This document shows, in pieces, positions 1 through 64,000 of a DNA stretch of 64,000 nucleotides. How positions within the stretch are numbered: position 1 is the first letter of the stretch; each line of letters begins with the position of its first letter. The position numbers were made by a program, and so were the translations under genes. This DNA is from Paraflavisolibacter caeni (GTDB taxonomy: Bacteria > Bacteroidota > Bacteroidia > Chitinophagales > Chitinophagaceae). The stretch spans positions 787,751 to 851,750 of the forward strand of contig NZ_JAOTIF010000001.1 in assembly GCF_025628885.1 (NCBI RefSeq). The letters run 5' to 3'. Below the pieces are notes generated by a model that ran no database searches, was not told where the DNA came from, and saw nothing but the letters and a program-made list of their open reading frames with translations.

Positions 1-53
1 TCGCTAATCTATAAAAAGAAAATTTGATTCATCCATATATAATCCTGTAATCC

Positions 54-650
54 GTGGTCAACAATAAAATACTACCATTTACACCGGTCTTCATCAAATT
101 GCTGAAAGGGCCGGTAGAATACCTGGAAAAATCAAACTGGGAAAAGCTACTGTTGTATAAAACAGAGCTGACAACTTTTGTGAACCAGTTGGGCCTTTCC
201 CTGGTTCTGGATGAAAGAGACGGCTATGCTTACCTGAAACATTTTTCCAATGAAGAAGATGAGGAAGCTGCCGTTAGCTGGATGGTTAGGAGGTCGTTTA
301 CATACGAGGAAAGCATTCTGCTGGTATTGTTGCGCGATATGATGGCGGAGTTTGAAACCGGCGATGAAACCACCAGGGAATTGGTGAAAAAACGCCGTGA
401 GATCAAAGAGTATGCAGAACTGTTCTTTAAAGAAAATGCCAGCCGTGTCAAGTTCATCAAAGAACTCGACCGCCTGATCGATAAAGCTGAAGAAAACGGT
501 TTCCTCGATAAAATGGGCAACAGTGAGCTGGCCGACGAGCAAAAATTCCGCATCCGCAAGATCATCAAAGCAAAGGTGGACAGCGAGGTTTTAGAACAAT
601 TTAAACAGCAATTAAACGACTATGCAACTGAGCGTATTCAGCACGGATAA
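54..650 (+). CDS. jetB: DUF4194 protein, Wadjet JetB / MksE-like subunit
   Basis: This is the kleisin-partner (KITE/MksE-like) subunit of a Wadjet SMC complex, which restricts circular plasmids. I recognise the DUF4194 family by its size (198 aa), the N-terminal helical segment and the charged C-terminal helices, and above all by its place directly before a large SMC-like ATPase. Translation starts at a GTG because an in-frame TAA lies only two codons upstream. Its last 29 bases overlap jetC, so the two are probably translationally coupled. One frame is open from base 1 to a TGA at 25-27, which could be the tail of an upstream gene (jetA expected), but nine codons prove nothing. Confidence 0.75.
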   Translation: MVNNKILPFTPVFIKLLKGPVEYLEKSNWEKLLLYKTELTTFVNQLGLSLVLDERDGYAYLKHFSNEEDEEAAVSWMVRRSFTYEESILLVLLRDMMAEFETGDETTRELVKKRREIKEYAELFFKENASRVKFIKELDRLIDKAEENGFLDKMGNSELADEQKFRIRKIIKAKVDSEVLEQFKQQLNDYATERIQHG

Positions 651-3600
651 CCAGAAGTCAGGTTTCCGTTTACAATATATGGAAGTGTATAACTGGGGTA
701 CTTTCGACGAGCATGTGCACGTCATTAAGCCACTGGGTGAGACTTCCCTGTTGACAGGTGCCAATGGTAGTGGTAAAACCACGTTTGTCGATGCTTTGTT
801 GACACTAATCGTACCCGAAAAAAAGTACCGCTTCTACAACCAGTCATCTGGTAGCGAGAAAAAAGGCGACCGGACTGAGGAGAGCTATGTACTGGGTGGT
901 TACGGTACGATCAATAGTGAGAACGGCAGCACTACTAAAACCTTATACCTGCGTGAAAATAAAGAGGAGGCTTACAGCATCCTGATGGCTGCCTTTTCTA
1001 ACGAGGCTGGCCAGGAAGTATCCCTGTTCCAGGTTCGTTATTTCAGCGGCGGGGAGATGAAAAAGGTATTTGCCGTCGCACATACACTGCTGCACATTGA
1101 AGAGGATTTTACTCCATTTGACCTGGGTGGTGGATGGAAGCGCAGGATGGATCTGCAATACAACCGTAATGGCGGCAAGCCGAAGATCGAATGGTTTGAT
1201 GCTGCCTCCAAATACGCTTTGCGTCTGACTGATGTGCTCGGTATGCAAAGCCTGCAGGCCCTTAGCCTGTTCAACCAGACCGTTGGTATCAAGGTGTTGG
1301 GCAACCTGGATGAATTCATCCGCACACACATGTTGGAGCCACGCAACATGGAAGAGCAGTTCCTGGAGTTGAAAAAGCACCTGAACACTTTGTTGGATGC
1401 TCAGAGGAATATCGAAAAGGCCGAAGAGCAAATCTCCCTGTTGAAGATACTGGAATTGCATTACCAGACATATGCTGCTTACAAACAACAACTGGATGTA
1501 TCTCAAAGAGAGTTAGATATAGCGGCTATCTGGAACGGTTATACGAAGAATCAATTGCTGCATACTGCCGTTGATGAGGCGGAGCAATCTCTGAGAGAGA
1601 TTCAGAATAAATTGTCTGCAATCAAGGAATCCATCGCTGAATTAACTGAAAAGGAACGTACTACCCGCAACCAGATTGAGCAGAATAAAGCAGGCCAGCG
1701 TTTGAAAGAACTGGAGCAGGAGATCAAATCGCTGAATGATAAATTGCAGCTGGTACAATCCAATTATGTGAAATTCTCGGAATGGTGCACTGCATTGAGT
1801 CTGGAAGAAACCGTTGCTGCTGACGAGGCCGCCTATAAACGTATTGTTGGAGAGGCCCGCAGAGCGAAACACCGCATAGAAAGAGAACAGCGCCTGAACG
1901 AAGAAGATGACTTTGAAGCTAAAAATGTTTTGCGCAAGGCTTCTGAAGAAAAAGAAGACGTTGAGCGGGAGTTGAATGCGCTGCTGCAATCAAAGAACAA
2001 CATTCCTTCACACCTGGTGAACCTGCGCAGGGAGATCTGTACGGAACTGAAAATAGATATCTCAGAGTTGCCATTCGCCGGTGAACTGATGCAGGTACGT
2101 GCAGAAGAATTACATTGGGAAGCAGCCCTCGAAAAATTGCTGCACGGCTTTTCATTACGCTTGCTGATACCTGAAAAGTATTATAAAAAAGTAAACCGTT
2201 ACGTCAACAATACCAACCTGCGTTCGCGCCTGGTTTATTACCAGGTATTTGACGACGTGTTATTGCCCTATGCAGATGAAGGTACTGTTTACGAGAAACT
2301 GGAATTCCATCCTGAGCACAGGCTGAGCGAATGGGTACAACAGCAGATCATTCAAAGCTTTGATTATTTCTGCATAGATGATGAATCGGAACTGGATCGC
2401 TACGATAGGGCCATTACGATCAATGGATTGGTGAAGAACCGTGACCGCCATGAGAAAGATGACCGTCCGGATAGAAATGATCCGGGCCGTTATGTAATGG
2501 GTTGGAACAACGAAAAAAAGAAAGCCAAATATCTAACCAAAAGAGACGTCTTGTTGGAAACCATTCGCCAGTCGAATGAAACCATTGAACGTTGTAAGCG
2601 GAAGGCTGCACGATTACAATCACAGTCCTATGCTATATTAAAGATTGAGGAACACGAAGGTTTTGCCTTGATGGATGCTGGTAGCGTGCAGCGGTCCATT
2701 CATGCTGTACAACAGCAAATTGAAAGCCTGCGTGAAAGTAACGACCAGCTAAAAACATTGACCCAGCAGCTGGAATCGATTCAACAGCAGCTCTCTTCTA
2801 AAGATGAAGAAAGAACAGCATTGATCAGGGACGAATCTTTAACCACAAATCAATTGCAGCAATGGCAACAGCAACAGCAACATCTGCAGCCTTTGTTACA
2901 ATTGATCAAGGACGAAGACAAAGATGCACTACTGCAGTTTCAGCAACAATACGCATCTGCTTTCGCCACTTTGACCTTGCTAACTATTGATGAAACGTAT
3001 AATGAACTGAGATCGGCCATCAGTAAAAAAGTAGGCGAACTCAGGGAAAGTTTACACAAGGAAGAAGGTGCTTTACAAAAGAGCATCAGTCGCATTAAAT
3101 CACCTTCCATTACAATTCAACAGCGTTTCCCCGATTGGAACGGAGATGTGCACCACCTGCCCGATGATCCTGCTTTTGCAGAAGAATACATTGAGTGGCT
3201 GGGTAAACTGGAAAATGAAAACCTGCCTAAGTACAAGAAGGATTTCGATAACTACATCAACATTACCATCACTTACAAGATCGGTGGTTTGAATGAGGAA
3301 ATGGAAAAGTGGGAGCGTGAGATCAAGAACAGTATTCACAAACTGAATAGCTCATTGGCTGGTATCAATTTCAACCGCTTACCCGATACCTTTATTCAAT
3401 TAGGTATCCGGAATGTCATGGATACAACCGTTAAAGAGTTCCGTTCTAAATTGCTGGAAGCCTTGCCACAGGCAGCCAACTGGCAGCAAAGCAGCTTTGA
3501 AGAAAAGTCGGCTCACTTCAGGGATAAAGTGCAACCGCTCGTTGCCAGCCTGGATGAGAGTGAAGCCTACAGGGCCCGTGTATTGGATGTGCGTAACTGG

Positions 3601-4017
3601 TTTGAGTTTTGGACCGATGAAATTTACCGCAACACCAACGAGTTGAAGAAAACCTATCGCCAGATGGGACAATTGTCAGGTGGTGAAAAGGCTCAATTAA
3701 CGTATACAATTTTATGTAGTGCCATTGCCTACCAGTTTGGTATTACCAAGGAAGGCAAGAATTCCAAAAGCCTCCGTTTCATTGCTGTAGATGAAAGCTT
3801 TAGTAACCAGGATGAGGAAAAAGCAACTTACCTGATGGAACTCTGTAAGCAGTTGCATTTGCAATTGCTGGTGGTAACCCCCAGCGATAAAATACAGATC
3901 GTGCAGGAGTTCATTGCCCACGTTCACCTGGTACAGCGTGTTGCCAACAGGCATAGCGTACTCTACAACATGACTGTAAAAGAATTAAGAGAGAAGATGG
4001 AAGAGGCAACAGCCTGA
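622..4017 (+). CDS. jetC: SMC-like ATPase, Wadjet JetC / MksB-like
   Basis: This is the 1131-residue motor of the Wadjet complex. A Walker A motif GANGSGKT is at residues 46-53, the ABC signature LSGGEK at about 1018-1023, and Walker B ending in VDE at about 1056-1058. Between the two head halves lie hundreds of residues rich in E, Q, K and L, typical of antiparallel coiled coil with a central hinge-like part near residues 470-660. This head-coil-hinge-coil-head order matches SMC/MukB/JetC proteins. The start overlaps jetB. A strong hairpin follows the stop, and no JetD-like nuclease gene (DUF2220/DUF3322) lies downstream. RecN or SbcC are less likely because of the DUF4194 neighbour. Confidence 0.8.
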   Translation: MQLSVFSTDNQKSGFRLQYMEVYNWGTFDEHVHVIKPLGETSLLTGANGSGKTTFVDALLTLIVPEKKYRFYNQSSGSEKKGDRTEESYVLGGYGTINSENGSTTKTLYLRENKEEAYSILMAAFSNEAGQEVSLFQVRYFSGGEMKKVFAVAHTLLHIEEDFTPFDLGGGWKRRMDLQYNRNGGKPKIEWFDAASKYALRLTDVLGMQSLQALSLFNQTVGIKVLGNLDEFIRTHMLEPRNMEEQFLELKKHLNTLLDAQRNIEKAEEQISLLKILELHYQTYAAYKQQLDVSQRELDIAAIWNGYTKNQLLHTAVDEAEQSLREIQNKLSAIKESIAELTEKERTTRNQIEQNKAGQRLKELEQEIKSLNDKLQLVQSNYVKFSEWCTALSLEETVAADEAAYKRIVGEARRAKHRIEREQRLNEEDDFEAKNVLRKASEEKEDVERELNALLQSKNNIPSHLVNLRREICTELKIDISELPFAGELMQVRAEELHWEAALEKLLHGFSLRLLIPEKYYKKVNRYVNNTNLRSRLVYYQVFDDVLLPYADEGTVYEKLEFHPEHRLSEWVQQQIIQSFDYFCIDDESELDRYDRAITINGLVKNRDRHEKDDRPDRNDPGRYVMGWNNEKKKAKYLTKRDVLLETIRQSNETIERCKRKAARLQSQSYAILKIEEHEGFALMDAGSVQRSIHAVQQQIESLRESNDQLKTLTQQLESIQQQLSSKDEERTALIRDESLTTNQLQQWQQQQQHLQPLLQLIKDEDKDALLQFQQQYASAFATLTLLTIDETYNELRSAISKKVGELRESLHKEEGALQKSISRIKSPSITIQQRFPDWNGDVHHLPDDPAFAEEYIEWLGKLENENLPKYKKDFDNYINITITYKIGGLNEEMEKWEREIKNSIHKLNSSLAGINFNRLPDTFIQLGIRNVMDTTVKEFRSKLLEALPQAANWQQSSFEEKSAHFRDKVQPLVASLDESEAYRARVLDVRNWFEFWTDEIYRNTNELKKTYRQMGQLSGGEKAQLTYTILCSAIAYQFGITKEGKNSKSLRFIAVDESFSNQDEEKATYLMELCKQLHLQLLVVTPSDKIQIVQEFIAHVHLVQRVANRHSVLYNMTVKELREKMEEATA

Positions 4018-4035
4018 TGAATGAAGAAAAATTCG

Positions 4036-4086
4036 AATGACGAATAAGTTTAGGTAGTAAAGCCTGATTCTTATTCGTCATTTTTT
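4036..4086 (+). terminator. Terminator after jetC
   Basis: A perfect 13-bp inverted repeat (4036-4048 with 4070-4082; arm AATGACGAATAAG) with a 21-nt loop ends in six T residues. It lies just after jetC and before the convergent gene, so it closes the Wadjet operon on this side. Confidence 0.75.
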
Positions 4087-4091
4087 ATGCC

Positions 4092-4122
4092 CCATTCACC
4101 ATTCACAATTGACCATTCACCA
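4092..4122. repeat. Degenerate CCATTCAC repeat abutting a stop codon
   Basis: Short tandem, imperfect units of the form CCATTCAC/CAATTGAC. The repeat touches the stop codon of the minus-strand gene at 4123. A near-identical block sits at 8606-8638 at the end of another gene. Confidence 0.7.
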
Positions 4123-6501
4123 TTAGAACGGATAATTGATCCCCAACTGCAACTGCCCATTCAGCGGCTTCCAATTATAAAACCATTTGTTTTGGGCTTC
4201 AATAGTATCAGGGCTGGGGTTTTTTACTTTATAAGCATAATCTAGCCGCACAAGAAAAAAGCCAAAGTCGATACGTAGTCCTGTACCTGTACCAATGGCC
4301 AGGTCCTTCCAAAGCTTGTTGAATTTGAATTCACCTCCGGGGAAGCCTGGCGCTTCTCTCAAAAACCAGACATTACCAATATCGGTATACAAGGCGCTGT
4401 TGATGAGAACTCCTCCAATATCTGTGATGAAAAAGCGGTATTCGGCATTCGTTTCTAATTGAATATCTCCAAATCGTTCCGGTGCAACATCCTGGTCAAA
4501 AGATTGTACCGTTGAACCCGGCCCCAACTTGCGCAGTGCCCATGCTCTCATACTATTAGAGCCACCACCATAGTATTGTTTAAAAAATGGGAGCGAAGTG
4601 TTGTTCCGGTTATGTGTGGATGGCAACTCATATCCAACACCTGCAAAGGCCCTCCATGCAAATTCATCACGCCCTAATTTACGTGTTTGCCTGAACTCCG
4701 CATCCAACTTGATGAACCGGTAAAGACTACTGTCCAGTGTTTTATTTTTAAACATGCCCAGGATCAGGCCGGATGGTTCTAAATTAAATTGCTTGACACT
4801 GGTTACAGTTTTCTTGGCAGTGGTTTGTGAAAAGGTGTAGATGGAAGAAGTAACCAGCCCGTCATTGAAAATATAACTGTATGATTTATTATCTTTAATA
4901 AGTTCTTCAAGTAATGAATCACGATCGAGGAATGTTAATTCAATATTTGGTAATTTGATGCCAAGGAGTTTATTCTTCCAGTTAAACAACAAACCCCAGG
5001 AAGTATTGAAAGCAGTCAAATTAAAAAAATCTTTACGGTCTACATTGGATGCATTCAGCGCAAAAATTGTTTTGGAATTTTCCTTCCATTGACTGGGAAT
5101 AAAATTCAAATTAGGGATCGTGCGTGGAAACGCAACAGTATTGATTAATGCAATCTGGTTGGTCTGGATAAATTTGTCTTTCGATTCGAGCTCAATTCCA
5201 TAGCGCACACCTGTATTGGCCTGGTTAGATGCCTTGCCAAAGTTGCGGTTTTGCAACCCGACATTCGCACCAACGCCTAACAAGTCTGTTGGAATAAAAG
5301 GATTCTTGTTCTGCTGGTTACTACTACCTTCTATATCAAAGTTGAACAGGTATTTTTTAGCTGGTGTTAGGTTGATTCTAAAATCAACTGTATCAGAAAA
5401 ATCTCTCGGTATTTGATCGATGCTCACCAGTCTCCAGGCACCCAAAGAGTTAAACCGGTTTATTGTATGCAGGTAGTTGCGCTGGCTGTATAGGTCTCCA
5501 CGCTTAAGGTAAATATTTCGTGCTATTAATTTGGGCTTAAACAGGTTCCGGTAAGATATAATTTTATAGTCTTGTAAATAAGTTTCAAATGGGACCAGCG
5601 TGGCTGTATCGATGGACAGGTCCGGGTAAGCAACCACGTTCCCTACATAATAGCGTGTAAGGCGGGTCGTGTCTTCGGTTTCACGCAGGCGTACTTCCAC
5701 GCTGGCACTTGGATTCTCCCTTCTGCGTCTCAATTCTTGTAATTGTGTTGCCTGCTCAATCGGGTCTAATGTGGGCCGTAGTAGGGCCAGTCCAACAGTA
5801 TCCCAGACAGCAAGCAGTTCCTCCCTGGAAAATCGCAGGTAGCCATTATTGCGATAAACATCTGTCAGCCGGTCAAATTCTGTAGATATGAGCGGCATGG
5901 CGAATGCCTCTCCTTTTTTCAACAGGGATTCCTTCTGCGCATCCAGCGTAATTTTTTGAAGTGTGTCATCATTTTTACTGGCGGTGTCAGTGGCAAGGTT
6001 CAATAAAACCGAATCTATTAAAAAGAGGTGGCCCGGTGTTACATGAAAATTCACAGTGGTCCGGCTCTGAACTCCCCTTACTTGCAGGCTGGTATCATAG
6101 CTGATGCTGTCGCGGTAATAACCCAGTGAATGTAGTTTCGCCGCCATAAATGTTTTCGACTTTTCTGCATTTAGGCTATCAAACACTGCAGGCTTTACAA
6201 TTTCTGTATATATAAGACGGGGGCCTTTTTTTAGAAAGAAAGTGAAAATTCCTAAAGGGTTAAATTTGCGCACGGAACGTACCATGATGCTGTCATGGAG
6301 TTGTTGGTATAATTCTGATTCAAGCTCCTTTTTTTGATCCTTAGTAAACTTGCCATTCAAATGGATATTAGTTTGGTAAATAAAAGGTTTGTTTTTAGGA
6401 TAACCTTTTATGATCGTACAGGATGAAACAATGATGAGCATCATTAGCGGTACGTAGATCAAAAGTGATTGCCTGTATGACTTTACCCAAGAATAAAACA
6501 T
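4123..6501 (-). CDS. BamA/TamA-family (Omp85) outer-membrane lipoprotein
   Basis: This is an Omp85-superfamily outer-membrane beta-barrel, probably acting in protein or lipid assembly at the outer membrane. The N-terminus has a hydrophobic stretch ending in VSSC, a lipobox, so it should be a lipoprotein. The first half looks like POTRA-type alternating segments. The last ~400 residues are amphipathic strands containing the surface-antigen feature GGSNSMRAW, and the protein ends in phenylalanine, the usual barrel-insertion signal. I start at the ATG at 6501; an in-frame TTG at 6516 is possible but adds nothing recognisable. Only 17 bp separate it from the divergent methyltransferase gene. Which Omp85 subgroup it belongs to is uncertain. 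Confidence 0.85.
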   Translation of the reverse strand: MFYSWVKSYRQSLLIYVPLMMLIIVSSCTIIKGYPKNKPFIYQTNIHLNGKFTKDQKKELESELYQQLHDSIMVRSVRKFNPLGIFTFFLKKGPRLIYTEIVKPAVFDSLNAEKSKTFMAAKLHSLGYYRDSISYDTSLQVRGVQSRTTVNFHVTPGHLFLIDSVLLNLATDTASKNDDTLQKITLDAQKESLLKKGEAFAMPLISTEFDRLTDVYRNNGYLRFSREELLAVWDTVGLALLRPTLDPIEQATQLQELRRRRENPSASVEVRLRETEDTTRLTRYYVGNVVAYPDLSIDTATLVPFETYLQDYKIISYRNLFKPKLIARNIYLKRGDLYSQRNYLHTINRFNSLGAWRLVSIDQIPRDFSDTVDFRINLTPAKKYLFNFDIEGSSNQQNKNPFIPTDLLGVGANVGLQNRNFGKASNQANTGVRYGIELESKDKFIQTNQIALINTVAFPRTIPNLNFIPSQWKENSKTIFALNASNVDRKDFFNLTAFNTSWGLLFNWKNKLLGIKLPNIELTFLDRDSLLEELIKDNKSYSYIFNDGLVTSSIYTFSQTTAKKTVTSVKQFNLEPSGLILGMFKNKTLDSSLYRFIKLDAEFRQTRKLGRDEFAWRAFAGVGYELPSTHNRNNTSLPFFKQYYGGGSNSMRAWALRKLGPGSTVQSFDQDVAPERFGDIQLETNAEYRFFITDIGGVLINSALYTDIGNVWFLREAPGFPGGEFKFNKLWKDLAIGTGTGLRIDFGFFLVRLDYAYKVKNPSPDTIEAQNKWFYNWKPLNGQLQLGINYPF

Positions 6502-6518
6502 AATGTTAAAACCCAACT

Positions 6519-7244
6519 ATGCTTAGTAAAAAAGAGGCTAAAGATATTCAAAGTTTGCGCCACAAAAAATTCAGGGAGGAAACCGGCTTATTCACTGCTG
6601 AAGGCCCAAAGATCGTTTCAGAACTGGTACAATTGATCCCCGAACGCTTTGAAAAGATTTACGCGGTAAAAGACTGGTTGCAGCAACACCCTGTAGAGGG
6701 AATAAAATATGAAGAGATTGATGAACGGACACTGGAAAAGATTTCCCAGCTGCAAACACCCAATGAAGTGATTGCTGTCCTCAGGCAGTTTAAACCAGAG
6801 GTGCCTTCAGCTTCAGACCAGCTTTGTCTTTACCTGGACACTATCCAGGATCCTGGCAATTTGGGCACTATTATACGTATAGCCGATTGGTTTGGCATTA
6901 AAGATATTATATGCAGTGAAGGCTGTGCCGATAGGTACAATCCAAAGGTGGTTCAGTCCACCATGGCAAGCATAGCCAGGGTGAATGTGTATTACGATCA
7001 TGACCTGCAATGGCTGAAAAATGAACAGGCTCCCAAATATGCTGCGGCTTTAAATGGTACGTCTCTTTATGATTGCGGTAAAGCTGGAAATGGAGTATTG
7101 ATCATTGGCAATGAATCAAAGGGGATAAGCCCGGAAGCAATGCAATTAGCTACTCAGAAAATTACCATTCCCAGGAGGGGCGAAGCTGAATCGCTGAATG
7201 CTGCAGTGGCTACCGGGATTATTTTATCACATTTAGTGGGATAA
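6519..7244 (+). CDS. TrmH/SpoU-family RNA 2'-O-methyltransferase
   Basis: This predicted SAM-dependent 2'-O-ribose methyltransferase acts on rRNA or tRNA (RlmB/TrmH class). An N-terminal substrate-binding domain (about residues 1-95) is followed by the knotted SPOUT domain. All three family motifs are visible: QDPGNLGTIIRIADWFG (motif 1, with the catalytic Arg), GNESKGIS (motif 2) and IPRRGEAESLNAAVA (motif 3). The length of 241 aa is normal. The exact substrate cannot be told from sequence. It is transcribed divergently from the Omp85 gene with a 17-bp gap, so its promoter must overlap the neighbour's 5' end. Confidence 0.92.
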   Translation: MLSKKEAKDIQSLRHKKFREETGLFTAEGPKIVSELVQLIPERFEKIYAVKDWLQQHPVEGIKYEEIDERTLEKISQLQTPNEVIAVLRQFKPEVPSASDQLCLYLDTIQDPGNLGTIIRIADWFGIKDIICSEGCADRYNPKVVQSTMASIARVNVYYDHDLQWLKNEQAPKYAAALNGTSLYDCGKAGNGVLIIGNESKGISPEAMQLATQKITIPRRGEAESLNAAVATGIILSHLVG

Positions 7245-7250
7245 TATTCC

Positions 7251-8573
7251 TTACCTCGTCAACCATTTGATCATTTCTTTCCATGTGGGTTTTTTGCCAT
7301 ACATTAAAATGCCTGTACGGTAAATCTTGGCGCTTACCCAGGTTGTAAACAGGAATCCAAGGATCAGCAATATCATGGACAATCCCAATTGCCAGTAAGG
7401 AACAGTATCAGGCACGCCAAATGGAATGCGCGACATCATAACAATAGGGGAGAAGAATGGTATGATGCTCGCCCAGGTTGCCAGCGAACTGCCCGGATCA
7501 TTGATAGAGTTGATCATGATAATAATGCCCAGGATAATTGGAATGGTTATAGGGAAAGTAAGGCTTTGCGCATCCTGTGCATCTTCGTTCACTGCACTGC
7601 CTACAGCTGCAAATAAAGCAGCATAAAACAGGTAGCCTCCCAGGAAGTAAAAGATAAAGCAGGCAACCAGCAAGCCCCAGTTAATGGTAGCCAGGCTTTG
7701 TTGTGCACTGGCCAGTTTATTAATAGCCTCTGATGTTTGTGTTGCCGAACCAGGGATCTGCTGTTGTGCATCGTGCACCTGCTGCAAAACATCTGGCGGT
7801 ATGAACGATGCTGCCAACGCGCTGAGCGATGAGATCAAAACGATCCATATTAAAAACTGCGTTAAACCAACAGCTCCAATGCCAATGATCTTTCCCAGCA
7901 TCAATTGAAATGGCTTCACAGAAGATACGATCACTTCGGCAATACGATTGGTCTTTTCTTCCATCACACCCCTCATCACCATGACACCATAAATGAATAG
8001 AGTAATATAGATAAGGAAACCCGTGACATACCCGATGCCGCTGGCTACATCAAAGTTGCTGTTGCTTAGGTTGCCCGATTCATCAGTCTTCACGGCCTCA
8101 ATGCCTACATGTTCCGCCTGGTGTTTGAGTGAATCGATTAACAAGGGGTCGATCTTCAGTTGCTGGCTAATCAGGTTATTTTCTAATGCCTTACTGATAT
8201 CGTCGTGGATCCGGTCGTTGGCAAACCTGCTCAGGCTCTTATGCGACACGATCTTGAAGTTGGATGATTTGTTCATCTCTGAGTTGGGCGCCAGTAATAC
8301 AGCCGAATATCCCTTAGATGAAAAATTGCTGGTGTCTACATCTTTACGGAAGTCATAAGTAACCTGTTCGCTGCTTTGCAGGCTGTATTTAAAAATGCCG
8401 CCGGGATCAACAACTGCTACCTTCTCGTTGGTTGCATTATTCACTGTGATCGCAACTACTGCTGCAATTAATCCAACAAACAGTAGTGGAGTAAGGATCG
8501 TGGAAAGAATAAATGTTTTTTTTCTAACCCTGCTCAAATACTCCCTTTGTATAATCAGCAATGTCTTATTCAT
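7251..8573 (-). CDS. ABC-2 type transporter permease (NatB-like)
   Basis: This is the membrane subunit of an ABC exporter. The N-terminus has the usual REYLSRVRKKTF amphipathic start and one membrane helix. A periplasmic domain of about 150 residues follows, then about five membrane helices in the C-terminal half (for example around GYVTGFLIYITLFIYGV and the segment before ACFIFYFLGG). This is the ABC-2/NatB architecture, used for Na+, drug or lipid efflux. The ATPase gene lies just upstream on the same strand, 49 bp away, so the two form an operon. The substrate is unknown. Confidence 0.88.
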   Translation of the reverse strand: MNKTLLIIQREYLSRVRKKTFILSTILTPLLFVGLIAAVVAITVNNATNEKVAVVDPGGIFKYSLQSSEQVTYDFRKDVDTSNFSSKGYSAVLLAPNSEMNKSSNFKIVSHKSLSRFANDRIHDDISKALENNLISQQLKIDPLLIDSLKHQAEHVGIEAVKTDESGNLSNSNFDVASGIGYVTGFLIYITLFIYGVMVMRGVMEEKTNRIAEVIVSSVKPFQLMLGKIIGIGAVGLTQFLIWIVLISSLSALAASFIPPDVLQQVHDAQQQIPGSATQTSEAINKLASAQQSLATINWGLLVACFIFYFLGGYLFYAALFAAVGSAVNEDAQDAQSLTFPITIPIILGIIIMINSINDPGSSLATWASIIPFFSPIVMMSRIPFGVPDTVPYWQLGLSMILLILGFLFTTWVSAKIYRTGILMYGKKPTWKEMIKWLTR

Positions 8574-8605
8574 TTTCTATGAAAAAGTTTTAATAATAAA
8601 AATTG

Positions 8606-8638
8606 TATTCACCATTGACCATTCACCATTCACCATTC
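8606..8638. repeat. Degenerate CCATTCAC repeat containing a gene's stop codon
   Basis: Units CCATTCAC/CCATTGAC in tandem, closely matching 4092-4122. The last codons (N, G, E, W) and the TGA stop of the minus-strand ABC ATPase gene are read from this repeat, so it has replaced or extended the original gene end. Confidence 0.75.
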
Positions 8639-9564
8639 GCCCTCTGAAACTGCCTGCTCGGTGCAGTCCCTTCTACTAACTGAATAAAGATGTCATTCAA
8701 CGAAGGCAGGATCTCGTTAAATGAAATAATGCTGTCTCCCTGTTGTAAAAAATGATGCAATACATCATTGGGTGAATGCCCTTCATTGATCCTTACCGTC
8801 AGGGAATGATCAGGATTGTTTTTGATCACTTCGAAAGCTGAACTGATAGGTCCATTGGCTTCTGATTCAAAACCTATTCTGAAAAGATGCTGTTTGAATT
8901 GCTGCTTCACATTCTTCACACTGCCATCGAGTATCTTCTGGCCTTTGTTCACCAGTATAATATGATCACAGATCTCTTCCACCTGCTCCATCCGGTGTGT
9001 ACTGAAAATGATCGTAGCACCTCCACGGGCAAGATTATAAATTTCATCTTTGATGATGTTGCTATTCACCGGGTCTAATCCGCTGAAGGGCTCATCAAGG
9101 ATGATCAGTTTAGGTTGGTGTAAAACAGTGGTCACAAACTGCAACTTCTGCGACATACCCTTCGACAGGTCTTCCACTTTTTTATTCCACCAGCTTTGCA
9201 TCTCCAGTTTCTCGAACCATTTTTTAATACCTGCCATGGCTTCACTTTTGCTGAGTCCTCTTAGTTGGGCAAGGTATAAAGCCTGCTCACCAATTTTCAT
9301 CTTCTTATACAATCCCCTTTCTTCTGGCATATAGCCAATCTTGGCCAGGTCTTTTGTAGGGTCGAATGCTTTTCCTTCAAAAAATATAGAGCCTTCATCG
9401 GGATAAAAAATGCCGGTGATCATGCGCAGCAGGGTGGTCTTGCCCGCGCCGTTGGGTCCAAGCAGCCCGAAGATGCTGCCAGCTTCAATAGAAAAGCTGA
9501 TGTCATCTACGGCCTTTTGTGTCGCAAAGTATTTTTTTAGATGGTTTGCTTCTAAAAGATTCAT
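8623..9564 (-). CDS. ABC transporter ATP-binding protein (NatA-like)
   Basis: This ATPase partners the permease encoded downstream. Walker A GPNGAGKT is at residues 36-43, the signature is LSKGMSQ, and Walker B is LIILDEP followed by the D-loop SGLDP. A C-terminal extension of about 90 residues follows the ATPase domain, as in NatA and ABC-2 exporters. The last four residues and the stop codon come from a short dispersed repeat (8606-8638), which suggests the natural C-terminus was slightly altered. It probably forms a two-gene operon with the permease. Confidence 0.92.
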
Positions 9565-9641
9565 TATGAATGTAAGGTTTGTAGTTTAGGTTGTTTACAT
9601 TTTACATTTCGCTCCCATTACCTTCGCGTAAAAGTACACTA

Positions 9642-10640
9642 ATGAGAATAGGGAAGCGATTTTTATTGTCTGTTTGTTTTATTTTAGGAACAGTACTCCT
9701 TTCCGGCTGGGGTTTCCTGGCACACCGCACGATCAATCAACTGGCCATTTACCAACTGCCAAAGGCCATGCGCCCTTTTTTTTATGAAAATATGGACTAC
9801 CTGGTAAAAAATTCTGTGAGACCTGATCAACGGCGTAATTCAGATAAGAGTGAAGAGCCCAAGCATTATATCGACGCTGAAGCTTATGGTGATTCTGCTC
9901 TTTGGGTGATGCCACACCAATGGGATAATGCAGTAGCAAAATACTCCAAAGACACACTGCTCGCATACGGATATGTACCTTACTGGGTGATGGTCATGAA
10001 AGAAAGATTGACAAATGCTTTTAAACAGGAGAATAAGGACAGCATCTTATTTTATGCTGCTGACATGGGGCACTATATTGCAGATGCACATGTCCCGTTG
10101 CATACGACCATGAACTATGATGGTCAGCTCACCGGTCAGAAAGGTTTACACAGCTTATGGGAAAGCACCATACCTGAAATTGAATTGTCCCAATTTGAGT
10201 TGAATGAAAAACATAAAGCGAAATATTTAAAAAATCCTGAACAGGCAATTTGGGAGGCAGCCCGTGAAGCGAATGTTTTACTCAAAGATGTTTTCCAGCA
10301 GGAAATAGAAGCCTCCAGAGGACTTGAAGATTCAGCCAAATTCCGCATGCAAATGCGTTATGGAAAAATGTCAAGAGTATATACTACTGAATTCGCTAAA
10401 GCTTACAACAAACGCCTCGGCAATACAGTGAACCAGCAATTACTCAAGGCTGCTCATTTAAATGCCGACTTTTGGTACACCTGCTGGGTAGATGCAGGCA
10501 AACCCGGTTTGAAATCATTAGTGACCAATGCAAACGATAAGAAAGTAAAAAAGAAAATGAAGGCTGAATGGAAAGCCTATAAAAAGAATCAGTTAATAGA
10601 AAAAGACCTCCTCCTCGCCAAACAATTTGATAAAGAATAA
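9642..10640 (+). CDS. Secreted zinc-dependent S1/P1 nuclease / phospholipase C-type hydrolase
   Basis: This likely exported, zinc-dependent phosphoesterase of the phospholipase C / S1-P1 nuclease fold cleaves phosphodiesters in nucleic acids or lipids. After a signal-like hydrophobic N-terminus comes GWGFLAHR, matching the family's N-terminal Trp-His metal ligands. KHYIDAEAYG, MGHYIADAHVPLH and GLHSLWE supply the remaining His and Asp ligands. I chose the ATG at 9642 because it directly precedes a positively charged signal peptide; the frame stays open further upstream without such a feature. A possible -7 box TACCTTCG lies at 9619-9626, seven of eight bases of TAnnTTTG. Substrate class is not resolvable. 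Confidence 0.8.
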   Translation: MRIGKRFLLSVCFILGTVLLSGWGFLAHRTINQLAIYQLPKAMRPFFYENMDYLVKNSVRPDQRRNSDKSEEPKHYIDAEAYGDSALWVMPHQWDNAVAKYSKDTLLAYGYVPYWVMVMKERLTNAFKQENKDSILFYAADMGHYIADAHVPLHTTMNYDGQLTGQKGLHSLWESTIPEIELSQFELNEKHKAKYLKNPEQAIWEAAREANVLLKDVFQQEIEASRGLEDSAKFRMQMRYGKMSRVYTTEFAKAYNKRLGNTVNQQLLKAAHLNADFWYTCWVDAGKPGLKSLVTNANDKKVKKKMKAEWKAYKKNQLIEKDLLLAKQFDKE

Positions 10641-10652
10641 TTCATAGTTTGT

Positions 10653-10682
10653 AGTTTGGAGTTGCCCCATCAACTCCAAACT
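10653..10682. terminator. Bidirectional hairpin between convergent genes
   Basis: A 12-bp perfect inverted repeat (10653-10664 with 10671-10682) with a 6-nt loop, in the gap between the convergent hydrolase and flavoprotein genes. It overlaps the last codon and stop of the minus-strand gene. Confidence 0.6.
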
Positions 10683-12262
10683 CCTATTTTCTCCGCCACT
10701 TTTTCTCCATCCATCGCCGCACTAACAATACCACCAGCATAACCCGCACCTTCGCCACAGGGATATAAATTTTTAATTTGTGGATGCTGCAATGTCATAC
10801 TGTCTCTCGGGATACGCACTGGCGAAGAGGTACGGGATTCTGTTGCTACCACCACTGCATCATTGGTTAGGTAGCCTTGCATCTTTTTCCCAAAGGCTTT
10901 AAAGCCTTCCTGCAGCGACTTGTGAATAAAGGGGGGCAATACCTGCCGCAAGTCGGAAGAGGCAATGCCCGGCAAGTAACTGCAGATCGGGAGAGAAGCA
11001 GATGTTTTATTAGCCACAAAGTCTGTCATACGCTGGGCTGGCGCAACCAGATTCCCACCACCGGCTTCATATGCTTTTTGTTCCACCATTTGCTGGAAGT
11101 AGAGCCCTAATAGTGCTTCTGTAGCGGGCAAATGGTTTTTCTTGATATATTTTTTCAACTCACTGGAATTGGCGAGGTCCGCCTTTTCTGCCGTGACCAC
11201 CATACCACTGTTGGCAAAAGGATTATTGCGCTTGGAGGGCGACCAGCCATTCACCACAATTTCATTTACATCAGTAGCTGCTGGCGCTATAATACCACCA
11301 GGACACATGCAAAACGAAAACACTCCTTTGGCCTCTACTTGCTGTACAAGACTGTAAGAAGCTGGAGGTAAAGCTTCGCCCCTGTTAGGTGTGTGGTACT
11401 GTATGGAGTCGATCAGCGACTGGGGATGTTCGATCCGTACACCTAAAGCATATGGTTTGAATTCAATAAGAATATCTTTTGAATGCAGCAGGTGGAAAAT
11501 ATCCCTGGCCGAGTGGCCTGTTGCTAAAATAACGGCGCTGGCTGTGATCGTTTCCCCATCTGCTGTCTGCACACCTTTTACTTCATCTCTTTCCAGGATA
11601 AAGTCAACTACTTTGTTTTCAAACAACACCTTGCCGCCACATTCAATGATCTTTTCTCGTATGGCTGTAATAATATGCGGTAGCTTGTTGGTACCAATGT
11701 GTGGATGTGCTTCATACAGTATCTTTTCTTCTGCTCCAAAATGTACCAGAATGCTGAGGATACGTTGAACATCGCCACGTTTCTTACTTCGGGTATACAG
11801 CTTGCCATCACTGTATGTTCCTGCACCGCCTTCACCAAAACAATAATTGCTTTCCGGGTTCACAATACCTTCTTTATTCATGGCGGCAAGATCGCGGCGG
11901 CGTGCTCTTACATCCTTTCCTCTTTCCAGCACAATGGGTTGAATGCCCAGCTCAATCAGGCGCAAAGCTGCAAACAGCCCTGCAGGACCTGCACCAATAA
12001 CAATAACCCTTTTATTAGCATGGTGCACATCCTGTAATTCCAGCGGAATGAGCGGTAAGGAATGAAAGGGTTCATCAATAAATACCTGCAGGGTCAGGTT
12101 AACCCAGATTTGCCTGGAACGGGCATCAATGGATTTCTTTAAAATATTATAGCCTGTTATCCGGTCAGTCGACACACTGCACGCCTGGGCTGCAATCTGC
12201 GTGAGCAATTGCTGATCTTCTGACTCGGAGGGTAATACTTTGATGACTATTTTCTGCTGCAT
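10670..12262 (-). CDS. FAD-dependent oxidoreductase (NAD(P)/FAD, uncharacterised)
   Basis: A flavoprotein of 530 aa with a Rossmann dinucleotide-binding motif VIVIGAGPAGLFAA near residue 90, followed by a conserved N..YCFGEGGAGTYSDGKLYTR block. A second nucleotide-binding segment AVILATGHSARDIF and a C-terminal CGEGAGYAGGIVSAAMDG complete the fold. This is the widespread FAD-dependent dehydrogenase family of Bacteroidota and Firmicutes, whose substrate is not known. About 85 residues precede the Rossmann fold, an N-terminal domain usual for this family. It stands alone on the minus strand, with a hairpin at its 3' end shared with the convergent gene. Confidence 0.85.
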   Translation of the reverse strand: MQQKIVIKVLPSESEDQQLLTQIAAQACSVSTDRITGYNILKKSIDARSRQIWVNLTLQVFIDEPFHSLPLIPLELQDVHHANKRVIVIGAGPAGLFAALRLIELGIQPIVLERGKDVRARRRDLAAMNKEGIVNPESNYCFGEGGAGTYSDGKLYTRSKKRGDVQRILSILVHFGAEEKILYEAHPHIGTNKLPHIITAIREKIIECGGKVLFENKVVDFILERDEVKGVQTADGETITASAVILATGHSARDIFHLLHSKDILIEFKPYALGVRIEHPQSLIDSIQYHTPNRGEALPPASYSLVQQVEAKGVFSFCMCPGGIIAPAATDVNEIVVNGWSPSKRNNPFANSGMVVTAEKADLANSSELKKYIKKNHLPATEALLGLYFQQMVEQKAYEAGGGNLVAPAQRMTDFVANKTSASLPICSYLPGIASSDLRQVLPPFIHKSLQEGFKAFGKKMQGYLTNDAVVVATESRTSSPVRIPRDSMTLQHPQIKNLYPCGEGAGYAGGIVSAAMDGEKVAEKIGVWS

Positions 12263-12411
12263 GTGCGGTCTCTCTATGTGTTATGCTTCGAACAAGCTAA
12301 ATACTAACCAATAATACGAAAATAGGACAGGAAAAGGGAACTGACCAAAATCAGGTTTTGGTATTGACATTACTTATAGTTTTATTGGCATAGCCATATA
12401 ACCTAACTAAC

Positions 12412-13152
12412 ATGCTGCCAGGATACTACAATCGCTCTTACAATGTTCAAACTCTTTCACGGGAGGATGTATTGTTTGAAAAAATTCTTCAATCTGGTTG
12501 GTGGACACGGGCAACTCAATGTGTCGATAGCCATTATTCCAATGTTGACGGTGTAATGTTATCCGATCACCTGGTTGCAGTTACTGAAAACATATATAAA
12601 GTTTTTCATCGCAGGCAAAGCTCTTTCCAGTCAAAGCTGTTTGATATTTTGGATCGCATGAATATAGACCGGCAAAAGCTCATGGATGAGTTGAGGATTG
12701 TTGCCTTGCTGCATGATATCGGTAAAGTAGAATGCGATAAGACAAAGCTGGTGAGGCATCCTTTGTACAAGCATTTTACAATAAAGAGGCATTCTATCGT
12801 GAGTTTATACGCTGCTATTGAAATACTGCAAAACGAAACCCTCTTGTCTGTTATAGAAAAATTGCGCATCTATTCCGTCATCGAAGAACATGATGTTTCC
12901 TATGGCTTGTTCTGTGAATGGATGCGGACAGGCAAGCTGCCCACTACCAAACGATGGAAAGAGTTGAACGATAATGTGGATACAAGGCCTGGTGTAGGAT
13001 TGATGTATCTCTTGTTCTTTAAACTGGCAGATACCCATGGCCATTGGAACTTGACCGACGTTGTCTGGTTTTTTAAACAAGTAAAAACAAATTATTTCAA
13101 CAACTTAAACATCGATTTACCCATCCCCACAGAAAAGGACATCCGCCTCTAA
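12412..13152 (+). CDS. HD-domain metal-dependent phosphohydrolase
   Basis: A 246-residue cytoplasmic protein with an HD-type core. The helix-borne motif LLHDIGK near residue 105 gives the paired His-Asp metal ligands, and later histidines (the EEHD segment, then KLADTHG) match the usual HD pattern. Such proteins hydrolyse nucleotides or cyclic dinucleotides, but no second catalytic domain identifies the substrate here. It is monocistronic and followed by a run of short imperfect repeats. Confidence 0.7.
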   Translation: MLPGYYNRSYNVQTLSREDVLFEKILQSGWWTRATQCVDSHYSNVDGVMLSDHLVAVTENIYKVFHRRQSSFQSKLFDILDRMNIDRQKLMDELRIVALLHDIGKVECDKTKLVRHPLYKHFTIKRHSIVSLYAAIEILQNETLLSVIEKLRIYSVIEEHDVSYGLFCEWMRTGKLPTTKRWKELNDNVDTRPGVGLMYLLFFKLADTHGHWNLTDVVWFFKQVKTNYFNNLNIDLPIPTEKDIRL

Positions 13153-13182
13153 CGCCAACCCCCAACCCCAAACTATAAAACT

Positions 13183-13210
13183 CCGAAATCCGAAATCCCA
13201 CATCCGAAAT
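13183..13210. repeat. CCGAAATC micro-repeat after the HD gene
   Basis: Three imperfect copies of the unit CCGAAATC lie within 58 bp after the stop codon of the HD gene, preceded by a run of CCAACCCC. The style and position match the other short dispersed repeats of this window. Confidence 0.5.
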
Positions 13211-13266
13211 ATTCAAAGTCTCTTCCCCAATTGATTCTCATCAAACTGGTATCTAAACTATCTGCT

Positions 13267-13274
13267 TAGTTTTG
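13267..13274 (+). promoter_or_regulatory. Bacteroidota -7 promoter box
   Basis: TAGTTTTG matches the Bacteroidota sigma-A -7 consensus TAnnTTTG exactly and lies 22 bp before the GTG start of the threonine/serine exporter gene. The -33 element is weak (CTGG about 19 bp upstream). Confidence 0.4.
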
Positions 13275-13296
13275 CATTGTCTAAAACTCATGCAAC

Positions 13297-14067
13297 GTGA
13301 TACCAGGTTCAGATACACAAACTGAGGTAAAGGAGTTAGGTATGACCCTCCTCAATATAGGGGCTGTTTTGATGAGCTCGGGGGCTAATACCGGAAGGAT
13401 CAGGATTACCATCAACCGCATAGCAGAATCATTTGGATACAAAACAGAACTGCTGATCTCGCACAGAACCATCTTACTGAGCCTTCATCAAGAGGGTAGC
13501 GATGAATTCTTTAGCAGTCTGAAGAGAACTTCTCCACATGGCGCAAACTTTAAAGTAGTTTCAGGGATCAGCCGGATGAGCTGGGCTGTAGTAGAAGAAA
13601 AATGGAGTGTGGAGCAGATTCGGGCCGAGCTTGATCGTTTGGTTTCCTTACCACATTATCCACGCTGGCTGATCCTTGTTTTGATTGGATTAGCTGGTGC
13701 ATCTTTTTGCCGTTTGAATGGAGGTGACATAACGGACATGTTCATTACGTTCACCGCCTCGATGGTAGGATTATTTGTACGGCAGGAAACGGTTAAAAAG
13801 GGCTTTAATACTTACCTGTGCATTTACTTAGCTGCCCTTGCAGCTACGCTTGTTGCCGGGTTGCCAATAAAGTTTGGTATAGGTCATGAACCGGCATTTG
13901 CAACCAGCGTTCTCTTTTTAATACCAGGAGTGCCGCTTATCAACGCATTTTCTGATATGATCGATGGCAATCTTCAAATTGGCCTCGTACGGGGATTAAA
14001 TGGATTGATCCTGGCCTTTGCAATTGCCCTTGGCCTGTTTACTTCTTTCCTCATTTATAAAGCTTAA
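13297..14067 (+). CDS. Threonine/serine exporter, ThrE N-terminal-type subunit (DUF1212)
   Basis: This inner-membrane protein is the large half of a split ThrE exporter. An N-terminal cytoplasmic region of about 110 residues contains LMSSGANTGRIRITINRIA, typical of the DUF1212/ThrE family, where it is thought to be enzyme-like. About five membrane helices follow, ending near the C-terminus. The gene begins with GTG; the nearby ATG at 13290 is in another frame. The small subunit gene starts three bases after this stop, so the pair forms one operon. The role in exporting threonine and serine is inferred from the family. Confidence 0.85.
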   Translation: MIPGSDTQTEVKELGMTLLNIGAVLMSSGANTGRIRITINRIAESFGYKTELLISHRTILLSLHQEGSDEFFSSLKRTSPHGANFKVVSGISRMSWAVVEEKWSVEQIRAELDRLVSLPHYPRWLILVLIGLAGASFCRLNGGDITDMFITFTASMVGLFVRQETVKKGFNTYLCIYLAALAATLVAGLPIKFGIGHEPAFATSVLFLIPGVPLINAFSDMIDGNLQIGLVRGLNGLILAFAIALGLFTSFLIYKA

Positions 14068-14070
14068 CAG

Positions 14071-14586
14071 ATGGAATGGATAACCTTTGCTGAAAAATGT
14101 ATCTGGTTTGGACTGGCTGCTCTTGGCTTTGCGGTCATTTTTAATGTTCCAAAACGCACAATGTTATCGATCTACCTGATGGGTGCAGCAGGAGGAATTA
14201 CTAAAGTGTTGTTGATGCATTTTCTGGGAGTCAGTGTTATTATGGCCACTTTAGCTGGAGCAATTGTAATAGGATTGATCAGTATTTATGCAGCTCATAA
14301 CAAACATTCGCCACCACTTGTATTTTCCATTCCTGCCGTGATCCCGATGGTGCCAGGAATTTTTGCATACAAAATGATGCTCGGCCTGATGAAGTTGTCT
14401 GGAACAGTTCCTCCTGAGTCTTTTGAACAGGTGCTTTCAGATACAATAAGCTCTGGCCTCAAAGTATTGTTCATCCTTATGAGCCTCGCCGGAGGTGTAG
14501 CAATACCCATGCTGATCACCCGGAAAGAATCAGCTAAGCACATTCGCATAAGGAGAATCAACGATGAAGAAAACTCCGATGGTTAG
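14071..14586 (+). CDS. Threonine/serine exporter, ThrE small membrane subunit (DUF3815)
   Basis: A 171-aa membrane protein with four or five predicted helices, including the conserved segment PAVIPMVPGIFAYKMM characteristic of the ThrB/DUF3815 half of split ThrE exporters. It lies four bases after the large subunit gene and must act with it. The C-terminal 25 residues are charged and cytoplasmic. It converges with the transporter gene to its right with only five bases between the stops. Confidence 0.85.
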   Translation: MEWITFAEKCIWFGLAALGFAVIFNVPKRTMLSIYLMGAAGGITKVLLMHFLGVSVIMATLAGAIVIGLISIYAAHNKHSPPLVFSIPAVIPMVPGIFAYKMMLGLMKLSGTVPPESFEQVLSDTISSGLKVLFILMSLAGGVAIPMLITRKESAKHIRIRRINDEENSDG

Positions 14587-14591
14587 CCCAC

Positions 14592-16268
14592 TCACAATAA
14601 CAACAACAACAATATCTGCGGCAACAATATCCTTAAAAACATAGTCAAAGGATAAACGCCTGCATAAGCAATAGCTGGTGCATCCGATCCCGCTATTTGC
14701 GTTGCAAAAGAAAGCGCAGGAGGATCTGTAGAAGCACCTGCCATCAGTCCGCAGATCTCAAGGTAATTCAGTTTAAATGCCAGTCTTGATATGATTGCTG
14801 TAACCACCAAAGGGATCAGGGTAATAGAGAACCCGATCAACAGGAATACAGGGCCTTGAGCCGATGTCAGCGTATTGACGAAATCAGGACCTGCCTTAAG
14901 GCCAACACTGGCCAGGAACAATACAATGCCTATTTCCCTCACCATGTAATTGGCACTCTGTGTCACGTAGGAAGTAAGTGGAAACAGGCTTGCATAACGG
15001 CTGATGAATATGGCCACGATCAATGGACCGCCAGCCAGACCAAGTTTCACTGGTACGGATATGCCAGGGAACACAAATGGTATACTGCCAACAATAACAC
15101 CCAATGCGATTCCCAAAAACAATCCCGCAATATGCGGTTCTTTTAATTTCTTGTCCGAATCGCCAAGGTTACTGATCAATCTTTGCACTTCATCTTCTTC
15201 TCCTATGGCTGTTACAATGTCTCCAAATTGAAGACGTGTATGGCCGTCGGGTATAAACTCGATGCCTGACCGAAGTATCCTGGTAATAGTAACTCCGTAT
15301 TCATCAATGGTATTCATATCCGCAAGTGAACGGGAACAGGCTTCTTTACGGGTAATGCGGATTTGCTTCGCTACCAGTGGCCCGCTGATCTTCGTGAGGT
15401 CCATCTTGCTTTCTTCGCCGACAATGGTTTTAAGCCTTATAAAGTCATTGGGTTGCGCCACCACCAGTATCACATCATCTTCATGTAGTACAGTGTTTTT
15501 GGAGGCTGTTTTTACCTGGCTGTTTTGATAAACACGCGATACAACAAAATTGGACTGCATCGTATCAAATAAGGCCTGCACAGGCTTGCCGTTAAGCGAT
15601 GGGTTGGTGACCTTTAAATTGATCGTACTGGGACGGGGCGTGTGTTCCAGACTTTTTTGAAACAAGGCCTGCTTTTCTTTTTCAATATTGATTTTGTAGA
15701 TCCATTTAAATACGATAATGGTCAGTATAATGCCCAATACACCACCTGGGTAAGCCAAAGCATAAAATGTACCCATCGGTGGCAAGTTTTGCAATTCAGG
15801 ATGTAAGGAGGAGAGGTCTTTTAAGGTTTGCTGCGCTGCACCAAGACCCGGGGTATTGGTAACTGCGCCTGACATTAATCCCACCAGGTTAGGCAAGGGA
15901 ATATCTGTAATAAAATAAATGGTAACGACTACTGCAACACTGAGTAGTACACAGAGTACGGCAACGAGGTTGAGTTTAAGCCCCTGTTTTTGAAGGGATG
16001 CAAAAAAGCCCGGTCCAACTTGCAGGCCCATAGCATAGACAAATAAGATAAGCCCGAACTCCCTGATAAATTCCAGGATTTCTTTTTCAATTTGAAATCC
16101 AAAATGCCCGGCAATGATGCCCGTGAAAAGTACACAGGCAATACCAAAACTCACACCTTTAAAAGCAAGCTTACCAATAGCAACACCGGAAGCAATCACA
16201 ATAGCATATACCAGTATCGTAAAAGCCACCGTAGAGTGGTTTGTAAAAAGATCAATAATCCATTTCAT
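14592..16268 (-). CDS. YidE/AspT-family transporter with TrkA_C domains
   Basis: A 558-residue inner-membrane transporter of the aspartate:alanine exchanger (AspT/YidE/YbjL) family. Two membrane halves, each of about five helices, flank a cytoplasmic middle (about residues 205-380) holding two TrkA_C-like ligand-binding domains. Each half has the family hallmark GAVTNTPGL or GASTDPPAL after a helix. The transported compound is not known. It sits downstream of pckG on the same strand, 111 bp away, with a strong hairpin between them, so the two are probably separate transcripts. Confidence 0.85.
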   Translation of the reverse strand: MKWIIDLFTNHSTVAFTILVYAIVIASGVAIGKLAFKGVSFGIACVLFTGIIAGHFGFQIEKEILEFIREFGLILFVYAMGLQVGPGFFASLQKQGLKLNLVAVLCVLLSVAVVVTIYFITDIPLPNLVGLMSGAVTNTPGLGAAQQTLKDLSSLHPELQNLPPMGTFYALAYPGGVLGIILTIIVFKWIYKINIEKEKQALFQKSLEHTPRPSTINLKVTNPSLNGKPVQALFDTMQSNFVVSRVYQNSQVKTASKNTVLHEDDVILVVAQPNDFIRLKTIVGEESKMDLTKISGPLVAKQIRITRKEACSRSLADMNTIDEYGVTITRILRSGIEFIPDGHTRLQFGDIVTAIGEEDEVQRLISNLGDSDKKLKEPHIAGLFLGIALGVIVGSIPFVFPGISVPVKLGLAGGPLIVAIFISRYASLFPLTSYVTQSANYMVREIGIVLFLASVGLKAGPDFVNTLTSAQGPVFLLIGFSITLIPLVVTAIISRLAFKLNYLEICGLMAGASTDPPALSFATQIAGSDAPAIAYAGVYPLTMFLRILLPQILLLLLL

Positions 16269-16287
16269 ATTGGAAAAATTAATAGAA

Positions 16288-16322
16288 GTTCATACTTCCT
16301 CTTTTTAAGAGGAAGTATGAAC
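16288..16322 (-). terminator. 15-bp hairpin between pckG and the YidE-like gene
   Basis: A perfect 15-bp inverted repeat (16288-16302 with 16308-16322) and a 5-base loop follow the stop of pckG. A second small stem, CTCCGCC/GGCGGAG, is at 16356-16372. Neither is followed by a long T run on the minus strand, so termination is plausible but not certain. Confidence 0.5.
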
Positions 16323-16379
16323 AGAAATCAGCCAAGGCTTCGCAGCGCTGATGCTCTCCGCCTCAGGCGGAGCTGGGGG

Positions 16380-18260
16380 TTAAACCTGTTCCGGCTGTTG
16401 CCCCCAATGTTCCGGTGAACGCCACAAGGCTGATAACAACAATTCTCTCAAGAAAAAGAATTCTTTAGGTAGTTTGTCATAGAACTTTTCAAAAAGTTCT
16501 TCGTGTGATAACAATTCCTGTTTCCAGGGTTCACGATCTATGGTCATGATCCTGGCAAAATCGTCCCTGCTGAAATCAAGACCTGTCCAGTCCATATCTT
16601 CATAACGGGGAACCCAGCCAATTGGGCTTTCAACAGCCGATGCATTGCCTTTGATGCGCTGGTAGATCCATTTCAGCACGCGCATATTTTGTCCGAAGCC
16701 AGGCCATATAAAGTTGCCTTTATCATCTTTCCGGAACCAGTTGACAGCGAAAATGCGGGGCGCATTGGGTAGATCCCGGCCAAATTGCAGCCAGTGATTA
16801 ATATAGTCTCCAATATTATAACCCATGAACGGCAACATGGCATAAGGGTCTCTTCTCACTTTTCCTATTTCACCAAATGCTGCTGCTGTCATTTCACTAC
16901 CCATGGTAGATGCTGTATACACACCAAAGTTCCAGTTGAAAGATTGATGCACCAGTGGTACAGCTGTACTGCGGCGGCCACCAAATATAAAGGCTGCTAC
17001 AGGTACGCCATTGGGATTTTCCCAGTCAGGGTCGATAGCAGGGTTTTGATAAGCAGGAGCAGTAAACCTTGAATTGGGGTGTGCTGCAGGTTTGCCGCTG
17101 GAAGCATCATAAGGTTTGCCATGCCAGTCAGTAAGTCCTTCCGGTATTTCTTTGGTCAAACCTTCCCACCATACATCTCCATCCGGTGTAACGGCTACAT
17201 TCGTAAAGATGGTGTTGGCCCGGATGGTATCCATCGCATTCGGGTTGGTTTTGTAATTGGTACCTGGCGCTACGCCAAAATATCCGGATTCTGGATTAAT
17301 GGCATGAAGCTGTCCGTCAGCCCCCTTGTGGATCCATGCAATGTCATCACCAACAGTAGTGATTTTCCAGTCGCTCAATTCTTGGGGCGGGATCATCATC
17401 GAAAAGTTGGTTTTACCGCATGCACTTGGAAAGGCGGCACCAACATATACTTTTTCTTTTTGTGGCGATTCTACGCCCATCAGCAGCATATGTTCTGCAA
17501 GCCAGCCTTCTTCACGGGCAATCACAGAAGCAATGCGAAGCGCAAAGCACTTCTTACCCATCAAGGCATTACCGCCATAGCCACTGCCATAAGAGATCAC
17601 CAGGCGATCTTCCGGGAAGTGTGATATGTACTTCACATTGGGATTACAAGGCCATAATACATCCTTTTCTCCCTCTTGCAGCGGGGCACCAACGGTATGA
17701 ATACATTTAACGTAGTCGTTGTTTTTAATATAAGGTAGTACAGCATCACCAATGCGGGTCATGATATGCATATTCACAACTACATACTCCGAGTCGGTAA
17801 TTTCCAGGCCATACCTGGAATATTGCGAACCAACAGGCCCCATGCAGAAGGGTATCACATAAAGTGTACGGCCCTTCATAGAGCCTTCCATAAGACTGTC
17901 AAGGATATGCTTCATCTTTGCCGGCTCCATCCAGTTATTGGTAGGTCCGGCATCTTCCTTTCTACGGCTGCAGATAAAAGTTTTATCCTCAACGCGGGCA
18001 ACATCACTCGGGTCGCTGAAGCAGGCAAAGCTGCCAGGTCTTTTTTCTTCGTTCAAACGTATGAACGTTCCTTTCTCTACCAACAAATTGCATAGCCTGT
18101 CGTATTCTTCCTTTGAACCATCACACCAGTAAACAGAATCTGCTTTGGTTTGTTCTGCGATGGTATTTACCCAAGCTTCAAGATCATTAATTAACGATTT
18201 TTTGTAAGCGCTCACCAGTGCAGTATCAATAGCTGCTTTTGGTGACGAAATTGTGGTCAT
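16380..18260 (-). CDS. pckG: Phosphoenolpyruvate carboxykinase (GTP)
   Basis: It catalyses oxaloacetate + GTP to PEP + GDP + CO2, the entry to gluconeogenesis. The sequence shows the GTP-class signatures: [17 protein letters not shown] (substrate site), [13 protein letters not shown] (P-loop with the reactive cysteine), and TVGDDIAWI (metal-binding aspartates). The length of 626 aa is normal for the GTP-dependent form, which is longer than the ATP form and unrelated to it. The upstream region of over 500 bp has no gene and should contain its control sequences. It is a cytoplasmic enzyme, monocistronic. Confidence 0.96.
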
Positions 18261-18803
18261 TGTTCAGAATTTAAAATGTTTAGAAAATCAGACAGGAAAA
18301 GAAACGCTGAACAATTCAATTGGCAGTAGTAATTGACACAAGCCTTAAGCGACATCGGCTTCCAAAGAGTCTGCGGGGATATGCAAGCAGTTCAGAAGTG
18401 GTGTTTTTTAGGAGTACGATATTAGATGCCAGTCGATTGTTTGAACTGTTTCTTATCTCAATTTGTCTCCCTCAATCTCCATCTCGGATCAAACGGTCCC
18501 TTTTAAGAGAGGTTTGATCTTGTTGCTGTTAACAACTGTTTTTCTGAAGTACTTCTTGCAATTAATTGCCTTAAAACCGGTCTAAGTTACACCTTTTTCA
18601 ACATGCTAATTTGGTGACGAATGTCATGTTTGCAAATGATTATGTATAGTGTCCATATAAATAATGCGGTAAGCCGCCCGTTTGCATCTTTTCTCTGATC
18701 AGGTTATTCCCGCAGGTCTGATGGAAATCATTGTACCGTTTGAAGTAGTTCATTTAATTCCTGGGCAAATGATCTCAGCTTTGCTGGTTCAAAACTGCCT
18801 CAT
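18261..18803. other. Intergenic region between pckG and the porin gene
   Basis: 543 bp without a convincing gene between divergent promoters. It must hold the control regions of pckG (left) and the porin (right). A small stem GCGG-TAA-(G)CCGC is visible near 18666-18677; I see no other clear site. Confidence 0.5.
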
Positions 18804-19919
18804 ATGAAGTCAAATCTGGTAAACGCCCTGCTGGTAATAATAAATAGCCTGTTCTTCTTTGCTGCCAACGCTCAGGATAGTCTCCATAAAGACAAAAAAG
18901 TAGTGGTATCAGGAATGATGTTGGCACGCTATACCTCCGCCTTTGATAAAAATATTGACATCAATGGTAAATACCATGCTGTCCCGGGTGATTATGCTAC
19001 CTCGGCATTTTCTTTAAGAAGAGCAAGGGTCCAGGCGAAATCACAGATCACGCCAAGGGCAGAAGCTGCCGTGCTCCTAAACCTGACAGACTTTATCGGG
19101 AATCCTGCCAATAAAGTATTGGAACTGGCAACAATAAAATATAAATTCAGTGATTACCTCAACCTGCAGGTGGGTCAGTTCCGTCCTTATTTCGGTAGGG
19201 AAGACCTTTACCCCGAAGAATTGTTGCAAAGTCTCGAATGGACCAACCAGTATTATGCATTTGGTGCAAACGGTTGGCAAAGCTTCCAGTTAGGTGCAAC
19301 TGTTTTCGGATCTGCCAAAGTGGCAAACATACCGGTGAAATATTATCTGGGTGTGTTCAATGGCAATGGCCGCAACCAGTTGACGGATAACGATAATGGT
19401 AAACTGTTTCCCGCCCGTGTGGAGTTGGGCATACGTCCGAAAACAAAACTGGGTTTGAACGGGGGCGTTGGAAAATCAAAGGGCGAAAAGGTTTGGGCCT
19501 TGAATGCTGATATTGATCACGTTGCACAATTGGGTGGACCGTGGGAACTGGAAGTGCAGTCTGAATACAAAAGAGGCACCAACAATAGTTCATTCGATAC
19601 ATCTGCAGTTGATCGCAAATTGATGCAGAATTATATGCTCTCTGGTTATTACGTTTTACCCAACCTTAAATACAAGATGAATTCCGCGCATGTAAAGTCA
19701 TTGGAATTGTCTACACGTTACGAATTTATAAACTATGATGAGAAAAGAGACAATTGTAAAAAGACGACCTGCATGCCAATGTTGTCCTGCCAGCTGGCAG
19801 ACGAATATTTCCTGCGCTTCGAACTGGGGATGATCTTCGACAAGTATGCGGAGAAAAACCTTGCGGTTCCGGACCATAATGCTTCAAGGTTTGTCTTCCA
19901 GGTCCAGGCAAGGTTTTAA
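18804..19919 (+). CDS. Phosphate-selective porin O/P family protein
   Basis: This outer-membrane porin of 371 aa has a clear signal peptide ending near FAANAQD. The mature part is made of amphipathic strands typical of OprO/OprP porins, including FSLRRARVQAKSQITPRAE and LQVGQFRPYFGRE, both diagnostic of the family. The final residue is phenylalanine, as expected for barrel insertion. It probably imports phosphate, polyphosphate or other anions; selectivity cannot be judged. It is monocistronic and lies next to the DnaA-box region. Confidence 0.87.
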   Translation: MKSNLVNALLVIINSLFFFAANAQDSLHKDKKVVVSGMMLARYTSAFDKNIDINGKYHAVPGDYATSAFSLRRARVQAKSQITPRAEAAVLLNLTDFIGNPANKVLELATIKYKFSDYLNLQVGQFRPYFGREDLYPEELLQSLEWTNQYYAFGANGWQSFQLGATVFGSAKVANIPVKYYLGVFNGNGRNQLTDNDNGKLFPARVELGIRPKTKLGLNGGVGKSKGEKVWALNADIDHVAQLGGPWELEVQSEYKRGTNNSSFDTSAVDRKLMQNYMLSGYYVLPNLKYKMNSAHVKSLELSTRYEFINYDEKRDNCKKTTCMPMLSCQLADEYFLRFELGMIFDKYAEKNLAVPDHNASRFVFQVQARF

Positions 19920-20250
19920 CAGGAGTTAATAAATAGGGAACTCTTCAATTTTTTTTTGTTGCAAAAAATCACCAACAGCCCTGCATGGATGGATGGTGGA
20001 TATCTTTTTTATAGCCGGAACTTTGATTGCTTCATTTTAATTAATGTTCATAACCTATTGATGTTTCCTCTTTTAATATTTAGATTTGCGTTTGTGGTTG
20101 TAAGTTTTTGAAATGTTTAGGTAGTGTAAATGATTCCGTTTTCAGCTGCAATGCAATTTTGGCGCTATTTTGGTGCGATCCTTTTCAGGATTTCTCGATT
20201 TTACCGGACCAAAGATTTCTCTTTCGACAGGCAATTCCTAAAAAGTTTTT

Positions 20251-20431
20251 TGTGGATAATTATAGTGGACGTGCATAATTTTTTTGTCAGTATGTAAAAA
20301 AAATTTGGATTGTTTTGGTCTCTTTTTAATTACGAAAAAAAGGATTGAAGAAAAAATTTTTTTTTACACAGATTGTTAGAAATTCGTTCAACTATAATAG
20401 CGAAATTTAGTTACGCACAACTTGTGAAAAA
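20251..20431. other. DnaA-box cluster upstream of dnaA (possible oriC or autoregulatory site)
   Basis: The roughly 560-bp gap before dnaA (19920-20481) has no gene, long A/T tracts and several DnaA boxes (consensus TTWTNCACA): TGTGGATAA at 20251-20259 (perfect, reverse), CGTGCATAA at 20270-20278 (one mismatch), TTTTACACA at 20362-20370 (perfect), TTACGCACA at 20411-20419 (one mismatch) and TGTGAAAAA at 20423-20431 (perfect, reverse). The A/T runs near 20280-20365 could be the unwinding element. Whether this is the chromosomal origin or only dnaA control is not settled by sequence alone. Confidence 0.6.
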
Positions 20432-20481
20432 CTATCAGACGACTGTTCAATACTGAATATAAAAAATTGCAAACTACTTAC

Positions 20482-21918
20482 ATGGATAAGAACGCCGAAC
20501 AAGTTTGGGCCAGCTGTTTATCTATTATTAAAGACATCGTGGAGTGGCAGCATTATAAAACATGGTTTGAGCCCATAAAACCTGTCTCCATAAAGGAGAA
20601 AGTTTTGATCATCCAGGTTCCCAGCCAGTTTTTTTATGAGTACCTTGAAGAGCACTATGTAAATCTTTTGGCGAAAACGCTCAAAAGAGAGCTTGGAAAG
20701 GATGCCCGCCTGGAATACCGGATCATGGTGGATGGTGGCAATAACCGCAACAAACCTGTAACAGTCGACGTTGCAGCACATGGTTACAAGTCACAATCAA
20801 ACAATGAAATGAATTTTCCCCTGGTGATCAACACACCCGTAGTAAAAAATCCATTTGTGATTCCTGGATTGAAAAAAATGCAGATCGATCCGCAACTGAA
20901 TCCTATCTACACATTTGAAACATACGTGGAAGGGGATAGCAATCGTGTGGCACGTCGTGCTGGTAAAACAGTAGCGGAAAAGCCTGGTGCCAATTCATTC
21001 AACCCGCTGGTGATTTACGGTGGTGTTGGTTTGGGTAAAACACACCTGGCCCAGGCCATCGGAAATGAAGTAAAACGGCTGCTGCCCAACAAGGTGGTAT
21101 TGTATGTGAGCTCCGAAAAGTTCATCAACCAGTTTGTCGACCATAGTCGCAACAATGCGGTGAACGACTTTATTCATTTTTACCAGATGATCGATGTGCT
21201 CATCATCGATGATGTGCAATTCTTTAATCGTGCAGAGCGGTCACAGGATGCATTCTTTGCCATCTTCAACCACCTGCACCAATCAGGAAAACAGTTAGTA
21301 TTAACCTCTGATAAATCGCCCAAAGACCTCGAAGGTGTACAGGAGCGTTTGCTGAGTCGCTTCCGGTGGGGGTTAAGCGCAGATATCCAGATGCCGGATT
21401 ATGAAACGCGCATAGAGATCCTCGAAAGAAAGATGAAGAATGACGGCCTGGAAATGCCGAAAGAAGTGGTGAAATACATTGCTTATAATATCAACAGCAA
21501 TGTCCGCGAATTGGAAGGCGCTTTGATTTCTTTGTTGGCGCAGTCCTCGCTCAACCGCAGGGACATTGATCTGGACCTGGCCAAGAAAGTGTTGCGCAAC
21601 TTTGTCAAATCCTCCAGCAAGGAAATCACCATCGACACCATTCAGCGCATGGTTTGCGACTATTTTGAAGTGCCTTACGACAAGCTGCTCCAGAAGACCC
21701 GCAAGAGGGAGATCGTGCAGGCCCGCCAGATCACCATGTACCTGGCAAAAGCCTTCACCAAGAATTCACTGAAAACCATAGGAGAGCACTTTGGCGGTAG
21801 GGACCATACAACCGTGATCCATTCCTGCCAGACCGTAAAAGACCTCATGGACACAGACGGTGTATTCAGGGACAACGTACTCGAATTACAGCAGAAAGTG
21901 CAGCTGGCAGCCATGTAA
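20482..21918 (+). CDS. dnaA: Chromosomal replication initiator protein DnaA
   Basis: DnaA binds 9-bp boxes at the origin and melts DNA with ATP. Domain I is residues 1-80, then a linker, then the AAA+ domain with Walker A GGVGLGKT at 180-187 and Walker B LIIDDVQFF. The C-terminal HTH has the signature GGRDHTTVIHSCQTV near the end. At 478 aa the length is standard. I use the ATG at 20482, which gives the usual MDKNAEQVW start; a TTG five codons upstream is less likely. The region before it contains five DnaA boxes, consistent with autoregulation and perhaps the origin. Confidence 0.97.
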   Translation: MDKNAEQVWASCLSIIKDIVEWQHYKTWFEPIKPVSIKEKVLIIQVPSQFFYEYLEEHYVNLLAKTLKRELGKDARLEYRIMVDGGNNRNKPVTVDVAAHGYKSQSNNEMNFPLVINTPVVKNPFVIPGLKKMQIDPQLNPIYTFETYVEGDSNRVARRAGKTVAEKPGANSFNPLVIYGGVGLGKTHLAQAIGNEVKRLLPNKVVLYVSSEKFINQFVDHSRNNAVNDFIHFYQMIDVLIIDDVQFFNRAERSQDAFFAIFNHLHQSGKQLVLTSDKSPKDLEGVQERLLSRFRWGLSADIQMPDYETRIEILERKMKNDGLEMPKEVVKYIAYNINSNVRELEGALISLLAQSSLNRRDIDLDLAKKVLRNFVKSSSKEITIDTIQRMVCDYFEVPYDKLLQKTRKREIVQARQITMYLAKAFTKNSLKTIGEHFGGRDHTTVIHSCQTVKDLMDTDGVFRDNVLELQQKVQLAAM

Positions 21919-21960
21919 TGCACTGATAACGAGAGCCAAACCTTCAAAAATTTGTATATC

Positions 21961-21997
21961 TAAGCACATCGAAAATAGATGTGCTTATTTTTTTTTT
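21961..21997 (+). terminator. Terminator after dnaA
   Basis: A 10-bp perfect stem (TAAGCACATC with GATGTGCTTA) and 7-nt loop are followed by a run of ten T residues: a textbook intrinsic terminator for dnaA. Confidence 0.9.
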
Positions 21998-22008
21998 AGG
22001 ATGTGTTT

Positions 22009-22035
22009 TTTGTAAATAATTTCTCCCTATTTTTG
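22009..22035 (+). promoter_or_regulatory. Promoter of the tRNA-Ser/tRNA-Pro pair
   Basis: TATTTTTG (22028-22035) matches the -7 box TAnnTTTG exactly, with TTTG at 22009-22012 as a -33 candidate. The spacing of 15 is shorter than usual. It lies 28 bp before tRNA-Ser. Confidence 0.5.
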
Positions 22036-22063
22036 CAACCCGCTTGCAAAGGCAGGTAAGGAC

Positions 22064-22154
22064 GGTGAGGTGGATGAGTGGCTGAAATCAACGGTTTGCT
22101 AAACCGTCGTAGGGCCTTAAAGCTCTACCGAGGGTTCGAATCCCTCCCTCACCG
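22064..22154 (+). tRNA. tRNA-Ser(GCT)
   Basis: The acceptor arms GGTGAGG and CCTCACC pair fully. The anticodon arm ACGGT/ACCGT encloses TTGCTAA with anticodon GCT at 22098-22100, and the T loop is GGTTCGAATCC. A long variable arm gives 91 nt, as in class II serine tRNAs. CCA is not encoded. Confidence 0.95.
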
Positions 22155-22169
22155 CTGGACAAATTTTCT

Positions 22170-22246
22170 CGGGAAGTAGCGCAGGCCGGTAGCGCACCTG
22201 GTTTGGGACCAGGGGGTCGCAGGTTCGAATCCTGTCTTCCCGACCA
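22170..22246 (+). tRNA. tRNA-Pro(TGG)
   Basis: A 77-nt tRNA with acceptor stem CGGGAAG/CTTCCCG, anticodon stem CCTGG/CCAGG and anticodon TGG at 22204-22206; CCA is encoded. Its 3' part (22200-22248) is repeated exactly at 43217-43265, so this gene is the integration target of the island to its right. The tRNA remains intact because the incoming element restores the 3' end. Confidence 0.96.
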
Positions 22247-22248
22247 CT
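22200..22248 (+). repeat. attL: 49-bp direct repeat within tRNA-Pro
   Basis: From the last anticodon-stem pair to two bases past CCA, identical over 49 bp to 43217-43265. Repeats of a tRNA 3' end flanking a gene cluster are the mark of tyrosine-recombinase insertion. Confidence 0.93.
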
Positions 22249-22256
22249 TTAAATTT

Positions 22257-22289
22257 AAAGCCTCTGATTTTCAGGGGCTTTTATTTTTT
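22257..22289 (+). terminator. Terminator after tRNA-Pro
   Basis: An 11-bp stem (22257-22267 with 22271-22281, one G-U pair), 3-nt loop and T-rich tail. It lies inside the island just past attL and ends the tRNA transcript. Confidence 0.75.
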
Positions 22290-22684
22290 GTGTAGTAAAA
22301 ATCAATTAGAAGTAAATCGTATTCTGATTTCGTTAACTTGTACTTTTTAGTTTACATCTTTTATATACCTTATATAGAGTTAGTAATAAATTTAACTAAC
22401 AGGTACCATTTCTCCTAGGTAACCGTATTGTTTTTGGACTGGTTGATGCGACCATTGTTGTTGAAACCACTATTTTAAAAAGTTGGTATTTAAATTAGTC
22501 ATCCCGCATCATATTTTTCTCGAAGTAACTCTGTTTTTATGCAGAAGAAATAGATAATTCGTTTTCATTGTTGCTATTTTTGCATCTTATATAAAAACTT
22601 GTTTAAATAGGAGTTGATAATCAGCTGGAATTGGGATAAGAAGGTACATGAATTTTTACTTTGGTAGCAATCAAATAACTGCAT
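22285..22684. other. Gene-free left end of the island
   Basis: About 400 bp of A/T-rich DNA with no coding signal and no recognisable integrase remnant. It holds only the candidate promoter boxes of the caspase gene. Confidence 0.5.
22575..22582 (+). promoter_or_regulatory. -7 promoter box upstream of the caspase gene
   Basis: TATTTTTG matches TAnnTTTG exactly, about 100 bp before the start codon. A second near-match, TACTTTGG at 22657-22664, lies closer to the start and could be the real one. Confidence 0.35.
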
Positions 22685-24106
22685 ATGAATTTAGCAATAA
22701 TAATAGGCGTAGCCGAATACAAAGACAAAAGAAATAATCTTCCTGGTTGTGCGAATGACACAGCCGCTATCCACAACACAATAACAAAGACCGAGAAATT
22801 CGATTCAACATTAATTCTTAATGCTAATGAGGAAAGTGCTAAAGTAAAAGACGAACTGACAAACTTTGTTTCTGTAAATAAAGGGCAGAAAATCGATGAG
22901 ATTTTCTTTTATTATACAGGGCATGGTGAATTTTATAATAATGAGTTTTATTATCTTCTTTCGGACTTTGACCCATCTAAGAGAAAACAAACTTCATTGC
23001 AAAACATGGAGATTGATACCTTGCTGAAAACTTTGTCTCCAAAACTTGTGATCAAAGTAATTGATGCTTGTCAATCTGGCACAAGTTATATTAAAGAAAG
23101 TGACGCAATTGCTAAATATTTTGATTCGTCAAAACAAACTTTTAACAAGTGTTACTTTTTGAACTCTTCACTTAATACTCAATCCTCATTTCAAAACGAT
23201 GAGATGAGTTTCTTTACTAAAAGTTTTATTGATTCTATTCAGCTGCATAAAACTGATGAAATAAGGTACAAAGATATTATTGATTTTATTTCTGATGAGT
23301 TCGAAAACAACGGCGACCAAACACCGTTTTTTGTAATTCAGGCTGAATTAACTGAAAGGTTTTGTACAATAAAACCTCAACTCAGAGAATATTTAAAAAG
23401 TTTGTCTGCTAAACCCGCACCTGCACCATCTGCATCTAAAGCTCCGAATATTGCTGATATGGTGAAGAGTGAAGCAAAGGAATTTAGTACCAAGGAAGAG
23501 GCAATTACATTATTGGAAACAATTAGGAGTGTGGTATCACAGCTTGAACTTGCTCCTGAACTTAATGAATTGTATGAATTGAAGGTCTCTGTTATTGAAG
23601 AAATCAAGAATGTTCCTTCACGTATTACGATTGGGAAATGGCTAAAAGAGAACCCAAATGCTTTTTTTGCCAAACCAACTCACACTCGAGTTTATGATGA
23701 TCCAAATGAAGTGTTCTCTGCTTTATCAAATCAAATACGTTTAAGGTCGCAGGTGCAGGAAGAAAAGCCTGCAAAATATGAGCTCGATGGCTACGATTTA
23801 AAAATTGATGTGCCGTTCAAGGGGCTTTCTATTATTGCAAACTCAAAATACCCGAATATTAACAGCTACAACCTTGTTATAGTTTTCCTCCTTTCAAAAA
23901 AAGCCATACGCTTTTTCTATTTTCACGCTAGTTATATTGAAGAAAGTTGGGATAATAGAAAACTTAACTATAAGGAAATTGAATGGAAGACTGTTGAGTT
24001 CAAAATTACCGATAAGGACAGTGTTATCGAAGGAGTAAAAGCGATTTTCACGGAACTTAATTCTAGAATTACTAAGGACCTGACCGACCGATTTAAGGTG
24101 AAATAA
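22685..24106 (+). CDS. Caspase-family (C14) cysteine protease, putative defence effector
   Basis: A 473-aa protein with an N-terminal caspase/metacaspase p20-like domain (about residues 1-240). The catalytic His is H80 in YYTGHGE and the Cys is C129 in DACQSG, both preceded by the expected hydrophobic strands. A short Pro/Ala linker (about 245-260) leads to a C-terminal region (about 265-473) I do not recognise, which may be the sensor or target-binding part. Bacterial caspases often act as suicidal proteases in phage defence, but that role is inferred here. A three-helix membrane protein gene follows 121 bp later and is a likely partner. Confidence 0.85.
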   Translation: MNLAIIIGVAEYKDKRNNLPGCANDTAAIHNTITKTEKFDSTLILNANEESAKVKDELTNFVSVNKGQKIDEIFFYYTGHGEFYNNEFYYLLSDFDPSKRKQTSLQNMEIDTLLKTLSPKLVIKVIDACQSGTSYIKESDAIAKYFDSSKQTFNKCYFLNSSLNTQSSFQNDEMSFFTKSFIDSIQLHKTDEIRYKDIIDFISDEFENNGDQTPFFVIQAELTERFCTIKPQLREYLKSLSAKPAPAPSASKAPNIADMVKSEAKEFSTKEEAITLLETIRSVVSQLELAPELNELYELKVSVIEEIKNVPSRITIGKWLKENPNAFFAKPTHTRVYDDPNEVFSALSNQIRLRSQVQEEKPAKYELDGYDLKIDVPFKGLSIIANSKYPNINSYNLVIVFLLSKKAIRFFYFHASYIEESWDNRKLNYKEIEWKTVEFKITDKDSVIEGVKAIFTELNSRITKDLTDRFKVK

Positions 24107-24227
24107 CGACTTCTGTCAAATAGTATTGCCAAAAGCAGATTTACGCAATTCTATTTGGAGAAGAATAGAATGTAAGCCTTAAAGCATTTTTCAACAAGCA
24201 ACATTTTTTCTTCTTGGCTAAATAGCT

Positions 24228-24860
24228 ATGGGAAACACCCAGACACAAACAACTTCACGACTGGCAAAGAAAAAATCGATGGCAAAGTGGCTTAAAAAAA
24301 TCTTACTCAAAGGAAACGAAAGAGTAACTTACCGCATCGAAGAGACAAAGATTGAAAAGACTTCGCTAGATGAAGCGAAATTCTATTTGGAACAGGCAGA
24401 AAAGCAACTTCAAGATTCCGTCGATACAGGGCAGATCATTACAGAGCGAGCAACTAATATGCTGAACCTCACTTCTGCCTTATTAATCGCTCTTGTGGCT
24501 TATTCGATTGACCGATGGGAAACAAATAAATATTGGGATCTTATGTTAGAAATGGCGATATGGGGCAGCGTTGTCTTGGCTATCATTTCCGGTTTACTGA
24601 TCGCTGCCATTCTGCCAAAAGATTATTGCATACCCGGTTGGACGCCCTGCAAAATATTTGAAAGCAGGTCATTTAATGAGGGCGCTGACGAAAACCTCCG
24701 TCAGAAAAACGTCATCTTGAACCTGATCATGAGTTATGAAAATGATATAAAAGAAAACCGCACGCTGAATAGAAAAAGATGGACACTGCTCAACTTTTCC
24801 ATGTTGATCATTGTTATAGCGCCCCTCTTTTTTGCAGCCCACTATTTGCTATTCAGATGA
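24228..24860 (+). CDS. Three-helix membrane protein, candidate effector partner of the caspase
   Basis: A 210-aa protein of unknown family. A basic N-terminus and a charged helix (about residues 45-75) lead into predicted membrane helices at about 78-94, 109-129 and 186-208. A polar loop of roughly 55 residues separates helices two and three. The arrangement of an amphipathic helix before two close helices recalls SLATT-type and Pycsar-type membrane effectors of defence systems, but I cannot see a diagnostic motif. Its position behind the caspase gene on the same strand suggests a two-gene system in which protease action could open or release the membrane protein; that is inference. Confidence 0.6.
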   Translation: MGNTQTQTTSRLAKKKSMAKWLKKILLKGNERVTYRIEETKIEKTSLDEAKFYLEQAEKQLQDSVDTGQIITERATNMLNLTSALLIALVAYSIDRWETNKYWDLMLEMAIWGSVVLAIISGLLIAAILPKDYCIPGWTPCKIFESRSFNEGADENLRQKNVILNLIMSYENDIKENRTLNRKRWTLLNFSMLIIVIAPLFFAAHYLLFR

Positions 24861-25040
24861 TGTGGATTTCTTAGGTTCTATATTTGGTGATTCCCTTGGA
24901 ATATCATTTGTTGCGCTGCCGTCATCACCTTTTCTTATTCTTGTGGTCGTTTCCTCGAAAGGAAAACTGTTTGCCCCGCCCTTCTCGAACGGTCCGGGAG
25001 GTTCCGATTGTGGAAAGCCTTGGTTTTTATCATCTAGCAT
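24849..25040 (-). CDS. Small disordered hypothetical protein
   Basis: A possible 63-aa protein beginning at the ATG at 25040. It is rich in P, G, E, K and S and predicted to be disordered. It overlaps the end of the convergent membrane-protein gene by 12 bp and lies 63 bp downstream of a small wHTH-like gene on the same strand. No family is recognised. The opposite strand is also open for 74 codons, so this call is uncertain. Confidence 0.35.
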   Translation of the reverse strand: MLDDKNQGFPQSEPPGPFEKGGANSFPFEETTTRIRKGDDGSATNDIPRESPNIEPKKSTSSE

Positions 25041-25103
25041 AAAAATAATTTTATAATTTCCTCTCAATTTACAAAAACCTGCCTATCGAAGAAAAAGCAG
25101 GAA

Positions 25104-25334
25104 TTAACCGATAGGTAATTTTCTTTTTAACGCTTCCTCACCCTCAGGAGTTAAGAAATAACAATTCTTATGTTTGCTATCAAGAAAGCCAGCTTTGCGC
25201 AAAAGGAAGCATAGCTCTGGGATCTGATCGTTTTCTTCGCGGGTAAATTCGGGAAAGCCTTCTTCCATGAGGCCGATAACTGATTTTCTATTGATATACG
25301 ACATCAGCTTTAAGATTAATTGCTCGTTAATCAT
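25104..25334 (-). CDS. Small winged-helix-like hypothetical protein
   Basis: A 76-aa protein with the pattern of a compact winged helix: helices around LILKLMSYINRK and IPELCFLLRKAGFL, then a strand pair ending YFLTPEGEEAL. The phrase LTPEGEEAL is common at the wing end of PadR/MarR-like and other small HTH proteins. It may regulate nearby island genes, but there is no direct evidence. It is transcribed away from the restriction-modification operon. Confidence 0.6.
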   Translation of the reverse strand: MINEQLILKLMSYINRKSVIGLMEEGFPEFTREENDQIPELCFLLRKAGFLDSKHKNCYFLTPEGEEALKRKLPIG

Positions 25335-25991
25335 AAGATATAGATTTATTCGTGAATATAATTAATAACCATAGAGGGTAAACGCATTTAACATTTACAT
25401 TAAGTAAATATTTTGTGAATTCTCTTAATGTAAAACTATCCAATTAAGCTTGGGAAGGATTTTGTAACCAATGTGAATGAAATAAAGACTGCGATATTGA
25501 TTATATGCGATTGCATTTCTAACGATTCTAAAGCAACGAGGAAAATATAGAAAGTGTCTCCTTTGTGTCGATCTTCATATTTTGTGGAAGATTAGCTGGA
25601 ATCCAGCAGGAGTTACTTGCGTAAGAGAAGCATACCTGCCCGTACATGAGCCACTAGGTTATTTTTAGTTTGTTGCTTTGTCCTACTACCTGCCCATTGC
25701 TTAACGACATCTTCAGCGCATTACTGCATCAAGATCACCTTGCAATCCAATAACAAAGCCTCTTTATTCCCTTATACCAGAATTTTTTGCCTGTTAGATC
25801 CTTCTTTGCAAATGGCAACCTTGTTTGTTTTTCATCATTTGTCTAAACTGGTTAGCTAATAACGAAGCTGTTTTGATCTGTGATATTTTATTTACATTTA
25901 ACCAGTTGAGCTAGATGGATTTTTATGGGTTGAAAAAGTTTAAATATTATTTTTATCGCTCTAAACCTCACCAGAGCTAAGTACAACCAAA
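25335..25991. other. Intergenic region before the hsd operon
   Basis: 657 bp without a convincing gene on either strand. It must contain the hsdR promoter; no perfect -7 box is near the start codon. It may be the relic of lost island genes, but I recognise no fragment. Confidence 0.45.
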
Positions 25992-28388
25992 ATGATCGAT
26001 AAGAAACTGCTTTCCGAACGTGATATCTGTACAAAACTTATTACACCAGCCTTGCAGAAAGCAGGATGGGATGTGGATACGCAGATTTTAGAAGAAGTTT
26101 CCTTTACCAACGGCAAAGTCTACGTGCGAGGAAAATTAACAGCCAGAGGTGAGCGCAAGAGAGCTGATTATATCCTTTACTACAATTCTAATCCTATAGC
26201 TGTCATTGAGGCAAAAGACAATAACCATACAATTGGTTCTGGTATCCAGCAGGCTTTAGGATACGCGAAGATTTTGGATATCCCATGTGTATTTAGCAGT
26301 AATGGTGATGGGTTTTTATTTCATGATCGCACAGCAAGTGAAAATATTGAGCAGGAACTTTCATTAGATCATTTTCCTTCACCTGATGATCTTTGGAAAA
26401 AGTTTAAAAGCTACAAGGGTATACAGACACCCGAAGAAGAAAGAATTGTTTCACAACCTTATTTTGAGGATGGCTCTGGCAGAAAACCACGCTACTACCA
26501 GGAAATAGCTATTAATAGGACCATCGAAGCGGTAGCAAAAGGTCAAGACAGGATTTTACTTGTAATGGCCACAGGTACTGGAAAAACGTATACAGCTTTC
26601 CAAATAGTTTACCGTTTATGGAAGGCAGGTGTAAAAAAACGCATACTTTTTCTCGCCGATAGAAATGCACTAGTTGACCAAACCAAACGTGGTGATTTCA
26701 AGCACTTCAGGGATAAGATGACGGTTGTCAAGAACCGTAAAGTGGACAAGAGCTATGAAATATACCTCGCTCTTTACCAGGGGCTATCGGGTAGTGAGGA
26801 CGCTGACAATATATACAAACAGTTCTCCAGAGACTTTTTCGACTTGATTATTGTTGATGAATGTCACCGCGGAAGCGCAGCTGAAGACAGTGCCTGGAGA
26901 GATATTTTATTATATTATAAGAATGCTACACATATTGGCCTTACAGCCACACCGAAGGAGACTAAAGAAATTTCAAATATTGAATATTTTGGTGATCCGC
27001 TATATACATATTCTCTTAAGCAGGGTATTGATGATGGGTTTTTGGCCCCTTACAAAGTGATAAGAGTCACGCTTAATACCGATACTGAAGAAGGTTGGAG
27101 GCCAGGAAAAGGCAAAAGAGACAAAAAGGGAAATGAAGTAGCAGACAGGATATACAACAGGAAAGATTACGACAAAAACATTGTCATTGATGAACGTACA
27201 GAAACTGTTGCGAAAAAGGTCACCGAGTTTTTAAAAGCAACTGATCGTTTTTCTAAAACCATTATATTCTGTGTTGATATAGATCATGCCGAAAGAATGC
27301 GTTATGCCATTGCCAATGAGAATGCAGACTTGGTTGCAGAGAATTACAAATATGTTATGCAGATCACAGGGGATAACGATGAGGGTAAAAGAGAGTTGGA
27401 TAATTTCATTAACCCGGAAGAACGTTACCCGGTTATTGCTACCACAAGCAAGTTAATGACTACAGGAGTAGATGCGCAGACTTGTAAACTTATCGTGCTG
27501 GATAGCAATATCCAGAGCATGACTGAGTTCAAGCAGATCATTGGTCGTGGTACACGTATTAATGAGGCATTCGACAAGTTATATTTTACTATTCTTGATT
27601 TCAGGAATGCTACAAAGTTATTTGCTGATAAAAAATTCGATGGTGACCCTATTAAAATAAAAGAAAAAGGTGAAAATGACCCTCCTGTTGATCCTGATGA
27701 AGAAGAAGGCGGTTCAGATGGTTATCCTGCACCGGATGAAGATGATAACAACGGAAATATTAATGAAGATGAGCAGAAGCCCAAAGGAACACCCAAGCCT
27801 GTTCCTCAGCCACCCACCCCACCAAGGGAGAAAGTTTATGTAAATGGAGTTGATGTGTCTGTATTACAATCACAGGAATTGTATTTTGATGTGAATGGGA
27901 AACTGATTACTAAAAACCTGAAGGATTATACCAAGGAAATCGTTAGAGGACAATATGCCTCTTTAAATGAATTTTTAAATAAATGGAACGAAGCAGACCG
28001 TAAGGCTGCAATCATAAAAGAACTGGAAGAACAAGGGGTAATGGTAAGTACATTGCAGGATGCAGTAAATAGAGAAGTAGACCTCTTCGATCTTATTTGC
28101 CATGTTGCATTTGATCAACAACCCCTTACCCGGAAGGAGCGGGCAAACAATGTAAAGAAGCGTAACTACTTTGTAAAGTATGGTGAACAATCACGGAAAG
28201 TACTGGAAGCCTTATTAGATAAATATGCTGATGAAGGCATCGCAACAATAGAAAGCACTGAGGTATTATCAATTGATCCATTTACTAAATTCGGAACGCC
28301 TATTGAAATCATTAAGCGGTTTGGGAGTCGTGATAAGTACAGGAGTGCTATAAAAGAACTAGAAGAACAACTATATAAATTAGCATAA
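25992..28388 (+). CDS. hsdR: Type I restriction endonuclease subunit R (EcoAI-like)
   Basis: This is the motor and nuclease subunit that translocates and cuts unmodified DNA. An N-terminal nuclease domain (about residues 1-140) has the PD-(D/E)XK core seen as DYILYY followed by VIEAKD. The SF2 helicase part has Walker A ATGTGKT at about 193-199, the DECH box at about 289-292, motif III TATPKET and a C-terminal helicase half. A Pro-rich acidic linker near residues 555-615 precedes the C-terminal HsdM-contact domain. At 798 aa it fits the EcoAI/FtnUII group. Its stop codon overlaps the next start (TAATG). Confidence 0.94.
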   Translation: MIDKKLLSERDICTKLITPALQKAGWDVDTQILEEVSFTNGKVYVRGKLTARGERKRADYILYYNSNPIAVIEAKDNNHTIGSGIQQALGYAKILDIPCVFSSNGDGFLFHDRTASENIEQELSLDHFPSPDDLWKKFKSYKGIQTPEEERIVSQPYFEDGSGRKPRYYQEIAINRTIEAVAKGQDRILLVMATGTGKTYTAFQIVYRLWKAGVKKRILFLADRNALVDQTKRGDFKHFRDKMTVVKNRKVDKSYEIYLALYQGLSGSEDADNIYKQFSRDFFDLIIVDECHRGSAAEDSAWRDILLYYKNATHIGLTATPKETKEISNIEYFGDPLYTYSLKQGIDDGFLAPYKVIRVTLNTDTEEGWRPGKGKRDKKGNEVADRIYNRKDYDKNIVIDERTETVAKKVTEFLKATDRFSKTIIFCVDIDHAERMRYAIANENADLVAENYKYVMQITGDNDEGKRELDNFINPEERYPVIATTSKLMTTGVDAQTCKLIVLDSNIQSMTEFKQIIGRGTRINEAFDKLYFTILDFRNATKLFADKKFDGDPIKIKEKGENDPPVDPDEEEGGSDGYPAPDEDDNNGNINEDEQKPKGTPKPVPQPPTPPREKVYVNGVDVSVLQSQELYFDVNGKLITKNLKDYTKEIVRGQYASLNEFLNKWNEADRKAAIIKELEEQGVMVSTLQDAVNREVDLFDLICHVAFDQQPLTRKERANNVKKRNYFVKYGEQSRKVLEALLDKYADEGIATIESTEVLSIDPFTKFGTPIEIIKRFGSRDKYRSAIKELEEQLYKLA

Positions 28389-29413
28389 TGGCAAGGTTAA
28401 CTACGTATCCTAACATTAAAGGCAAATCAATAAACTTTGAACAGACTGAAATCTATTCTAGAGAACAGTTCGACGATTTCATAAAGGAATTTAAAAATGA
28501 AAAGCAAAAGGATAATTTATTATTTAGAGGTTGCTCAGATGCAAAGTATAAATTATTCAATTCGGCGCAAAGGAAATGGGCTAACAAGGAATTAAAGAAC
28601 TTTAATTGTTCCTATAATGACTTTATAAAAAGTCAAATCAATAATGCTAAAAAGTGGCAAAATGGACTATTAGAAAAGTTTTTTACAGCATTTGGACAAC
28701 CTGCATATGATCTTTCCATTTTAAGTTTCTTACAACATTATGGCGCACCTACACCTTTATTGGATTGGACATATAGTTTAGATAATGCGCTCTTTTTCGC
28801 AACAGATGGACTGAAATATGCAGATTCGGATAATGATATAGATAATTTCTGTTCATTATATATAATTGATACAAGGTGGCCTGAACTTATAAATCTGTTA
28901 TCTGTTTTGAAATCTGCTTTAAAAAATATAGACGAAATCCTAGACAGTTACAAAGACAGAAATATTGGCTTATCTGATAGTGTATTTAGTATGAAAGAAT
29001 TAAGATACGAATTTCTAAGTCAATATAAGGTTGCTTATATTCCTGGCTTTATGAAGGATGGGTTTGCTTTTAAGTTAAAAAGTAGACCTTCCTTTAATAT
29101 TTTTTATAACCAGCAAAACTTAAATATTATCAATCAAAAAGGCTTATTCATTTATAATTCAAGTTCCGATAAACCCTTAGAATATTTTTTTCAGGGATTG
29201 GGAAAAATCATTGAAGGTTCTCCTTTTATATTTCCAAAAATCAAATGTTATAATATTCATAAGGCTCTTTATGAATACATCTGTTATTATTTAACTCATG
29301 ATTCCAGAGGTAGAAAACGAAATTTGCCTATAGATCGAGAATATATATACCCACAAGAAGAAGTTATTGCGGCAAAAGCATATAAGCACTTTTTGAATTT
29401 TAATTATCTATAA
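28388..29413 (+). CDS. FRG-domain protein inside the hsd operon
   Basis: A 341-aa protein with the FRG domain: the eponymous F46-R47-G48 in NLLFRG, then SFLQHYGAPTPLLDWT and ALFFATDG. Its function is unknown; FRG proteins recur in defence islands, often between restriction-modification genes, and are thought to be accessory nucleases or regulators. Here its start codon overlaps the hsdR stop by one base (TAATG), and hsdM begins five bases after its stop. It is therefore co-translated with the restriction genes, not a random neighbour. It is more A/T-rich than hsdM. Confidence 0.85.
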   Translation: MARLTTYPNIKGKSINFEQTEIYSREQFDDFIKEFKNEKQKDNLLFRGCSDAKYKLFNSAQRKWANKELKNFNCSYNDFIKSQINNAKKWQNGLLEKFFTAFGQPAYDLSILSFLQHYGAPTPLLDWTYSLDNALFFATDGLKYADSDNDIDNFCSLYIIDTRWPELINLLSVLKSALKNIDEILDSYKDRNIGLSDSVFSMKELRYEFLSQYKVAYIPGFMKDGFAFKLKSRPSFNIFYNQQNLNIINQKGLFIYNSSSDKPLEYFFQGLGKIIEGSPFIFPKIKCYNIHKALYEYICYYLTHDSRGRKRNLPIDREYIYPQEEVIAAKAYKHFLNFNYL

Positions 29414-29418
29414 TTAGT

Positions 29419-30849
29419 ATGTCTGTATTAACCTCTACCATAAAATCGATTCAAGATATTATGCGCAAAGATGCCGGAGTTGATGGCGATGCGCAGCGCA
29501 TTTCCCAACTTGGTTGGATGCTTTTCCTGAAAATATTTGATGAAAAGGAAAACGATTGGGAAATCATTAATGAAGAATATAAATCTCCAATACCTAAGGA
29601 TCTGCGCTGGCGCAACTGGGCGGCTGATGAAGAAGGCATGACTGGTGATGAGTTGCTGGACTTTGTCAACAATTCACTCTTTCCTCGCCTAAAGGACTTG
29701 AAACTGCATCATAATAAAGATGCAGTCCGCATGGTCCGTGATGTATTTGAGGACAGCTACAATTACATGAAAAGCGGTACGCTGCTGCGTCAAGTGATTA
29801 ACAAAATCAATAGCGACATTCACCTGAGTACTCAGGCAGATCGACATGCCTTTAACGATATTTATGAGCAGATCCTGCGCGACCTGCAAAGTGCAGGCAA
29901 TGCCGGTGAGTTTTACACTCCAAGGCCAATAACCCAGTTTGTAGTGGAAATGGTAAATCCAAAACTGGGTGAAAAGGTGCTGGATCCAGCCTGCGGTACA
30001 GCAGGATTTTTGACCAATGTAATAGAGCACATCCAAAGAAACGAAGGTGTAAAAACATTAGCAGAAAGGGCAAAGCTACAAAACGGTATTTGGGGTGTAG
30101 AGAAGAAGCCCCTGCCACACATGCTGGCCACAACTAACATGATACTGCATGGTATAGAATTGCCTTCTATCGACCATGACAACTTGCTTAGCTACAGTTA
30201 CATTGACTTTAGCACGCGTCGTGTCGATGTAATAGTAACCAACCCTCCATTTGGAGGTATGGAAGAAGACGGTGTGGAGAAGAACTTTCCGGTCCAGTTC
30301 CGTACCAGGGAAACTGCCAACCTATTTATGGCGCTAATTATGCAGATGCTGAAGGATGGTGGTAGATGTGGTGTAGTTTTACCAGATGGGTTTTTATTTG
30401 GCGAAGGTGTGGCTACACGCATTAAAGAAACTCTGCTTGAGAAATGTAATCTACATACTATTGTACGCCTGCCCAATGGCGTATTTGCTCCATATACAGG
30501 AATTAAGACTAATCTGTTGTTCTTTGAGAAAGATACACCTACAAAAGAGGTTTGGTATTTTGAGCATCCTTATCCAGATGGAGTAAAGAACTACAACAAA
30601 ACAAGGCCGATAAGCATTAAAGAATTTGACCTTGAAAAAGCTTGGTGGAATAGGAGGGTGGAGAATGAATATGCATGGAAAGTGAGTGTGAAGGAGATTA
30701 AGAATAGGAATTATAATTTAGATATAAAAAATCCAAATGTTGTGAAAGAGCAACATGAATATGCAAGCAGTGAGTTGATGGAGTTATTGAGCAAGTCTTT
30801 CAAGAAAAGCAATGAATTATTAGAAGAATTAAAAAAAGGGCTAGTATGA
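29419..30849 (+). CDS. hsdM: Type I DNA methyltransferase subunit M
   Basis: This is the N6-adenine methyltransferase subunit. The SAM-binding motif I DPACGTAGFL begins at residue 189 and catalytic motif IV NPPFGG at residue 275, in the order of gamma-class enzymes. The N-terminal helical HsdM_N domain covers about residues 1-150. At 476 aa it is a normal length. The hsdS start overlaps its stop by four bases (ATGA), so the two are translationally coupled. Confidence 0.95.
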   Translation: MSVLTSTIKSIQDIMRKDAGVDGDAQRISQLGWMLFLKIFDEKENDWEIINEEYKSPIPKDLRWRNWAADEEGMTGDELLDFVNNSLFPRLKDLKLHHNKDAVRMVRDVFEDSYNYMKSGTLLRQVINKINSDIHLSTQADRHAFNDIYEQILRDLQSAGNAGEFYTPRPITQFVVEMVNPKLGEKVLDPACGTAGFLTNVIEHIQRNEGVKTLAERAKLQNGIWGVEKKPLPHMLATTNMILHGIELPSIDHDNLLSYSYIDFSTRRVDVIVTNPPFGGMEEDGVEKNFPVQFRTRETANLFMALIMQMLKDGGRCGVVLPDGFLFGEGVATRIKETLLEKCNLHTIVRLPNGVFAPYTGIKTNLLFFEKDTPTKEVWYFEHPYPDGVKNYNKTRPISIKEFDLEKAWWNRRVENEYAWKVSVKEIKNRNYNLDIKNPNVVKEQHEYASSELMELLSKSFKKSNELLEELKKGLV

Positions 30850-32186
30850 GTGGAAGAAAAGTGAGGATTGGAGATTTCTTGAAAAGAGTAAAGGAACCTG
30901 TGAAAATTATTGCACAGGATGAATATACACTTGTTACTATCAGAATGTATCACAAAGGTGTAGTTAAAAGAGCAACTGTAAAAGGTAGCTCTATTAAGTC
31001 TTCGACCTTATATTCAATAAAAACAAACCAATTTATATTATCTGGAATTGATGCTCGAAATGCAGCTTTTGGTATAGTGCCAAATGAATTAAATGGTGCG
31101 GTTGTAACAAACGACTTTTGGTCACATGATATTAATACAAACATAATTGATCTTCACTATTTTTATTGGCTGACAACAACATCTCACTTTAATGAAGCAT
31201 GTATTAAGGCAAGTGAAGGCACAACAAATAGACAAAGGCTCCAAGCTGACAAGTTTTATGAATTTGAAGTTTATTTGCCACACATTGAAGAGCAAAAAGA
31301 ATTAGTTAAAAGGTTTGGATTCATAAAGAACAAGTTACAAGTATTAAATGACGAACTAAATAATCAACAATCCTATCTACAACTCCTCCGTCAAACCATT
31401 TTACAGGAAGCTGTACAAGGTAAGCTGACAAAGCGGGATGAAGAGGATGAATCAGCTAGCGAATTATTAAAACGCATTAAAGCTGAAAAACAAAAGCTAG
31501 TTCGAGAAGGCAAGCTGAAGAAGGAAAAAGAATTACCACCTATTGCGGATGGAGAGATTCCTTTTGAGTTGCCTAAGGGATGGGTGTGGTGTAGGGTAGG
31601 GGAGGTAATTAGTCTTATATCAGGGCAACATATTGAAGCACATGACTATAATGAGGTTGGTGTCGGAGTTCCATATTTAACAGGACCATCTGATTTTGGA
31701 GACTTAAAACCTGTATTTACAAGGTGGACTGAAAAGCCAAAGGTTTTTGCACAAAAAGATGATATTCTAATCACAGTTAAGGGTTCTGGTGTTGGTAAAT
31801 TAAATTTACTTCATGAAGATAATGTAGCTATAGGACGTCAATTAATGGCCATTAGAACTGTTTTAATTAAAAGAGACTTTGTAAAACTCTTTTTAGCTTC
31901 TATTTACGATAAACTTCAAGATCAAAAATCAGGTATAGCAATACCCGGTATAAGCAGAGAGGATATTCTTGAAAAAGCATTTCCACTTCCACCGATGAAC
32001 ACACAGCTTCAAATAATTGCAAAAGTTGAACAACTCCTACAATACATTAATAATTTGGAGCAACATATTTTTAATAACCAAATTCAATCACAACAGCTTT
32101 TGCAAGCAGTACTAAAAGAAGCATTTGAAGGAACAGATAAAGTGCATGAAGAGAATGAAATACTAACAATTGCTGCAGAAGCATAA
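30846..32186 (+). CDS. hsdS: Type I restriction-modification specificity subunit S
   Basis: This subunit determines the recognised sequence. It has two target-recognition domains, about residues 1-150 and 235-390. Each is followed by a helical conserved region: the first is long, with repeated acidic-basic heptads (about residues 155-235, including SASELLKRIKAEKQKL), and the second ends the protein at about 395-446. TRD1 lacks the usual GW.. opening seen in TRD2 (LPKGWVWCRVGEV), which hints that the two halves come from different sources. At 446 aa it is normal. The target site cannot be predicted by eye. Confidence 0.93.
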   Translation: MSGRKVRIGDFLKRVKEPVKIIAQDEYTLVTIRMYHKGVVKRATVKGSSIKSSTLYSIKTNQFILSGIDARNAAFGIVPNELNGAVVTNDFWSHDINTNIIDLHYFYWLTTTSHFNEACIKASEGTTNRQRLQADKFYEFEVYLPHIEEQKELVKRFGFIKNKLQVLNDELNNQQSYLQLLRQTILQEAVQGKLTKRDEEDESASELLKRIKAEKQKLVREGKLKKEKELPPIADGEIPFELPKGWVWCRVGEVISLISGQHIEAHDYNEVGVGVPYLTGPSDFGDLKPVFTRWTEKPKVFAQKDDILITVKGSGVGKLNLLHEDNVAIGRQLMAIRTVLIKRDFVKLFLASIYDKLQDQKSGIAIPGISREDILEKAFPLPPMNTQLQIIAKVEQLLQYINNLEQHIFNNQIQSQQLLQAVLKEAFEGTDKVHEENEILTIAAEA

Positions 32187-32207
32187 CCGTACCAAATAAA
32201 CAATACA

Positions 32208-32570
32208 ATGCCTACACCATTTGCATTTATTAAGCACCCAGCTATTACAGGCAATGCTCTTATTAAAAATGTTGAATATCCTTTTAACCTTTATCGGGTT
32301 TATACATTTGAAGACCAAAAAGCTTTTGAAAACTTTATAAGAAAGTATAACTTATCCAATAGTTGTGCAATTGTTGATGATTACTTTATAGTTATCAGTT
32401 TCATCGGAACCATTAATGATTTGAAAGAAAAACCTGTTGATGGAAAAACGATAGATGAAACTGTTTTGCAAAGCTTTGCCGCTGTAAAACAATTCTATCA
32501 GCAGAACAGGTTAAAAGGCAATGAATCAAGGTTGAAAAAGTATAAAATTACCACGGGCAAGACTGTTTAG
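32208..32570 (+). CDS. Hypothetical protein after hsdS
   Basis: A 120-aa protein without a recognised domain, starting 22 bp after the hsdS stop and so probably in the same transcript. It has no signal peptide or membrane helix. The central segment (FENFIRKYNLSNSCAIVDDY) suggests a small alpha/beta fold. Its neighbour is an AbiV-like gene, so a defence accessory role is possible but not shown. Confidence 0.6.
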   Translation: MPTPFAFIKHPAITGNALIKNVEYPFNLYRVYTFEDQKAFENFIRKYNLSNSCAIVDDYFIVISFIGTINDLKEKPVDGKTIDETVLQSFAAVKQFYQQNRLKGNESRLKKYKITTGKTV

Positions 32571-32594
32571 CCTGAATTTTAAAATCCGAATCTT

Positions 32595-33281
32595 ATGGAA
32601 GTAACTTTCTCTCAAAACTTTTTAAACATTAGTAGAGCAGAATGTGCAAATGTTTATCTAGTCGTAATGAAAAATGCAAATACCCATTTTCGTTGTGCTG
32701 AAATTCTTGCTCCGGCAGGGGAATATTCAAATGCTGTAGCCCACCTTATTTTAGGAACAGAGGAAATAATTAAAGCTTTATTGCTGTTCCTGGAGAGTAA
32801 AGATTTCGATTTACGCAAAGTTGAAGGTTATAAGAGCCTTTTTCGTAACCATAGAGCAAGGCATTCCATTATTAAGGAGTTTTATTCAGTGATAATGGCT
32901 TTAAAGAGTCTTGTATCTATAGAAAAGAAAAAGAAAGATGAGAATGCCATTTTGTATTATGCGAAAGCAGTAACTGATGTCCTTTATGGAGTGATATCAG
33001 GCATAGAAAATTACCAATGGTGGGATAATGCAGATAACTTAAAACAAGAATGCTTTTATGTTGATTATAAGTCTGCCATAAAGGACCCTCAATCTATTTC
33101 TTCAGAACAGTACCAAGAGGCATATAAAAATGTTTCAGTATTTAAAAATGATATAAGGATAATTATTGCCGCTTTGACTAGAGCTAATAATAAACAGTTA
33201 AATGATTTTCGGATAGGTTTTGAGGAAGCAAACTTTAAAGGCATTCTGGAAGCAACCATCAAACGTTCTGCAAAGCGGTAG
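32595..33281 (+). CDS. AbiV-like abortive-infection protein
   Basis: A 228-aa all-helical protein resembling the AbiV family. The segment EYSNAVAHLILGTEEIIKALLL matches the AbiV/HEPN-like core, in which a small-residue-rich helix leads to E-E-x-x-K. AbiV of Lactococcus blocks phage translation by binding a phage protein; the same role here is inferred from family only. It ends the hsd operon and is followed by 262 bp without a gene before a convergent nuclease-like gene. Confidence 0.7.
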   Translation: MEVTFSQNFLNISRAECANVYLVVMKNANTHFRCAEILAPAGEYSNAVAHLILGTEEIIKALLLFLESKDFDLRKVEGYKSLFRNHRARHSIIKEFYSVIMALKSLVSIEKKKKDENAILYYAKAVTDVLYGVISGIENYQWWDNADNLKQECFYVDYKSAIKDPQSISSEQYQEAYKNVSVFKNDIRIIIAALTRANNKQLNDFRIGFEEANFKGILEATIKRSAKR

Positions 33282-33543
33282 CTTCTTAAGCTAATCGATC
33301 TTACCATACCCGCTACTTTTGGTGTACAATGCTTAATGACAAACCGTTGCTCAGAGCAAGGATAATTAAACATGTTGCTATTCCACAATCCGGATTTTGC
33401 TACTCATTCTTTTCCTGTTTGATATCGAAGCCAGTCATCAGTTGGTTTGTCAATTGGGTCTTTTATAAAATTAGAAAGCAATGCAATTGAATTCTTTTGT
33501 GCAAAGGCTCTTTTTTCATCCCTGCAATGCCATGTTATATGAC

Positions 33544-34446
33544 CTACTTTTCATAAAACAGTTTCGTTGATTCATACCCCATATTTTCAGGATTGATCTT
33601 GTGGTATGTCATTGTGTTACTGAATGAATTATACCTATGAAAATACTGTACTGCACTTCTCAAGTTTGATAAAATATTTTCATTGTTGTGAAGATCTACA
33701 ATAATCAGGTCTCCCCCAAGAGTGTAGAACTTATTTGATCCATCCTTTATCCTATTTATTCGGCGTATTCTTCTAATAGAATCTAATTTCAAATTTTTAA
33801 ATTTTAGTATCAGGTCGTCCAAATTATTTTTATTACCACTTTTATAATCAAGAAATAAAACAGATGCATTTGGTGATAAAAAAGTATGTCGATTAAGGAA
33901 GCATCGGAGCGTAGTCTCATCAATATTTTTAACGCTTCCTGATTTTACTTCAAAATGAAATAGGGAGTTTTGAAAATTTGCGAGACAATCAAAGTCGCCT
34001 CCATCTGGAGCATTCTTAACTTTTACACCATAACTTGCCGATAGTGCTTTCAGTTCTTTAACGCACAAGTATGCCATTAAAAGTTCAACAGTATTTGAAT
34101 AACGCTTTTCGTTTTCAGCTGAGGCTTTAAAAACATAATCACTTGTTTCAGAAGGAGATATTGCACTTGTATTTCCAAAGATCATGTCTCTTACAAAGAG
34201 GCGAAATTTCTTTTGGCAAAATTTCTCTATAAATTCCTCAAAAACTTGCCAATTAGGAATGTAATTACTATCCCTTGCAAATTTGGGATTAGCTTTTTTA
34301 TCTAACAAAGTATCTTCGATTTCCCCTTCTGACGTACATTCGAATCCTCTTTGCGAAAGCAAATCTTTAACATTGAAGATATCAATGATATTAAGTTGAT
34401 CTTTATTAGGTTTACCTCGCTGTAAAAAGTAATTGAGTGTTGCCAT
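33544..34446 (-). CDS. Putative PD-(D/E)XK-fold nuclease
   Basis: A 300-aa protein of no named family. The middle contains a restriction-endonuclease-like core: D151-F-D153 (GGDFD) followed by the strand HFEVKSG with E166 and K168, giving the D-X14-E-X-K pattern. The N-terminal 130 residues are helical and unlike anything I know; the C-terminal part has basic repeats RRIRRINRIK. It could be a restriction nuclease or a Card1-like effector. It is A/T-rich and lies between the hsd operon and two decaying genes. Activity is inferred from the motif only. Confidence 0.6.
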   Translation of the reverse strand: MATLNYFLQRGKPNKDQLNIIDIFNVKDLLSQRGFECTSEGEIEDTLLDKKANPKFARDSNYIPNWQVFEEFIEKFCQKKFRLFVRDMIFGNTSAISPSETSDYVFKASAENEKRYSNTVELLMAYLCVKELKALSASYGVKVKNAPDGGDFDCLANFQNSLFHFEVKSGSVKNIDETTLRCFLNRHTFLSPNASVLFLDYKSGNKNNLDDLILKFKNLKLDSIRRIRRINRIKDGSNKFYTLGGDLIIVDLHNNENILSNLRSAVQYFHRYNSFSNTMTYHKINPENMGYESTKLFYEK

Positions 34447-34558
34447 AGTATATTGCTGAAGGTTGGGGGTTGCAACAATACTGCTTAGTGGAATTAAAAT
34501 TATTTAAATACTTGCAAAAAGCCAAGATCATTGTGTTAGCCACCCTTTGGCTATGTAT

Positions 34559-35967
34559 TTATTTTTTTATAAAGTTTCTTCCTTTATTAGAAAGCCTCCA
34601 TGCAGCAGCAGGCCCCTCAAGCCCAGGTATCCTTTCTAATAATCCTTCATCTCTTAGTTTATAAAATTCGACTTTTACTAAGTTTTCAGATTTTATTCCA
34701 GTAATTTCTCTAGCTTGTTTATTATTGATTCTATCATTATGAGAAAGGAATTCAAGAATTAATTCTGCAGGCCTAGCAAGTGGAGTATGTGGTATTGTAA
34801 CCTTTACATTTCTCTCTACTTCTTCAATAATTGGAGGTTTTAATTTCCACTCTTTCATTTTCTCAAATGCAGTATTTAGGCCCTCTCCAATGTCTTTATT
34901 AGGGGCGTTTTTATATTTGCTAAGTGTTCTTACAAGCTTATGATTACGTGCAAACCTTGAATCTAAAATATTGTCAACTGTGACATATCCCGGAAGCTTT
35001 CCGGGGCTTAAAACTTCTATTCTATTATCGTATATTAAAATTTGAACGTCATCAGATATTGAATAGTCTCTATGTATAATGGCGTTAGTAATAATTTCCC
35101 ATATTGCTTCAGGTGGATAGGACATAGACCGTAATCCTTCTGGAGTCCAGACATGGATTGAAGACATGATTTCTGTTACCTTTTCGACCGTTTCAGTGAT
35201 TAGTTTGAATGCCGGACCTTCAATTGCAATAGTTTCTTTTAAGTAATCTCTTTCTGGCTCATCCTCTTTTGTTTCATATCTAATTATTTTCACCGCACAT
35301 TTCCGAGGTAAACACGCAGACGGATTTTTTGCAAACAGCAACAACCCAGAAACACGTGGATCATAATTTTTCAGATCGATAAGATTTTCACTAATTGTAA
35401 AATCAAGAGGATCTGTTTTTGGCGAAAAGTCACTCAAGAAAGACTTTATTTCATCGGATTCAAAGATAGTTTCTGGTGGGAGTGTACTAACCACAAAATC
35501 TTCGAATGAAGAGGCTCCCTTCGCAAATTGTAATTCGACTACCCTCTGTTTATCTGTTATTTTATTTGATTGCGCCCCATTCCGAATGTAAATTTCCTTT
35601 GCAGCAGTTTCATGCACACTTGCACTCTTTTCAATTTTAATTTGCATAACCATACCAGGGAAATCTTTGCAGGTGAAAAAAGTGCAACTGAAGTCCAATG
35701 TTGGAATAATTTCTGAAAGGGCTTGTAAATGAGGATTGAATTCTTCTATTTTGTTTGCTCCAGCCCATCGTTTATTTATATCAGGCTCGTCCTTTGAATC
35801 CTTAATTCCAATAATAAATTCTCCTCAATCAGCATTGGCAAATGCAGTTGAAATTTTTTGAATTTTTTGACCAGAAACCTGTAACGCCTTATGGTCAAAA
35901 AAATGTGATTCATCTCGTTGAGCAAGAATCAGTGCATCTTCTTTAGAAATCGCCTTTACTTTCATAA
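34559..35967 (-). pseudogene. Broken Schlafen/AlbA_2-type ATP-binding protein
   Basis: The intact family has an N-terminal AlbA_2 nucleic-acid-binding domain and a RecG-like/HATPase_c_4 C-terminal half (here PPEAIWEIITNAIIHRDYS onward). Downstream of 35698 the frame is open for 379 codons. Upstream it is interrupted twice: a TGA at 35825-35827 replaces a glycine codon in the conserved ANAD-G-GEFIIGIKD motif, and near 35938-35941 the A run puts the ATG at 35967 out of frame. Both lesions fall in AlbA_2, so the domain is lost unless the fragment restarts at 35698. In intact form it may have been a defence or regulatory ATPase. Confidence 0.85.
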
Positions 35968-36154
35968 TGGTACCTAAATTTACGCATAATGGACAAGGTT
36001 TGGAAATGTGGCTGTATTCATTGAACGTCCAGTTCTAAAATGCCACTGGTAAAAATACAAAAGATGAAGCTAGAAATTACAGCTTGATATTACGTTCATC
36101 ATCGTCTCAGCACTAATCCCTAGTTTGGCAATTCGTACTTTTTTATCATTAGGT

Positions 36155-36778
36155 TTAGCATTTTTCATACATACTGGTTAGTTCCTTTAATGTTGTTTTA
36201 TTGTCAGAAATTAGGCGTGGTGAGGGGGAAAACGGTACTACGATGTCAATGTCCTTACCATCCCAATTGAATTTTCATACTAATATTTTATCCGACCTTC
36301 TTATCGGAGCGTCAAAATGAAACTGTTTTTGCATAAATTATGTTTTCAAAAGTCCCAATGCTCCAAAAACTTCTGTTCTGCTGGTAAGAATTATTCTTTC
36401 AATAGTAGGATGTTGATTTAGTAGTAGGAATACATCTTTCAAAATAATCGTATGAAGGTTTTCGTCCGTAGAATAATTATTTTTCCTATAGAACTTTACA
36501 TGCATGTCTGTTATTCCAATACGTTTAGTTCTTAAAAACATTTTCCTTTCTTCAACTGCTTCGTCACCCTCATGATATTTAAACTTTATTTTGAACACAC
36601 TTTCTATGATATTCCAAAAGGTGTTCCCTTTACCTGAATAATAAAATTTGTACCTCCAATTGTTTATATAAGTAGGAAATGTACCAATTATTAAAAATTT
36701 AGTGTTTGGCGGAATAAATGTATCAAAAGGATGGTCTTCAATTGTATAAATGTATTGCTTCTTCCTAGTATATGCCAT
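36155..36778 (-). pseudogene. Uracil-DNA glycosylase family protein with two internal stops
   Basis: Starting at the ATG at 36778, the frame encodes the UDG superfamily motif FLIIGTFPT, the FYYSGKGNTFWNI block and ITDMHVKF, then hits TAA at 36338-36340. The same frame continues for 60 codons after it, is broken once more by TGA at 36275-36277, and then encodes IVVPFSPSPR, the second catalytic motif, before the true stop at 36155-36157. The gene would encode about 207 aa. It was probably active in removing uracil or mismatched bases, and now is a pseudogene unless the stops are suppressed. It follows a GIY-YIG nuclease gene. Confidence 0.85.
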
Positions 36779-36842
36779 ATGATGAATATTAGAGTAGTTC
36801 CAAATCAATATGACGCCAATGTATTTGAGCTTAATGGTGTAA

Positions 36843-37328
36843 CTAGTTATTGCCAATTATATTGAATAATGGAAAATCCGAACGTAATTTGTCTATTAAA
36901 TATTCTTCCAGAGCTGGAGCTAAAAAAATTAGAGCTTCGTTTTCGAAAGGAATAGAAGTAATCAATTCAATTAGGACAGGTTCTCCTCTATTATTCCTTA
37001 TTATTGTTTCATTTGTTTTCCAGCAGTTTTTAAAATGATTATAAAGCCGCTCTCCAATTTTTGACTTCATGGATGCTTTTCCAATATAAACATGAAAGTC
37101 GTCTCTTCTTGAAACAGTTTCCCCCATGTAAAAATATACTCCACCTATGTGAGGATTGCGAGGAAATTGGCAGTCATTCCATTCTTTTCCTGTTGGGTTC
37201 AAATAATAAGTTTGATCATTAAGTTTGTCTTCATTTAATAAAGGAAAAGTAAACTCTTTGCGCAAGTATGAGTTGAAATCCGTTACATGTGCATTTATTT
37301 TTTTTATAACTGGTAGATACTTTTTCAT
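36843..37328 (-). CDS. GIY-YIG family nuclease
   Basis: A 161-aa protein with the GIY-YIG fold: GVY at residues 63-65, YIG at 81-83, the catalytic arginine R94 in GERLYNHF and a glutamate at 141/142 in ALEEYLIDKL. The spacing between the two motifs is longer than in small UvrC-type domains, as in the group that includes Eco29kI-like enzymes. It lies directly upstream of the broken uracil-DNA glycosylase gene, in the same direction with a 64-bp gap. It could act on DNA of invaders or in repair; not determined. Confidence 0.8.
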   Translation of the reverse strand: MKKYLPVIKKINAHVTDFNSYLRKEFTFPLLNEDKLNDQTYYLNPTGKEWNDCQFPRNPHIGGVYFYMGETVSRRDDFHVYIGKASMKSKIGERLYNHFKNCWKTNETIIRNNRGEPVLIELITSIPFENEALIFLAPALEEYLIDKLRSDFPLFNIIGNN

Positions 37329-37595
37329 GTGGCAGTTAGTGGTATGTTTATAAATTTTCTTTAGAATCAGGGGGTAGATTTGTTAACATGCTAATATACA
37401 AACCATAGTGATTTTAAGATATGATTTAAAAAATTCTGTAGATTTCTAGCTTTCTGAGATATGGAGGTTGGTCTCTTTTGCCAAAATAGAATGTGCTCAG
37501 TCTTCATGCTATACTGAAAAAAAGAAAATTTAACTACTATTATAATAATCAATACTACAGATATAGAATTGTGGTAATTTTTGAAACATCAACCA

Positions 37596-38384
37596 TTAAT
37601 GTTCTGCCTTGTAGATATCCTGCTTATCGATACCGGTTAACTGAAGTTTATTGAAATCGGCTGAATGCGGAAATCCGATCTGAAACGACTGCATCCGGCC
37701 CAGTTCAACGGTTACTGTAGCTGTACGAAAATTCAGCATATGCCCGCCACGGGTCCGTTTGTGATCAAGGAAATGAAAATGAAATCCCGGCACACTGACG
37801 GCCGATAAATATTCGGGAGAAAAAAATCCAACCATTGTTCCTGCTATGTCTGTCCATTGAAACTCTGTTTGTTTCTGTGCAACTTCCACAAGGGTAGGAT
37901 AAGGTTGTTTCTGTTTGGGCACGCTTCTTACACGCATGGAATCAAATGTACCGGTAAGCCTAATGGCATACACCTGGTTATGCTCCATGTGGCGTTGCAG
38001 CAATTGATAAATGGCCGGCTGACCGGCATTGCTGAGGGTAAATGCAGTATCTGCTTTAAAAAATGTAACCGTAGCAAAAGGCGTATGCAGGCTGTCGGCT
38101 ACCGGTACAACCTGGCCGCTGGCAGTTGCCTGGTAGACAGTATCGTTGAGTACGATCATTTCTCCGTCAACATCATTAAAAGTGCCAATGCCAAAATTGC
38201 CATGTTGCTTTAACTGGCCGCAATTAATCCCGTCTGAGGCAAAGAATCCTTTTTGTAATGCACTGATCACTGAATATTGGTATAAATGATTGGAGGGGTG
38301 AGGTAGGTTGGCTCGACGGCTGACAAATCCTGCCACAACAACTGCGGAACCCACCAACAAAAATTTACAAATGGTCATCTTCAT
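37596..38384 (-). CDS. budA: Alpha-acetolactate decarboxylase
   Basis: It converts acetolactate to acetoin, an outlet for pyruvate-derived carbon. The family blocks are present: GTFNDVDGEMIVLN near residue 60-75, PFATVTFF, and VPGFHFHFLDHKRTRGGHML with the zinc-binding histidines. At 262 aa it is normal, plus an N-terminal signal-like helix (first 25 residues), unusual but seen in Bacteroidota homologues. No acetolactate synthase lies nearby. Its first 29 codons and upstream region are duplicated at 47724-47874. Confidence 0.9.
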   Translation of the reverse strand: MKMTICKFLLVGSAVVVAGFVSRRANLPHPSNHLYQYSVISALQKGFFASDGINCGQLKQHGNFGIGTFNDVDGEMIVLNDTVYQATASGQVVPVADSLHTPFATVTFFKADTAFTLSNAGQPAIYQLLQRHMEHNQVYAIRLTGTFDSMRVRSVPKQKQPYPTLVEVAQKQTEFQWTDIAGTMVGFFSPEYLSAVSVPGFHFHFLDHKRTRGGHMLNFRTATVTVELGRMQSFQIGFPHSADFNKLQLTGIDKQDIYKAEH

Positions 38385-38446
38385 AAATAATAAACGGTTT
38401 GCCCAAAAGTAGAATAAAGGACAGCAAAACTATGAACAGCTTTTTT
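38296..38446. repeat. Source copy B of the mosaic duplication
   Basis: These 151 bp cover codons 1-29 of the acetolactate decarboxylase gene and 62 bp upstream. They match 47724-47874 with only two differences, so the copying was recent. Confidence 0.95.
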
Positions 38447-38539
38447 TCCTTGTATTGCTACATGTAACGCGGGCAAACCCCTTCCATTGGTCCCAATCCG
38501 GTTACGAATTTCTGTTTACATTGCGTCAAATTAGTTTGC

Positions 38540-39685
38540 ATGTATCGGTTCTTTCTTCTTTGTATTTCCCTTCTCTGTTTTAACCTGCTCTCTGCGCAAA
38601 CTGCCAAACTCCGTGCAAGAGCATGGGGCATTCCCTTTGAAGGAACACCGGCAGCCAACAATGCCATCACCGATGTTCCGGGTGTTTTAGTGGGCTATAA
38701 AACCCTCATCAAAGACACGGCAGGAAAAGGTGTTCGCACCGGCGTCACCGTTATTCTTCCCAAGGGAAAAACCAATGCGGCTTACCCCGCCGGCTGGTTC
38801 TGTCTGAACGGCGACGGGGAAATGACTGGAACAACGGTGATCGAAGAATACGGATTAGGCTATGGACCAATCGGTATCACCAATACCAACAGTGTAGGTG
38901 TTGTCCGTGATGCGATTGGCGCCTGGGGCGTGCAGCATTTCTCTGGTTCGGAAATGTTTGACTTTTCATTCGGACTGCCCGTAGTGGCCGAAACCTGGGA
39001 TGGAATCCTGAGCGATATCAACGGTTTGCATGTGCGTAAGGAGCATGTGTGGGAAGCTTTGAACAATGCCCATGCAGGTGCCGTCGAAGAGGGCAATGTA
39101 GGTGGGGGCACAGGCATGGCGATGTTCCTGTTCAAAGGAGGCAGCGGAACCTCATCCCGGGCTATCAGGATCGACACAGCCAATTATACCGTTGGCGTAT
39201 TTGTACAAGGCAATTATGGCGGACGAAAAGATCTGTTGATTGCAGGCATTCCGGTAGGGCAGGAGATTACAGATCTGATGCCGGTAACGAACAACAACAA
39301 ACGAAAAGATGGATCCATCATCGTTGTGGTGGCAACAGATGCACCCCTGTTACCCAGCCAGTTGAAGCTGGTGGCAAAAAGAGTTTCGCTGGGCGTAGCA
39401 AAAACAGGCGGATTAGGAAGAAACAGTTCGGGAGATATTTTCCTGGCGTTTAGTACACAGGAGCCGCAGGCCAACGAAAAAGGAACCATCCAGACATGGA
39501 AATCAATCCCGAAAGAGCTGATGGACAAGATTTATGAAGCCACCGTGCAGGCAACCGAAGAAGCCATCATCAACGCTATGGTAGCGGCTGAGACCATGAA
39601 AGGAAATAATGGCAATACCCTCTATGCCCTGCCGCAGGCAAGAGTGCAGGAGATTTTGAAGAAGTACAACCGGTTGAAAAAGTAA
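38540..39685 (+). CDS. P1-family peptidase (DmpA-like aminopeptidase)
   Basis: A self-processing N-terminal nucleophile hydrolase that removes N-terminal D- or L-residues or beta-peptides. A signal peptide (first 20 residues) is followed by GIPFEGTPAANNAITDVPG and then the family core NTNSVGVVRDAIGAW. The cleavage and nucleophile region is GGSGTSSRAIR near residue 205, where autolysis would expose a serine or threonine. At 381 aa it is normal. It is divergent from acetolactate decarboxylase, and the 155-bp gap is partly duplicated elsewhere. The substrate is unknown. Confidence 0.88.
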   Translation: MYRFFLLCISLLCFNLLSAQTAKLRARAWGIPFEGTPAANNAITDVPGVLVGYKTLIKDTAGKGVRTGVTVILPKGKTNAAYPAGWFCLNGDGEMTGTTVIEEYGLGYGPIGITNTNSVGVVRDAIGAWGVQHFSGSEMFDFSFGLPVVAETWDGILSDINGLHVRKEHVWEALNNAHAGAVEEGNVGGGTGMAMFLFKGGSGTSSRAIRIDTANYTVGVFVQGNYGGRKDLLIAGIPVGQEITDLMPVTNNNKRKDGSIIVVVATDAPLLPSQLKLVAKRVSLGVAKTGGLGRNSSGDIFLAFSTQEPQANEKGTIQTWKSIPKELMDKIYEATVQATEEAIINAMVAAETMKGNNGNTLYALPQARVQEILKKYNRLKK

Positions 39686-39755
39686 CAGTCCCCTCTGAAT
39701 GTTCCATTCTTTTCATAATTTCAGCAGGTGCGATAAAATTATTTAACATCCACAA

Positions 39756-40406
39756 ATGAATACTTACAAGCAATACACGGCTGTTGATCTGATCGAGAAG
39801 ATCATCGAGTTTACGAAGATGACCCCGAATCCTAAGTTGTGGAAAGAAGGCTTATTAAAGGAAAGCCCTCCCCGTTATGTAAGACTTCGGCAAATCAATG
39901 CATTAACCAAAGCCTTGTTTAGTCAAAGATCAAATAATTTTCTTGGTAAAGCTAAATCCCTTCTTTTGGTGAATCAATTGCCAACCATAAATGCTTTGCT
40001 TTCGGGAAGTTTCATCAAAGGAAAAAACATTCGTGAATATGAAGGCATTATCGCTATGATCAAAACAACTGTTCGGGAAAATGAAGGGCAATTAGGCGAA
40101 ACGGGAGAAATCACTCATAAACATTTAATTGATGTTTACCAAAGGCTCATGAAGTATAAAAAACAACTAATGGATTTGTTGCATTTTAATGATGGTGAAT
40201 CAACATCCGCTCCTATTGGGCTACGTTTTACTGTGTACCTGACAAACGAAGTTTCCAGTGCCTTTGAAGGAAAATATGCTAGATTGGACGAAGCCTTAGC
40301 ATTAATTATTGATCCCAATAGCTTAACTTTTACAGAAGAAGAATTGCAAGCTGAGTACAACTATCCTAAAGAAGATATACGGGAAGTTGATAAGAACTTT
40401 CCTTAA
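39756..40406 (+). CDS. Hypothetical protein
   Basis: A 216-aa soluble protein, helical and highly charged, with no signal peptide or membrane segment. I recognise no family; the C-terminal LTFTEEELQAEYNYPKED is acidic. It follows the peptidase gene with a 70-bp gap and may share its transcript. The 33 bp that start 20 bp after its stop codon reappear at 47691-47723. Confidence 0.55.
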   Translation: MNTYKQYTAVDLIEKIIEFTKMTPNPKLWKEGLLKESPPRYVRLRQINALTKALFSQRSNNFLGKAKSLLLVNQLPTINALLSGSFIKGKNIREYEGIIAMIKTTVRENEGQLGETGEITHKHLIDVYQRLMKYKKQLMDLLHFNDGESTSAPIGLRFTVYLTNEVSSAFEGKYARLDEALALIIDPNSLTFTEEELQAEYNYPKEDIREVDKNFP

Positions 40407-40425
40407 GTATATCGGTTTAGGCTTT

Positions 40426-40458
40426 GTCGCATTTACCAGGATCAGCCATTTTCAACAC
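40426..40458. repeat. Source copy A of the mosaic duplication
   Basis: 33 bp identical to 47691-47723, in the gap between the hypothetical gene and the AraC-family gene. Confidence 0.95.
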
Positions 40459-40494
40459 AGGCTGCTTCTTGGACTATATCAATAACTTTAAGCA

Positions 40495-41358
40495 ATGAAA
40501 ACAATACCGGTCAGACATATAACCTCTGCCCAAAGGGAGCAAAGCAATGCTGGTCGGTTCAGCATTCGTGATGTTCAGCAAGTGCTTATTGGGAAAGATT
40601 TAGTTCACGACCTTCATAAACATGACTTCTTTTTTGTACTTGCCTTGCACAAAGGAACAGGCATTCACGAGATAGACTTTATGCAATACGAGGTACATAA
40701 TAACTCAATTTTCATCCTTCGTCCTGGTCAGGTACACAGGCTTGAATTGATGGCAGATAGTACAGGCTTTTTGATGGAGTTTGATCTATCGTTTTATCAA
40801 CCGAAAAATACAATTACTGATCAGCGATGGAAGAAAGCATCAAGTAAAAATTACTGCGAAGTGGAAGCTTCGCGGTTTATGAAACTGCACGCTATCTTAA
40901 CCAGTGTATTCAATGAATTTACCACGAAGCAAGAAGGCTACGTAGAAGCAATAAAAGCTAACCTTGATCTTTTTTTCATAGAATACATCAGGCAAAGCCG
41001 CAATCCGAAAAGCATAGCAAAAACTGAAAGCGGCTACACTCAAGAGCGTTTTGAAGAGTTGATCCGTTTGTTAGAAGTCAACATTGGGAGCATGAAAAAT
41101 GTTTCTCAATACGCTGACTTATTAAGCCTTTCTTCGTATCAGTTAAATGCCATTACAAAGGCGTCTGTAGGAAAAACAGTATCAGACCTCATCAACGAAC
41201 AAATTATACTCGAAGCAAAGAGATATTTGCTTGCCACGTCTAACCAGGTAAAAGATGTAGCCGACCATTTAGGTTACGAAGATGTTTCCTACTTCATAAG
41301 GTTCTTTAAGAAGCACACAGGGCATTCACCGGATGCATTTAGAAAGCAGTATAATTAA
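40495..41358 (+). CDS. AraC-family transcriptional regulator
   Basis: A 287-aa regulator with an N-terminal cupin-like sensor (the strand-rich part with HDLHKHDFFFVLALHKGTG and FILRPGQVHRLEL, about residues 35-95). The C-terminal double HTH (about residues 185-287) ends with VADHLGYEDVSYFIRFFKKHTGHSP, the AraC/XylS signature. It sits directly upstream of a flavoprotein and an SDR gene on the same strand and probably controls them. The inducer is unknown. Confidence 0.9.
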   Translation: MKTIPVRHITSAQREQSNAGRFSIRDVQQVLIGKDLVHDLHKHDFFFVLALHKGTGIHEIDFMQYEVHNNSIFILRPGQVHRLELMADSTGFLMEFDLSFYQPKNTITDQRWKKASSKNYCEVEASRFMKLHAILTSVFNEFTTKQEGYVEAIKANLDLFFIEYIRQSRNPKSIAKTESGYTQERFEELIRLLEVNIGSMKNVSQYADLLSLSSYQLNAITKASVGKTVSDLINEQIILEAKRYLLATSNQVKDVADHLGYEDVSYFIRFFKKHTGHSPDAFRKQYN

Positions 41359-41491
41359 AACTTGAGAAAAATCCTGGTCAACTTTATAATCGTCCTACCA
41401 TACCCCTCTTTGCCCATTCTACTTTTGTGAGCGAATATTAACCAGTGTAGCGTTGCCGCTGCAATTTTTTAATAGTTCAATAAGAAAGAAC

Positions 41492-42400
41492 ATGAAAAGT
41501 GAAAAGCAATTTGATGTAATAATAATTGGTGGCAGTTACGCCGGTCTTGCAGCAGGCATGGCTTTAGGAAGGGCGTTAAGAAATGTTTTGATAATTGATA
41601 GTGGATATCCTTGTAACAAGCAAACACCGCATTCACACAACTTCCTTACAAATGATGGAAAGGCACCTAAAGAAATTGCCAGCCTCGCAAAGCAGCAAGT
41701 TAGTATGTATGGAACAGTTAGTTTTCTTGATGGATTGGCAACCGCAGGCATTATAACGGAGAGCGGTTTTCAAATTCAGGTTCAGTCAGGCGAATTATAC
41801 ATAGCAAAAAAAATAGTCTTCGCAACAGGAATTAAGGACACAATGCCGATTATTCCAGGCTTCGCAGAGTGTTGGGGCATCAGTGTTCTTCACTGTCCCT
41901 ATTGCCACGGTTATGAAGTGCGACATCAGAAGACAGGCATACTGGCAAATGGAGACAGTGGGTATGAGTTTGCCTCTCTTATTTCAAACTGGACGAATGA
42001 TCTTACCCTTTATACGAACGGAAAATCTACACTTACTAACCAGCATACAGCTAAGCTCGAAAAGCACAACATCAACATAGTGCAGGCTGAGATTGAAAGA
42101 TTAGAACATAAGAACGGGTATCTCCAAAATATCATTTTCAAAGATGGAAGCAAAGCACCTGTAAAGGCTTTGTACGCGCGGGTTCCATTTGTTCAACATT
42201 GCAGCATTCCGCAAGCCTTAGGTTGTGAGATAACGTCTGATGGTTACATTAAAATAGATAATGCACAAAAGACTACTATTCACGGCGTATTTGCTTGTGG
42301 AGACAATACGACCCGTATGCGGACAGTTGCTAATGCAGTCTCAATGGGCACCACAACAGGGTTGATGGTTAACAAAGATCTGATTGAAGAACATTTTTGA
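41492..42400 (+). CDS. Thioredoxin-reductase-like NAD(P)/FAD oxidoreductase
   Basis: A two-domain flavoprotein. FAD-binding GGSYAGLAAGMALGRA is near residue 10, the redox-active pair is in HCPYCHGYE (CxxC), and the C-terminal FAD motif is GVFACGDNTT. It probably reduces a disulfide or small molecule using NAD(P)H. The second GxGxx(G/A) is degenerate (GILANGDSGYEFA), so cofactor use may differ from true TrxB. I start at the ATG at 41492; the upstream TTG is less plausible. Its neighbours are AraC and SDR genes. Confidence 0.85.
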   Translation: MKSEKQFDVIIIGGSYAGLAAGMALGRALRNVLIIDSGYPCNKQTPHSHNFLTNDGKAPKEIASLAKQQVSMYGTVSFLDGLATAGIITESGFQIQVQSGELYIAKKIVFATGIKDTMPIIPGFAECWGISVLHCPYCHGYEVRHQKTGILANGDSGYEFASLISNWTNDLTLYTNGKSTLTNQHTAKLEKHNINIVQAEIERLEHKNGYLQNIIFKDGSKAPVKALYARVPFVQHCSIPQALGCEITSDGYIKIDNAQKTTIHGVFACGDNTTRMRTVANAVSMGTTTGLMVNKDLIEEHF

Positions 42401-42500
42401 TTTGAAATAAGTGCTATAGAACTAAGATTTCATTCAACTAAACTGGTTACAATCCAATCGAATTTTGTTTCACATAATCATTTAAAAGTAAAAGCAGAAA

Positions 42501-43097
42501 ATGAAAATTGTAATTGTAGGTGCGTCAGGCACTATGGGAAGCTATTTGGCAAATGCATTGGAAAAAGAGCATGAAATAGTAAGAGCAGACCGCAAAAAAG
42601 GAGATGTTCAGGTAGATATTACATCACCGGAAGCAATAGAAAAGATGTATCAAAAGCTGGGTGCTTTCGATGCATTGATTTGCACAGCAGGTCCTACTTA
42701 TGTCGGTCCTTGGAAAAACTTAACCGATAAAGAGTTTCGCAGTGGTGTGGAAGGCAAGATGATGGGGCAAATTAATTTGGTCTTGATAGGTCAACATTAC
42801 ATCAATCCTAAGGGTTCATTTACATTAATTACAGGAGCGTTGACCCACGAGCCTCAAAAGAATTTTGCCAATGCATCAGCAGCGAATGCAGCAATAGAAG
42901 GATTTGTTCGGGCAGCAGCCATCGAGTTAGAGAATGGTATTCGTATCAATGCCGTTAGTCCTACTGTTATTGAAAATTCACCGCAATATTTTCCCTTCTT
43001 TCCTGGCGAGATGCCGGTAACAATGAAGCAGCTCGAATACGGCTTCAGAAAGAGTGTATTTGGTGCTAATACAGGACAAGTACTTAAACCTTATTAA
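42501..43097 (+). CDS. Short-chain dehydrogenase/reductase-like protein
   Basis: A 198-aa Rossmann protein. The dinucleotide motif GASGTMGS is at the N-terminus, and ICTAGPTYVGPW is the NAG-like block. The helix that carries the catalytic YxxxK in classical SDRs reads ANASAANAAIEGF, so Tyr and Lys are both missing; this holds for a known short SDR subgroup. It may therefore act as an atypical reductase. It follows the flavoprotein gene by 100 bp and is the last intact gene before the island's right end. Confidence 0.8.
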   Translation: MKIVIVGASGTMGSYLANALEKEHEIVRADRKKGDVQVDITSPEAIEKMYQKLGAFDALICTAGPTYVGPWKNLTDKEFRSGVEGKMMGQINLVLIGQHYINPKGSFTLITGALTHEPQKNFANASAANAAIEGFVRAAAIELENGIRINAVSPTVIENSPQYFPFFPGEMPVTMKQLEYGFRKSVFGANTGQVLKPY

Positions 43098-43216
43098 TAC
43101 TATTGTAACTGTTACATTAGCTACAAAAGCTTATAACTGCAGTAGAATTTGACAAGAGACAAAAGGTGGCGAATTATAATTTGCTGATAACCAAAACTCT
43201 TCTTGTTCCTTTTACC

Positions 43217-43265
43217 GGTTTGGGACCAGGGGGTCGCAGGTTCGAATCCTGTCTTCCCGACCACT
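43217..43265 (+). repeat. attR: second copy of the tRNA-Pro 3' end
   Basis: Exact 49-bp repeat of 22200-22248. It contains only the 3' part of a tRNA and is not a functional gene. It marks the right junction of the island. Confidence 0.93.
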
Positions 43266-43271
43266 AAAAAT

Positions 43272-43303
43272 AAAGGAGTTACAGAAATGTAGCTCCTTTT
43301 TTA
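43272..43303 (+). terminator. Terminator just right of attR
   Basis: An 11-bp stem (43272-43282 with 43289-43299, one G-U pair), 6-nt loop and T run. It takes the same position relative to the repeat as the terminator at 22257-22289, so it is probably the ancestral tRNA-Pro terminator or one from an older insertion. Confidence 0.7.
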
Positions 43304-43369
43304 TTTTCCACGTAGGCTGCATAAATGGGCTGCAGATAGACTATAGCAATAACTGTGTAGAATGGGGCC

Positions 43370-43681
43370 ATGCTCAAGAAGTGGGGAGACTATGACCCGG
43401 AGGATACACCGGTGTTAATCAGCAAAGAGCAATTTGGACCCAAAACTTTTAATGACCGTCGCAACTGCCTGTTCAAGTTCTTTGGCTGGTTAGTCAGGAA
43501 AGGCAAACTTGCATATGCGCCCGCTAAACATACCATTGTTTTGAAGTTCATACATTTTCATCCTGTTCAAGACATTCATCAAGGCCGCAATGGCCTGGAA
43601 ATATATTATTTGTTTTGGCCTTTGGTATGCCGCCTTAGTCCGTGCTGCAGGGTGCCAACAAACAATGCTTTCGGTCGGTAA
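43370..43681 (+). pseudogene. Tyrosine recombinase (integrase) fragment
   Basis: The first 50 codons resemble the N-terminal core-binding domain of Bacteroidota tyrosine recombinases: KKWGDYDPEDTPVLISKEQF then KTFNDRRNCLFKFFGWLVRKGKL. An in-frame TAG lies just upstream (43358). After about 43516 the frame no longer looks like integrase, and no catalytic R-H-R-Y region follows, so the gene is truncated at both ends. It lies about 100 bp right of the 49-bp repeat, where an integrase gene would sit in a second element inserted at the same site. Confidence 0.65.
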
Positions 43682-44119
43682 GGCTATGCGCTGGGGCGAT
43701 GAATAACACACAACAAGAGAAGTGATGTCTTTTATCTTAGGACTGTCTTTATACAGCTTGTGGGTAGGCCCAATGCACATAGCTCTGCGACATTCCAACA
43801 AGGGCATAATCGGTTAGGTCTCTTTTTTCTTAATCGTGAAATAATGCCGGTTGGCCAGGCTTATAAAAGACCGATACAACAATGGAGAGATGTACTGATA
43901 GCTGAAAGCTATGGTTTATACTTTTAAACTTTTGGCGAATCATTATTCATGCATTATGATTCTTTTTACAGATAATGCCAAAATAAAGCTTATCTTCACT
44001 GGGTTAATTTGAGCCTCGCATCAGTATTCATTAATTATTCTGCTTAGTGATTTGCATCTTAGTTAGTTTCTTACTTCTTGCCTTCCTCAGATATTTTTAA
44101 TTTATTTTATTTATCAAGT
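43682..44119. other. Gene-free stretch after the integrase relic
   Basis: About 440 bp. The minus strand is open for 105 codons between 43490 and 43807, but the product has no clear family and may come from a decayed insertion sequence. The rest is A/T-rich, with no recognisable site apart from the likely promoter region of the RNA-binding protein gene. Confidence 0.4.
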
Positions 44120-44434
44120 ATGAACATTTATGTTTCAAATTTAAGCTTCAACGTTCAGGATGAAGACTTAAGAGCATTTTTTACGCCTTATGGAGAAGTA
44201 GCCTCAGCTAAAATGATTACTGACAGGGAAACCGGAAGATCAAGAGGTTTTGGATTCGTGGAAATGCCTGATGATGCGGCTTCCAAAAAAGCAATTGCTG
44301 AATTAGACCAGTCTACTGTAGATGGCAGGACCATTAAAGTAATGGAAGCCAAGCCTAAAGAAGACAGGCCCGCCCGTAACAATTTCGGCGGAAACTTCAA
44401 CAACGCAGGCAGTTATAATAAAAACCGGTACTAA
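44120..44434 (+). CDS. RRM-domain RNA-binding protein
   Basis: A 104-aa single-RRM protein. RNP-2 IYVSNL is at residues 2-7 and RNP-1 RGFGFVEM near residue 40, followed by a short Asn/Gly-rich tail (NNFGGNFNNAG). Such glycine-tailed RRM proteins are common in Bacteroidota and are thought to bind mRNA or act in cold response. I start at the ATG at 44120 so that RNP-2 directly follows Met; the open frame begins earlier. A good terminator follows. Confidence 0.9.
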   Translation: MNIYVSNLSFNVQDEDLRAFFTPYGEVASAKMITDRETGRSRGFGFVEMPDDAASKKAIAELDQSTVDGRTIKVMEAKPKEDRPARNNFGGNFNNAGSYNKNRY

Positions 44435-44450
44435 TACATAAGTCTTTAAG

Positions 44451-44477
44451 AAAAGCCCTAGCAAGCCGGGGCTTTTT
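44451..44477 (+). terminator. Terminator after the RRM gene
   Basis: AAAAGCCC (44451-44458) pairs with GGGCTTTT (44469-44476), 10-nt loop, short T tail. Confidence 0.75.
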
Positions 44478-44512
44478 AATGCATTCACATTTATCATTAA
44501 AATTTAGATTAC

Positions 44513-44758
44513 ATGGAAAGTTTTACCAAGGAAATAGTAGTTGGAAATGAAACAAGGATATTTGAATTTACAATGATAAGGAACTACCAGGGCGTTAAAT
44601 TCTTCATCACATCAAAAGATGCAAACAACAAGCCCATTTCTTTTAGCTTAAAGGAAAAGGAAAAAAGGGTTTGGAAACTTCTACCAGGAACTACACGCTG
44701 GCTGTATGAGATAGAGAGCCAATTATCTGATGCTATTGCAGAAACTCGCCTGGTATAA
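44513..44758 (+). CDS. Hypothetical protein, 81 aa
   Basis: A small soluble protein without a recognised family, beginning with an ATG 36 bp after the RRM gene's terminator. Alternating hydrophobic and polar residues suggest a beta-rich N-terminal half, then a helix. No signal peptide. Possibly expressed on its own. Confidence 0.55.
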   Translation: MESFTKEIVVGNETRIFEFTMIRNYQGVKFFITSKDANNKPISFSLKEKEKRVWKLLPGTTRWLYEIESQLSDAIAETRLV

Positions 44759-45401
44759 AGAAGATCAAAGCTTTAGCTGATTCATTCTAATTGATTTTAC
44801 GCCGTTCTTCCCACGCCAAGTCTCTTATTGTTAGCTGTAGACTTCGCCTGCTCCAAGGTAGCACAATTCCATAAAGCCTGCATATCGTGGCGTATTTAGA
44901 ACAGGTGTTCCTGAAGAACAATAATTAAAATGAACCCTGGTCATTACAGCAAACCGGTTGACTTCTCATTTACCAAGTAGGATACCTTTCACTCCACTGT
45001 GAGTGAACTTCATCACCTATGTAAGCATTTCCCTTCATTTGATAGTAGAGATCGTATCCAACATCCTTTATTACTTCTGCTAACTCTGTGGATAGATCTC
45101 GGTATTCAGGTGGTTGATTACGCTGCTAAATGTTATTATCGTAAGTTGTAAGATCAGTATATACTTTTCATGATGTTAGCCATATAAATCTCCATTTTTA
45201 AGTTTCGCTATTCATTAATACAAGCAATGTGCGAGAGGCTTTTGATGTGAAAAATTGACAAGGATCCTGAAAAATTTTCAAACATAGACTTGACAGGAAG
45301 TGAAATTTTTTCAGGAGTGTTAATAAATTTTTAAAGGGATATTTTCTTTGACAGACTGGAAAAGAAAACAGGCTTTGTCGTTAAAACGAAACAGGAAGCT
45401 G
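44759..45401. other. Intergenic region before the PNGase F-like gene
   Basis: 643 bp with no coding signal on either strand. An imperfect stem (CCTGAAAAATTT with AAATTTTTTCAGG) spans 45266-45316. Short fragments look like remnants of protein-coding DNA but cannot be assigned. Confidence 0.45.
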
Positions 45402-47066
45402 TCAATTGGTTGTTCCTATCAAACATCCCGATACATTCCAGGCACTGAAAGCGCTTCCTTCTCTTTGCCCCAACGGAATTGCTACTTTGAATGTATGCTT
45501 GCCGGGTGCTAAGTCTGTTAAAGGTATGTATACCGGTGGGGTCAGGCTACCCGGGCACCAGTTAGAACGGCTCAGGTCGGAAGAAGAGAGACCATTGGTA
45601 AAATTTCCGGATGAGGGATTCAGCAAACGGTAAGTAGCACAATCTGTTCTCCATGGAATAAAATGATATACCCGTTTACCATCTACAAAGATCTCGTTCA
45701 GCTTCTGGTTAAACTCATCTCCGCCGCCCCAGCCGCCATGACCGGTAGTAATATACCGTAACTGTAAGTTCTTCACAACTTGTGGAATATCCACAGTTAC
45801 GGTTAGGGAGTCATGATCGAACATGGTGCCATATTCCTGGCCAGCCATCTCCATTAAATTGGTGGTATTGAAAATGGGTAAAATGAATCGTCCAGGCTTT
45901 TGATGCTCTTCTCCATCTCCTGGGTAGTATTTCAGGCGCAGGCTAACGACATGCCCGCCCTTGTCATAGTTACCGATAAACACACCGATCCAGACCTCAT
46001 CCTGCAAACGGGGTTGCAGCTCTGTGATATCTTGACGGAATACTGCCGAATCCGCCCAGTTGTATCCCTTGATATTGGAAACCTTATTATACTTGTTGAT
46101 GCCAAATGGAGTAAAGAATCTCAATAGTTCCAGTGTGGGCAGGTAATGGTCAGTAGCCACCACGCCCTGGTATTTCTCTTTATATACAGGCAGGTTTTTT
46201 ACGCCTTTTTGCAGGCCGTTCAAGAAAGATTCTTGCTTATCCAGGGGGACCATAAACACGGAACCGGTTCTGTCATAAGCATCCCCGTTTGAATATTGTG
46301 CCAGCTCTGCAAATAACTGTGTGCCTGCTACGTAATTAGGCAATTTGATCTTCTTCAGGATTACGGTACCTCCGGCATAGTGGTAAGTAACATTGGCTTG
46401 TCCCTCCGCGGGATTAGACTTATCATAACCAAAGGAGATCTGTTCATGGTTGAAAACAGTTATTGTTTTAAATCTGCTTTCTATCACCTGCTGGTTATAG
46501 GTAGCTGCATCTACAATAGTTCCCATACCGGCAGTTGTTGGCCAGTTAAGCTCTGTACTTTTTACCTTGCCGGTATTGATATTGGTGGCGATTACTTCAT
46601 ACTCGCCATTTCTCACGGTTTTCAATACAAGTCCTAATCCCGGCGTTGTTCCAATGCTTGGGGTGCCTTTAATCGGAAGGGCATTGGTATACCATACTTC
46701 AACAGTATTGGAGCGGATGATCACTTTGGCCTTCTTACAAGGATATCCCAAAATGGTAGCCGTATCCGGCAGCAGTTCAGGTTGTTCGTAATCTTTAAAA
46801 TCTTTCAGCTGAGTAACATGAGCATTGTTTTGCAGGGTCAGTACCTGCATGGTGCGCTTCGTGGCATAATCCAGGTAAAACTGTTCTTTGGCGTTCGGGT
46901 CTGCCACTTTTTGCAGGTGCGCGTGTTTACCGTCAATGAATAATTTAATGCGTCCTTCAGGAACTTCTTTACCATGATACTTTACATCATAAGTAATGGT
47001 AGCACTATTTTGCGTAGAACCACTGAATGCGGAGAGCAGGCAGACAAACAGGAATAAGTATTTCAT
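45402..47066 (-). CDS. Secreted PNGase F-like glycosidase with GLPGLI-type N-terminus
   Basis: A 554-aa exported protein (signal peptide about residues 1-18). The first ~190 residues resemble the GLPGLI family, with TTPGLGLVLK at the signature position. The last ~330 form a peptide-N-glycosidase F-like pair of beta sandwiches, with TTGHGGWGGGDEF, PWRTDCATYRLLNP and SSDLSRSNWCPG, the conserved catalytic-face blocks of PNGase F. It may cleave N-glycans from glycoproteins. The joining of the two domains is unusual as far as I know. It is divergent from the CinA-like gene. Confidence 0.85.
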   Translation of the reverse strand: MKYLFLFVCLLSAFSGSTQNSATITYDVKYHGKEVPEGRIKLFIDGKHAHLQKVADPNAKEQFYLDYATKRTMQVLTLQNNAHVTQLKDFKDYEQPELLPDTATILGYPCKKAKVIIRSNTVEVWYTNALPIKGTPSIGTTPGLGLVLKTVRNGEYEVIATNINTGKVKSTELNWPTTAGMGTIVDAATYNQQVIESRFKTITVFNHEQISFGYDKSNPAEGQANVTYHYAGGTVILKKIKLPNYVAGTQLFAELAQYSNGDAYDRTGSVFMVPLDKQESFLNGLQKGVKNLPVYKEKYQGVVATDHYLPTLELLRFFTPFGINKYNKVSNIKGYNWADSAVFRQDITELQPRLQDEVWIGVFIGNYDKGGHVVSLRLKYYPGDGEEHQKPGRFILPIFNTTNLMEMAGQEYGTMFDHDSLTVTVDIPQVVKNLQLRYITTGHGGWGGGDEFNQKLNEIFVDGKRVYHFIPWRTDCATYRLLNPSSGNFTNGLSSSDLSRSNWCPGSLTPPVYIPLTDLAPGKHTFKVAIPLGQREGSAFSAWNVSGCLIGTTN

Positions 47067-47165
47067 GCAGTATTAAGTCGTTGCGCAAGATAATTGTAAA
47101 TAAAAACAAACTGAACGTTCTTTAGAAAACACTTCCACCGCTGGCACAACATTTTTACATGATCC

Positions 47166-47175
47166 CAAACGTTTG
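47166..47175. promoter_or_regulatory. Palindrome CAAACGTTTG, possible LacI-type operator
   Basis: A perfect 10-bp palindrome between the divergent PNGase F-like and CinA-like genes. An identical copy lies before the alpha-galactosidase gene. Such a sequence matches LacI/GalR-family operators in sugar regulons. Confidence 0.4.
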
Positions 47176-47192
47176 AATTTAAATATCCGGCT

Positions 47193-47690
47193 ATGGTATA
47201 CGATAAACAGGCACTCGATGCGCTCGCATTAGCATTGATTAAAGCAAAGGAAAGTATTGCAGTAGCAGAAAGTGTTACTGCTGGTCATTTGCAGGCTGCG
47301 CTTTCTGGCGCAACCAAAGCCCTGCAGTTTTTTCAGGGTGGTATCACTACTTATAACATCGGGCAGAAAACAAGACACTTATCTGTAGATCCTGTTCATG
47401 CCTTGGAAGTGAACTCTGTTTCTTTGAAAGTATCTGAACAAATGGCTTTGGGGGTAAGTAGGCTTTTTATTGCCGATTGGGGAGTAGGTATCACCGGTTT
47501 TGCATCTAAAGCGCCTGCAATCGGTGAAATGTCGTTGTATGCAGAATATGTGGTTGTTAAAAATGGAATAATGGTGCATTCGGGCAGAATCGATGCTGTA
47601 AAGGAAGAAGATAGTTTTAAAGTACAGGTATATTTTACGAACCAGGTATTACAAATACTCGTTACACTGCTACAAGGAAAGATCTGTTAA
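47193..47690 (+). CDS. CinA-family protein (nicotinamide-nucleotide amidase-like)
   Basis: A 165-aa single-domain CinA C-terminal protein, which in other bacteria deamidates NMN. AESVTAGHLQAALSG matches AESCTGG..A except that the usual Cys is Val, and VGITGFASKAP replaces the normal TGIAGP block. Activity may therefore be altered. The duplicated mosaic starts at the base after the stop codon, so the gene's original 3' end could have been replaced. It lies between two copies of CAAACGTTTG. Confidence 0.8.
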   Translation: MVYDKQALDALALALIKAKESIAVAESVTAGHLQAALSGATKALQFFQGGITTYNIGQKTRHLSVDPVHALEVNSVSLKVSEQMALGVSRLFIADWGVGITGFASKAPAIGEMSLYAEYVVVKNGIMVHSGRIDAVKEEDSFKVQVYFTNQVLQILVTLLQGKIC

Positions 47691-47874
47691 GTCGCATTTA
47701 CCAGGATCAGCCATTTTCAACACGGGTGAGGTAGGTTGGCTCGACGGCTGACAAATCCTGCCATAACAACTGCGGAACCCACCAACAAAAATTTACAAAT
47801 GGTCATCTTCATAAATAAGAAACGGTTTGCCCAAAAGTAGAATAAAGGACAGCAAAACTATGAACAGCTTTTTT
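47691..47874. repeat. 184-bp mosaic of two island segments
   Basis: Bases 47691-47723 are identical to 40426-40458, and 47724-47874 match 38296-38446 with two differences. The pieces abut directly, in the order that a circle or tandem duplication of 38296-40458 would give at its junction. The copy is in the same orientation as the source. Confidence 0.95.
47724..47812 (-). pseudogene. Duplicated 5' end of the acetolactate decarboxylase gene
   Basis: On the minus strand the mosaic encodes the first ~29 codons of the acetolactate decarboxylase gene at 37596-38384 (ATG at 47812, one Val to Met change), then runs out of the copy and meets a stop. It is a non-functional fragment. Confidence 0.85.
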
Positions 47875-47877
47875 GCA

Positions 47878-47887
47878 CAAACGTTTG
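47878..47887. promoter_or_regulatory. Palindrome CAAACGTTTG before alpha-galactosidase
   Basis: Identical to 47166-47175, 78 bp before the alpha-galactosidase start and directly right of the mosaic copy. A LacI/GalR-family regulator could bind here; none is encoded nearby. Confidence 0.45.
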
Positions 47888-47965
47888 CATACACTTGCTG
47901 CATTTTCTTTTTCTTATTTTGAAGCTTTTTGACCTGCAGTATAAAAAAACTACAAATCATTGCAA

Positions 47966-50515
47966 ATGAGCAAACCACCGGTACGATATTGGACACTGTT
48001 GATATTTTCTATTTTCCTTTTTATAAAAAGTGATGCGCAGGAGCTTGTGCTAAAGAACGATCGAATAAGCAGAACGTTGAAGTTTAATGGAAGAGTATGG
48101 CTGACCACTCAATTTGCCGATGCCGGTAAGAAAAATGTATTGTCGGTAAAGAGCGAGGAACTGCACATGCTGTTTATGGATAATCAATCGGTGACACTGA
48201 ATGATTATATCCTTCAGGGCAAACCAGGACAAATGCAAAAAGGCGATTCTTCCTGGTTGATCGTCAGCTATCAAAAAGAAAATGGGCGTCAATATCCTGC
48301 CGATGCGCCAGGTCAAATACATATCAAATACAGCATTCGTCAGGGCGAACCATTTGTACGCAAAGTGGTAAGCCTGGATTTTGATAAAAATGCCACCATC
48401 GACCGGTTGGAAACGGAGCGGTTTGTTATAGAAGGAAATGCCTCGGGTGGCGGAAGGGGCGAACCCGTGTTTGTAAATGAGAAATGGTTTTTTGGCTTGG
48501 AATATCCCGCAGGTTATAGCAGGCATACCGATGGCAATACGCCAAAAGATTATAGCAGGTATTACGAAAAAGTAGGCAACTACAGCTATATCGATCTGGA
48601 GGGCAAAGATATTGAGCCAAAGGGCGAAAAAGGAATGCTTCGGCTCATGCATTTTCCCGGTTATGCCGTCGAAACCACACCGGGAAAATACCAGGTGCTG
48701 AGCAAGACTGCAACATGTGGAATTAGTTTGCCGGGGCAATCGGTGCAACAGGCATTCATGAATTATTTATCAACCATCTGGAAAGCACCCCGGTCTTTTT
48801 TGCATTACAACAACTGGTTTGAGCCCATGGCAAAAGATCTGAGTGGTGATGGCCTGTTGAATATCTGGCGTTCTTTTAAAACAGCGATTGCGCCCTATGG
48901 CGTGAAAATGGATGCCATGGTGGTGGATGATGGCTGGCAGGATCGTAAATCTATTTGGGAACCTCTGCCAAAATACTTTCCTAATGGCTTTGATGATGTA
49001 AGGAAAATGAGTGATAAGCTGAAAGCCGAAGGTGTGGGCTTTGGCATGTGGCTGTCGCTGAACGGCTACACCAATAATATCGATTGGGGCATTCAGCAAG
49101 GATATAAAGAAGCAAAGCGGAATAGTTATTTCTCGCAATATGGCAGGTATTATAGTTTATCGGCAGCCAGATACAAAAATAAAATGCTGCAACAACTGCC
49201 GGATATTACTAAGAAAACCGGCGTCATTTATTACAAACACGACTTTAATGATTTAAGTGATGCGGGCGAAGGCAATGGGCATCCGCCTACAGAAAGACAC
49301 GGGCACGAGGCCAACCTGGATGCGGCCATTCAAATGTTACTCGCCACAAGAAAAATAAACCCTGAAATACATCAGAACCTGACCAATTGGATATGGTTTT
49401 CGCCATACTGGCTCATGTATGCCGATTATTTATGGATGCTGGCTGGCGATGATGGTACTAATAAGAACTGGCCCGAAATATCAACCAGGGCCATGGCCAG
49501 TACCGACCGGGATACTTATATCTACCGCATGTTTGGGAATCCGGCCGACCGCCCCTTAGTGCCCATATCCCGGTTAATGACTCATGGCATTATTAAAACA
49601 AGCGATGGAAGAATGGAGAGTCCACAGGATAATTTGCAAGACTGGTTGGAATATGTGATCATGCATTATGGCCGGGGAACCTTGCTGAAAGAATGGTACA
49701 TCTCTCCATCTGTAATGAGCGATGATTACTGGAAGGCGCTTTGCACCACCAACAACTGGGCCGCCAAACACCGAGGCGCTTTGAATAATACAGTTTATTG
49801 TGGCGGCCGCCCCGATGAAGGAAATACTTATGGATATATTGGATGGGATGGGAATAAAGCTGTTTTGGTAGCCCGTAATCCGCAAGCGGTTGCACAAAAA
49901 TTGATTGTTCCGTTTAATGAAAGTGTTCAGTTTTATGGCAATAAAAATGAACAGTACCGGGCCCGGGTTGTCTTTCCTTACCAGGATGTTTATCCAAAAA
50001 CATTTGTTGCAGGCAAAGCCATGGAGATTGTGTTGCCAGGCTATGCTACCATGGTTTTTGAGTTTGAAAAAGGTAAGGCCCTTTCTGGCGTGCGGCCATT
50101 ACAGCCAGTTCAGTTTAGTACAAATAAAAAAGACATGTCTACCACCTTGCAGGTTCCGGCAAATGCACAATCAAGATGCGACTTGCTGCTGATTGGTCGC
50201 CCGGTTACACCTTCAGTAAAAATCAACGGACTGTCGGCGCCCATCATGCGTTCAAGCAAATCAAAAATCAATGATTACGCATCATATGCTGTTTCGGGAA
50301 TGCCCAGTGCTAAAGCAAAAGACTGGTCGATGATTTCAATTGATCTTAGAAGTTATGCCGGGAAAACCATAAAAATTGAATACAGCGAAGCCGTCAATTT
50401 TGAATGTTTTTTACTCACAGAGCAGAAAGTAACTGCACCGGCAGCTAAAACAGGTAACGATATACTTTGGCCAATTACCAATCAAACCAGGCGACAAACG
50501 GTACAACTATTCTGA
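47966..50515 (+). CDS. Secreted alpha-galactosidase (GH36-like)
   Basis: This exported glycoside hydrolase of about 849 aa cleaves alpha-galactosides. A signal peptide (about residues 1-24) precedes an N-terminal beta domain; a TIM barrel then contains DAMVVDDGWQDR, GMWLSLNGYTNN and VIYYKHDFNDL, the last with the expected nucleophile aspartate of clan GH-D. A later DYLWMLAGDDGTN probably bears the acid/base. A C-terminal ~170-residue beta domain follows. I start at the ATG at 47966; the TTG two codons earlier is less likely. GH36 versus GH27 is not certain. Confidence 0.88.
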   Translation: MSKPPVRYWTLLIFSIFLFIKSDAQELVLKNDRISRTLKFNGRVWLTTQFADAGKKNVLSVKSEELHMLFMDNQSVTLNDYILQGKPGQMQKGDSSWLIVSYQKENGRQYPADAPGQIHIKYSIRQGEPFVRKVVSLDFDKNATIDRLETERFVIEGNASGGGRGEPVFVNEKWFFGLEYPAGYSRHTDGNTPKDYSRYYEKVGNYSYIDLEGKDIEPKGEKGMLRLMHFPGYAVETTPGKYQVLSKTATCGISLPGQSVQQAFMNYLSTIWKAPRSFLHYNNWFEPMAKDLSGDGLLNIWRSFKTAIAPYGVKMDAMVVDDGWQDRKSIWEPLPKYFPNGFDDVRKMSDKLKAEGVGFGMWLSLNGYTNNIDWGIQQGYKEAKRNSYFSQYGRYYSLSAARYKNKMLQQLPDITKKTGVIYYKHDFNDLSDAGEGNGHPPTERHGHEANLDAAIQMLLATRKINPEIHQNLTNWIWFSPYWLMYADYLWMLAGDDGTNKNWPEISTRAMASTDRDTYIYRMFGNPADRPLVPISRLMTHGIIKTSDGRMESPQDNLQDWLEYVIMHYGRGTLLKEWYISPSVMSDDYWKALCTTNNWAAKHRGALNNTVYCGGRPDEGNTYGYIGWDGNKAVLVARNPQAVAQKLIVPFNESVQFYGNKNEQYRARVVFPYQDVYPKTFVAGKAMEIVLPGYATMVFEFEKGKALSGVRPLQPVQFSTNKKDMSTTLQVPANAQSRCDLLLIGRPVTPSVKINGLSAPIMRSSKSKINDYASYAVSGMPSAKAKDWSMISIDLRSYAGKTIKIEYSEAVNFECFLLTEQKVTAPAAKTGNDILWPITNQTRRQTVQLF

Positions 50516-50537
50516 TGTAAATGATATTTAACTGCTT

Positions 50538-51548
50538 ATGTTGAAAGCTACCCAAGCATTAGCCTCACTGGATCGGTATTCGTTTTTGCGGCCTCCACTA
50601 TTAGATACAATTTGTAAATATGGTGCTGAGGAAGATGCAGAACAGGTTTACCAGCTTTTTTTACTGCAAAAGCATGAGGACTTGTTGCAGGTGGTTATGA
50701 CCCTCGGGAATGATCGAATGGCGGAAGACTTGTTTACTCAGGCCATCAGTAATGGTGTGCTAAGGGAAGACTTCCCTCCTGAAACCTTAGTGGCGCTCAG
50801 CTATCTTGGTCAACCAAATACGTTACCAATATTGATAGATTATTACAACCGTGTATTTGAGCTGGGCTGGGCCCTGCAAGAAGCTGTTTGTCTGGCCCTT
50901 TTAAATTATTCTTGTGAGGGCTATGAAGTTGTTATAGAAAAGCAGGTGGAAAGGTGTTTGCAGCAGCCCTTGTTTCCGGATTATGTTGTACTGCCTGCAG
51001 CCAGGATCCACCGGCAGGATTTGATCATTCGCCTAAACGAACATGCTGCAGGTGACGCATCTCCTTCTTGTTGCGGGCCTATACTGCTGGCAACCGCTTT
51101 AAATGGTCCGCAGAATAAACAGCTATTCCTTGAAAACATTATGCAGGAGAGTTGGGCAGTGAATCCATTTGAAGACAATAGTTATTTCATCAACATGGGA
51201 TTGCATGCGTTGGGCATTCCTATTAAAGAGTTATATGCCCAGGCTTGTCTATCCCTGGAAAAGAGCAGACCCAATGCCGCACACCTGCTCCATCTGATTA
51301 CAGGATTGCTGGAGGCCAAATTAAAAGAGCCTTTGAACTATTTTATTCGTTCTTTGCAAAAACAAAGCGAATCTTTCCTTTCTCTTTACCAGACCATCTT
51401 TGCAGCTGACCAACAAGGATATACTATATTTAGCCGGCTGGAAAGTAAAGGTCTGGATGAGCGGTTGATAGCCCCCTTTACAAGGTTAGAGGAGCTCTAT
51501 CGCTTAAAAGCGGAGCAAGAAGCAGAAGCGGAATACAGGATTTTGTAA
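50538..51548 (+). CDS. Hypothetical HEAT-repeat-like protein
   Basis: A 336-aa soluble helical protein. Pairs of helices of about 35-40 residues recur, as in HEAT/armadillo repeats (for example around QALASLDRYSF, LVALSYLGQPNTLPILIDY and LLATALNGPQNKQLFLENI). No enzyme motif is visible, so it is likely a scaffold. It starts 22 bp after the alpha-galactosidase stop and may be co-transcribed. The degenerate third tRNA-Pro end lies about 70 bp downstream. Confidence 0.6.
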   Translation: MLKATQALASLDRYSFLRPPLLDTICKYGAEEDAEQVYQLFLLQKHEDLLQVVMTLGNDRMAEDLFTQAISNGVLREDFPPETLVALSYLGQPNTLPILIDYYNRVFELGWALQEAVCLALLNYSCEGYEVVIEKQVERCLQQPLFPDYVVLPAARIHRQDLIIRLNEHAAGDASPSCCGPILLATALNGPQNKQLFLENIMQESWAVNPFEDNSYFINMGLHALGIPIKELYAQACLSLEKSRPNAAHLLHLITGLLEAKLKEPLNYFIRSLQKQSESFLSLYQTIFAADQQGYTIFSRLESKGLDERLIAPFTRLEELYRLKAEQEAEAEYRIL

Positions 51549-51613
51549 GAAGGGTAATTGCTCTTTTTTAAATTGATTACTATTATGTGCCATTCCGTAA
51601 ACCACCGGAATCT

Positions 51614-51637
51614 GTTGAATCCTGTCTTCCCAACCCA
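51614..51637 (+). repeat. Degenerate third copy of the tRNA-Pro end
   Basis: GAATCCTGTCTTCCC (51617-51631) is an exact 15-bp match to the core of the 49-bp repeat. The flanks GTT (left) and CAACCCA (right) are near-matches to GTTC and CGACCAC. It may be the old right end of the second island. Confidence 0.6.
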
Positions 51638-51774
51638 TCGAGCTCTAGTTTTTGTACATCATAATTGATCATTAGTTCACTTACCAAAATTTATAATTCT
51701 TGGCATATTCAAAATGTCAATGTCCAAACATGATAATCCTAATCATTTAATTGTTATAATTTTATTTACAAGTG

Positions 51775-54700
51775 ATGAAAAAAATCCTCACGATAAGTGG
51801 CATCACCATTGGCAGTATTTTACTGCTCATGTTTTTGCTTCCTGTTTTGTTCCCGGGCTTCGTGGCGGATAAAATAAAAAAATGGGCCAACAATGCCATT
51901 ACCACTGAACTGAACTTTTCAAAGGCACGACTTTCATTCTTCAATCATTTTCCTTCGCTTACCCTTACGCTGTATGATATTTCTGTGATGGGCTCTGCTC
52001 CCTACTCGAAAGATACACTGCTTAATGCGGGCGAATTGGCATTGGGAATTGATCTTTCAACTTTATTTTCTGAATTGATCAGTATCGATGAAATATATTT
52101 TACGGAAGCAAATATTTTTATAAAAATAAATGCGGAAGGTGCTGCCAATTATAATGTGTATAAATCAGATACTACACATTCGGCTGCATCACCAGACAGT
52201 TCCGGTACATCTTTAAAGATCGAAAGAATACAGATAGATAACAGCAACCTTGTGTATGATGATCTATCAATCCCCCTTCTTATTAAAGCGCAAAATTTGG
52301 ACTATGTGGGCAAGGGTGACCTGAGCAAGGCCATCTTTGATCTTTCTTCCAACATACAGGTGAAAACGTTCGATTTTGACTACAACTTTGGACACTATAT
52401 CAACTCAAAAACATTAAGGGCCGACCTTGTTACAAAGATCAACACCAATTCACTTGCATTTGAGTTCACTAAAAATGACCTGCTGATCAATTCGCTGCCC
52501 GTGGATTTCGTCGGCAAATTTGAGCTCCTGCAACAGGGTTATAATATTGACTTTGAATTAAACGCTACCAAAGGTGACTTGCATGATGTATTTTCTGCTT
52601 TGCCGCCTGAATATATGGATTGGTTTAGCAAAACAAAACTTGGTGGAAAAACGGAGATACAGGCCTACTTAAAAGGAAAATATATTGCAGAACAAAACCT
52701 CATGCCTGATCTCGGTTTTAAGATGACTATCCGCGAAGGATATATTAATAACCAGAACGTACCCTCTCCTGTAAAAAATCTGTTCCTCAATTTCGACTCA
52801 AAACTTCCTTCACTGAATACAGACAGCCTGTATGTAAATATTGATTCCATCTTCTTCAATATCGACAAGGACTATTTTAGCTCCATTATTAAACTTAAGA
52901 ATCTAAGCAGACCTGAGCTGCATGCAAAGATCAACAGTGAAATGGACCTGGAGAAATGGGACAGGGCATTTGGTGTGCAACCTTTTGACGTAAAAGGAAA
53001 GTATAGAATTCATTTTACTGCAGACGGAAAATATGAGACGGCGGTAGTGCAAAAAGGTAGACGGGGAACAGATACGATCATTACCAATATCCCTGCCTTT
53101 AATCTGCAATCATCTTTAACCAATGGCTATTTCAAACTCACTTCATTACCGCAGGATATTAAAAACATCAGTTTCAAACTAAATGCTTCGAACTCCGATG
53201 GAAATTACAAACATACTGATCTGTCCATTGAGCAGTTAAACGCAAATATGCTCAGTGATTATATCAAAGGTTATTTCAGGCTCAACGATCTTACCAATGT
53301 AGATGCAGATCTAAAAGCTTTGTTGCATCTCGGCAATATCAAAAATTATTACCCGCTTGAAAGCATAGATATTGCCGGCGACCTTAATCTTGATGTGATT
53401 TTAAAAGGTAAATACCTGCCAGATCAAAAACAATTTCCCGTAACAAAGGCGAACATCAACCTGCAAAATGGTTATTTAAAAACCAGCTATTATCCCCACC
53501 CTATAGAAAAGATACAGCTAAGGGCGAATGCAATTACAGACAAAGGCACATTGGCCGATATGCAGTTTGAATTGCAACCCATTTCTTTCTTATTCGAAGG
53601 CCAGCCTTTCACTATAAAAGCAGACCTGGAGAATTTTGAAGATCTGAAGTATGACATTACCTCCAGCGGCACGCTTGATATTGGAAGGATATACCAGGTA
53701 TTTTCACAGGAAGGGCTGAACGTAGAAGGCACTATAAAAACCAATCTTAAACTGCAGGGCCTGCAAAGCGATGCAACTGCAGGCCGTTACAACAGGCTGA
53801 ACAATTCTGGAACGGCAGAGCTACAAGATATTACATTGTACTCCAACTACTTTCCATTGCCATTTATGATAAAGACCGGGCTGTTCCGGTTTGAAAATGA
53901 AAAGACGTGGTTCGAAAAATTCAATGCTGTTTACGGCAAAACAGGCATCACATTAAATGGCTACCTTTTTAATATTGTCAATTACGCAATGCAGGAAAAT
54001 GCACCGCTGAAAGGAAGCTTTGATCTAAACACCAAACACTTTTACGTGGATGAATTTATGGCTTATGCAGGCGATACCACTGCATCTCCGGCTGATAGCT
54101 CCGGTGTGGTGATCATTCCTTCCAACTTCGATATTACTTTTAATGTTGCAGCCAATAAAGTAACATATGATAGCCTTGAAATACAAAACTTCAAAGGTGG
54201 TATGGCTATCGCCAACGGGAAGCTTATTCTCAACAAAACGGGTTTTGAACTGATTAATGCACCAATAGAGATGGATGCGACATATGCAAGCATTTCTCCA
54301 CGCAAAGCAAGTTTCGAATATCATATCAAAGCAGACAGTTTCGATATAAAACGTGCATATAATGAGATCCGCCTCTTTCATGACCTTGCCAGCTCTGCAT
54401 CCAAAACAGAGGGCATAGTTTCCCTGGATTATAAATTAAGCGGTAAACTGGATGCCAACATGGAACCAATCTACCCTTCACTCAAAGGCGGCGGTGTTAT
54501 GTCTTTACATGACGTAAAAGTTAATGGTCTTAAATTATTCAGTGCTGTAAGCAAGGCTACCAATAAGGATAGTGTAAACAACCCGAATCTCAGGAAAGTA
54601 GATATCAAAACAAGTATTGCCAACAATATCATCACGCTCCAACGCACAAAGATGAAAGTTTTTGGTTTTCATCCCCGCTTCGAAGGCCAGGTTAGCTTTG

Positions 54701-54882
54701 ATGGCAAGCTAAATCTAACGGGCCGGCTTGGCTTGCCTCCATTTGGCATTATTGGCATTCCGTTTACTGTTGTTGGCACACAGGAAAACCCCCAGGTAAA
54801 ATTGCGCCGCTCCAAAGATTCCGATAAGATAGAAGAATCAACCGAAGAGCCCGATGAAGAGGTGCAACCGGTACACCAATAA
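51775..54882 (+). CDS. AsmA-family protein
   Basis: A 1035-aa inner-membrane-anchored protein. One N-terminal helix (about residues 8-28) is followed by a very long repetitive beta domain exposed to the periplasm, as in AsmA/TamB/YhdP bridge proteins now thought to carry lipids between membranes. The N-terminal block with LSFFNHFPSLTLTLYDISV and the C-terminal LPPFGIIGIPFTVVGTQENP are typical of Bacteroidota AsmA. I use ATG at 51775 (a GTG is three bases earlier). A clear terminator follows. Confidence 0.85.
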   Translation: MKKILTISGITIGSILLLMFLLPVLFPGFVADKIKKWANNAITTELNFSKARLSFFNHFPSLTLTLYDISVMGSAPYSKDTLLNAGELALGIDLSTLFSELISIDEIYFTEANIFIKINAEGAANYNVYKSDTTHSAASPDSSGTSLKIERIQIDNSNLVYDDLSIPLLIKAQNLDYVGKGDLSKAIFDLSSNIQVKTFDFDYNFGHYINSKTLRADLVTKINTNSLAFEFTKNDLLINSLPVDFVGKFELLQQGYNIDFELNATKGDLHDVFSALPPEYMDWFSKTKLGGKTEIQAYLKGKYIAEQNLMPDLGFKMTIREGYINNQNVPSPVKNLFLNFDSKLPSLNTDSLYVNIDSIFFNIDKDYFSSIIKLKNLSRPELHAKINSEMDLEKWDRAFGVQPFDVKGKYRIHFTADGKYETAVVQKGRRGTDTIITNIPAFNLQSSLTNGYFKLTSLPQDIKNISFKLNASNSDGNYKHTDLSIEQLNANMLSDYIKGYFRLNDLTNVDADLKALLHLGNIKNYYPLESIDIAGDLNLDVILKGKYLPDQKQFPVTKANINLQNGYLKTSYYPHPIEKIQLRANAITDKGTLADMQFELQPISFLFEGQPFTIKADLENFEDLKYDITSSGTLDIGRIYQVFSQEGLNVEGTIKTNLKLQGLQSDATAGRYNRLNNSGTAELQDITLYSNYFPLPFMIKTGLFRFENEKTWFEKFNAVYGKTGITLNGYLFNIVNYAMQENAPLKGSFDLNTKHFYVDEFMAYAGDTTASPADSSGVVIIPSNFDITFNVAANKVTYDSLEIQNFKGGMAIANGKLILNKTGFELINAPIEMDATYASISPRKASFEYHIKADSFDIKRAYNEIRLFHDLASSASKTEGIVSLDYKLSGKLDANMEPIYPSLKGGGVMSLHDVKVNGLKLFSAVSKATNKDSVNNPNLRKVDIKTSIANNIITLQRTKMKVFGFHPRFEGQVSFDGKLNLTGRLGLPPFGIIGIPFTVVGTQENPQVKLRRSKDSDKIEESTEEPDEEVQPVHQ

Positions 54883-54891
54883 ATTAATTTT

Positions 54892-54916
54892 AAAACCCGC
54901 TCTCGTAGCGGGTTTT
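54892..54916. terminator. Terminator after the AsmA-family gene
   Basis: AAAACCCGCT (54892-54901) pairs perfectly with AGCGGGTTTT (54907-54916), 5-nt loop. It lies between convergent genes and may serve both. Confidence 0.85.
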
Positions 54917-54934
54917 GTCGTTCCCCACACCCCC

Positions 54935-56131
54935 TCACAAAAACCAAAGATTCCTCAACCCAAAACCCGGTATCCACCCATCTTTAAAATAGGGTAGAGT
55001 CCGCGCCATCATCTCCGGGTACAAAACACTCACCGGTAAACCCTGCTGCGGCAAAGAACCCCAATACATATGGCCAAACTGGAACACCTGGTCAATCAGC
55101 TCAATAACCACCTCCTTATCTTCAAGCAGCCCTTTATCTGTGCAGTCAAATTCCAACTTGATAGGCAATGGAAAACTATTGTTGTGATCAAAATGCCCAT
55201 TTACAAACTTCCCATTATTATAAAGCAGGTATTGATGTTGTCCAACCTTGATAATGGTACCGCTATTGGGCATGCTGTCTTCCGAATTCATATCGAAGGC
55301 AAGAATATCAGGGCTTTGATGCATAGATATCAAAAAGATGGGAATGGGTTTCGATAATTGCAGTTCCTCTATTGCTTTTTGTATAGGTTCCAGTTCTTTA
55401 GGACTTAATTTCTTGTAAAAATGAATGACCATCCTTGATGGATATTCATGTTCATAAATGTATCTGCTGGTCATGTAACTGATAAAGCCAGCAAGCAGTT
55501 TGACTTCATGCTTCTGGAAAACTTCAAATACTTCGAAAGTGCCATCATTGCTAAAGTTGCACGCACATCCTAGGTAGGGTACACCATCCGCTTTACCTTT
55601 AAAAGCGCTGATGCCAAAGGTAAGCTCACGCTTCACCGGTGCAGTCAGGCGCCAGGGAATCCCGTCTAGTTTGGCCAGCATGGCAACTGCAGCATCGGCA
55701 AGAATTTTTTCAAGAGGTGCATCGGCATCGTTCAGTTGCTCCGCTTTGAATACTTGTAAAGTAATCCCTCTTTCTAATAGGGCATTGATCACTTGATAGT
55801 GAAATGCATTGGCTTTCGGGTCCTCGTCAATGTCCTTATAGGGCGAAATGTATATAGCAATATAAGTGATGTCTCCATACCAGTTGAAGGCATTGTTATC
55901 TAAGGCAATCGTAACTTCCCGGTAGGGATGCTCAAGATCATGAAACACGATATCCAACTCCTCATTTGGGTGGATGTTTAATTGAACATATCTGTGTAAA
56001 CCAGGAAACTGCCCGTGCCCTTTAAATAAATATTGTTGTAAAGTTTCAATTAGGTGCTGGTCCTGGTAGTGTGCTATAAAGAACATTTGGATATAGGGAT
56101 GAGGACAATACTTGTGTGGCTTTAATTCCAT
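54935..56131 (-). CDS. Prokaryotic Argonaute, MID-PIWI part (catalytically degenerate)
   Basis: A 398-aa protein with the layout of the C-terminal half of Argonaute: a MID domain (about residues 1-140, with ITYIAIYISP and ERGITLQVF) and a PIWI domain (about 150-398, with KLDGIPW, YLGCACNFSNDGTFE, SGTIIKVGQHQY and GLPVSVLYPEMMA). The first catalytic aspartate should stand in GISAF but is Ser175, and the usual D of the VIHxD-like strand is missing in VIHFYKK, so it should not slice. The start ATG overlaps the end of the upstream gene by 10 bases. The frame stays open about 34 codons further upstream, with protein-like sequence (WQAYQTGRKKYI), so the gene may once have been joined to its neighbour. 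Confidence 0.75.
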   Translation of the reverse strand: MELKPHKYCPHPYIQMFFIAHYQDQHLIETLQQYLFKGHGQFPGLHRYVQLNIHPNEELDIVFHDLEHPYREVTIALDNNAFNWYGDITYIAIYISPYKDIDEDPKANAFHYQVINALLERGITLQVFKAEQLNDADAPLEKILADAAVAMLAKLDGIPWRLTAPVKRELTFGISAFKGKADGVPYLGCACNFSNDGTFEVFEVFQKHEVKLLAGFISYMTSRYIYEHEYPSRMVIHFYKKLSPKELEPIQKAIEELQLSKPIPIFLISMHQSPDILAFDMNSEDSMPNSGTIIKVGQHQYLLYNNGKFVNGHFDHNNSFPLPIKLEFDCTDKGLLEDKEVVIELIDQVFQFGHMYWGSLPQQGLPVSVLYPEMMARTLPYFKDGWIPGFGLRNLWFL

Positions 56132-56982
56132 GATGTATTTTTTTCTGCCTGTCTGGTACGCTTGCCAGGCTGTTGATGATGATTGTTTTGATGAATAACT
56201 TGCACCAGCTTTGAATTGGCTGGTAAAAATCGATTAAGAACAGGGATGCATGCCCTGAACGCTGCTGTATACAGGTACTGGCTGCAAAAGTCCTTGATGT
56301 ATTGATAATGCGCTGTGTATTGATTAGGTTGCCCTCTTGGAGGTGCTGCCATGCCTAAGGCTTTTCTAAGTCCACTGTTTAATACAGGATATGCACCACC
56401 AAAATCTACATTACCTTCCCGAACATAATCAATATATCTGGCCAGGCGCTTTCCGGCCAATACCCATTCCAAAGTAGTCGTCGGTACAAATGATATATTG
56501 TCGGCTATGCTGCTCTTGAGTACTTCAATAGGCCCCTTGTAAGCGATTACCATTTCAGGTAGATCACTTAATGTCCGTAGTTGCACGCGCAGGAAAAAAC
56601 GCTCGAATCCATAACAATCTGCCGTTTCATTTTCAGGCTCCCAAATGTTGATTCCATTGGTGAAGCCTGGTGCTACAATCAGCTCATCTTGCTCTTTAAA
56701 GTGTTGATGTAGCTTATGGTGGTAATAATGTTGAACAAAGCCTGGGTGGTCAGTCCTTACGTCAATAGCTTGTGAAACAAAACCTTCTTCCGGCTGCTCG
56801 AAAGATGTATATATAAAGTCTGGGGGATTCAGGTCTGGGAAAAGTGTTGCCCACCGTTTAGGAAATCGGCTATTGTTAAGCCGGTAACTATTCGGTTGTT
56901 CTTTCTTGTTAAAATACATCAGGATTGTTTCCTCGGGCCAGTCAAATGGCAGGACATTAGTTTGCAGGTTTTGCTTACTCAT
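56122..56982 (-). CDS. Putative Argonaute N-terminal part (N, linker and possible PAZ/L2 region)
   Basis: A 286-aa protein directly upstream of the MID-PIWI gene, overlapping it by 10 bases. It begins TNVLPFDWPEE, and the middle has FFLRVQLRTLSDLPEMVIAY and later GAYPVLNSGLRKALGM, resembling linker/L2 parts of long pAgos. I see no TIR, SIR2 or nuclease domain, so it is not a typical APAZ effector. The last ~20 residues (QQPGKRTRQAEKNTSWN) look like out-of-frame translation, while the other frame looks natural there. So either a frameshift split one ~690-aa Argonaute, or it is a two-protein Argonaute like AfAgo-N/AfAgo. I start at the ATG at 56982. Confidence 0.55.
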   Translation of the reverse strand: MSKQNLQTNVLPFDWPEETILMYFNKKEQPNSYRLNNSRFPKRWATLFPDLNPPDFIYTSFEQPEEGFVSQAIDVRTDHPGFVQHYYHHKLHQHFKEQDELIVAPGFTNGINIWEPENETADCYGFERFFLRVQLRTLSDLPEMVIAYKGPIEVLKSSIADNISFVPTTTLEWVLAGKRLARYIDYVREGNVDFGGAYPVLNSGLRKALGMAAPPRGQPNQYTAHYQYIKDFCSQYLYTAAFRACIPVLNRFLPANSKLVQVIHQNNHHQQPGKRTRQAEKNTSWN

Positions 56983-57033
56983 AACAACAGTTATTAAATT
57001 TTGGCGGCGCAATGTAATGTTTTATAACACCAT

Positions 57034-57053
57034 ACGATATGATTTAATATCGT
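57034..57053. promoter_or_regulatory. Inverted repeat upstream of the Argonaute genes
   Basis: ACGATAT (57034-57040) and ATATCGT (57047-57053) form a perfect 7-bp dyad with a 6-bp spacer, 52 bp before the Argonaute start. It could be an operator. Confidence 0.4.
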
Positions 57054-57194
57054 TTTAAAATAATAAATAAAAAGACAAAAACCTCTTATGATCAACACCT
57101 TTACTGGGCAAACATGCGGGATTATAATCTGGTAGTATAACAACATAGTATATCCGAAATATTATATCAGGACAAGAAAAAAACACATAGACTA

Positions 57195-57225
57195 TTTGTA
57201 TTCTAAAAAACTTGCCTCACTTTTG
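57195..57225 (+). promoter_or_regulatory. Bacteroidota-type promoter
   Basis: TTTG (57195-57198) and CACTTTTG (57218-57225) are separated by 19 bp, the spacing of the -33/-7 consensus TTTG/TAnnTTTG, with one mismatch. It ends 20 bp before the ATG at 57246. Confidence 0.6.
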
Positions 57226-57245
57226 CACGCCAAAAAACCAACGTT

Positions 57246-58052
57246 ATGAGAAAATATGTATTGACACTCTGCCTGCTATTTACTTTATCTTATGCTTTCG
57301 CACAGAAGGATTTACTAAAAGGAATTCATCAGTTCACCCAGTCAACTGAATTAAAAGAAGCTGATCCCCTTGGGAATGAAAAAAAGGACAAGGATGCAAA
57401 TGTTATAAAGAAAACGGTTGAAAGAGGCTGGGAGTTCACGATTGACAGGATTACGAAAGATGGTGATTATGTGATAAGCTTTTTGGAGTGGAGATCCAAT
57501 GACACACTCAATAAGGAATATGTTGTTGAAAATGAGCGATCAAAATATTTTATCTTACCAAAAGCAGAATATGAATTAAGTGCACAGAAGTGGGAAAAGA
57601 AAGGTGGGTTTACTGTGGGTGCAGCAACAACCCTGGTGAAAATAAGACCTGGTAGTGGTGATGACTTAAAAAAGGGCGGCTACCGTGTACCATTCGATTT
57701 TGATAATGATTTTAATCTGGGATTATTGTTTGGTTGGAAACATCAACAAACCTTCGAACCAAATGAAATAGCACATAACTTCCTGGCCGGCTTTGGTATA
57801 ACCTCTATCGGTGTAGATAGTACAACGACGCAAGGATATGTAAAAGTAAAATCAAACCAGTCCGCATTGACTTTATCTCTTGGTTATCTTTTCGAGTACA
57901 ATAAATTTCAAATTGGTGCATTTGCTGGTTACGACCTGGTAGCAGGAGAAGTGGGAAGACAATGGATTTACAGGAATAGACCTTGGATTGGCATCAATTT
58001 AGGCTTTTCTATTTTCAAGGCACAAGGAACCAAAGAGAAACAGGATAATTAA
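57246..58052 (+). CDS. Secreted outer-membrane beta-barrel-like protein
   Basis: A 268-aa protein with a clear signal peptide (cut after SYAFA). The C-terminal ~150 residues alternate in barrel fashion (FNLGLLFGWKH, HNFLAGFGITSIGV, ALTLSLGYLFEYNKFQIGAFAGYDLV). The last strand FSIFKA is followed by a short polar tail, so barrel insertion is less certain. The N-terminal half is charged. No family is recognised. It is divergent from the Argonaute genes, and a strong terminator follows. Confidence 0.7.
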   Translation: MRKYVLTLCLLFTLSYAFAQKDLLKGIHQFTQSTELKEADPLGNEKKDKDANVIKKTVERGWEFTIDRITKDGDYVISFLEWRSNDTLNKEYVVENERSKYFILPKAEYELSAQKWEKKGGFTVGAATTLVKIRPGSGDDLKKGGYRVPFDFDNDFNLGLLFGWKHQQTFEPNEIAHNFLAGFGITSIGVDSTTTQGYVKVKSNQSALTLSLGYLFEYNKFQIGAFAGYDLVAGEVGRQWIYRNRPWIGINLGFSIFKAQGTKEKQDN

Positions 58053-58071
58053 TCTGGTAAAGACATTTTCT

Positions 58072-58110
58072 AAAGAAGCCGTATCAAAACTATGATACGG
58101 CTTCTTTTTT
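58072..58110. terminator. Strong terminator between convergent genes
   Basis: A 15-bp perfect stem (58072-58086 with 58093-58107), 6-nt loop and T run; A residues on the other side allow bidirectional use. Confidence 0.9.
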
Positions 58111-58130
58111 ATGGTAGGAATAGCCGATAT

Positions 58131-58164
58131 CCCAAATCCTCATATCCTCATTTCCTCACCTCCC
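58131..58164. repeat. TCCTCA repeat holding the stop codon of the DUF3987 gene
   Basis: Imperfect units ATCCTCA/TTCCTCA in tandem. The TGA stop of the minus-strand gene (58156-58158) lies inside. A related block is found inside a coding region at 60576-60621. Confidence 0.65.
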
Positions 58165-59973
58165 CAAAATGTCCATTTTCTCGACAACTAAGTTCTGGTA
58201 CTTGTCACGCCCATTATGCTGAAGCATACCCATTTTACAGAATTCAGCAATGTGGCGCTGCGCAGTTTTATCAGGTATACCTAACTTGATGGCTGCCTCC
58301 AGGTATACTTTTCTACCAAAGTTTTTAGGCAGAGATACAAAGAACCGTTCTTTCAGGTCTTTACGTTGTGGCAATTGTTCTTCTTCAGGAAGTTCAGAGA
58401 AAACTTTGGATGCATGTTTCACAAGCGTTTTGACGATATCCTTTGTGATTTGAAAATCCCTGTCCTCACAAAGCAGCTGCCTGGCAATAGTGCCATGCTC
58501 CATAATACGCAAAGCCGAAAAGATCATACTGGTACGAAAAGCAATCAAACCTAATCGCCGCACCGTCGCCAGGTAATCAACACCCTTCAAACTGATATAG
58601 GTCACTTGTATTTGAGAAAAGAATTGATTGAATTGAGCCTGCTGCTCCTCTGTAAGCTGGAACTCTATAGGCTCTTGCTGCTCTTCCAGTTGCTTGTAAA
58701 ATTGAAAGAACTCCTGCCCAAGCTTGCCAAAATAAGCATCCAGGCTGTTATCTGAAGAATAAGAGAATACATTCTTCCATACCGGCTGTACACTCATGTA
58801 GTAGAACATAAAACGGCTGAACAGCCCGTTCTCTGCACTTGGAATTAAAGTGGATACTTGTTTAGGTGTTCCGGTTAAAATAGTAGAGATACAAGGGCTG
58901 TCTATATCTACATACTCCCTGTCTGTACGCCGGTAATAGGAAATGGTCTCATGATGAAATGCTTTCCGGAAACCATCACTGTAATTTCCATAGTCACTCT
59001 TGAAAGCCTGCGCCAGGGTATCTCCCTCCGTTTCAAAGATCATTCCCCTGCCTTCATTTTCATGCAACAATTGAAACACACCAGTAGTACTGTTATTTGC
59101 CGGTATCAACAGCATCTTTTCAGCCGGCTTACCGGGCTTTTCTACACTACTATCTTTTTCATTCTGGTTGAACTCGGCCAATAACAGGTTATATTCCTTT
59201 TTCAACAAACGGGCCTGTTCCCTCAGGTGCTTGTGAATCGGCAACACCAACTGCTTGCAATGCACCAGGCGGCCTTTACCTGCTGATGCTCTCGCGGTAA
59301 TAAAAAGGAATAAGTTGGAAAACACCTGCTTGCCATCATAGATACCATAAATTTTAGGCAGGCAGGAACTCAGGGCCACCAGCGATCCCAAAAGTAAAAT
59401 ATCCCGCTCTTCATTCGAGGTGGCCAGCGCAACTGCCTTCTTTAAAAAATGGGGGACCTCTTCATAAATCCCTGCAGGCAGGGTAGGAGGCCCTTGCTCA
59501 AGTTCTTCTGCTGGCCCGGGCTCCGGTTGCAACTCCTGCTGCACCTGCTCTTGCTCTACCTTATCCTGCATTGCCTGATCCTCAGAGCCTGTGCGTTGAT
59601 ACTCCACTTTAGGGGTTGGGGGTGTGGCTGTGGCTATCCCCGCCTGTTGGGCATAATAGAAAAAGGTTTTAAGCGTAATACCGCTGCCTTTAGCCTTCAG
59701 GCATTGGTCATACTGCTTGTCACATTCCCCTTTTTCATACCGGGGATAAAAACAACTGACCCTGTGAAAATATTCCCTGCCAGCTGCGCCAAAAGCACTG
59801 GCCAGCCCAAAGCCTATATTACGCCAGTGGGTGTAAGAAGCTGTAATATCCACCCTTGCTGCTTCTATGCTGCTGATGACAAGTTCTACCTCAGAGGCAT
59901 CAGTCTGGTAAACCGGTTGATGACTATCCTCCTTCTTTATCCAATCCTGTGGATCAAATTCTTTTCTTTCCAT
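58156..59973 (-). CDS. DUF3987 protein with PriCT_2-type N-terminus
   Basis: A 605-aa protein typical of Bacteroidota integrative elements. The N-terminal ~120 residues resemble the primase C-terminal domain 2 (SYTHWRNIGFGLASAFG, then CLKAKGSGITLKTFFYYA). The rest is DUF3987, a helicase-like ATPase: ARASAGKGRLVH is a Walker A-like loop (GKG rather than GKS/T), and later blocks include LIPANNSTTGVFQLLHENEG and FETEGDTLAQAFK. It probably helps replicate the excised element. Its start overlaps the stop of the BT4734-like gene (TAATG). Confidence 0.85.
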   Translation of the reverse strand: MERKEFDPQDWIKKEDSHQPVYQTDASEVELVISSIEAARVDITASYTHWRNIGFGLASAFGAAGREYFHRVSCFYPRYEKGECDKQYDQCLKAKGSGITLKTFFYYAQQAGIATATPPTPKVEYQRTGSEDQAMQDKVEQEQVQQELQPEPGPAEELEQGPPTLPAGIYEEVPHFLKKAVALATSNEERDILLLGSLVALSSCLPKIYGIYDGKQVFSNLFLFITARASAGKGRLVHCKQLVLPIHKHLREQARLLKKEYNLLLAEFNQNEKDSSVEKPGKPAEKMLLIPANNSTTGVFQLLHENEGRGMIFETEGDTLAQAFKSDYGNYSDGFRKAFHHETISYYRRTDREYVDIDSPCISTILTGTPKQVSTLIPSAENGLFSRFMFYYMSVQPVWKNVFSYSSDNSLDAYFGKLGQEFFQFYKQLEEQQEPIEFQLTEEQQAQFNQFFSQIQVTYISLKGVDYLATVRRLGLIAFRTSMIFSALRIMEHGTIARQLLCEDRDFQITKDIVKTLVKHASKVFSELPEEEQLPQRKDLKERFFVSLPKNFGRKVYLEAAIKLGIPDKTAQRHIAEFCKMGMLQHNGRDKYQNLVVEKMDILGR

Positions 59974-61007
59974 TAATGTAAATATTTAGGATTGATATAA
60001 GCATTAGGATCATAAGGCAGGAAACACGCCCTGGCCACATCCTTGCCTGACGGATCCATCTTTAGCCCGTACGTTTTAAAAAGGTAAGCACCAATGCTTT
60101 GGGCCCACTCCTGGTGTGATGTTTTATTAGTATTGATGGGAATGATCCACTTGAGCCCATCGCCGGAAGGAGAGACAAACAGCATTTCTGTTACAAAGTA
60201 CGGATCCTTCAACAGCAGTCGCTTCAATCCTTCAACATCTGGCACATGATCGAAGTCTACAGTGAAAAGCCCCGAATGTATGACCAATGCATTATTTTCC
60301 CGGCTGGAGAAAATGCCGGAAAAAGTAACATAATCAAAATTCTTCTCTTTAAACTTACGGGCTTTCTCTTTATCTGTGATGGCCCTTAGTTTTTGGGTGA
60401 CATTTTCAAACTGGGTACTGGTAATGACCTTATAAATATCCACAAGGCTGCCATATCCAAGAGGCACGGTATTTTGGATGGGCTTCCTGAAATAGCTGAA
60501 TTGAGGAGATCTGACTTTATATACTTTTCTGCTTTTCATGTCAGTGGGATTTTGCGGATGATGACAAAAATGGGTCAATGAGGAAATGGGGATTTGAGGA
60601 TTCTGAGGAAGTTGAGGATGTTGAAGCTTTTGACCATTGGCTTTTTTAGTTTGGCGCTCTACCTGTTTTTTGCCAATGCCCAGCTCCATATCCTCGTCGA
60701 TCCTTTCCAGCAAAGCTGCTCCTTTTAGTTGGTAGTGCTGTGCGGCAAAAGCAAATACATTGCCTGCAAAACTTTGAACGGCTGTATCATAATGCATCGC
60801 CATATCCTTCCTGAGATACACCATCAGCGTATGTTCATCCCCGTTGAAAGGGTTTTTAGCCGGCTTGCATTTCTTGCCTTTTAAAACAAGAACCGTTTCA
60901 TCCTTGGGATAATAATGATGCAGTATATGGGCATACACCTTCATGCCATAATACGTAAGATCGAGAATGTCTTTCCTGGTGATGATGATGTCTTTATTTT
61001 GTTCCAT
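59973..61007 (-). CDS. BT4734/BF3469-family (VirE N-terminal-like) mobile-element protein
   Basis: A 344-aa protein found beside DUF3987 in Bacteroidota elements. The second half carries the BT4734/VirE_N core, a degenerate primase-like fold: VTFSGIFSSRENNALVIHSGLFTVDFDHV, SPSGDGLKWIIPI and DVARACFLPYDP. Residues 130-155 (PQLPQNPQIPISSLTHFC) are encoded by a short TCCTCA repeat that inserted without breaking the frame, a likely variable linker. It overlaps both neighbours, so it belongs to a tight three-gene operon. Confidence 0.8.
   Translation of the reverse strand: MEQNKDIIITRKDILDLTYYGMKVYAHILHHYYPKDETVLVLKGKKCKPAKNPFNGDEHTLMVYLRKDMAMHYDTAVQSFAGNVFAFAAQHYQLKGAALLERIDEDMELGIGKKQVERQTKKANGQKLQHPQLPQNPQIPISSLTHFCHHPQNPTDMKSRKVYKVRSPQFSYFRKPIQNTVPLGYGSLVDIYKVITSTQFENVTQKLRAITDKEKARKFKEKNFDYVTFSGIFSSRENNALVIHSGLFTVDFDHVPDVEGLKRLLLKDPYFVTEMLFVSPSGDGLKWIIPINTNKTSHQEWAQSIGAYLFKTYGLKMDPSGKDVARACFLPYDPNAYINPKYLH
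60576..60621. repeat. TCCTCA-type repeat inside a coding sequence
   Basis: Imperfect GAGGA(A/T) units resembling 58131-58164 in reverse. It lies in frame in the BT4734-like gene and encodes a Pro/Gln-rich linker. Confidence 0.6.
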
Positions 61008-61491
61008 GAGTATCGGGTTTTGAGGTTACATAACTTTGTTCCAATAGGGCTTCTACATCGCTGACCTTGTAGTAGAGTTTGTGCTCGATATGGGTGAAAG
61101 GCAGACTGCCGTTGTCGCGCAACGTTTGTAATTTTCTTTTGCTGATATGCAGTGCCTGCATCACATCCTGGCTGTCGATCCATTGTTCATTCAGCTTGTC
61201 TGCGTTTGATTTTTCCAGTAAAAAAGAAGTGACCACTTGTTTCAGTTCATCCTTGGTAAAATTGCGTTTGCGCAGCAGCCAGGTATCCAGCTCCGTTCTT
61301 CGGAAGAAGATCATCTTCCCATTGGGTTTATAATGAGGAATGCCCCCCTGGCTGACAAGCCTGTACATATGAGCGTTGGGAAAGTTGCAGTACAGGCAGG
61401 CTTCACTGAAAGTCATGACCTCTTTCAGGTAAATACTTTGGTTCTTGATGAGACCTACGATTTCATCAAGTCGTTTGAAAATTTCGTCCAT
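60994..61491 (-). CDS. Double helix-turn-helix (excisionase-like) protein
   Basis: A 165-aa protein with two HTH_17/excisionase-type domains. The first is about residues 20-70 (TFSEACLYCNFPNAHMYRLVSQGGIPHYK...FFRRTELDTWL), the second about 105-155 (DSQDVMQALHISKRKLQTLRDNGSLPF...YYKVSDVEALL). It probably binds DNA for excision or to control the following genes. I start at the ATG at 61491; an upstream start would add 28 unusual residues. It overlaps the BT4734-like gene by 14 bases. Confidence 0.8.
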   Translation of the reverse strand: MDEIFKRLDEIVGLIKNQSIYLKEVMTFSEACLYCNFPNAHMYRLVSQGGIPHYKPNGKMIFFRRTELDTWLLRKRNFTKDELKQVVTSFLLEKSNADKLNEQWIDSQDVMQALHISKRKLQTLRDNGSLPFTHIEHKLYYKVSDVEALLEQSYVTSKPDTHGTK

Positions 61492-61692
61492 TTTAATAAC
61501 GAAGATTATTGTGATAAAATGGACTTCAGCGCTAAAGTCAACTCCTGTTTCCGGAGTCAGTGTGAAATTGTGCAAAAGAATTCAAACTGCTAAAATCCGG
61601 ATTTTCTATTTTTCGCATGTTGCTGAACGTCAGTTTCTTATAAGCTTCCCTGGTATTTTGCTCTGGTACGAACTATGGGAAAATCCGGACTT

Positions 61693-62736
61693 TCATAACT
61701 TGTCTATAAGGGAAATCCAGAGATTATTTTGATTATTTTCCAGGAAACGGCTCAATGCTCCCTTCTTGCTAAGGGTTCTGAATTGCTTATCAATATGGAT
61801 ATTGTACCTGCGATTGAAAAATTTCAGCACATCCTTTGCCGTAAGCGTATATCTACGCCCATTTATAAAGTAATACTTTTGAAAATATCCCTTTTGAAAA
61901 GCAACAAGGTAGATTGCCGCCATTCTTAAATAATTACCCATGGGCTTTCGTTGAAACTCGTAATCATGGTCAATAAGATGGTGTTCAAACAACACACGCT
62001 CCAGCCGCGCAAATCTTTCTTGATTAGCAACGATCTTTTCATAGGACAACACACCCGGTACAGGTGGTCTCACATCATACATCCTGGGTTGGAACACTTT
62101 TTCAGTTGACGGAACATAGGTGGTCTGCACAGGATGGATAGATGTTGAACACACCTTTACAATGAATGACCGCTCAGGTGCCGTTTCTCCAAAATAGTGC
62201 TGGTGGATATCCTCCTCACAAAATACTTCCATGTCGATATAAGGCGCATACCTTTCTTGCAATTCCAGGTAAAGGCGGATCAACTGGAATTTCATCAGCT
62301 GGAGGATATAGGTCGCATCAGCTGTGTCACACTCAGTGGTATGGCGAAAATAACTGGGCGGTAAAATGATGTCACTCTTATATCCTTTGCTATTGATAAT
62401 AAAAGCCGTTCTCCTTAAATGTTGATCAACATTTTTGAGAACTTTAGTAGCAAGGAAGGTCCTCTCATCCTCACTGTTAGCAGCACCCATCTCTCGGTCG
62501 AAATCGCTAAGTATGCTTCTAAATTCATGCTCAATAATAGCCGCATAATATTGTCTCTTCGGCCCAACCGGCTTCAGGAAATTCATATCGAATATCGGCC
62601 GCACATGGAACGTTTCCAAAGTCAATTCATGCAGCAGGTGCTGGTATTTCACCGCTGAATTGGAGTCTTTCGTCCAGGGATTAAGAACACCATAAAGTAT
62701 CTGGTCATACAATTTTAAAACATAATACAGTCTCAT
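61693..62736 (-). CDS. RteC-domain protein of an integrative element
   Basis: A 347-aa protein resembling RteC, the regulator that switches on excision of Bacteroides conjugative transposons. The C-terminal half has the two RteC helical segments, including YLRMAAIYLVAFQKGYFQKYYF and LTAKDVLKFFNRRYNIHID. The ATG at 62736 is chosen; a TTG at 62790 extends it by 18 residues. With the HTH, BT4734 and DUF3987 genes downstream it forms the regulatory and replication module of a mobile element. No integrase is visible. Confidence 0.75.
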   Translation of the reverse strand: MRLYYVLKLYDQILYGVLNPWTKDSNSAVKYQHLLHELTLETFHVRPIFDMNFLKPVGPKRQYYAAIIEHEFRSILSDFDREMGAANSEDERTFLATKVLKNVDQHLRRTAFIINSKGYKSDIILPPSYFRHTTECDTADATYILQLMKFQLIRLYLELQERYAPYIDMEVFCEEDIHQHYFGETAPERSFIVKVCSTSIHPVQTTYVPSTEKVFQPRMYDVRPPVPGVLSYEKIVANQERFARLERVLFEHHLIDHDYEFQRKPMGNYLRMAAIYLVAFQKGYFQKYYFINGRRYTLTAKDVLKFFNRRYNIHIDKQFRTLSKKGALSRFLENNQNNLWISLIDKL

Positions 62737-62864
62737 AGAGCAAAGCCTTATCTCAGGATAATTAGTTAGTCTTAGTTTGATTAATTGCAATAATACCTGA
62801 TCATATAAAATATCATTATGATTTCAATAACAAACCCAGGTCCGGACATATGATAAACCATCAG

Positions 62865-62872
62865 TATATTTG
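62865..62872 (+). promoter_or_regulatory. -7 promoter box of the lipoprotein gene
   Basis: TATATTTG matches TAnnTTTG exactly, 21 bp before the ATG at 62894. No clear -33 element is seen. Confidence 0.45.
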
Positions 62873-62893
62873 CCGCCAAAAATTCGCTACCTA

Positions 62894-64000
62894 ATGAAAC
62901 AACCAATTGATTTTCTTGTACTTATATGTACATTCCTGATTGTGTCCTGCCAGAAATCTGGCAATTCTAATGAAACACCCCCTCAATTAAATACCAGTAC
63001 CACCAGTATAACCTTAAACGGTAATTCGACAGCTATTGATTCTTTTACTGTCAATTACAGTGGTAAATGGACCTTATCAATAAATCCAACTACCGCTACC
63101 TGGTTAAAAACCAGTAGTACCAACGGAGTTGGCAATACAAAGGTGTATGTTACGATACAAGAGAGTAATACCACTGGCACAAACAGGACAGCCACTATAG
63201 TAGTGAAGCCGGATGAGAATGCAGCACAAGCAGTGAACATTTCCATCACTCAGAATCAATATGAATTTACACCATGGCGCAACGTTTATGGTGGAACGGA
63301 GAGCGATGAATTTACTGCAGCAATTCCTACCCCGGACAAAGGTTATATTGCTGTAGGTTCCACTTTGAGCAACAATGGTGATGTCAGTGCGAACCATGGC
63401 AAAAAAGATGTGTGGGTGGTTAAGGTGGACGCAGAAGGAAAAAAGCAATGGCAAAAAACATATGGCGGTTCCGCAGATGAAAATGGCAATGCAATCATTG
63501 CGACACCGGATGGTGGCTATATTATTGTTGGAAGGACTGCCAGCAGTGATGGCGATGTAACCAGCAAGCATGGGGGCGAAGATGTTTGGCTGGTAAAAAT
63601 TGATGCAAATGGGAACAAGGTCTGGCAGAAAACTTATGGAGGTTCAAGTTATGAACAGGCTTTTTCCATTATTGCAGCTTCAGATGGTGGCTACTTGGTG
63701 GCAGCGGTAACGGCAAGCACTGATGGTGATGTGAGTGGGCAACATGTGACACCGGGCTTAACTGGTGCTGGTGATGCATGGTTATTTAAAATTGATGACA
63801 CTGGAAATCTACTATGGCAAAAAGCATATGGCGGTACTAATTCAGAAATGGCCATATCTGTTACTAAAAGTGCTGATGGAGGGTATGTAGCTATAGGATA
63901 CAGTAATGCTTACAGTGCAGACGGAGATGTTATGCCAACGCATGGATCGTTAGACTTTTGGGCTTTCAAAATTGATAAAAGCGGCAGTTTACAGTGGCAG
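62894..64000 (+). CDS. Secreted lipoprotein with BACON-like domain and propeller-like repeats (partial)
   Basis: The frame is open to the window edge (369 codons). The N-terminus is a lipoprotein signal (hydrophobic core then IVSC, with Cys as position 1). The next ~100 residues resemble a BACON/Ig-like domain (WTLSINPTTATWLKTSS...NISITQNQ). Then a repeat of about 55 residues begins, with the motif YGGS..D..NAI..TPDGGYI.VG.T.S.DGDVS..HGG.D.W.VKID..G...WQK, seen four times, as in beta-propeller surface proteins of Bacteroidota. It may bind carbohydrate or host surfaces. The C-terminus is cut by the window. Confidence 0.8.
   Translation, partial: MKQPIDFLVLICTFLIVSCQKSGNSNETPPQLNTSTTSITLNGNSTAIDSFTVNYSGKWTLSINPTTATWLKTSSTNGVGNTKVYVTIQESNTTGTNRTATIVVKPDENAAQAVNISITQNQYEFTPWRNVYGGTESDEFTAAIPTPDKGYIAVGSTLSNNGDVSANHGKKDVWVVKVDAEGKKQWQKTYGGSADENGNAIIATPDGGYIIVGRTASSDGDVTSKHGGEDVWLVKIDANGNKVWQKTYGGSSYEQAFSIIAASDGGYLVAAVTASTDGDVSGQHVTPGLTGAGDAWLFKIDDTGNLLWQKAYGGTNSEMAISVTKSADGGYVAIGYSNAYSADGDVMPTHGSLDFWAFKIDKSGSLQWQ

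Follow-up and report, generated by a model that had tools for sequence, protein, structure and literature searches.

The BPAN, BPAS and BPAM systems share an inactive long-B Argonaute (pAgo) as their common chassis, according to the sections of Song et al. 2023 cited here (PMC10620215). The same sections describe a further long-B subclade, og_54, which is linked to a VirE N-terminal domain and whose function they leave open. A different organization is reported in the cited part of Manakova et al. 2024 (PMC10954474) for AfAgo-N/AfAgo, in which the two halves of a PAZ-less, slicer-dead Argonaute are separate proteins that work as a heterodimer, with an effector gene downstream.

Here we analyse a stretch of 64,000 nucleotides from Paraflavisolibacter caeni, referred to as the window, which contains an Argonaute encoded in two overlapping frames. 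A first-pass annotation of the sequence had offered two readings of this locus: one long-B-like Argonaute of ~690 aa, broken by a frameshift or joined by programmed frameshifting, or a genuine two-protein Argonaute like AfAgo-N/AfAgo. A literature search, with subscription journals mostly outside its scope, yielded among the matches listed no paper that we recognised as dealing with this Argonaute locus.

Organization of the locus

The two ORFs, A and B, lie on the minus strand with an overlap of 10 bases (Table 1), exactly where the first-pass annotation had placed them. Together they encode one Argonaute, ORF A its N-terminal half and ORF B its MID-PIWI half. A search for PIWI similarity in 54935-56131, set beforehand as a test of the MID-PIWI assignment, returned both Pfam Piwi (31.2 bits against a cut-off of 28.9) and the PADLOC Argonaute model. 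A search of the window's own genome gave one Piwi match. Pfam returned no match for ORF A. PADLOC model PDLC02385 (length 674) is matched consecutively by the two proteins, with E-values of 7.1e-52 for ORF A (positions 1-272) and 4.1e-127 for ORF B (283-674), and the proposal that ORF A is an Argonaute N-terminal half was borne out by this match and by the structural comparisons below. The frame of ORF B is indeed open for 34 codons upstream of its ATG, which would give 432 instead of 398 aa. With respect to a PAZ domain, the 286 aa of ORF A can be set beside the ~680-730 aa of the relatives' single chains.

Table 1. Features of the Argonaute locus and its upstream gene row, in window coordinates.
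Feature	Coordinates	Strand	Basis
ORF A, 286 aa, N-L1-L2 half of putatively PAZ-less Argonaute	56122..56982	-	PADLOC PDLC02385 1-272 of 674; fold model and Foldseek
ORF B, 398 aa, MID-PIWI half, predicted slicer-dead	54935..56131	-	Pfam Piwi; PADLOC PDLC02385 283-674; fold match to AfAgo
Zone holding the single frame change	56131..56236	-	Scores of every junction against the profile; single-shift alignment to the whole profile
Possible -1 slip site in frame A, heptamer A_AAA_AAT, six bases upstream of ORF B ATG	56137..56143	-	Read from sequence
S175 at site of first catalytic Asp (Gly in relatives; G to S in window)	55607..55609	-	G463 invariant in 20/20 relatives
MID guide-pocket motif H111, I115, Q126, K154 (Y, K, Q, K in relatives)	55670..55801	-	Column counts; alignment with AfAgo 123 and 127
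268-aa gene between helicase gene and pAgo	57246..58052	+	Relatives in 3 of 17 other genomes of the genus
PriCT_2 and DUF3987 protein, putative helicase of element row	58156..59973	-	Pfam DUF3987 4.5e-58; homologues upstream of pAgo in relatives
BT4734-like_N primase-type protein, third gene upstream of pAgo	59973..61007	-	Pfam PF08800 1.3e-19
Double HTH_17 protein	60994..61575	-	Pfam, two stretches
DUF6617 protein, last gene found in row	61693..62790	-	Pfam 5e-16

Predicted folds and place among Argonautes

AlphaFold models of each half were built with 46 relatives. For the ORF B model (pLDDT 87.2), the top PDB fold returned by Foldseek is AfAgo (8ok9_A, E = 3.9e-18), and AfAgo and RsAgo are the leading matches. 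The ORF A model has a pLDDT of 87.7, with values below 50 for the last 24 residues. Almost every PDB match listed for it is an Argonaute chain, although the TM-scores of these matches are low (0.31-0.51), and AfAgo-N (8ok9_C) appears among them at an E-value of only 2.1e-3. A profile of 20 relatives ranks AfAgo, EcAgo and RsAgo well above all other matches (2e-25 to 3e-17, the next match following at 1.9e-5). We take these three proteins, in part after the cited papers, to be long-B Argonautes. The best reading of ORFs A and B is that they would form one putatively PAZ-less, slicer-dead long-B Argonaute (PADLOC PDLC02385), presumably of the VirE_N-linked og_54 type as this is described in print.

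A single frame change near the L2/MID seam

To locate the break, the locus was aligned with a profile of 20 intact relatives, from which L059 (763 aa, another Argonaute subclade) and ORFs below 650 aa were excluded, using a frameshift-aware Viterbi procedure with our own penalties, so that its scores are relative. Profile positions 1-683 are covered with exactly one frame change, at 636.8 bits, whereas the best path confined to one frame reaches 470.8. The frame breaks at the border of the N-L1-L2 and MID-PIWI parts, near the L2/MID seam. Junctions spread over ~100 bases differ by a few bits only, and the profile scores do not fix its exact place; the family profile extends into both candidate continuations, to position 282 in ORF A and from position 252 in ORF B.

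The zone of the frame change contains a run of seven A. It also contains the heptamer A_AAA_AAT (Table 1), at which a junction scores within 1.8 bits of the best one. The window as a whole has 0.0069 such in-frame heptamers per codon, so that ~0.23 would be expected in the 34-codon overlap. No stable structure was found downstream of it (z +0.75 and +1.40, weaker than shuffles, with pseudoknots outside the model). Of the programmed frameshifting suggested earlier, the in-frame slip site is thus present, and the downstream structure was not found.

Relatives are single chains

We sampled 394 genomes of the family, 396 of the order and 395 of the phylum, and found matches in 31, 28 and 24 of them, respectively, the window's own genome being counted each time. 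Forty places outside the window, tallied by hand, match with an E-value of 1e-30 or better over nearly all of ORF B. These include G336 and G656 (two pieces, one frame); partial matches (G076, G394, G264:C303 and shorter) and distant ones (for example G951:C22, E = 7e-13) were left out. A single open frame of 672-783 aa is present in 39 of the 40 places. The fortieth (G437) also matches the profile in one frame, but this frame is interrupted by two stops, in a region where some bases are masked. A second collection was scanned with ORF B alone, which confirmed no relative, and successfully with the 20 relatives. The best 80 of 227 relatives, a selection favouring intact copies, and one viral contig gave 81 loci. 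An open frame of 660 aa or more is present in 79 of them, and the remaining two start at a contig edge. The two-ORF order of the window occurs in none of the 40 places and in none of these 81 loci.

Comparison of homologues, proposed in the first-pass annotation as the way to tell one ORF from a conserved pair, hence returned one ORF. Because the relatives are single chains and one frame change restores the whole profile, the reading of a ~690 aa long-B-like Argonaute broken by a frameshift is supported, and that of a genuine two-protein Argonaute finds no comparative backing in the relatives examined.

Other copies of the gene are broken as well. One lies in three pieces over two frames (G076), one has an in-frame stop and ends near profile position 409 (G060), and one keeps positions 414-683 alone, in a frame with stops (G394). 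Short C-terminal remnants, not all of them checked for contig edges, are present in G167, G308, G127, G264, G647 and G781. The closest relative of ORF B is ~45% identical. A search of phages for relatives of the window Argonaute gave no match, and nine plasmid records matched at 19-24% identity. An 18 kb IMG/VR viral contig carries a pAgo of the window family (L147:4445-6493, 59% identical to the query). Short C-terminal pAgo remnants, some with stops, were also seen at L029, L031, L033 and L061:2159-2296 in other genomes of the family, and they suggest that the pAgo gene is commonly lost.

Slicer site and guide pocket

The PIWI domain carries no catalytic tetrad in any of the 20 relatives or in the window: the site of the first Asp is occupied by Gly or Ser, and the IHFYK strand has no Asp. 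G461, G463, H525, F526, Y527 and K528 are invariant in 20/20 relatives. The degenerate catalytic residues reported at the outset, S175 and the Asp-less strand, are real, yet the G463/HFYK state is that of every relative in the profile. Since loss of the slicer residues is common to the whole family, it is no sign of decay.

The MID domain differs from the family in another way. After dereplication at 85% identity of 99 relatives (contig-edge loci L126 and L129 excluded), 62 remained, and Tyr, Lys, Gln and Lys of the guide pocket are each kept in 62/62. In the window these residues are His, Ile, Gln and Lys, the Tyr having changed to His and the first Lys to Ile; neither the Gln, the second Lys nor the C-terminal Leu has changed. 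The columns of H111 and I115 align with AfAgo residues 123 and 127, which we take to be residues that hold the guide 5' phosphate. The Y-K-Q-K guide-5'-phosphate motif, usual in long-B Argonautes if not universal, is not intact in the window copy. The section of PMC6299218 cited here names the MID residues by which RsAgo anchors the guide 5' phosphate. By its definition ~20% of long pAgos have altered 'MID*' pockets, so that a lost pocket does not by itself imply a lost protein. The putative loss of the MID pocket, rather than that of the slicer, is the telling change of the window copy. Neither these substitutions nor the mobile-element setting described below had been raised in the first-pass annotation.

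Rate of change

In the ORF B half, 20 of the 90 columns that at least 95% of relatives conserve are altered, which places the window first of 63 (the next shows 15/96); at the 85% cut the figure is 30 of 126. The ORF A half shows fewer deviations than expected, 0/11 and 1/21 at the same two cuts. When columns shared with outgroups are considered, the window and the intact L041 both deviate at 7 of 51, and stricter cuts give 5 versus 4 of 33 and 3 versus 2 of 24; the means for the relatives are 0.55, 0.24 and 0.15 at the three cuts. Both halves have the longest tips among the 63 family rows (ORF B 1.82, ORF A 1.51). The B/A tip ratio of 1.21, compared to a median of 0.50, is second of 37 after L041 (1.48). 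The pAgo at L041:7535-9607 is intact and combines a fast-changing MID-PIWI half (15/96 conserved columns changed, B/A tip ratio 1.48) with a MID pocket that is kept.

The tree places ORF B within the family, on a fully supported branch of 38 rows, although the placement of so long a row is unsure; the changes in the window thus look derived. Fast change extends beyond the Argonaute, for the tip of the window VirE_N gene is long too (1.4); that of the DUF3987 gene is moderate (0.51). We read the deviations and long tips as reflecting relaxed constraint, of which they are no proof. Since the one break is all that interrupts the 684 open codons of the two frames, any decay would be recent.

A putative mobile-element setting

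The gene row upstream of the window pAgo resembles that of its relatives, in which pAgo stands last, with a BT4734-type primase and a DUF3987 helicase and, in some, HTH, DUF6617, a tyrosine integrase or a type III restriction system. We presume that BT4734-like_N (PF08800) is the domain formerly named VirE_N, and that the VirE_N domain of og_54 is this Pfam family; a gene of this kind is present a few genes upstream on the same strand (PF08800, 59973-61007). The part of PMC5862659 cited here counts the BT4734-like proteins as a family of archaeo-eukaryotic primases and predicts a mobile-element helicase for DUF3987. Primase/helicase homologues lie upstream of pAgo, within 9 kb, in 42/61 relatives and an integrase in 17/61, and in 19/61 no such gene could be recognised over this distance. 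Downstream, homologues of the primase/helicase or integrase genes were found in none of the 54 relatives with a full downstream flank. Type III restriction-modification genes lie upstream of pAgo on the same strand in 13/61 loci with full flank, so that several defence genes seem to belong to the element row.

In the window, a tblastn search with the relatives' integrases gave no match, and the same holds for the 9 kb beyond it (L062). The downstream neighbour of pAgo is a convergent 1036-aa gene. No effector-type gene adjoins the pAgo: we recognised neither a nuclease nor a SIR2 effector and, in searches not dedicated to membrane proteins, no membrane effector. A second HTH - VirE_N - DUF3987 row is present in the same genome (L148:8117-11584, contig C19), with no pAgo or integrase homologue in 19 kb.

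Flavihumibacter stibioxidans, Chitinophaga terrae and two Sphingobacteriales MAGs carry nearly identical pAgos (~98%; 9001-11058 in L067, L068, L069 and L088). Of five pairs compared, four have a DNA match that breaks off where the pAgo gene ends, and in the fifth the match starts there and runs downstream. Such identity across genera, with a DNA match bounded by the pAgo end, points to horizontal transfer with flank exchange. No repeat longer than 12 bases is shared between the pAgo 3' end and the integrase side in L035, L037, L039, L040 and L055 (the last with 196 bases upstream), and no convincing attachment-site repeat was found in the window. The invariant C-terminal codons were considered as an attachment core and dropped because they vary synonymously. 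Among the 17 other genomes of the genus, those with a recognisable left-flank protein have it at only ~21-36% identity, too little for an empty-site comparison.

Discussion

The window most probably holds a decaying single-chain long-B Argonaute within a relic element. An intact relative may act as a guide-loaded sensor on a mobile element, defending the element or its host against competitors. In the window copy, the frame would have been broken once near the L2/MID seam, leaving at most two separate halves, and a MID pocket deprived of its two guide-5'-phosphate residues, Tyr and Lys, would bind a guide weakly or not at all. The element, for which no integrase was found in the window or 9 kb beyond, may itself be a relic. 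Decay is favoured by the single PADLOC model spanning both ORFs, the single-frame relatives, the loss of the MID Tyr and Lys, the longest tips, the missing integrase and the broken copies G076, G060, G394 and G437. Against it stand the 684 open codons, an ORF A without excess deviations, the equal score of L041 on outgroup-shared columns, the long VirE_N tip and the retained Gln, Lys and Leu. A parallel exists in one A. fulgidus strain, in which, according to the cited part of PMC10954474, a small deletion gives the AfAgo-N gene a premature stop.

Alternatively, the two ORFs might form a working split Argonaute, translated from one message with re-initiation of ORF B at the ATG overlapping the ORF A stop and assembled like AfAgo-N/AfAgo. 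The ten-base overlap and the position of the break, at the same seam as in AfAgo-N/AfAgo, would suit such a pair, both halves are modelled as complete domains, and the cited part of PMC10954474 reports that long-B pAgos were split several times. The two-ORF order is however seen in no relative among the 40 places and 81 loci, the guide pocket is damaged, and the gene next to ORF B is a convergent one and not of effector type; we consider this reading unlikely. A sequence or assembly error in an intact, fast-changing long-B Argonaute with an altered MID pocket seems to us improbable too. A single small frame change would bring the ORFs into line with the family, the zone holds a seven-A run and the assembly is a draft of 89 contigs, but the other window ORFs of at least 250 aa remain open through 23 A/T runs of seven or more, and an error would leave the pocket loss and the long branch unexplained. 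There is a still smaller chance that the window holds a recently split two-subunit Argonaute, loosened from its element and devoid of a 5'-phosphate pocket, that would act through coupled translation or frameshifting as a guide-independent or 5'-OH-guide nucleic-acid-binding pair. Least probable of all is programmed -1 frameshifting or transcript slippage joining the frames at A_AAA_AAT (56143-56137) into one protein of ~682 aa, for although the shift has the right sense, the junction scores well and the length fits the family, the relatives read the seam in one frame, no stable downstream structure was found and such a heptamer is not rare by chance.

With decay as the preferred reading, the striking two-frame Argonaute becomes a checkable case of it, and the locus most likely represents an Argonaute of an already described kind and no new two-part defence system. 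If the window copy were functional, it would show a split at its very beginning, combined with an unusual guide pocket. For the VirE_N-linked long-B Argonautes, which are poorly understood, a setting emerges, downstream and on the same strand of primase/helicase and integrase genes in many Bacteroidota. This position and the ~98% identity across genera suggest that they travel with mobile elements, which they may serve.

Compared to BPAN, BPAS and BPAM, as characterised in the cited sections of PMC10620215, the window pAgo would share the inactive long-B chassis and differs in its surroundings, where we recognised neither a nuclease or SIR2 effector nor, in searches not dedicated to membrane proteins, a membrane one. 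AfAgo-N/AfAgo, in the cited part of PMC10954474, likewise has separate N-L1-L2 and MID-PIWI frames and is slicer-dead, would share the absence of PAZ with the window copy, and includes the top PDB match of ORF B; its split works as a heterodimer and is followed by an effector gene, whereas no relative examined shares the split of the window copy and no effector gene was recognised beside it. From the og_54 long-B pAgos of PMC10620215, the window copy differs in its two frames, its altered MID pocket and the opposite-strand gene lying between. The likeness, drawn from the descriptions in the cited sections, lies in two features: both are slicer-dead, and both have a VirE_N/BT4734 gene upstream on the same strand, the third gene in the window and the '2nd to 8th' in that paper.
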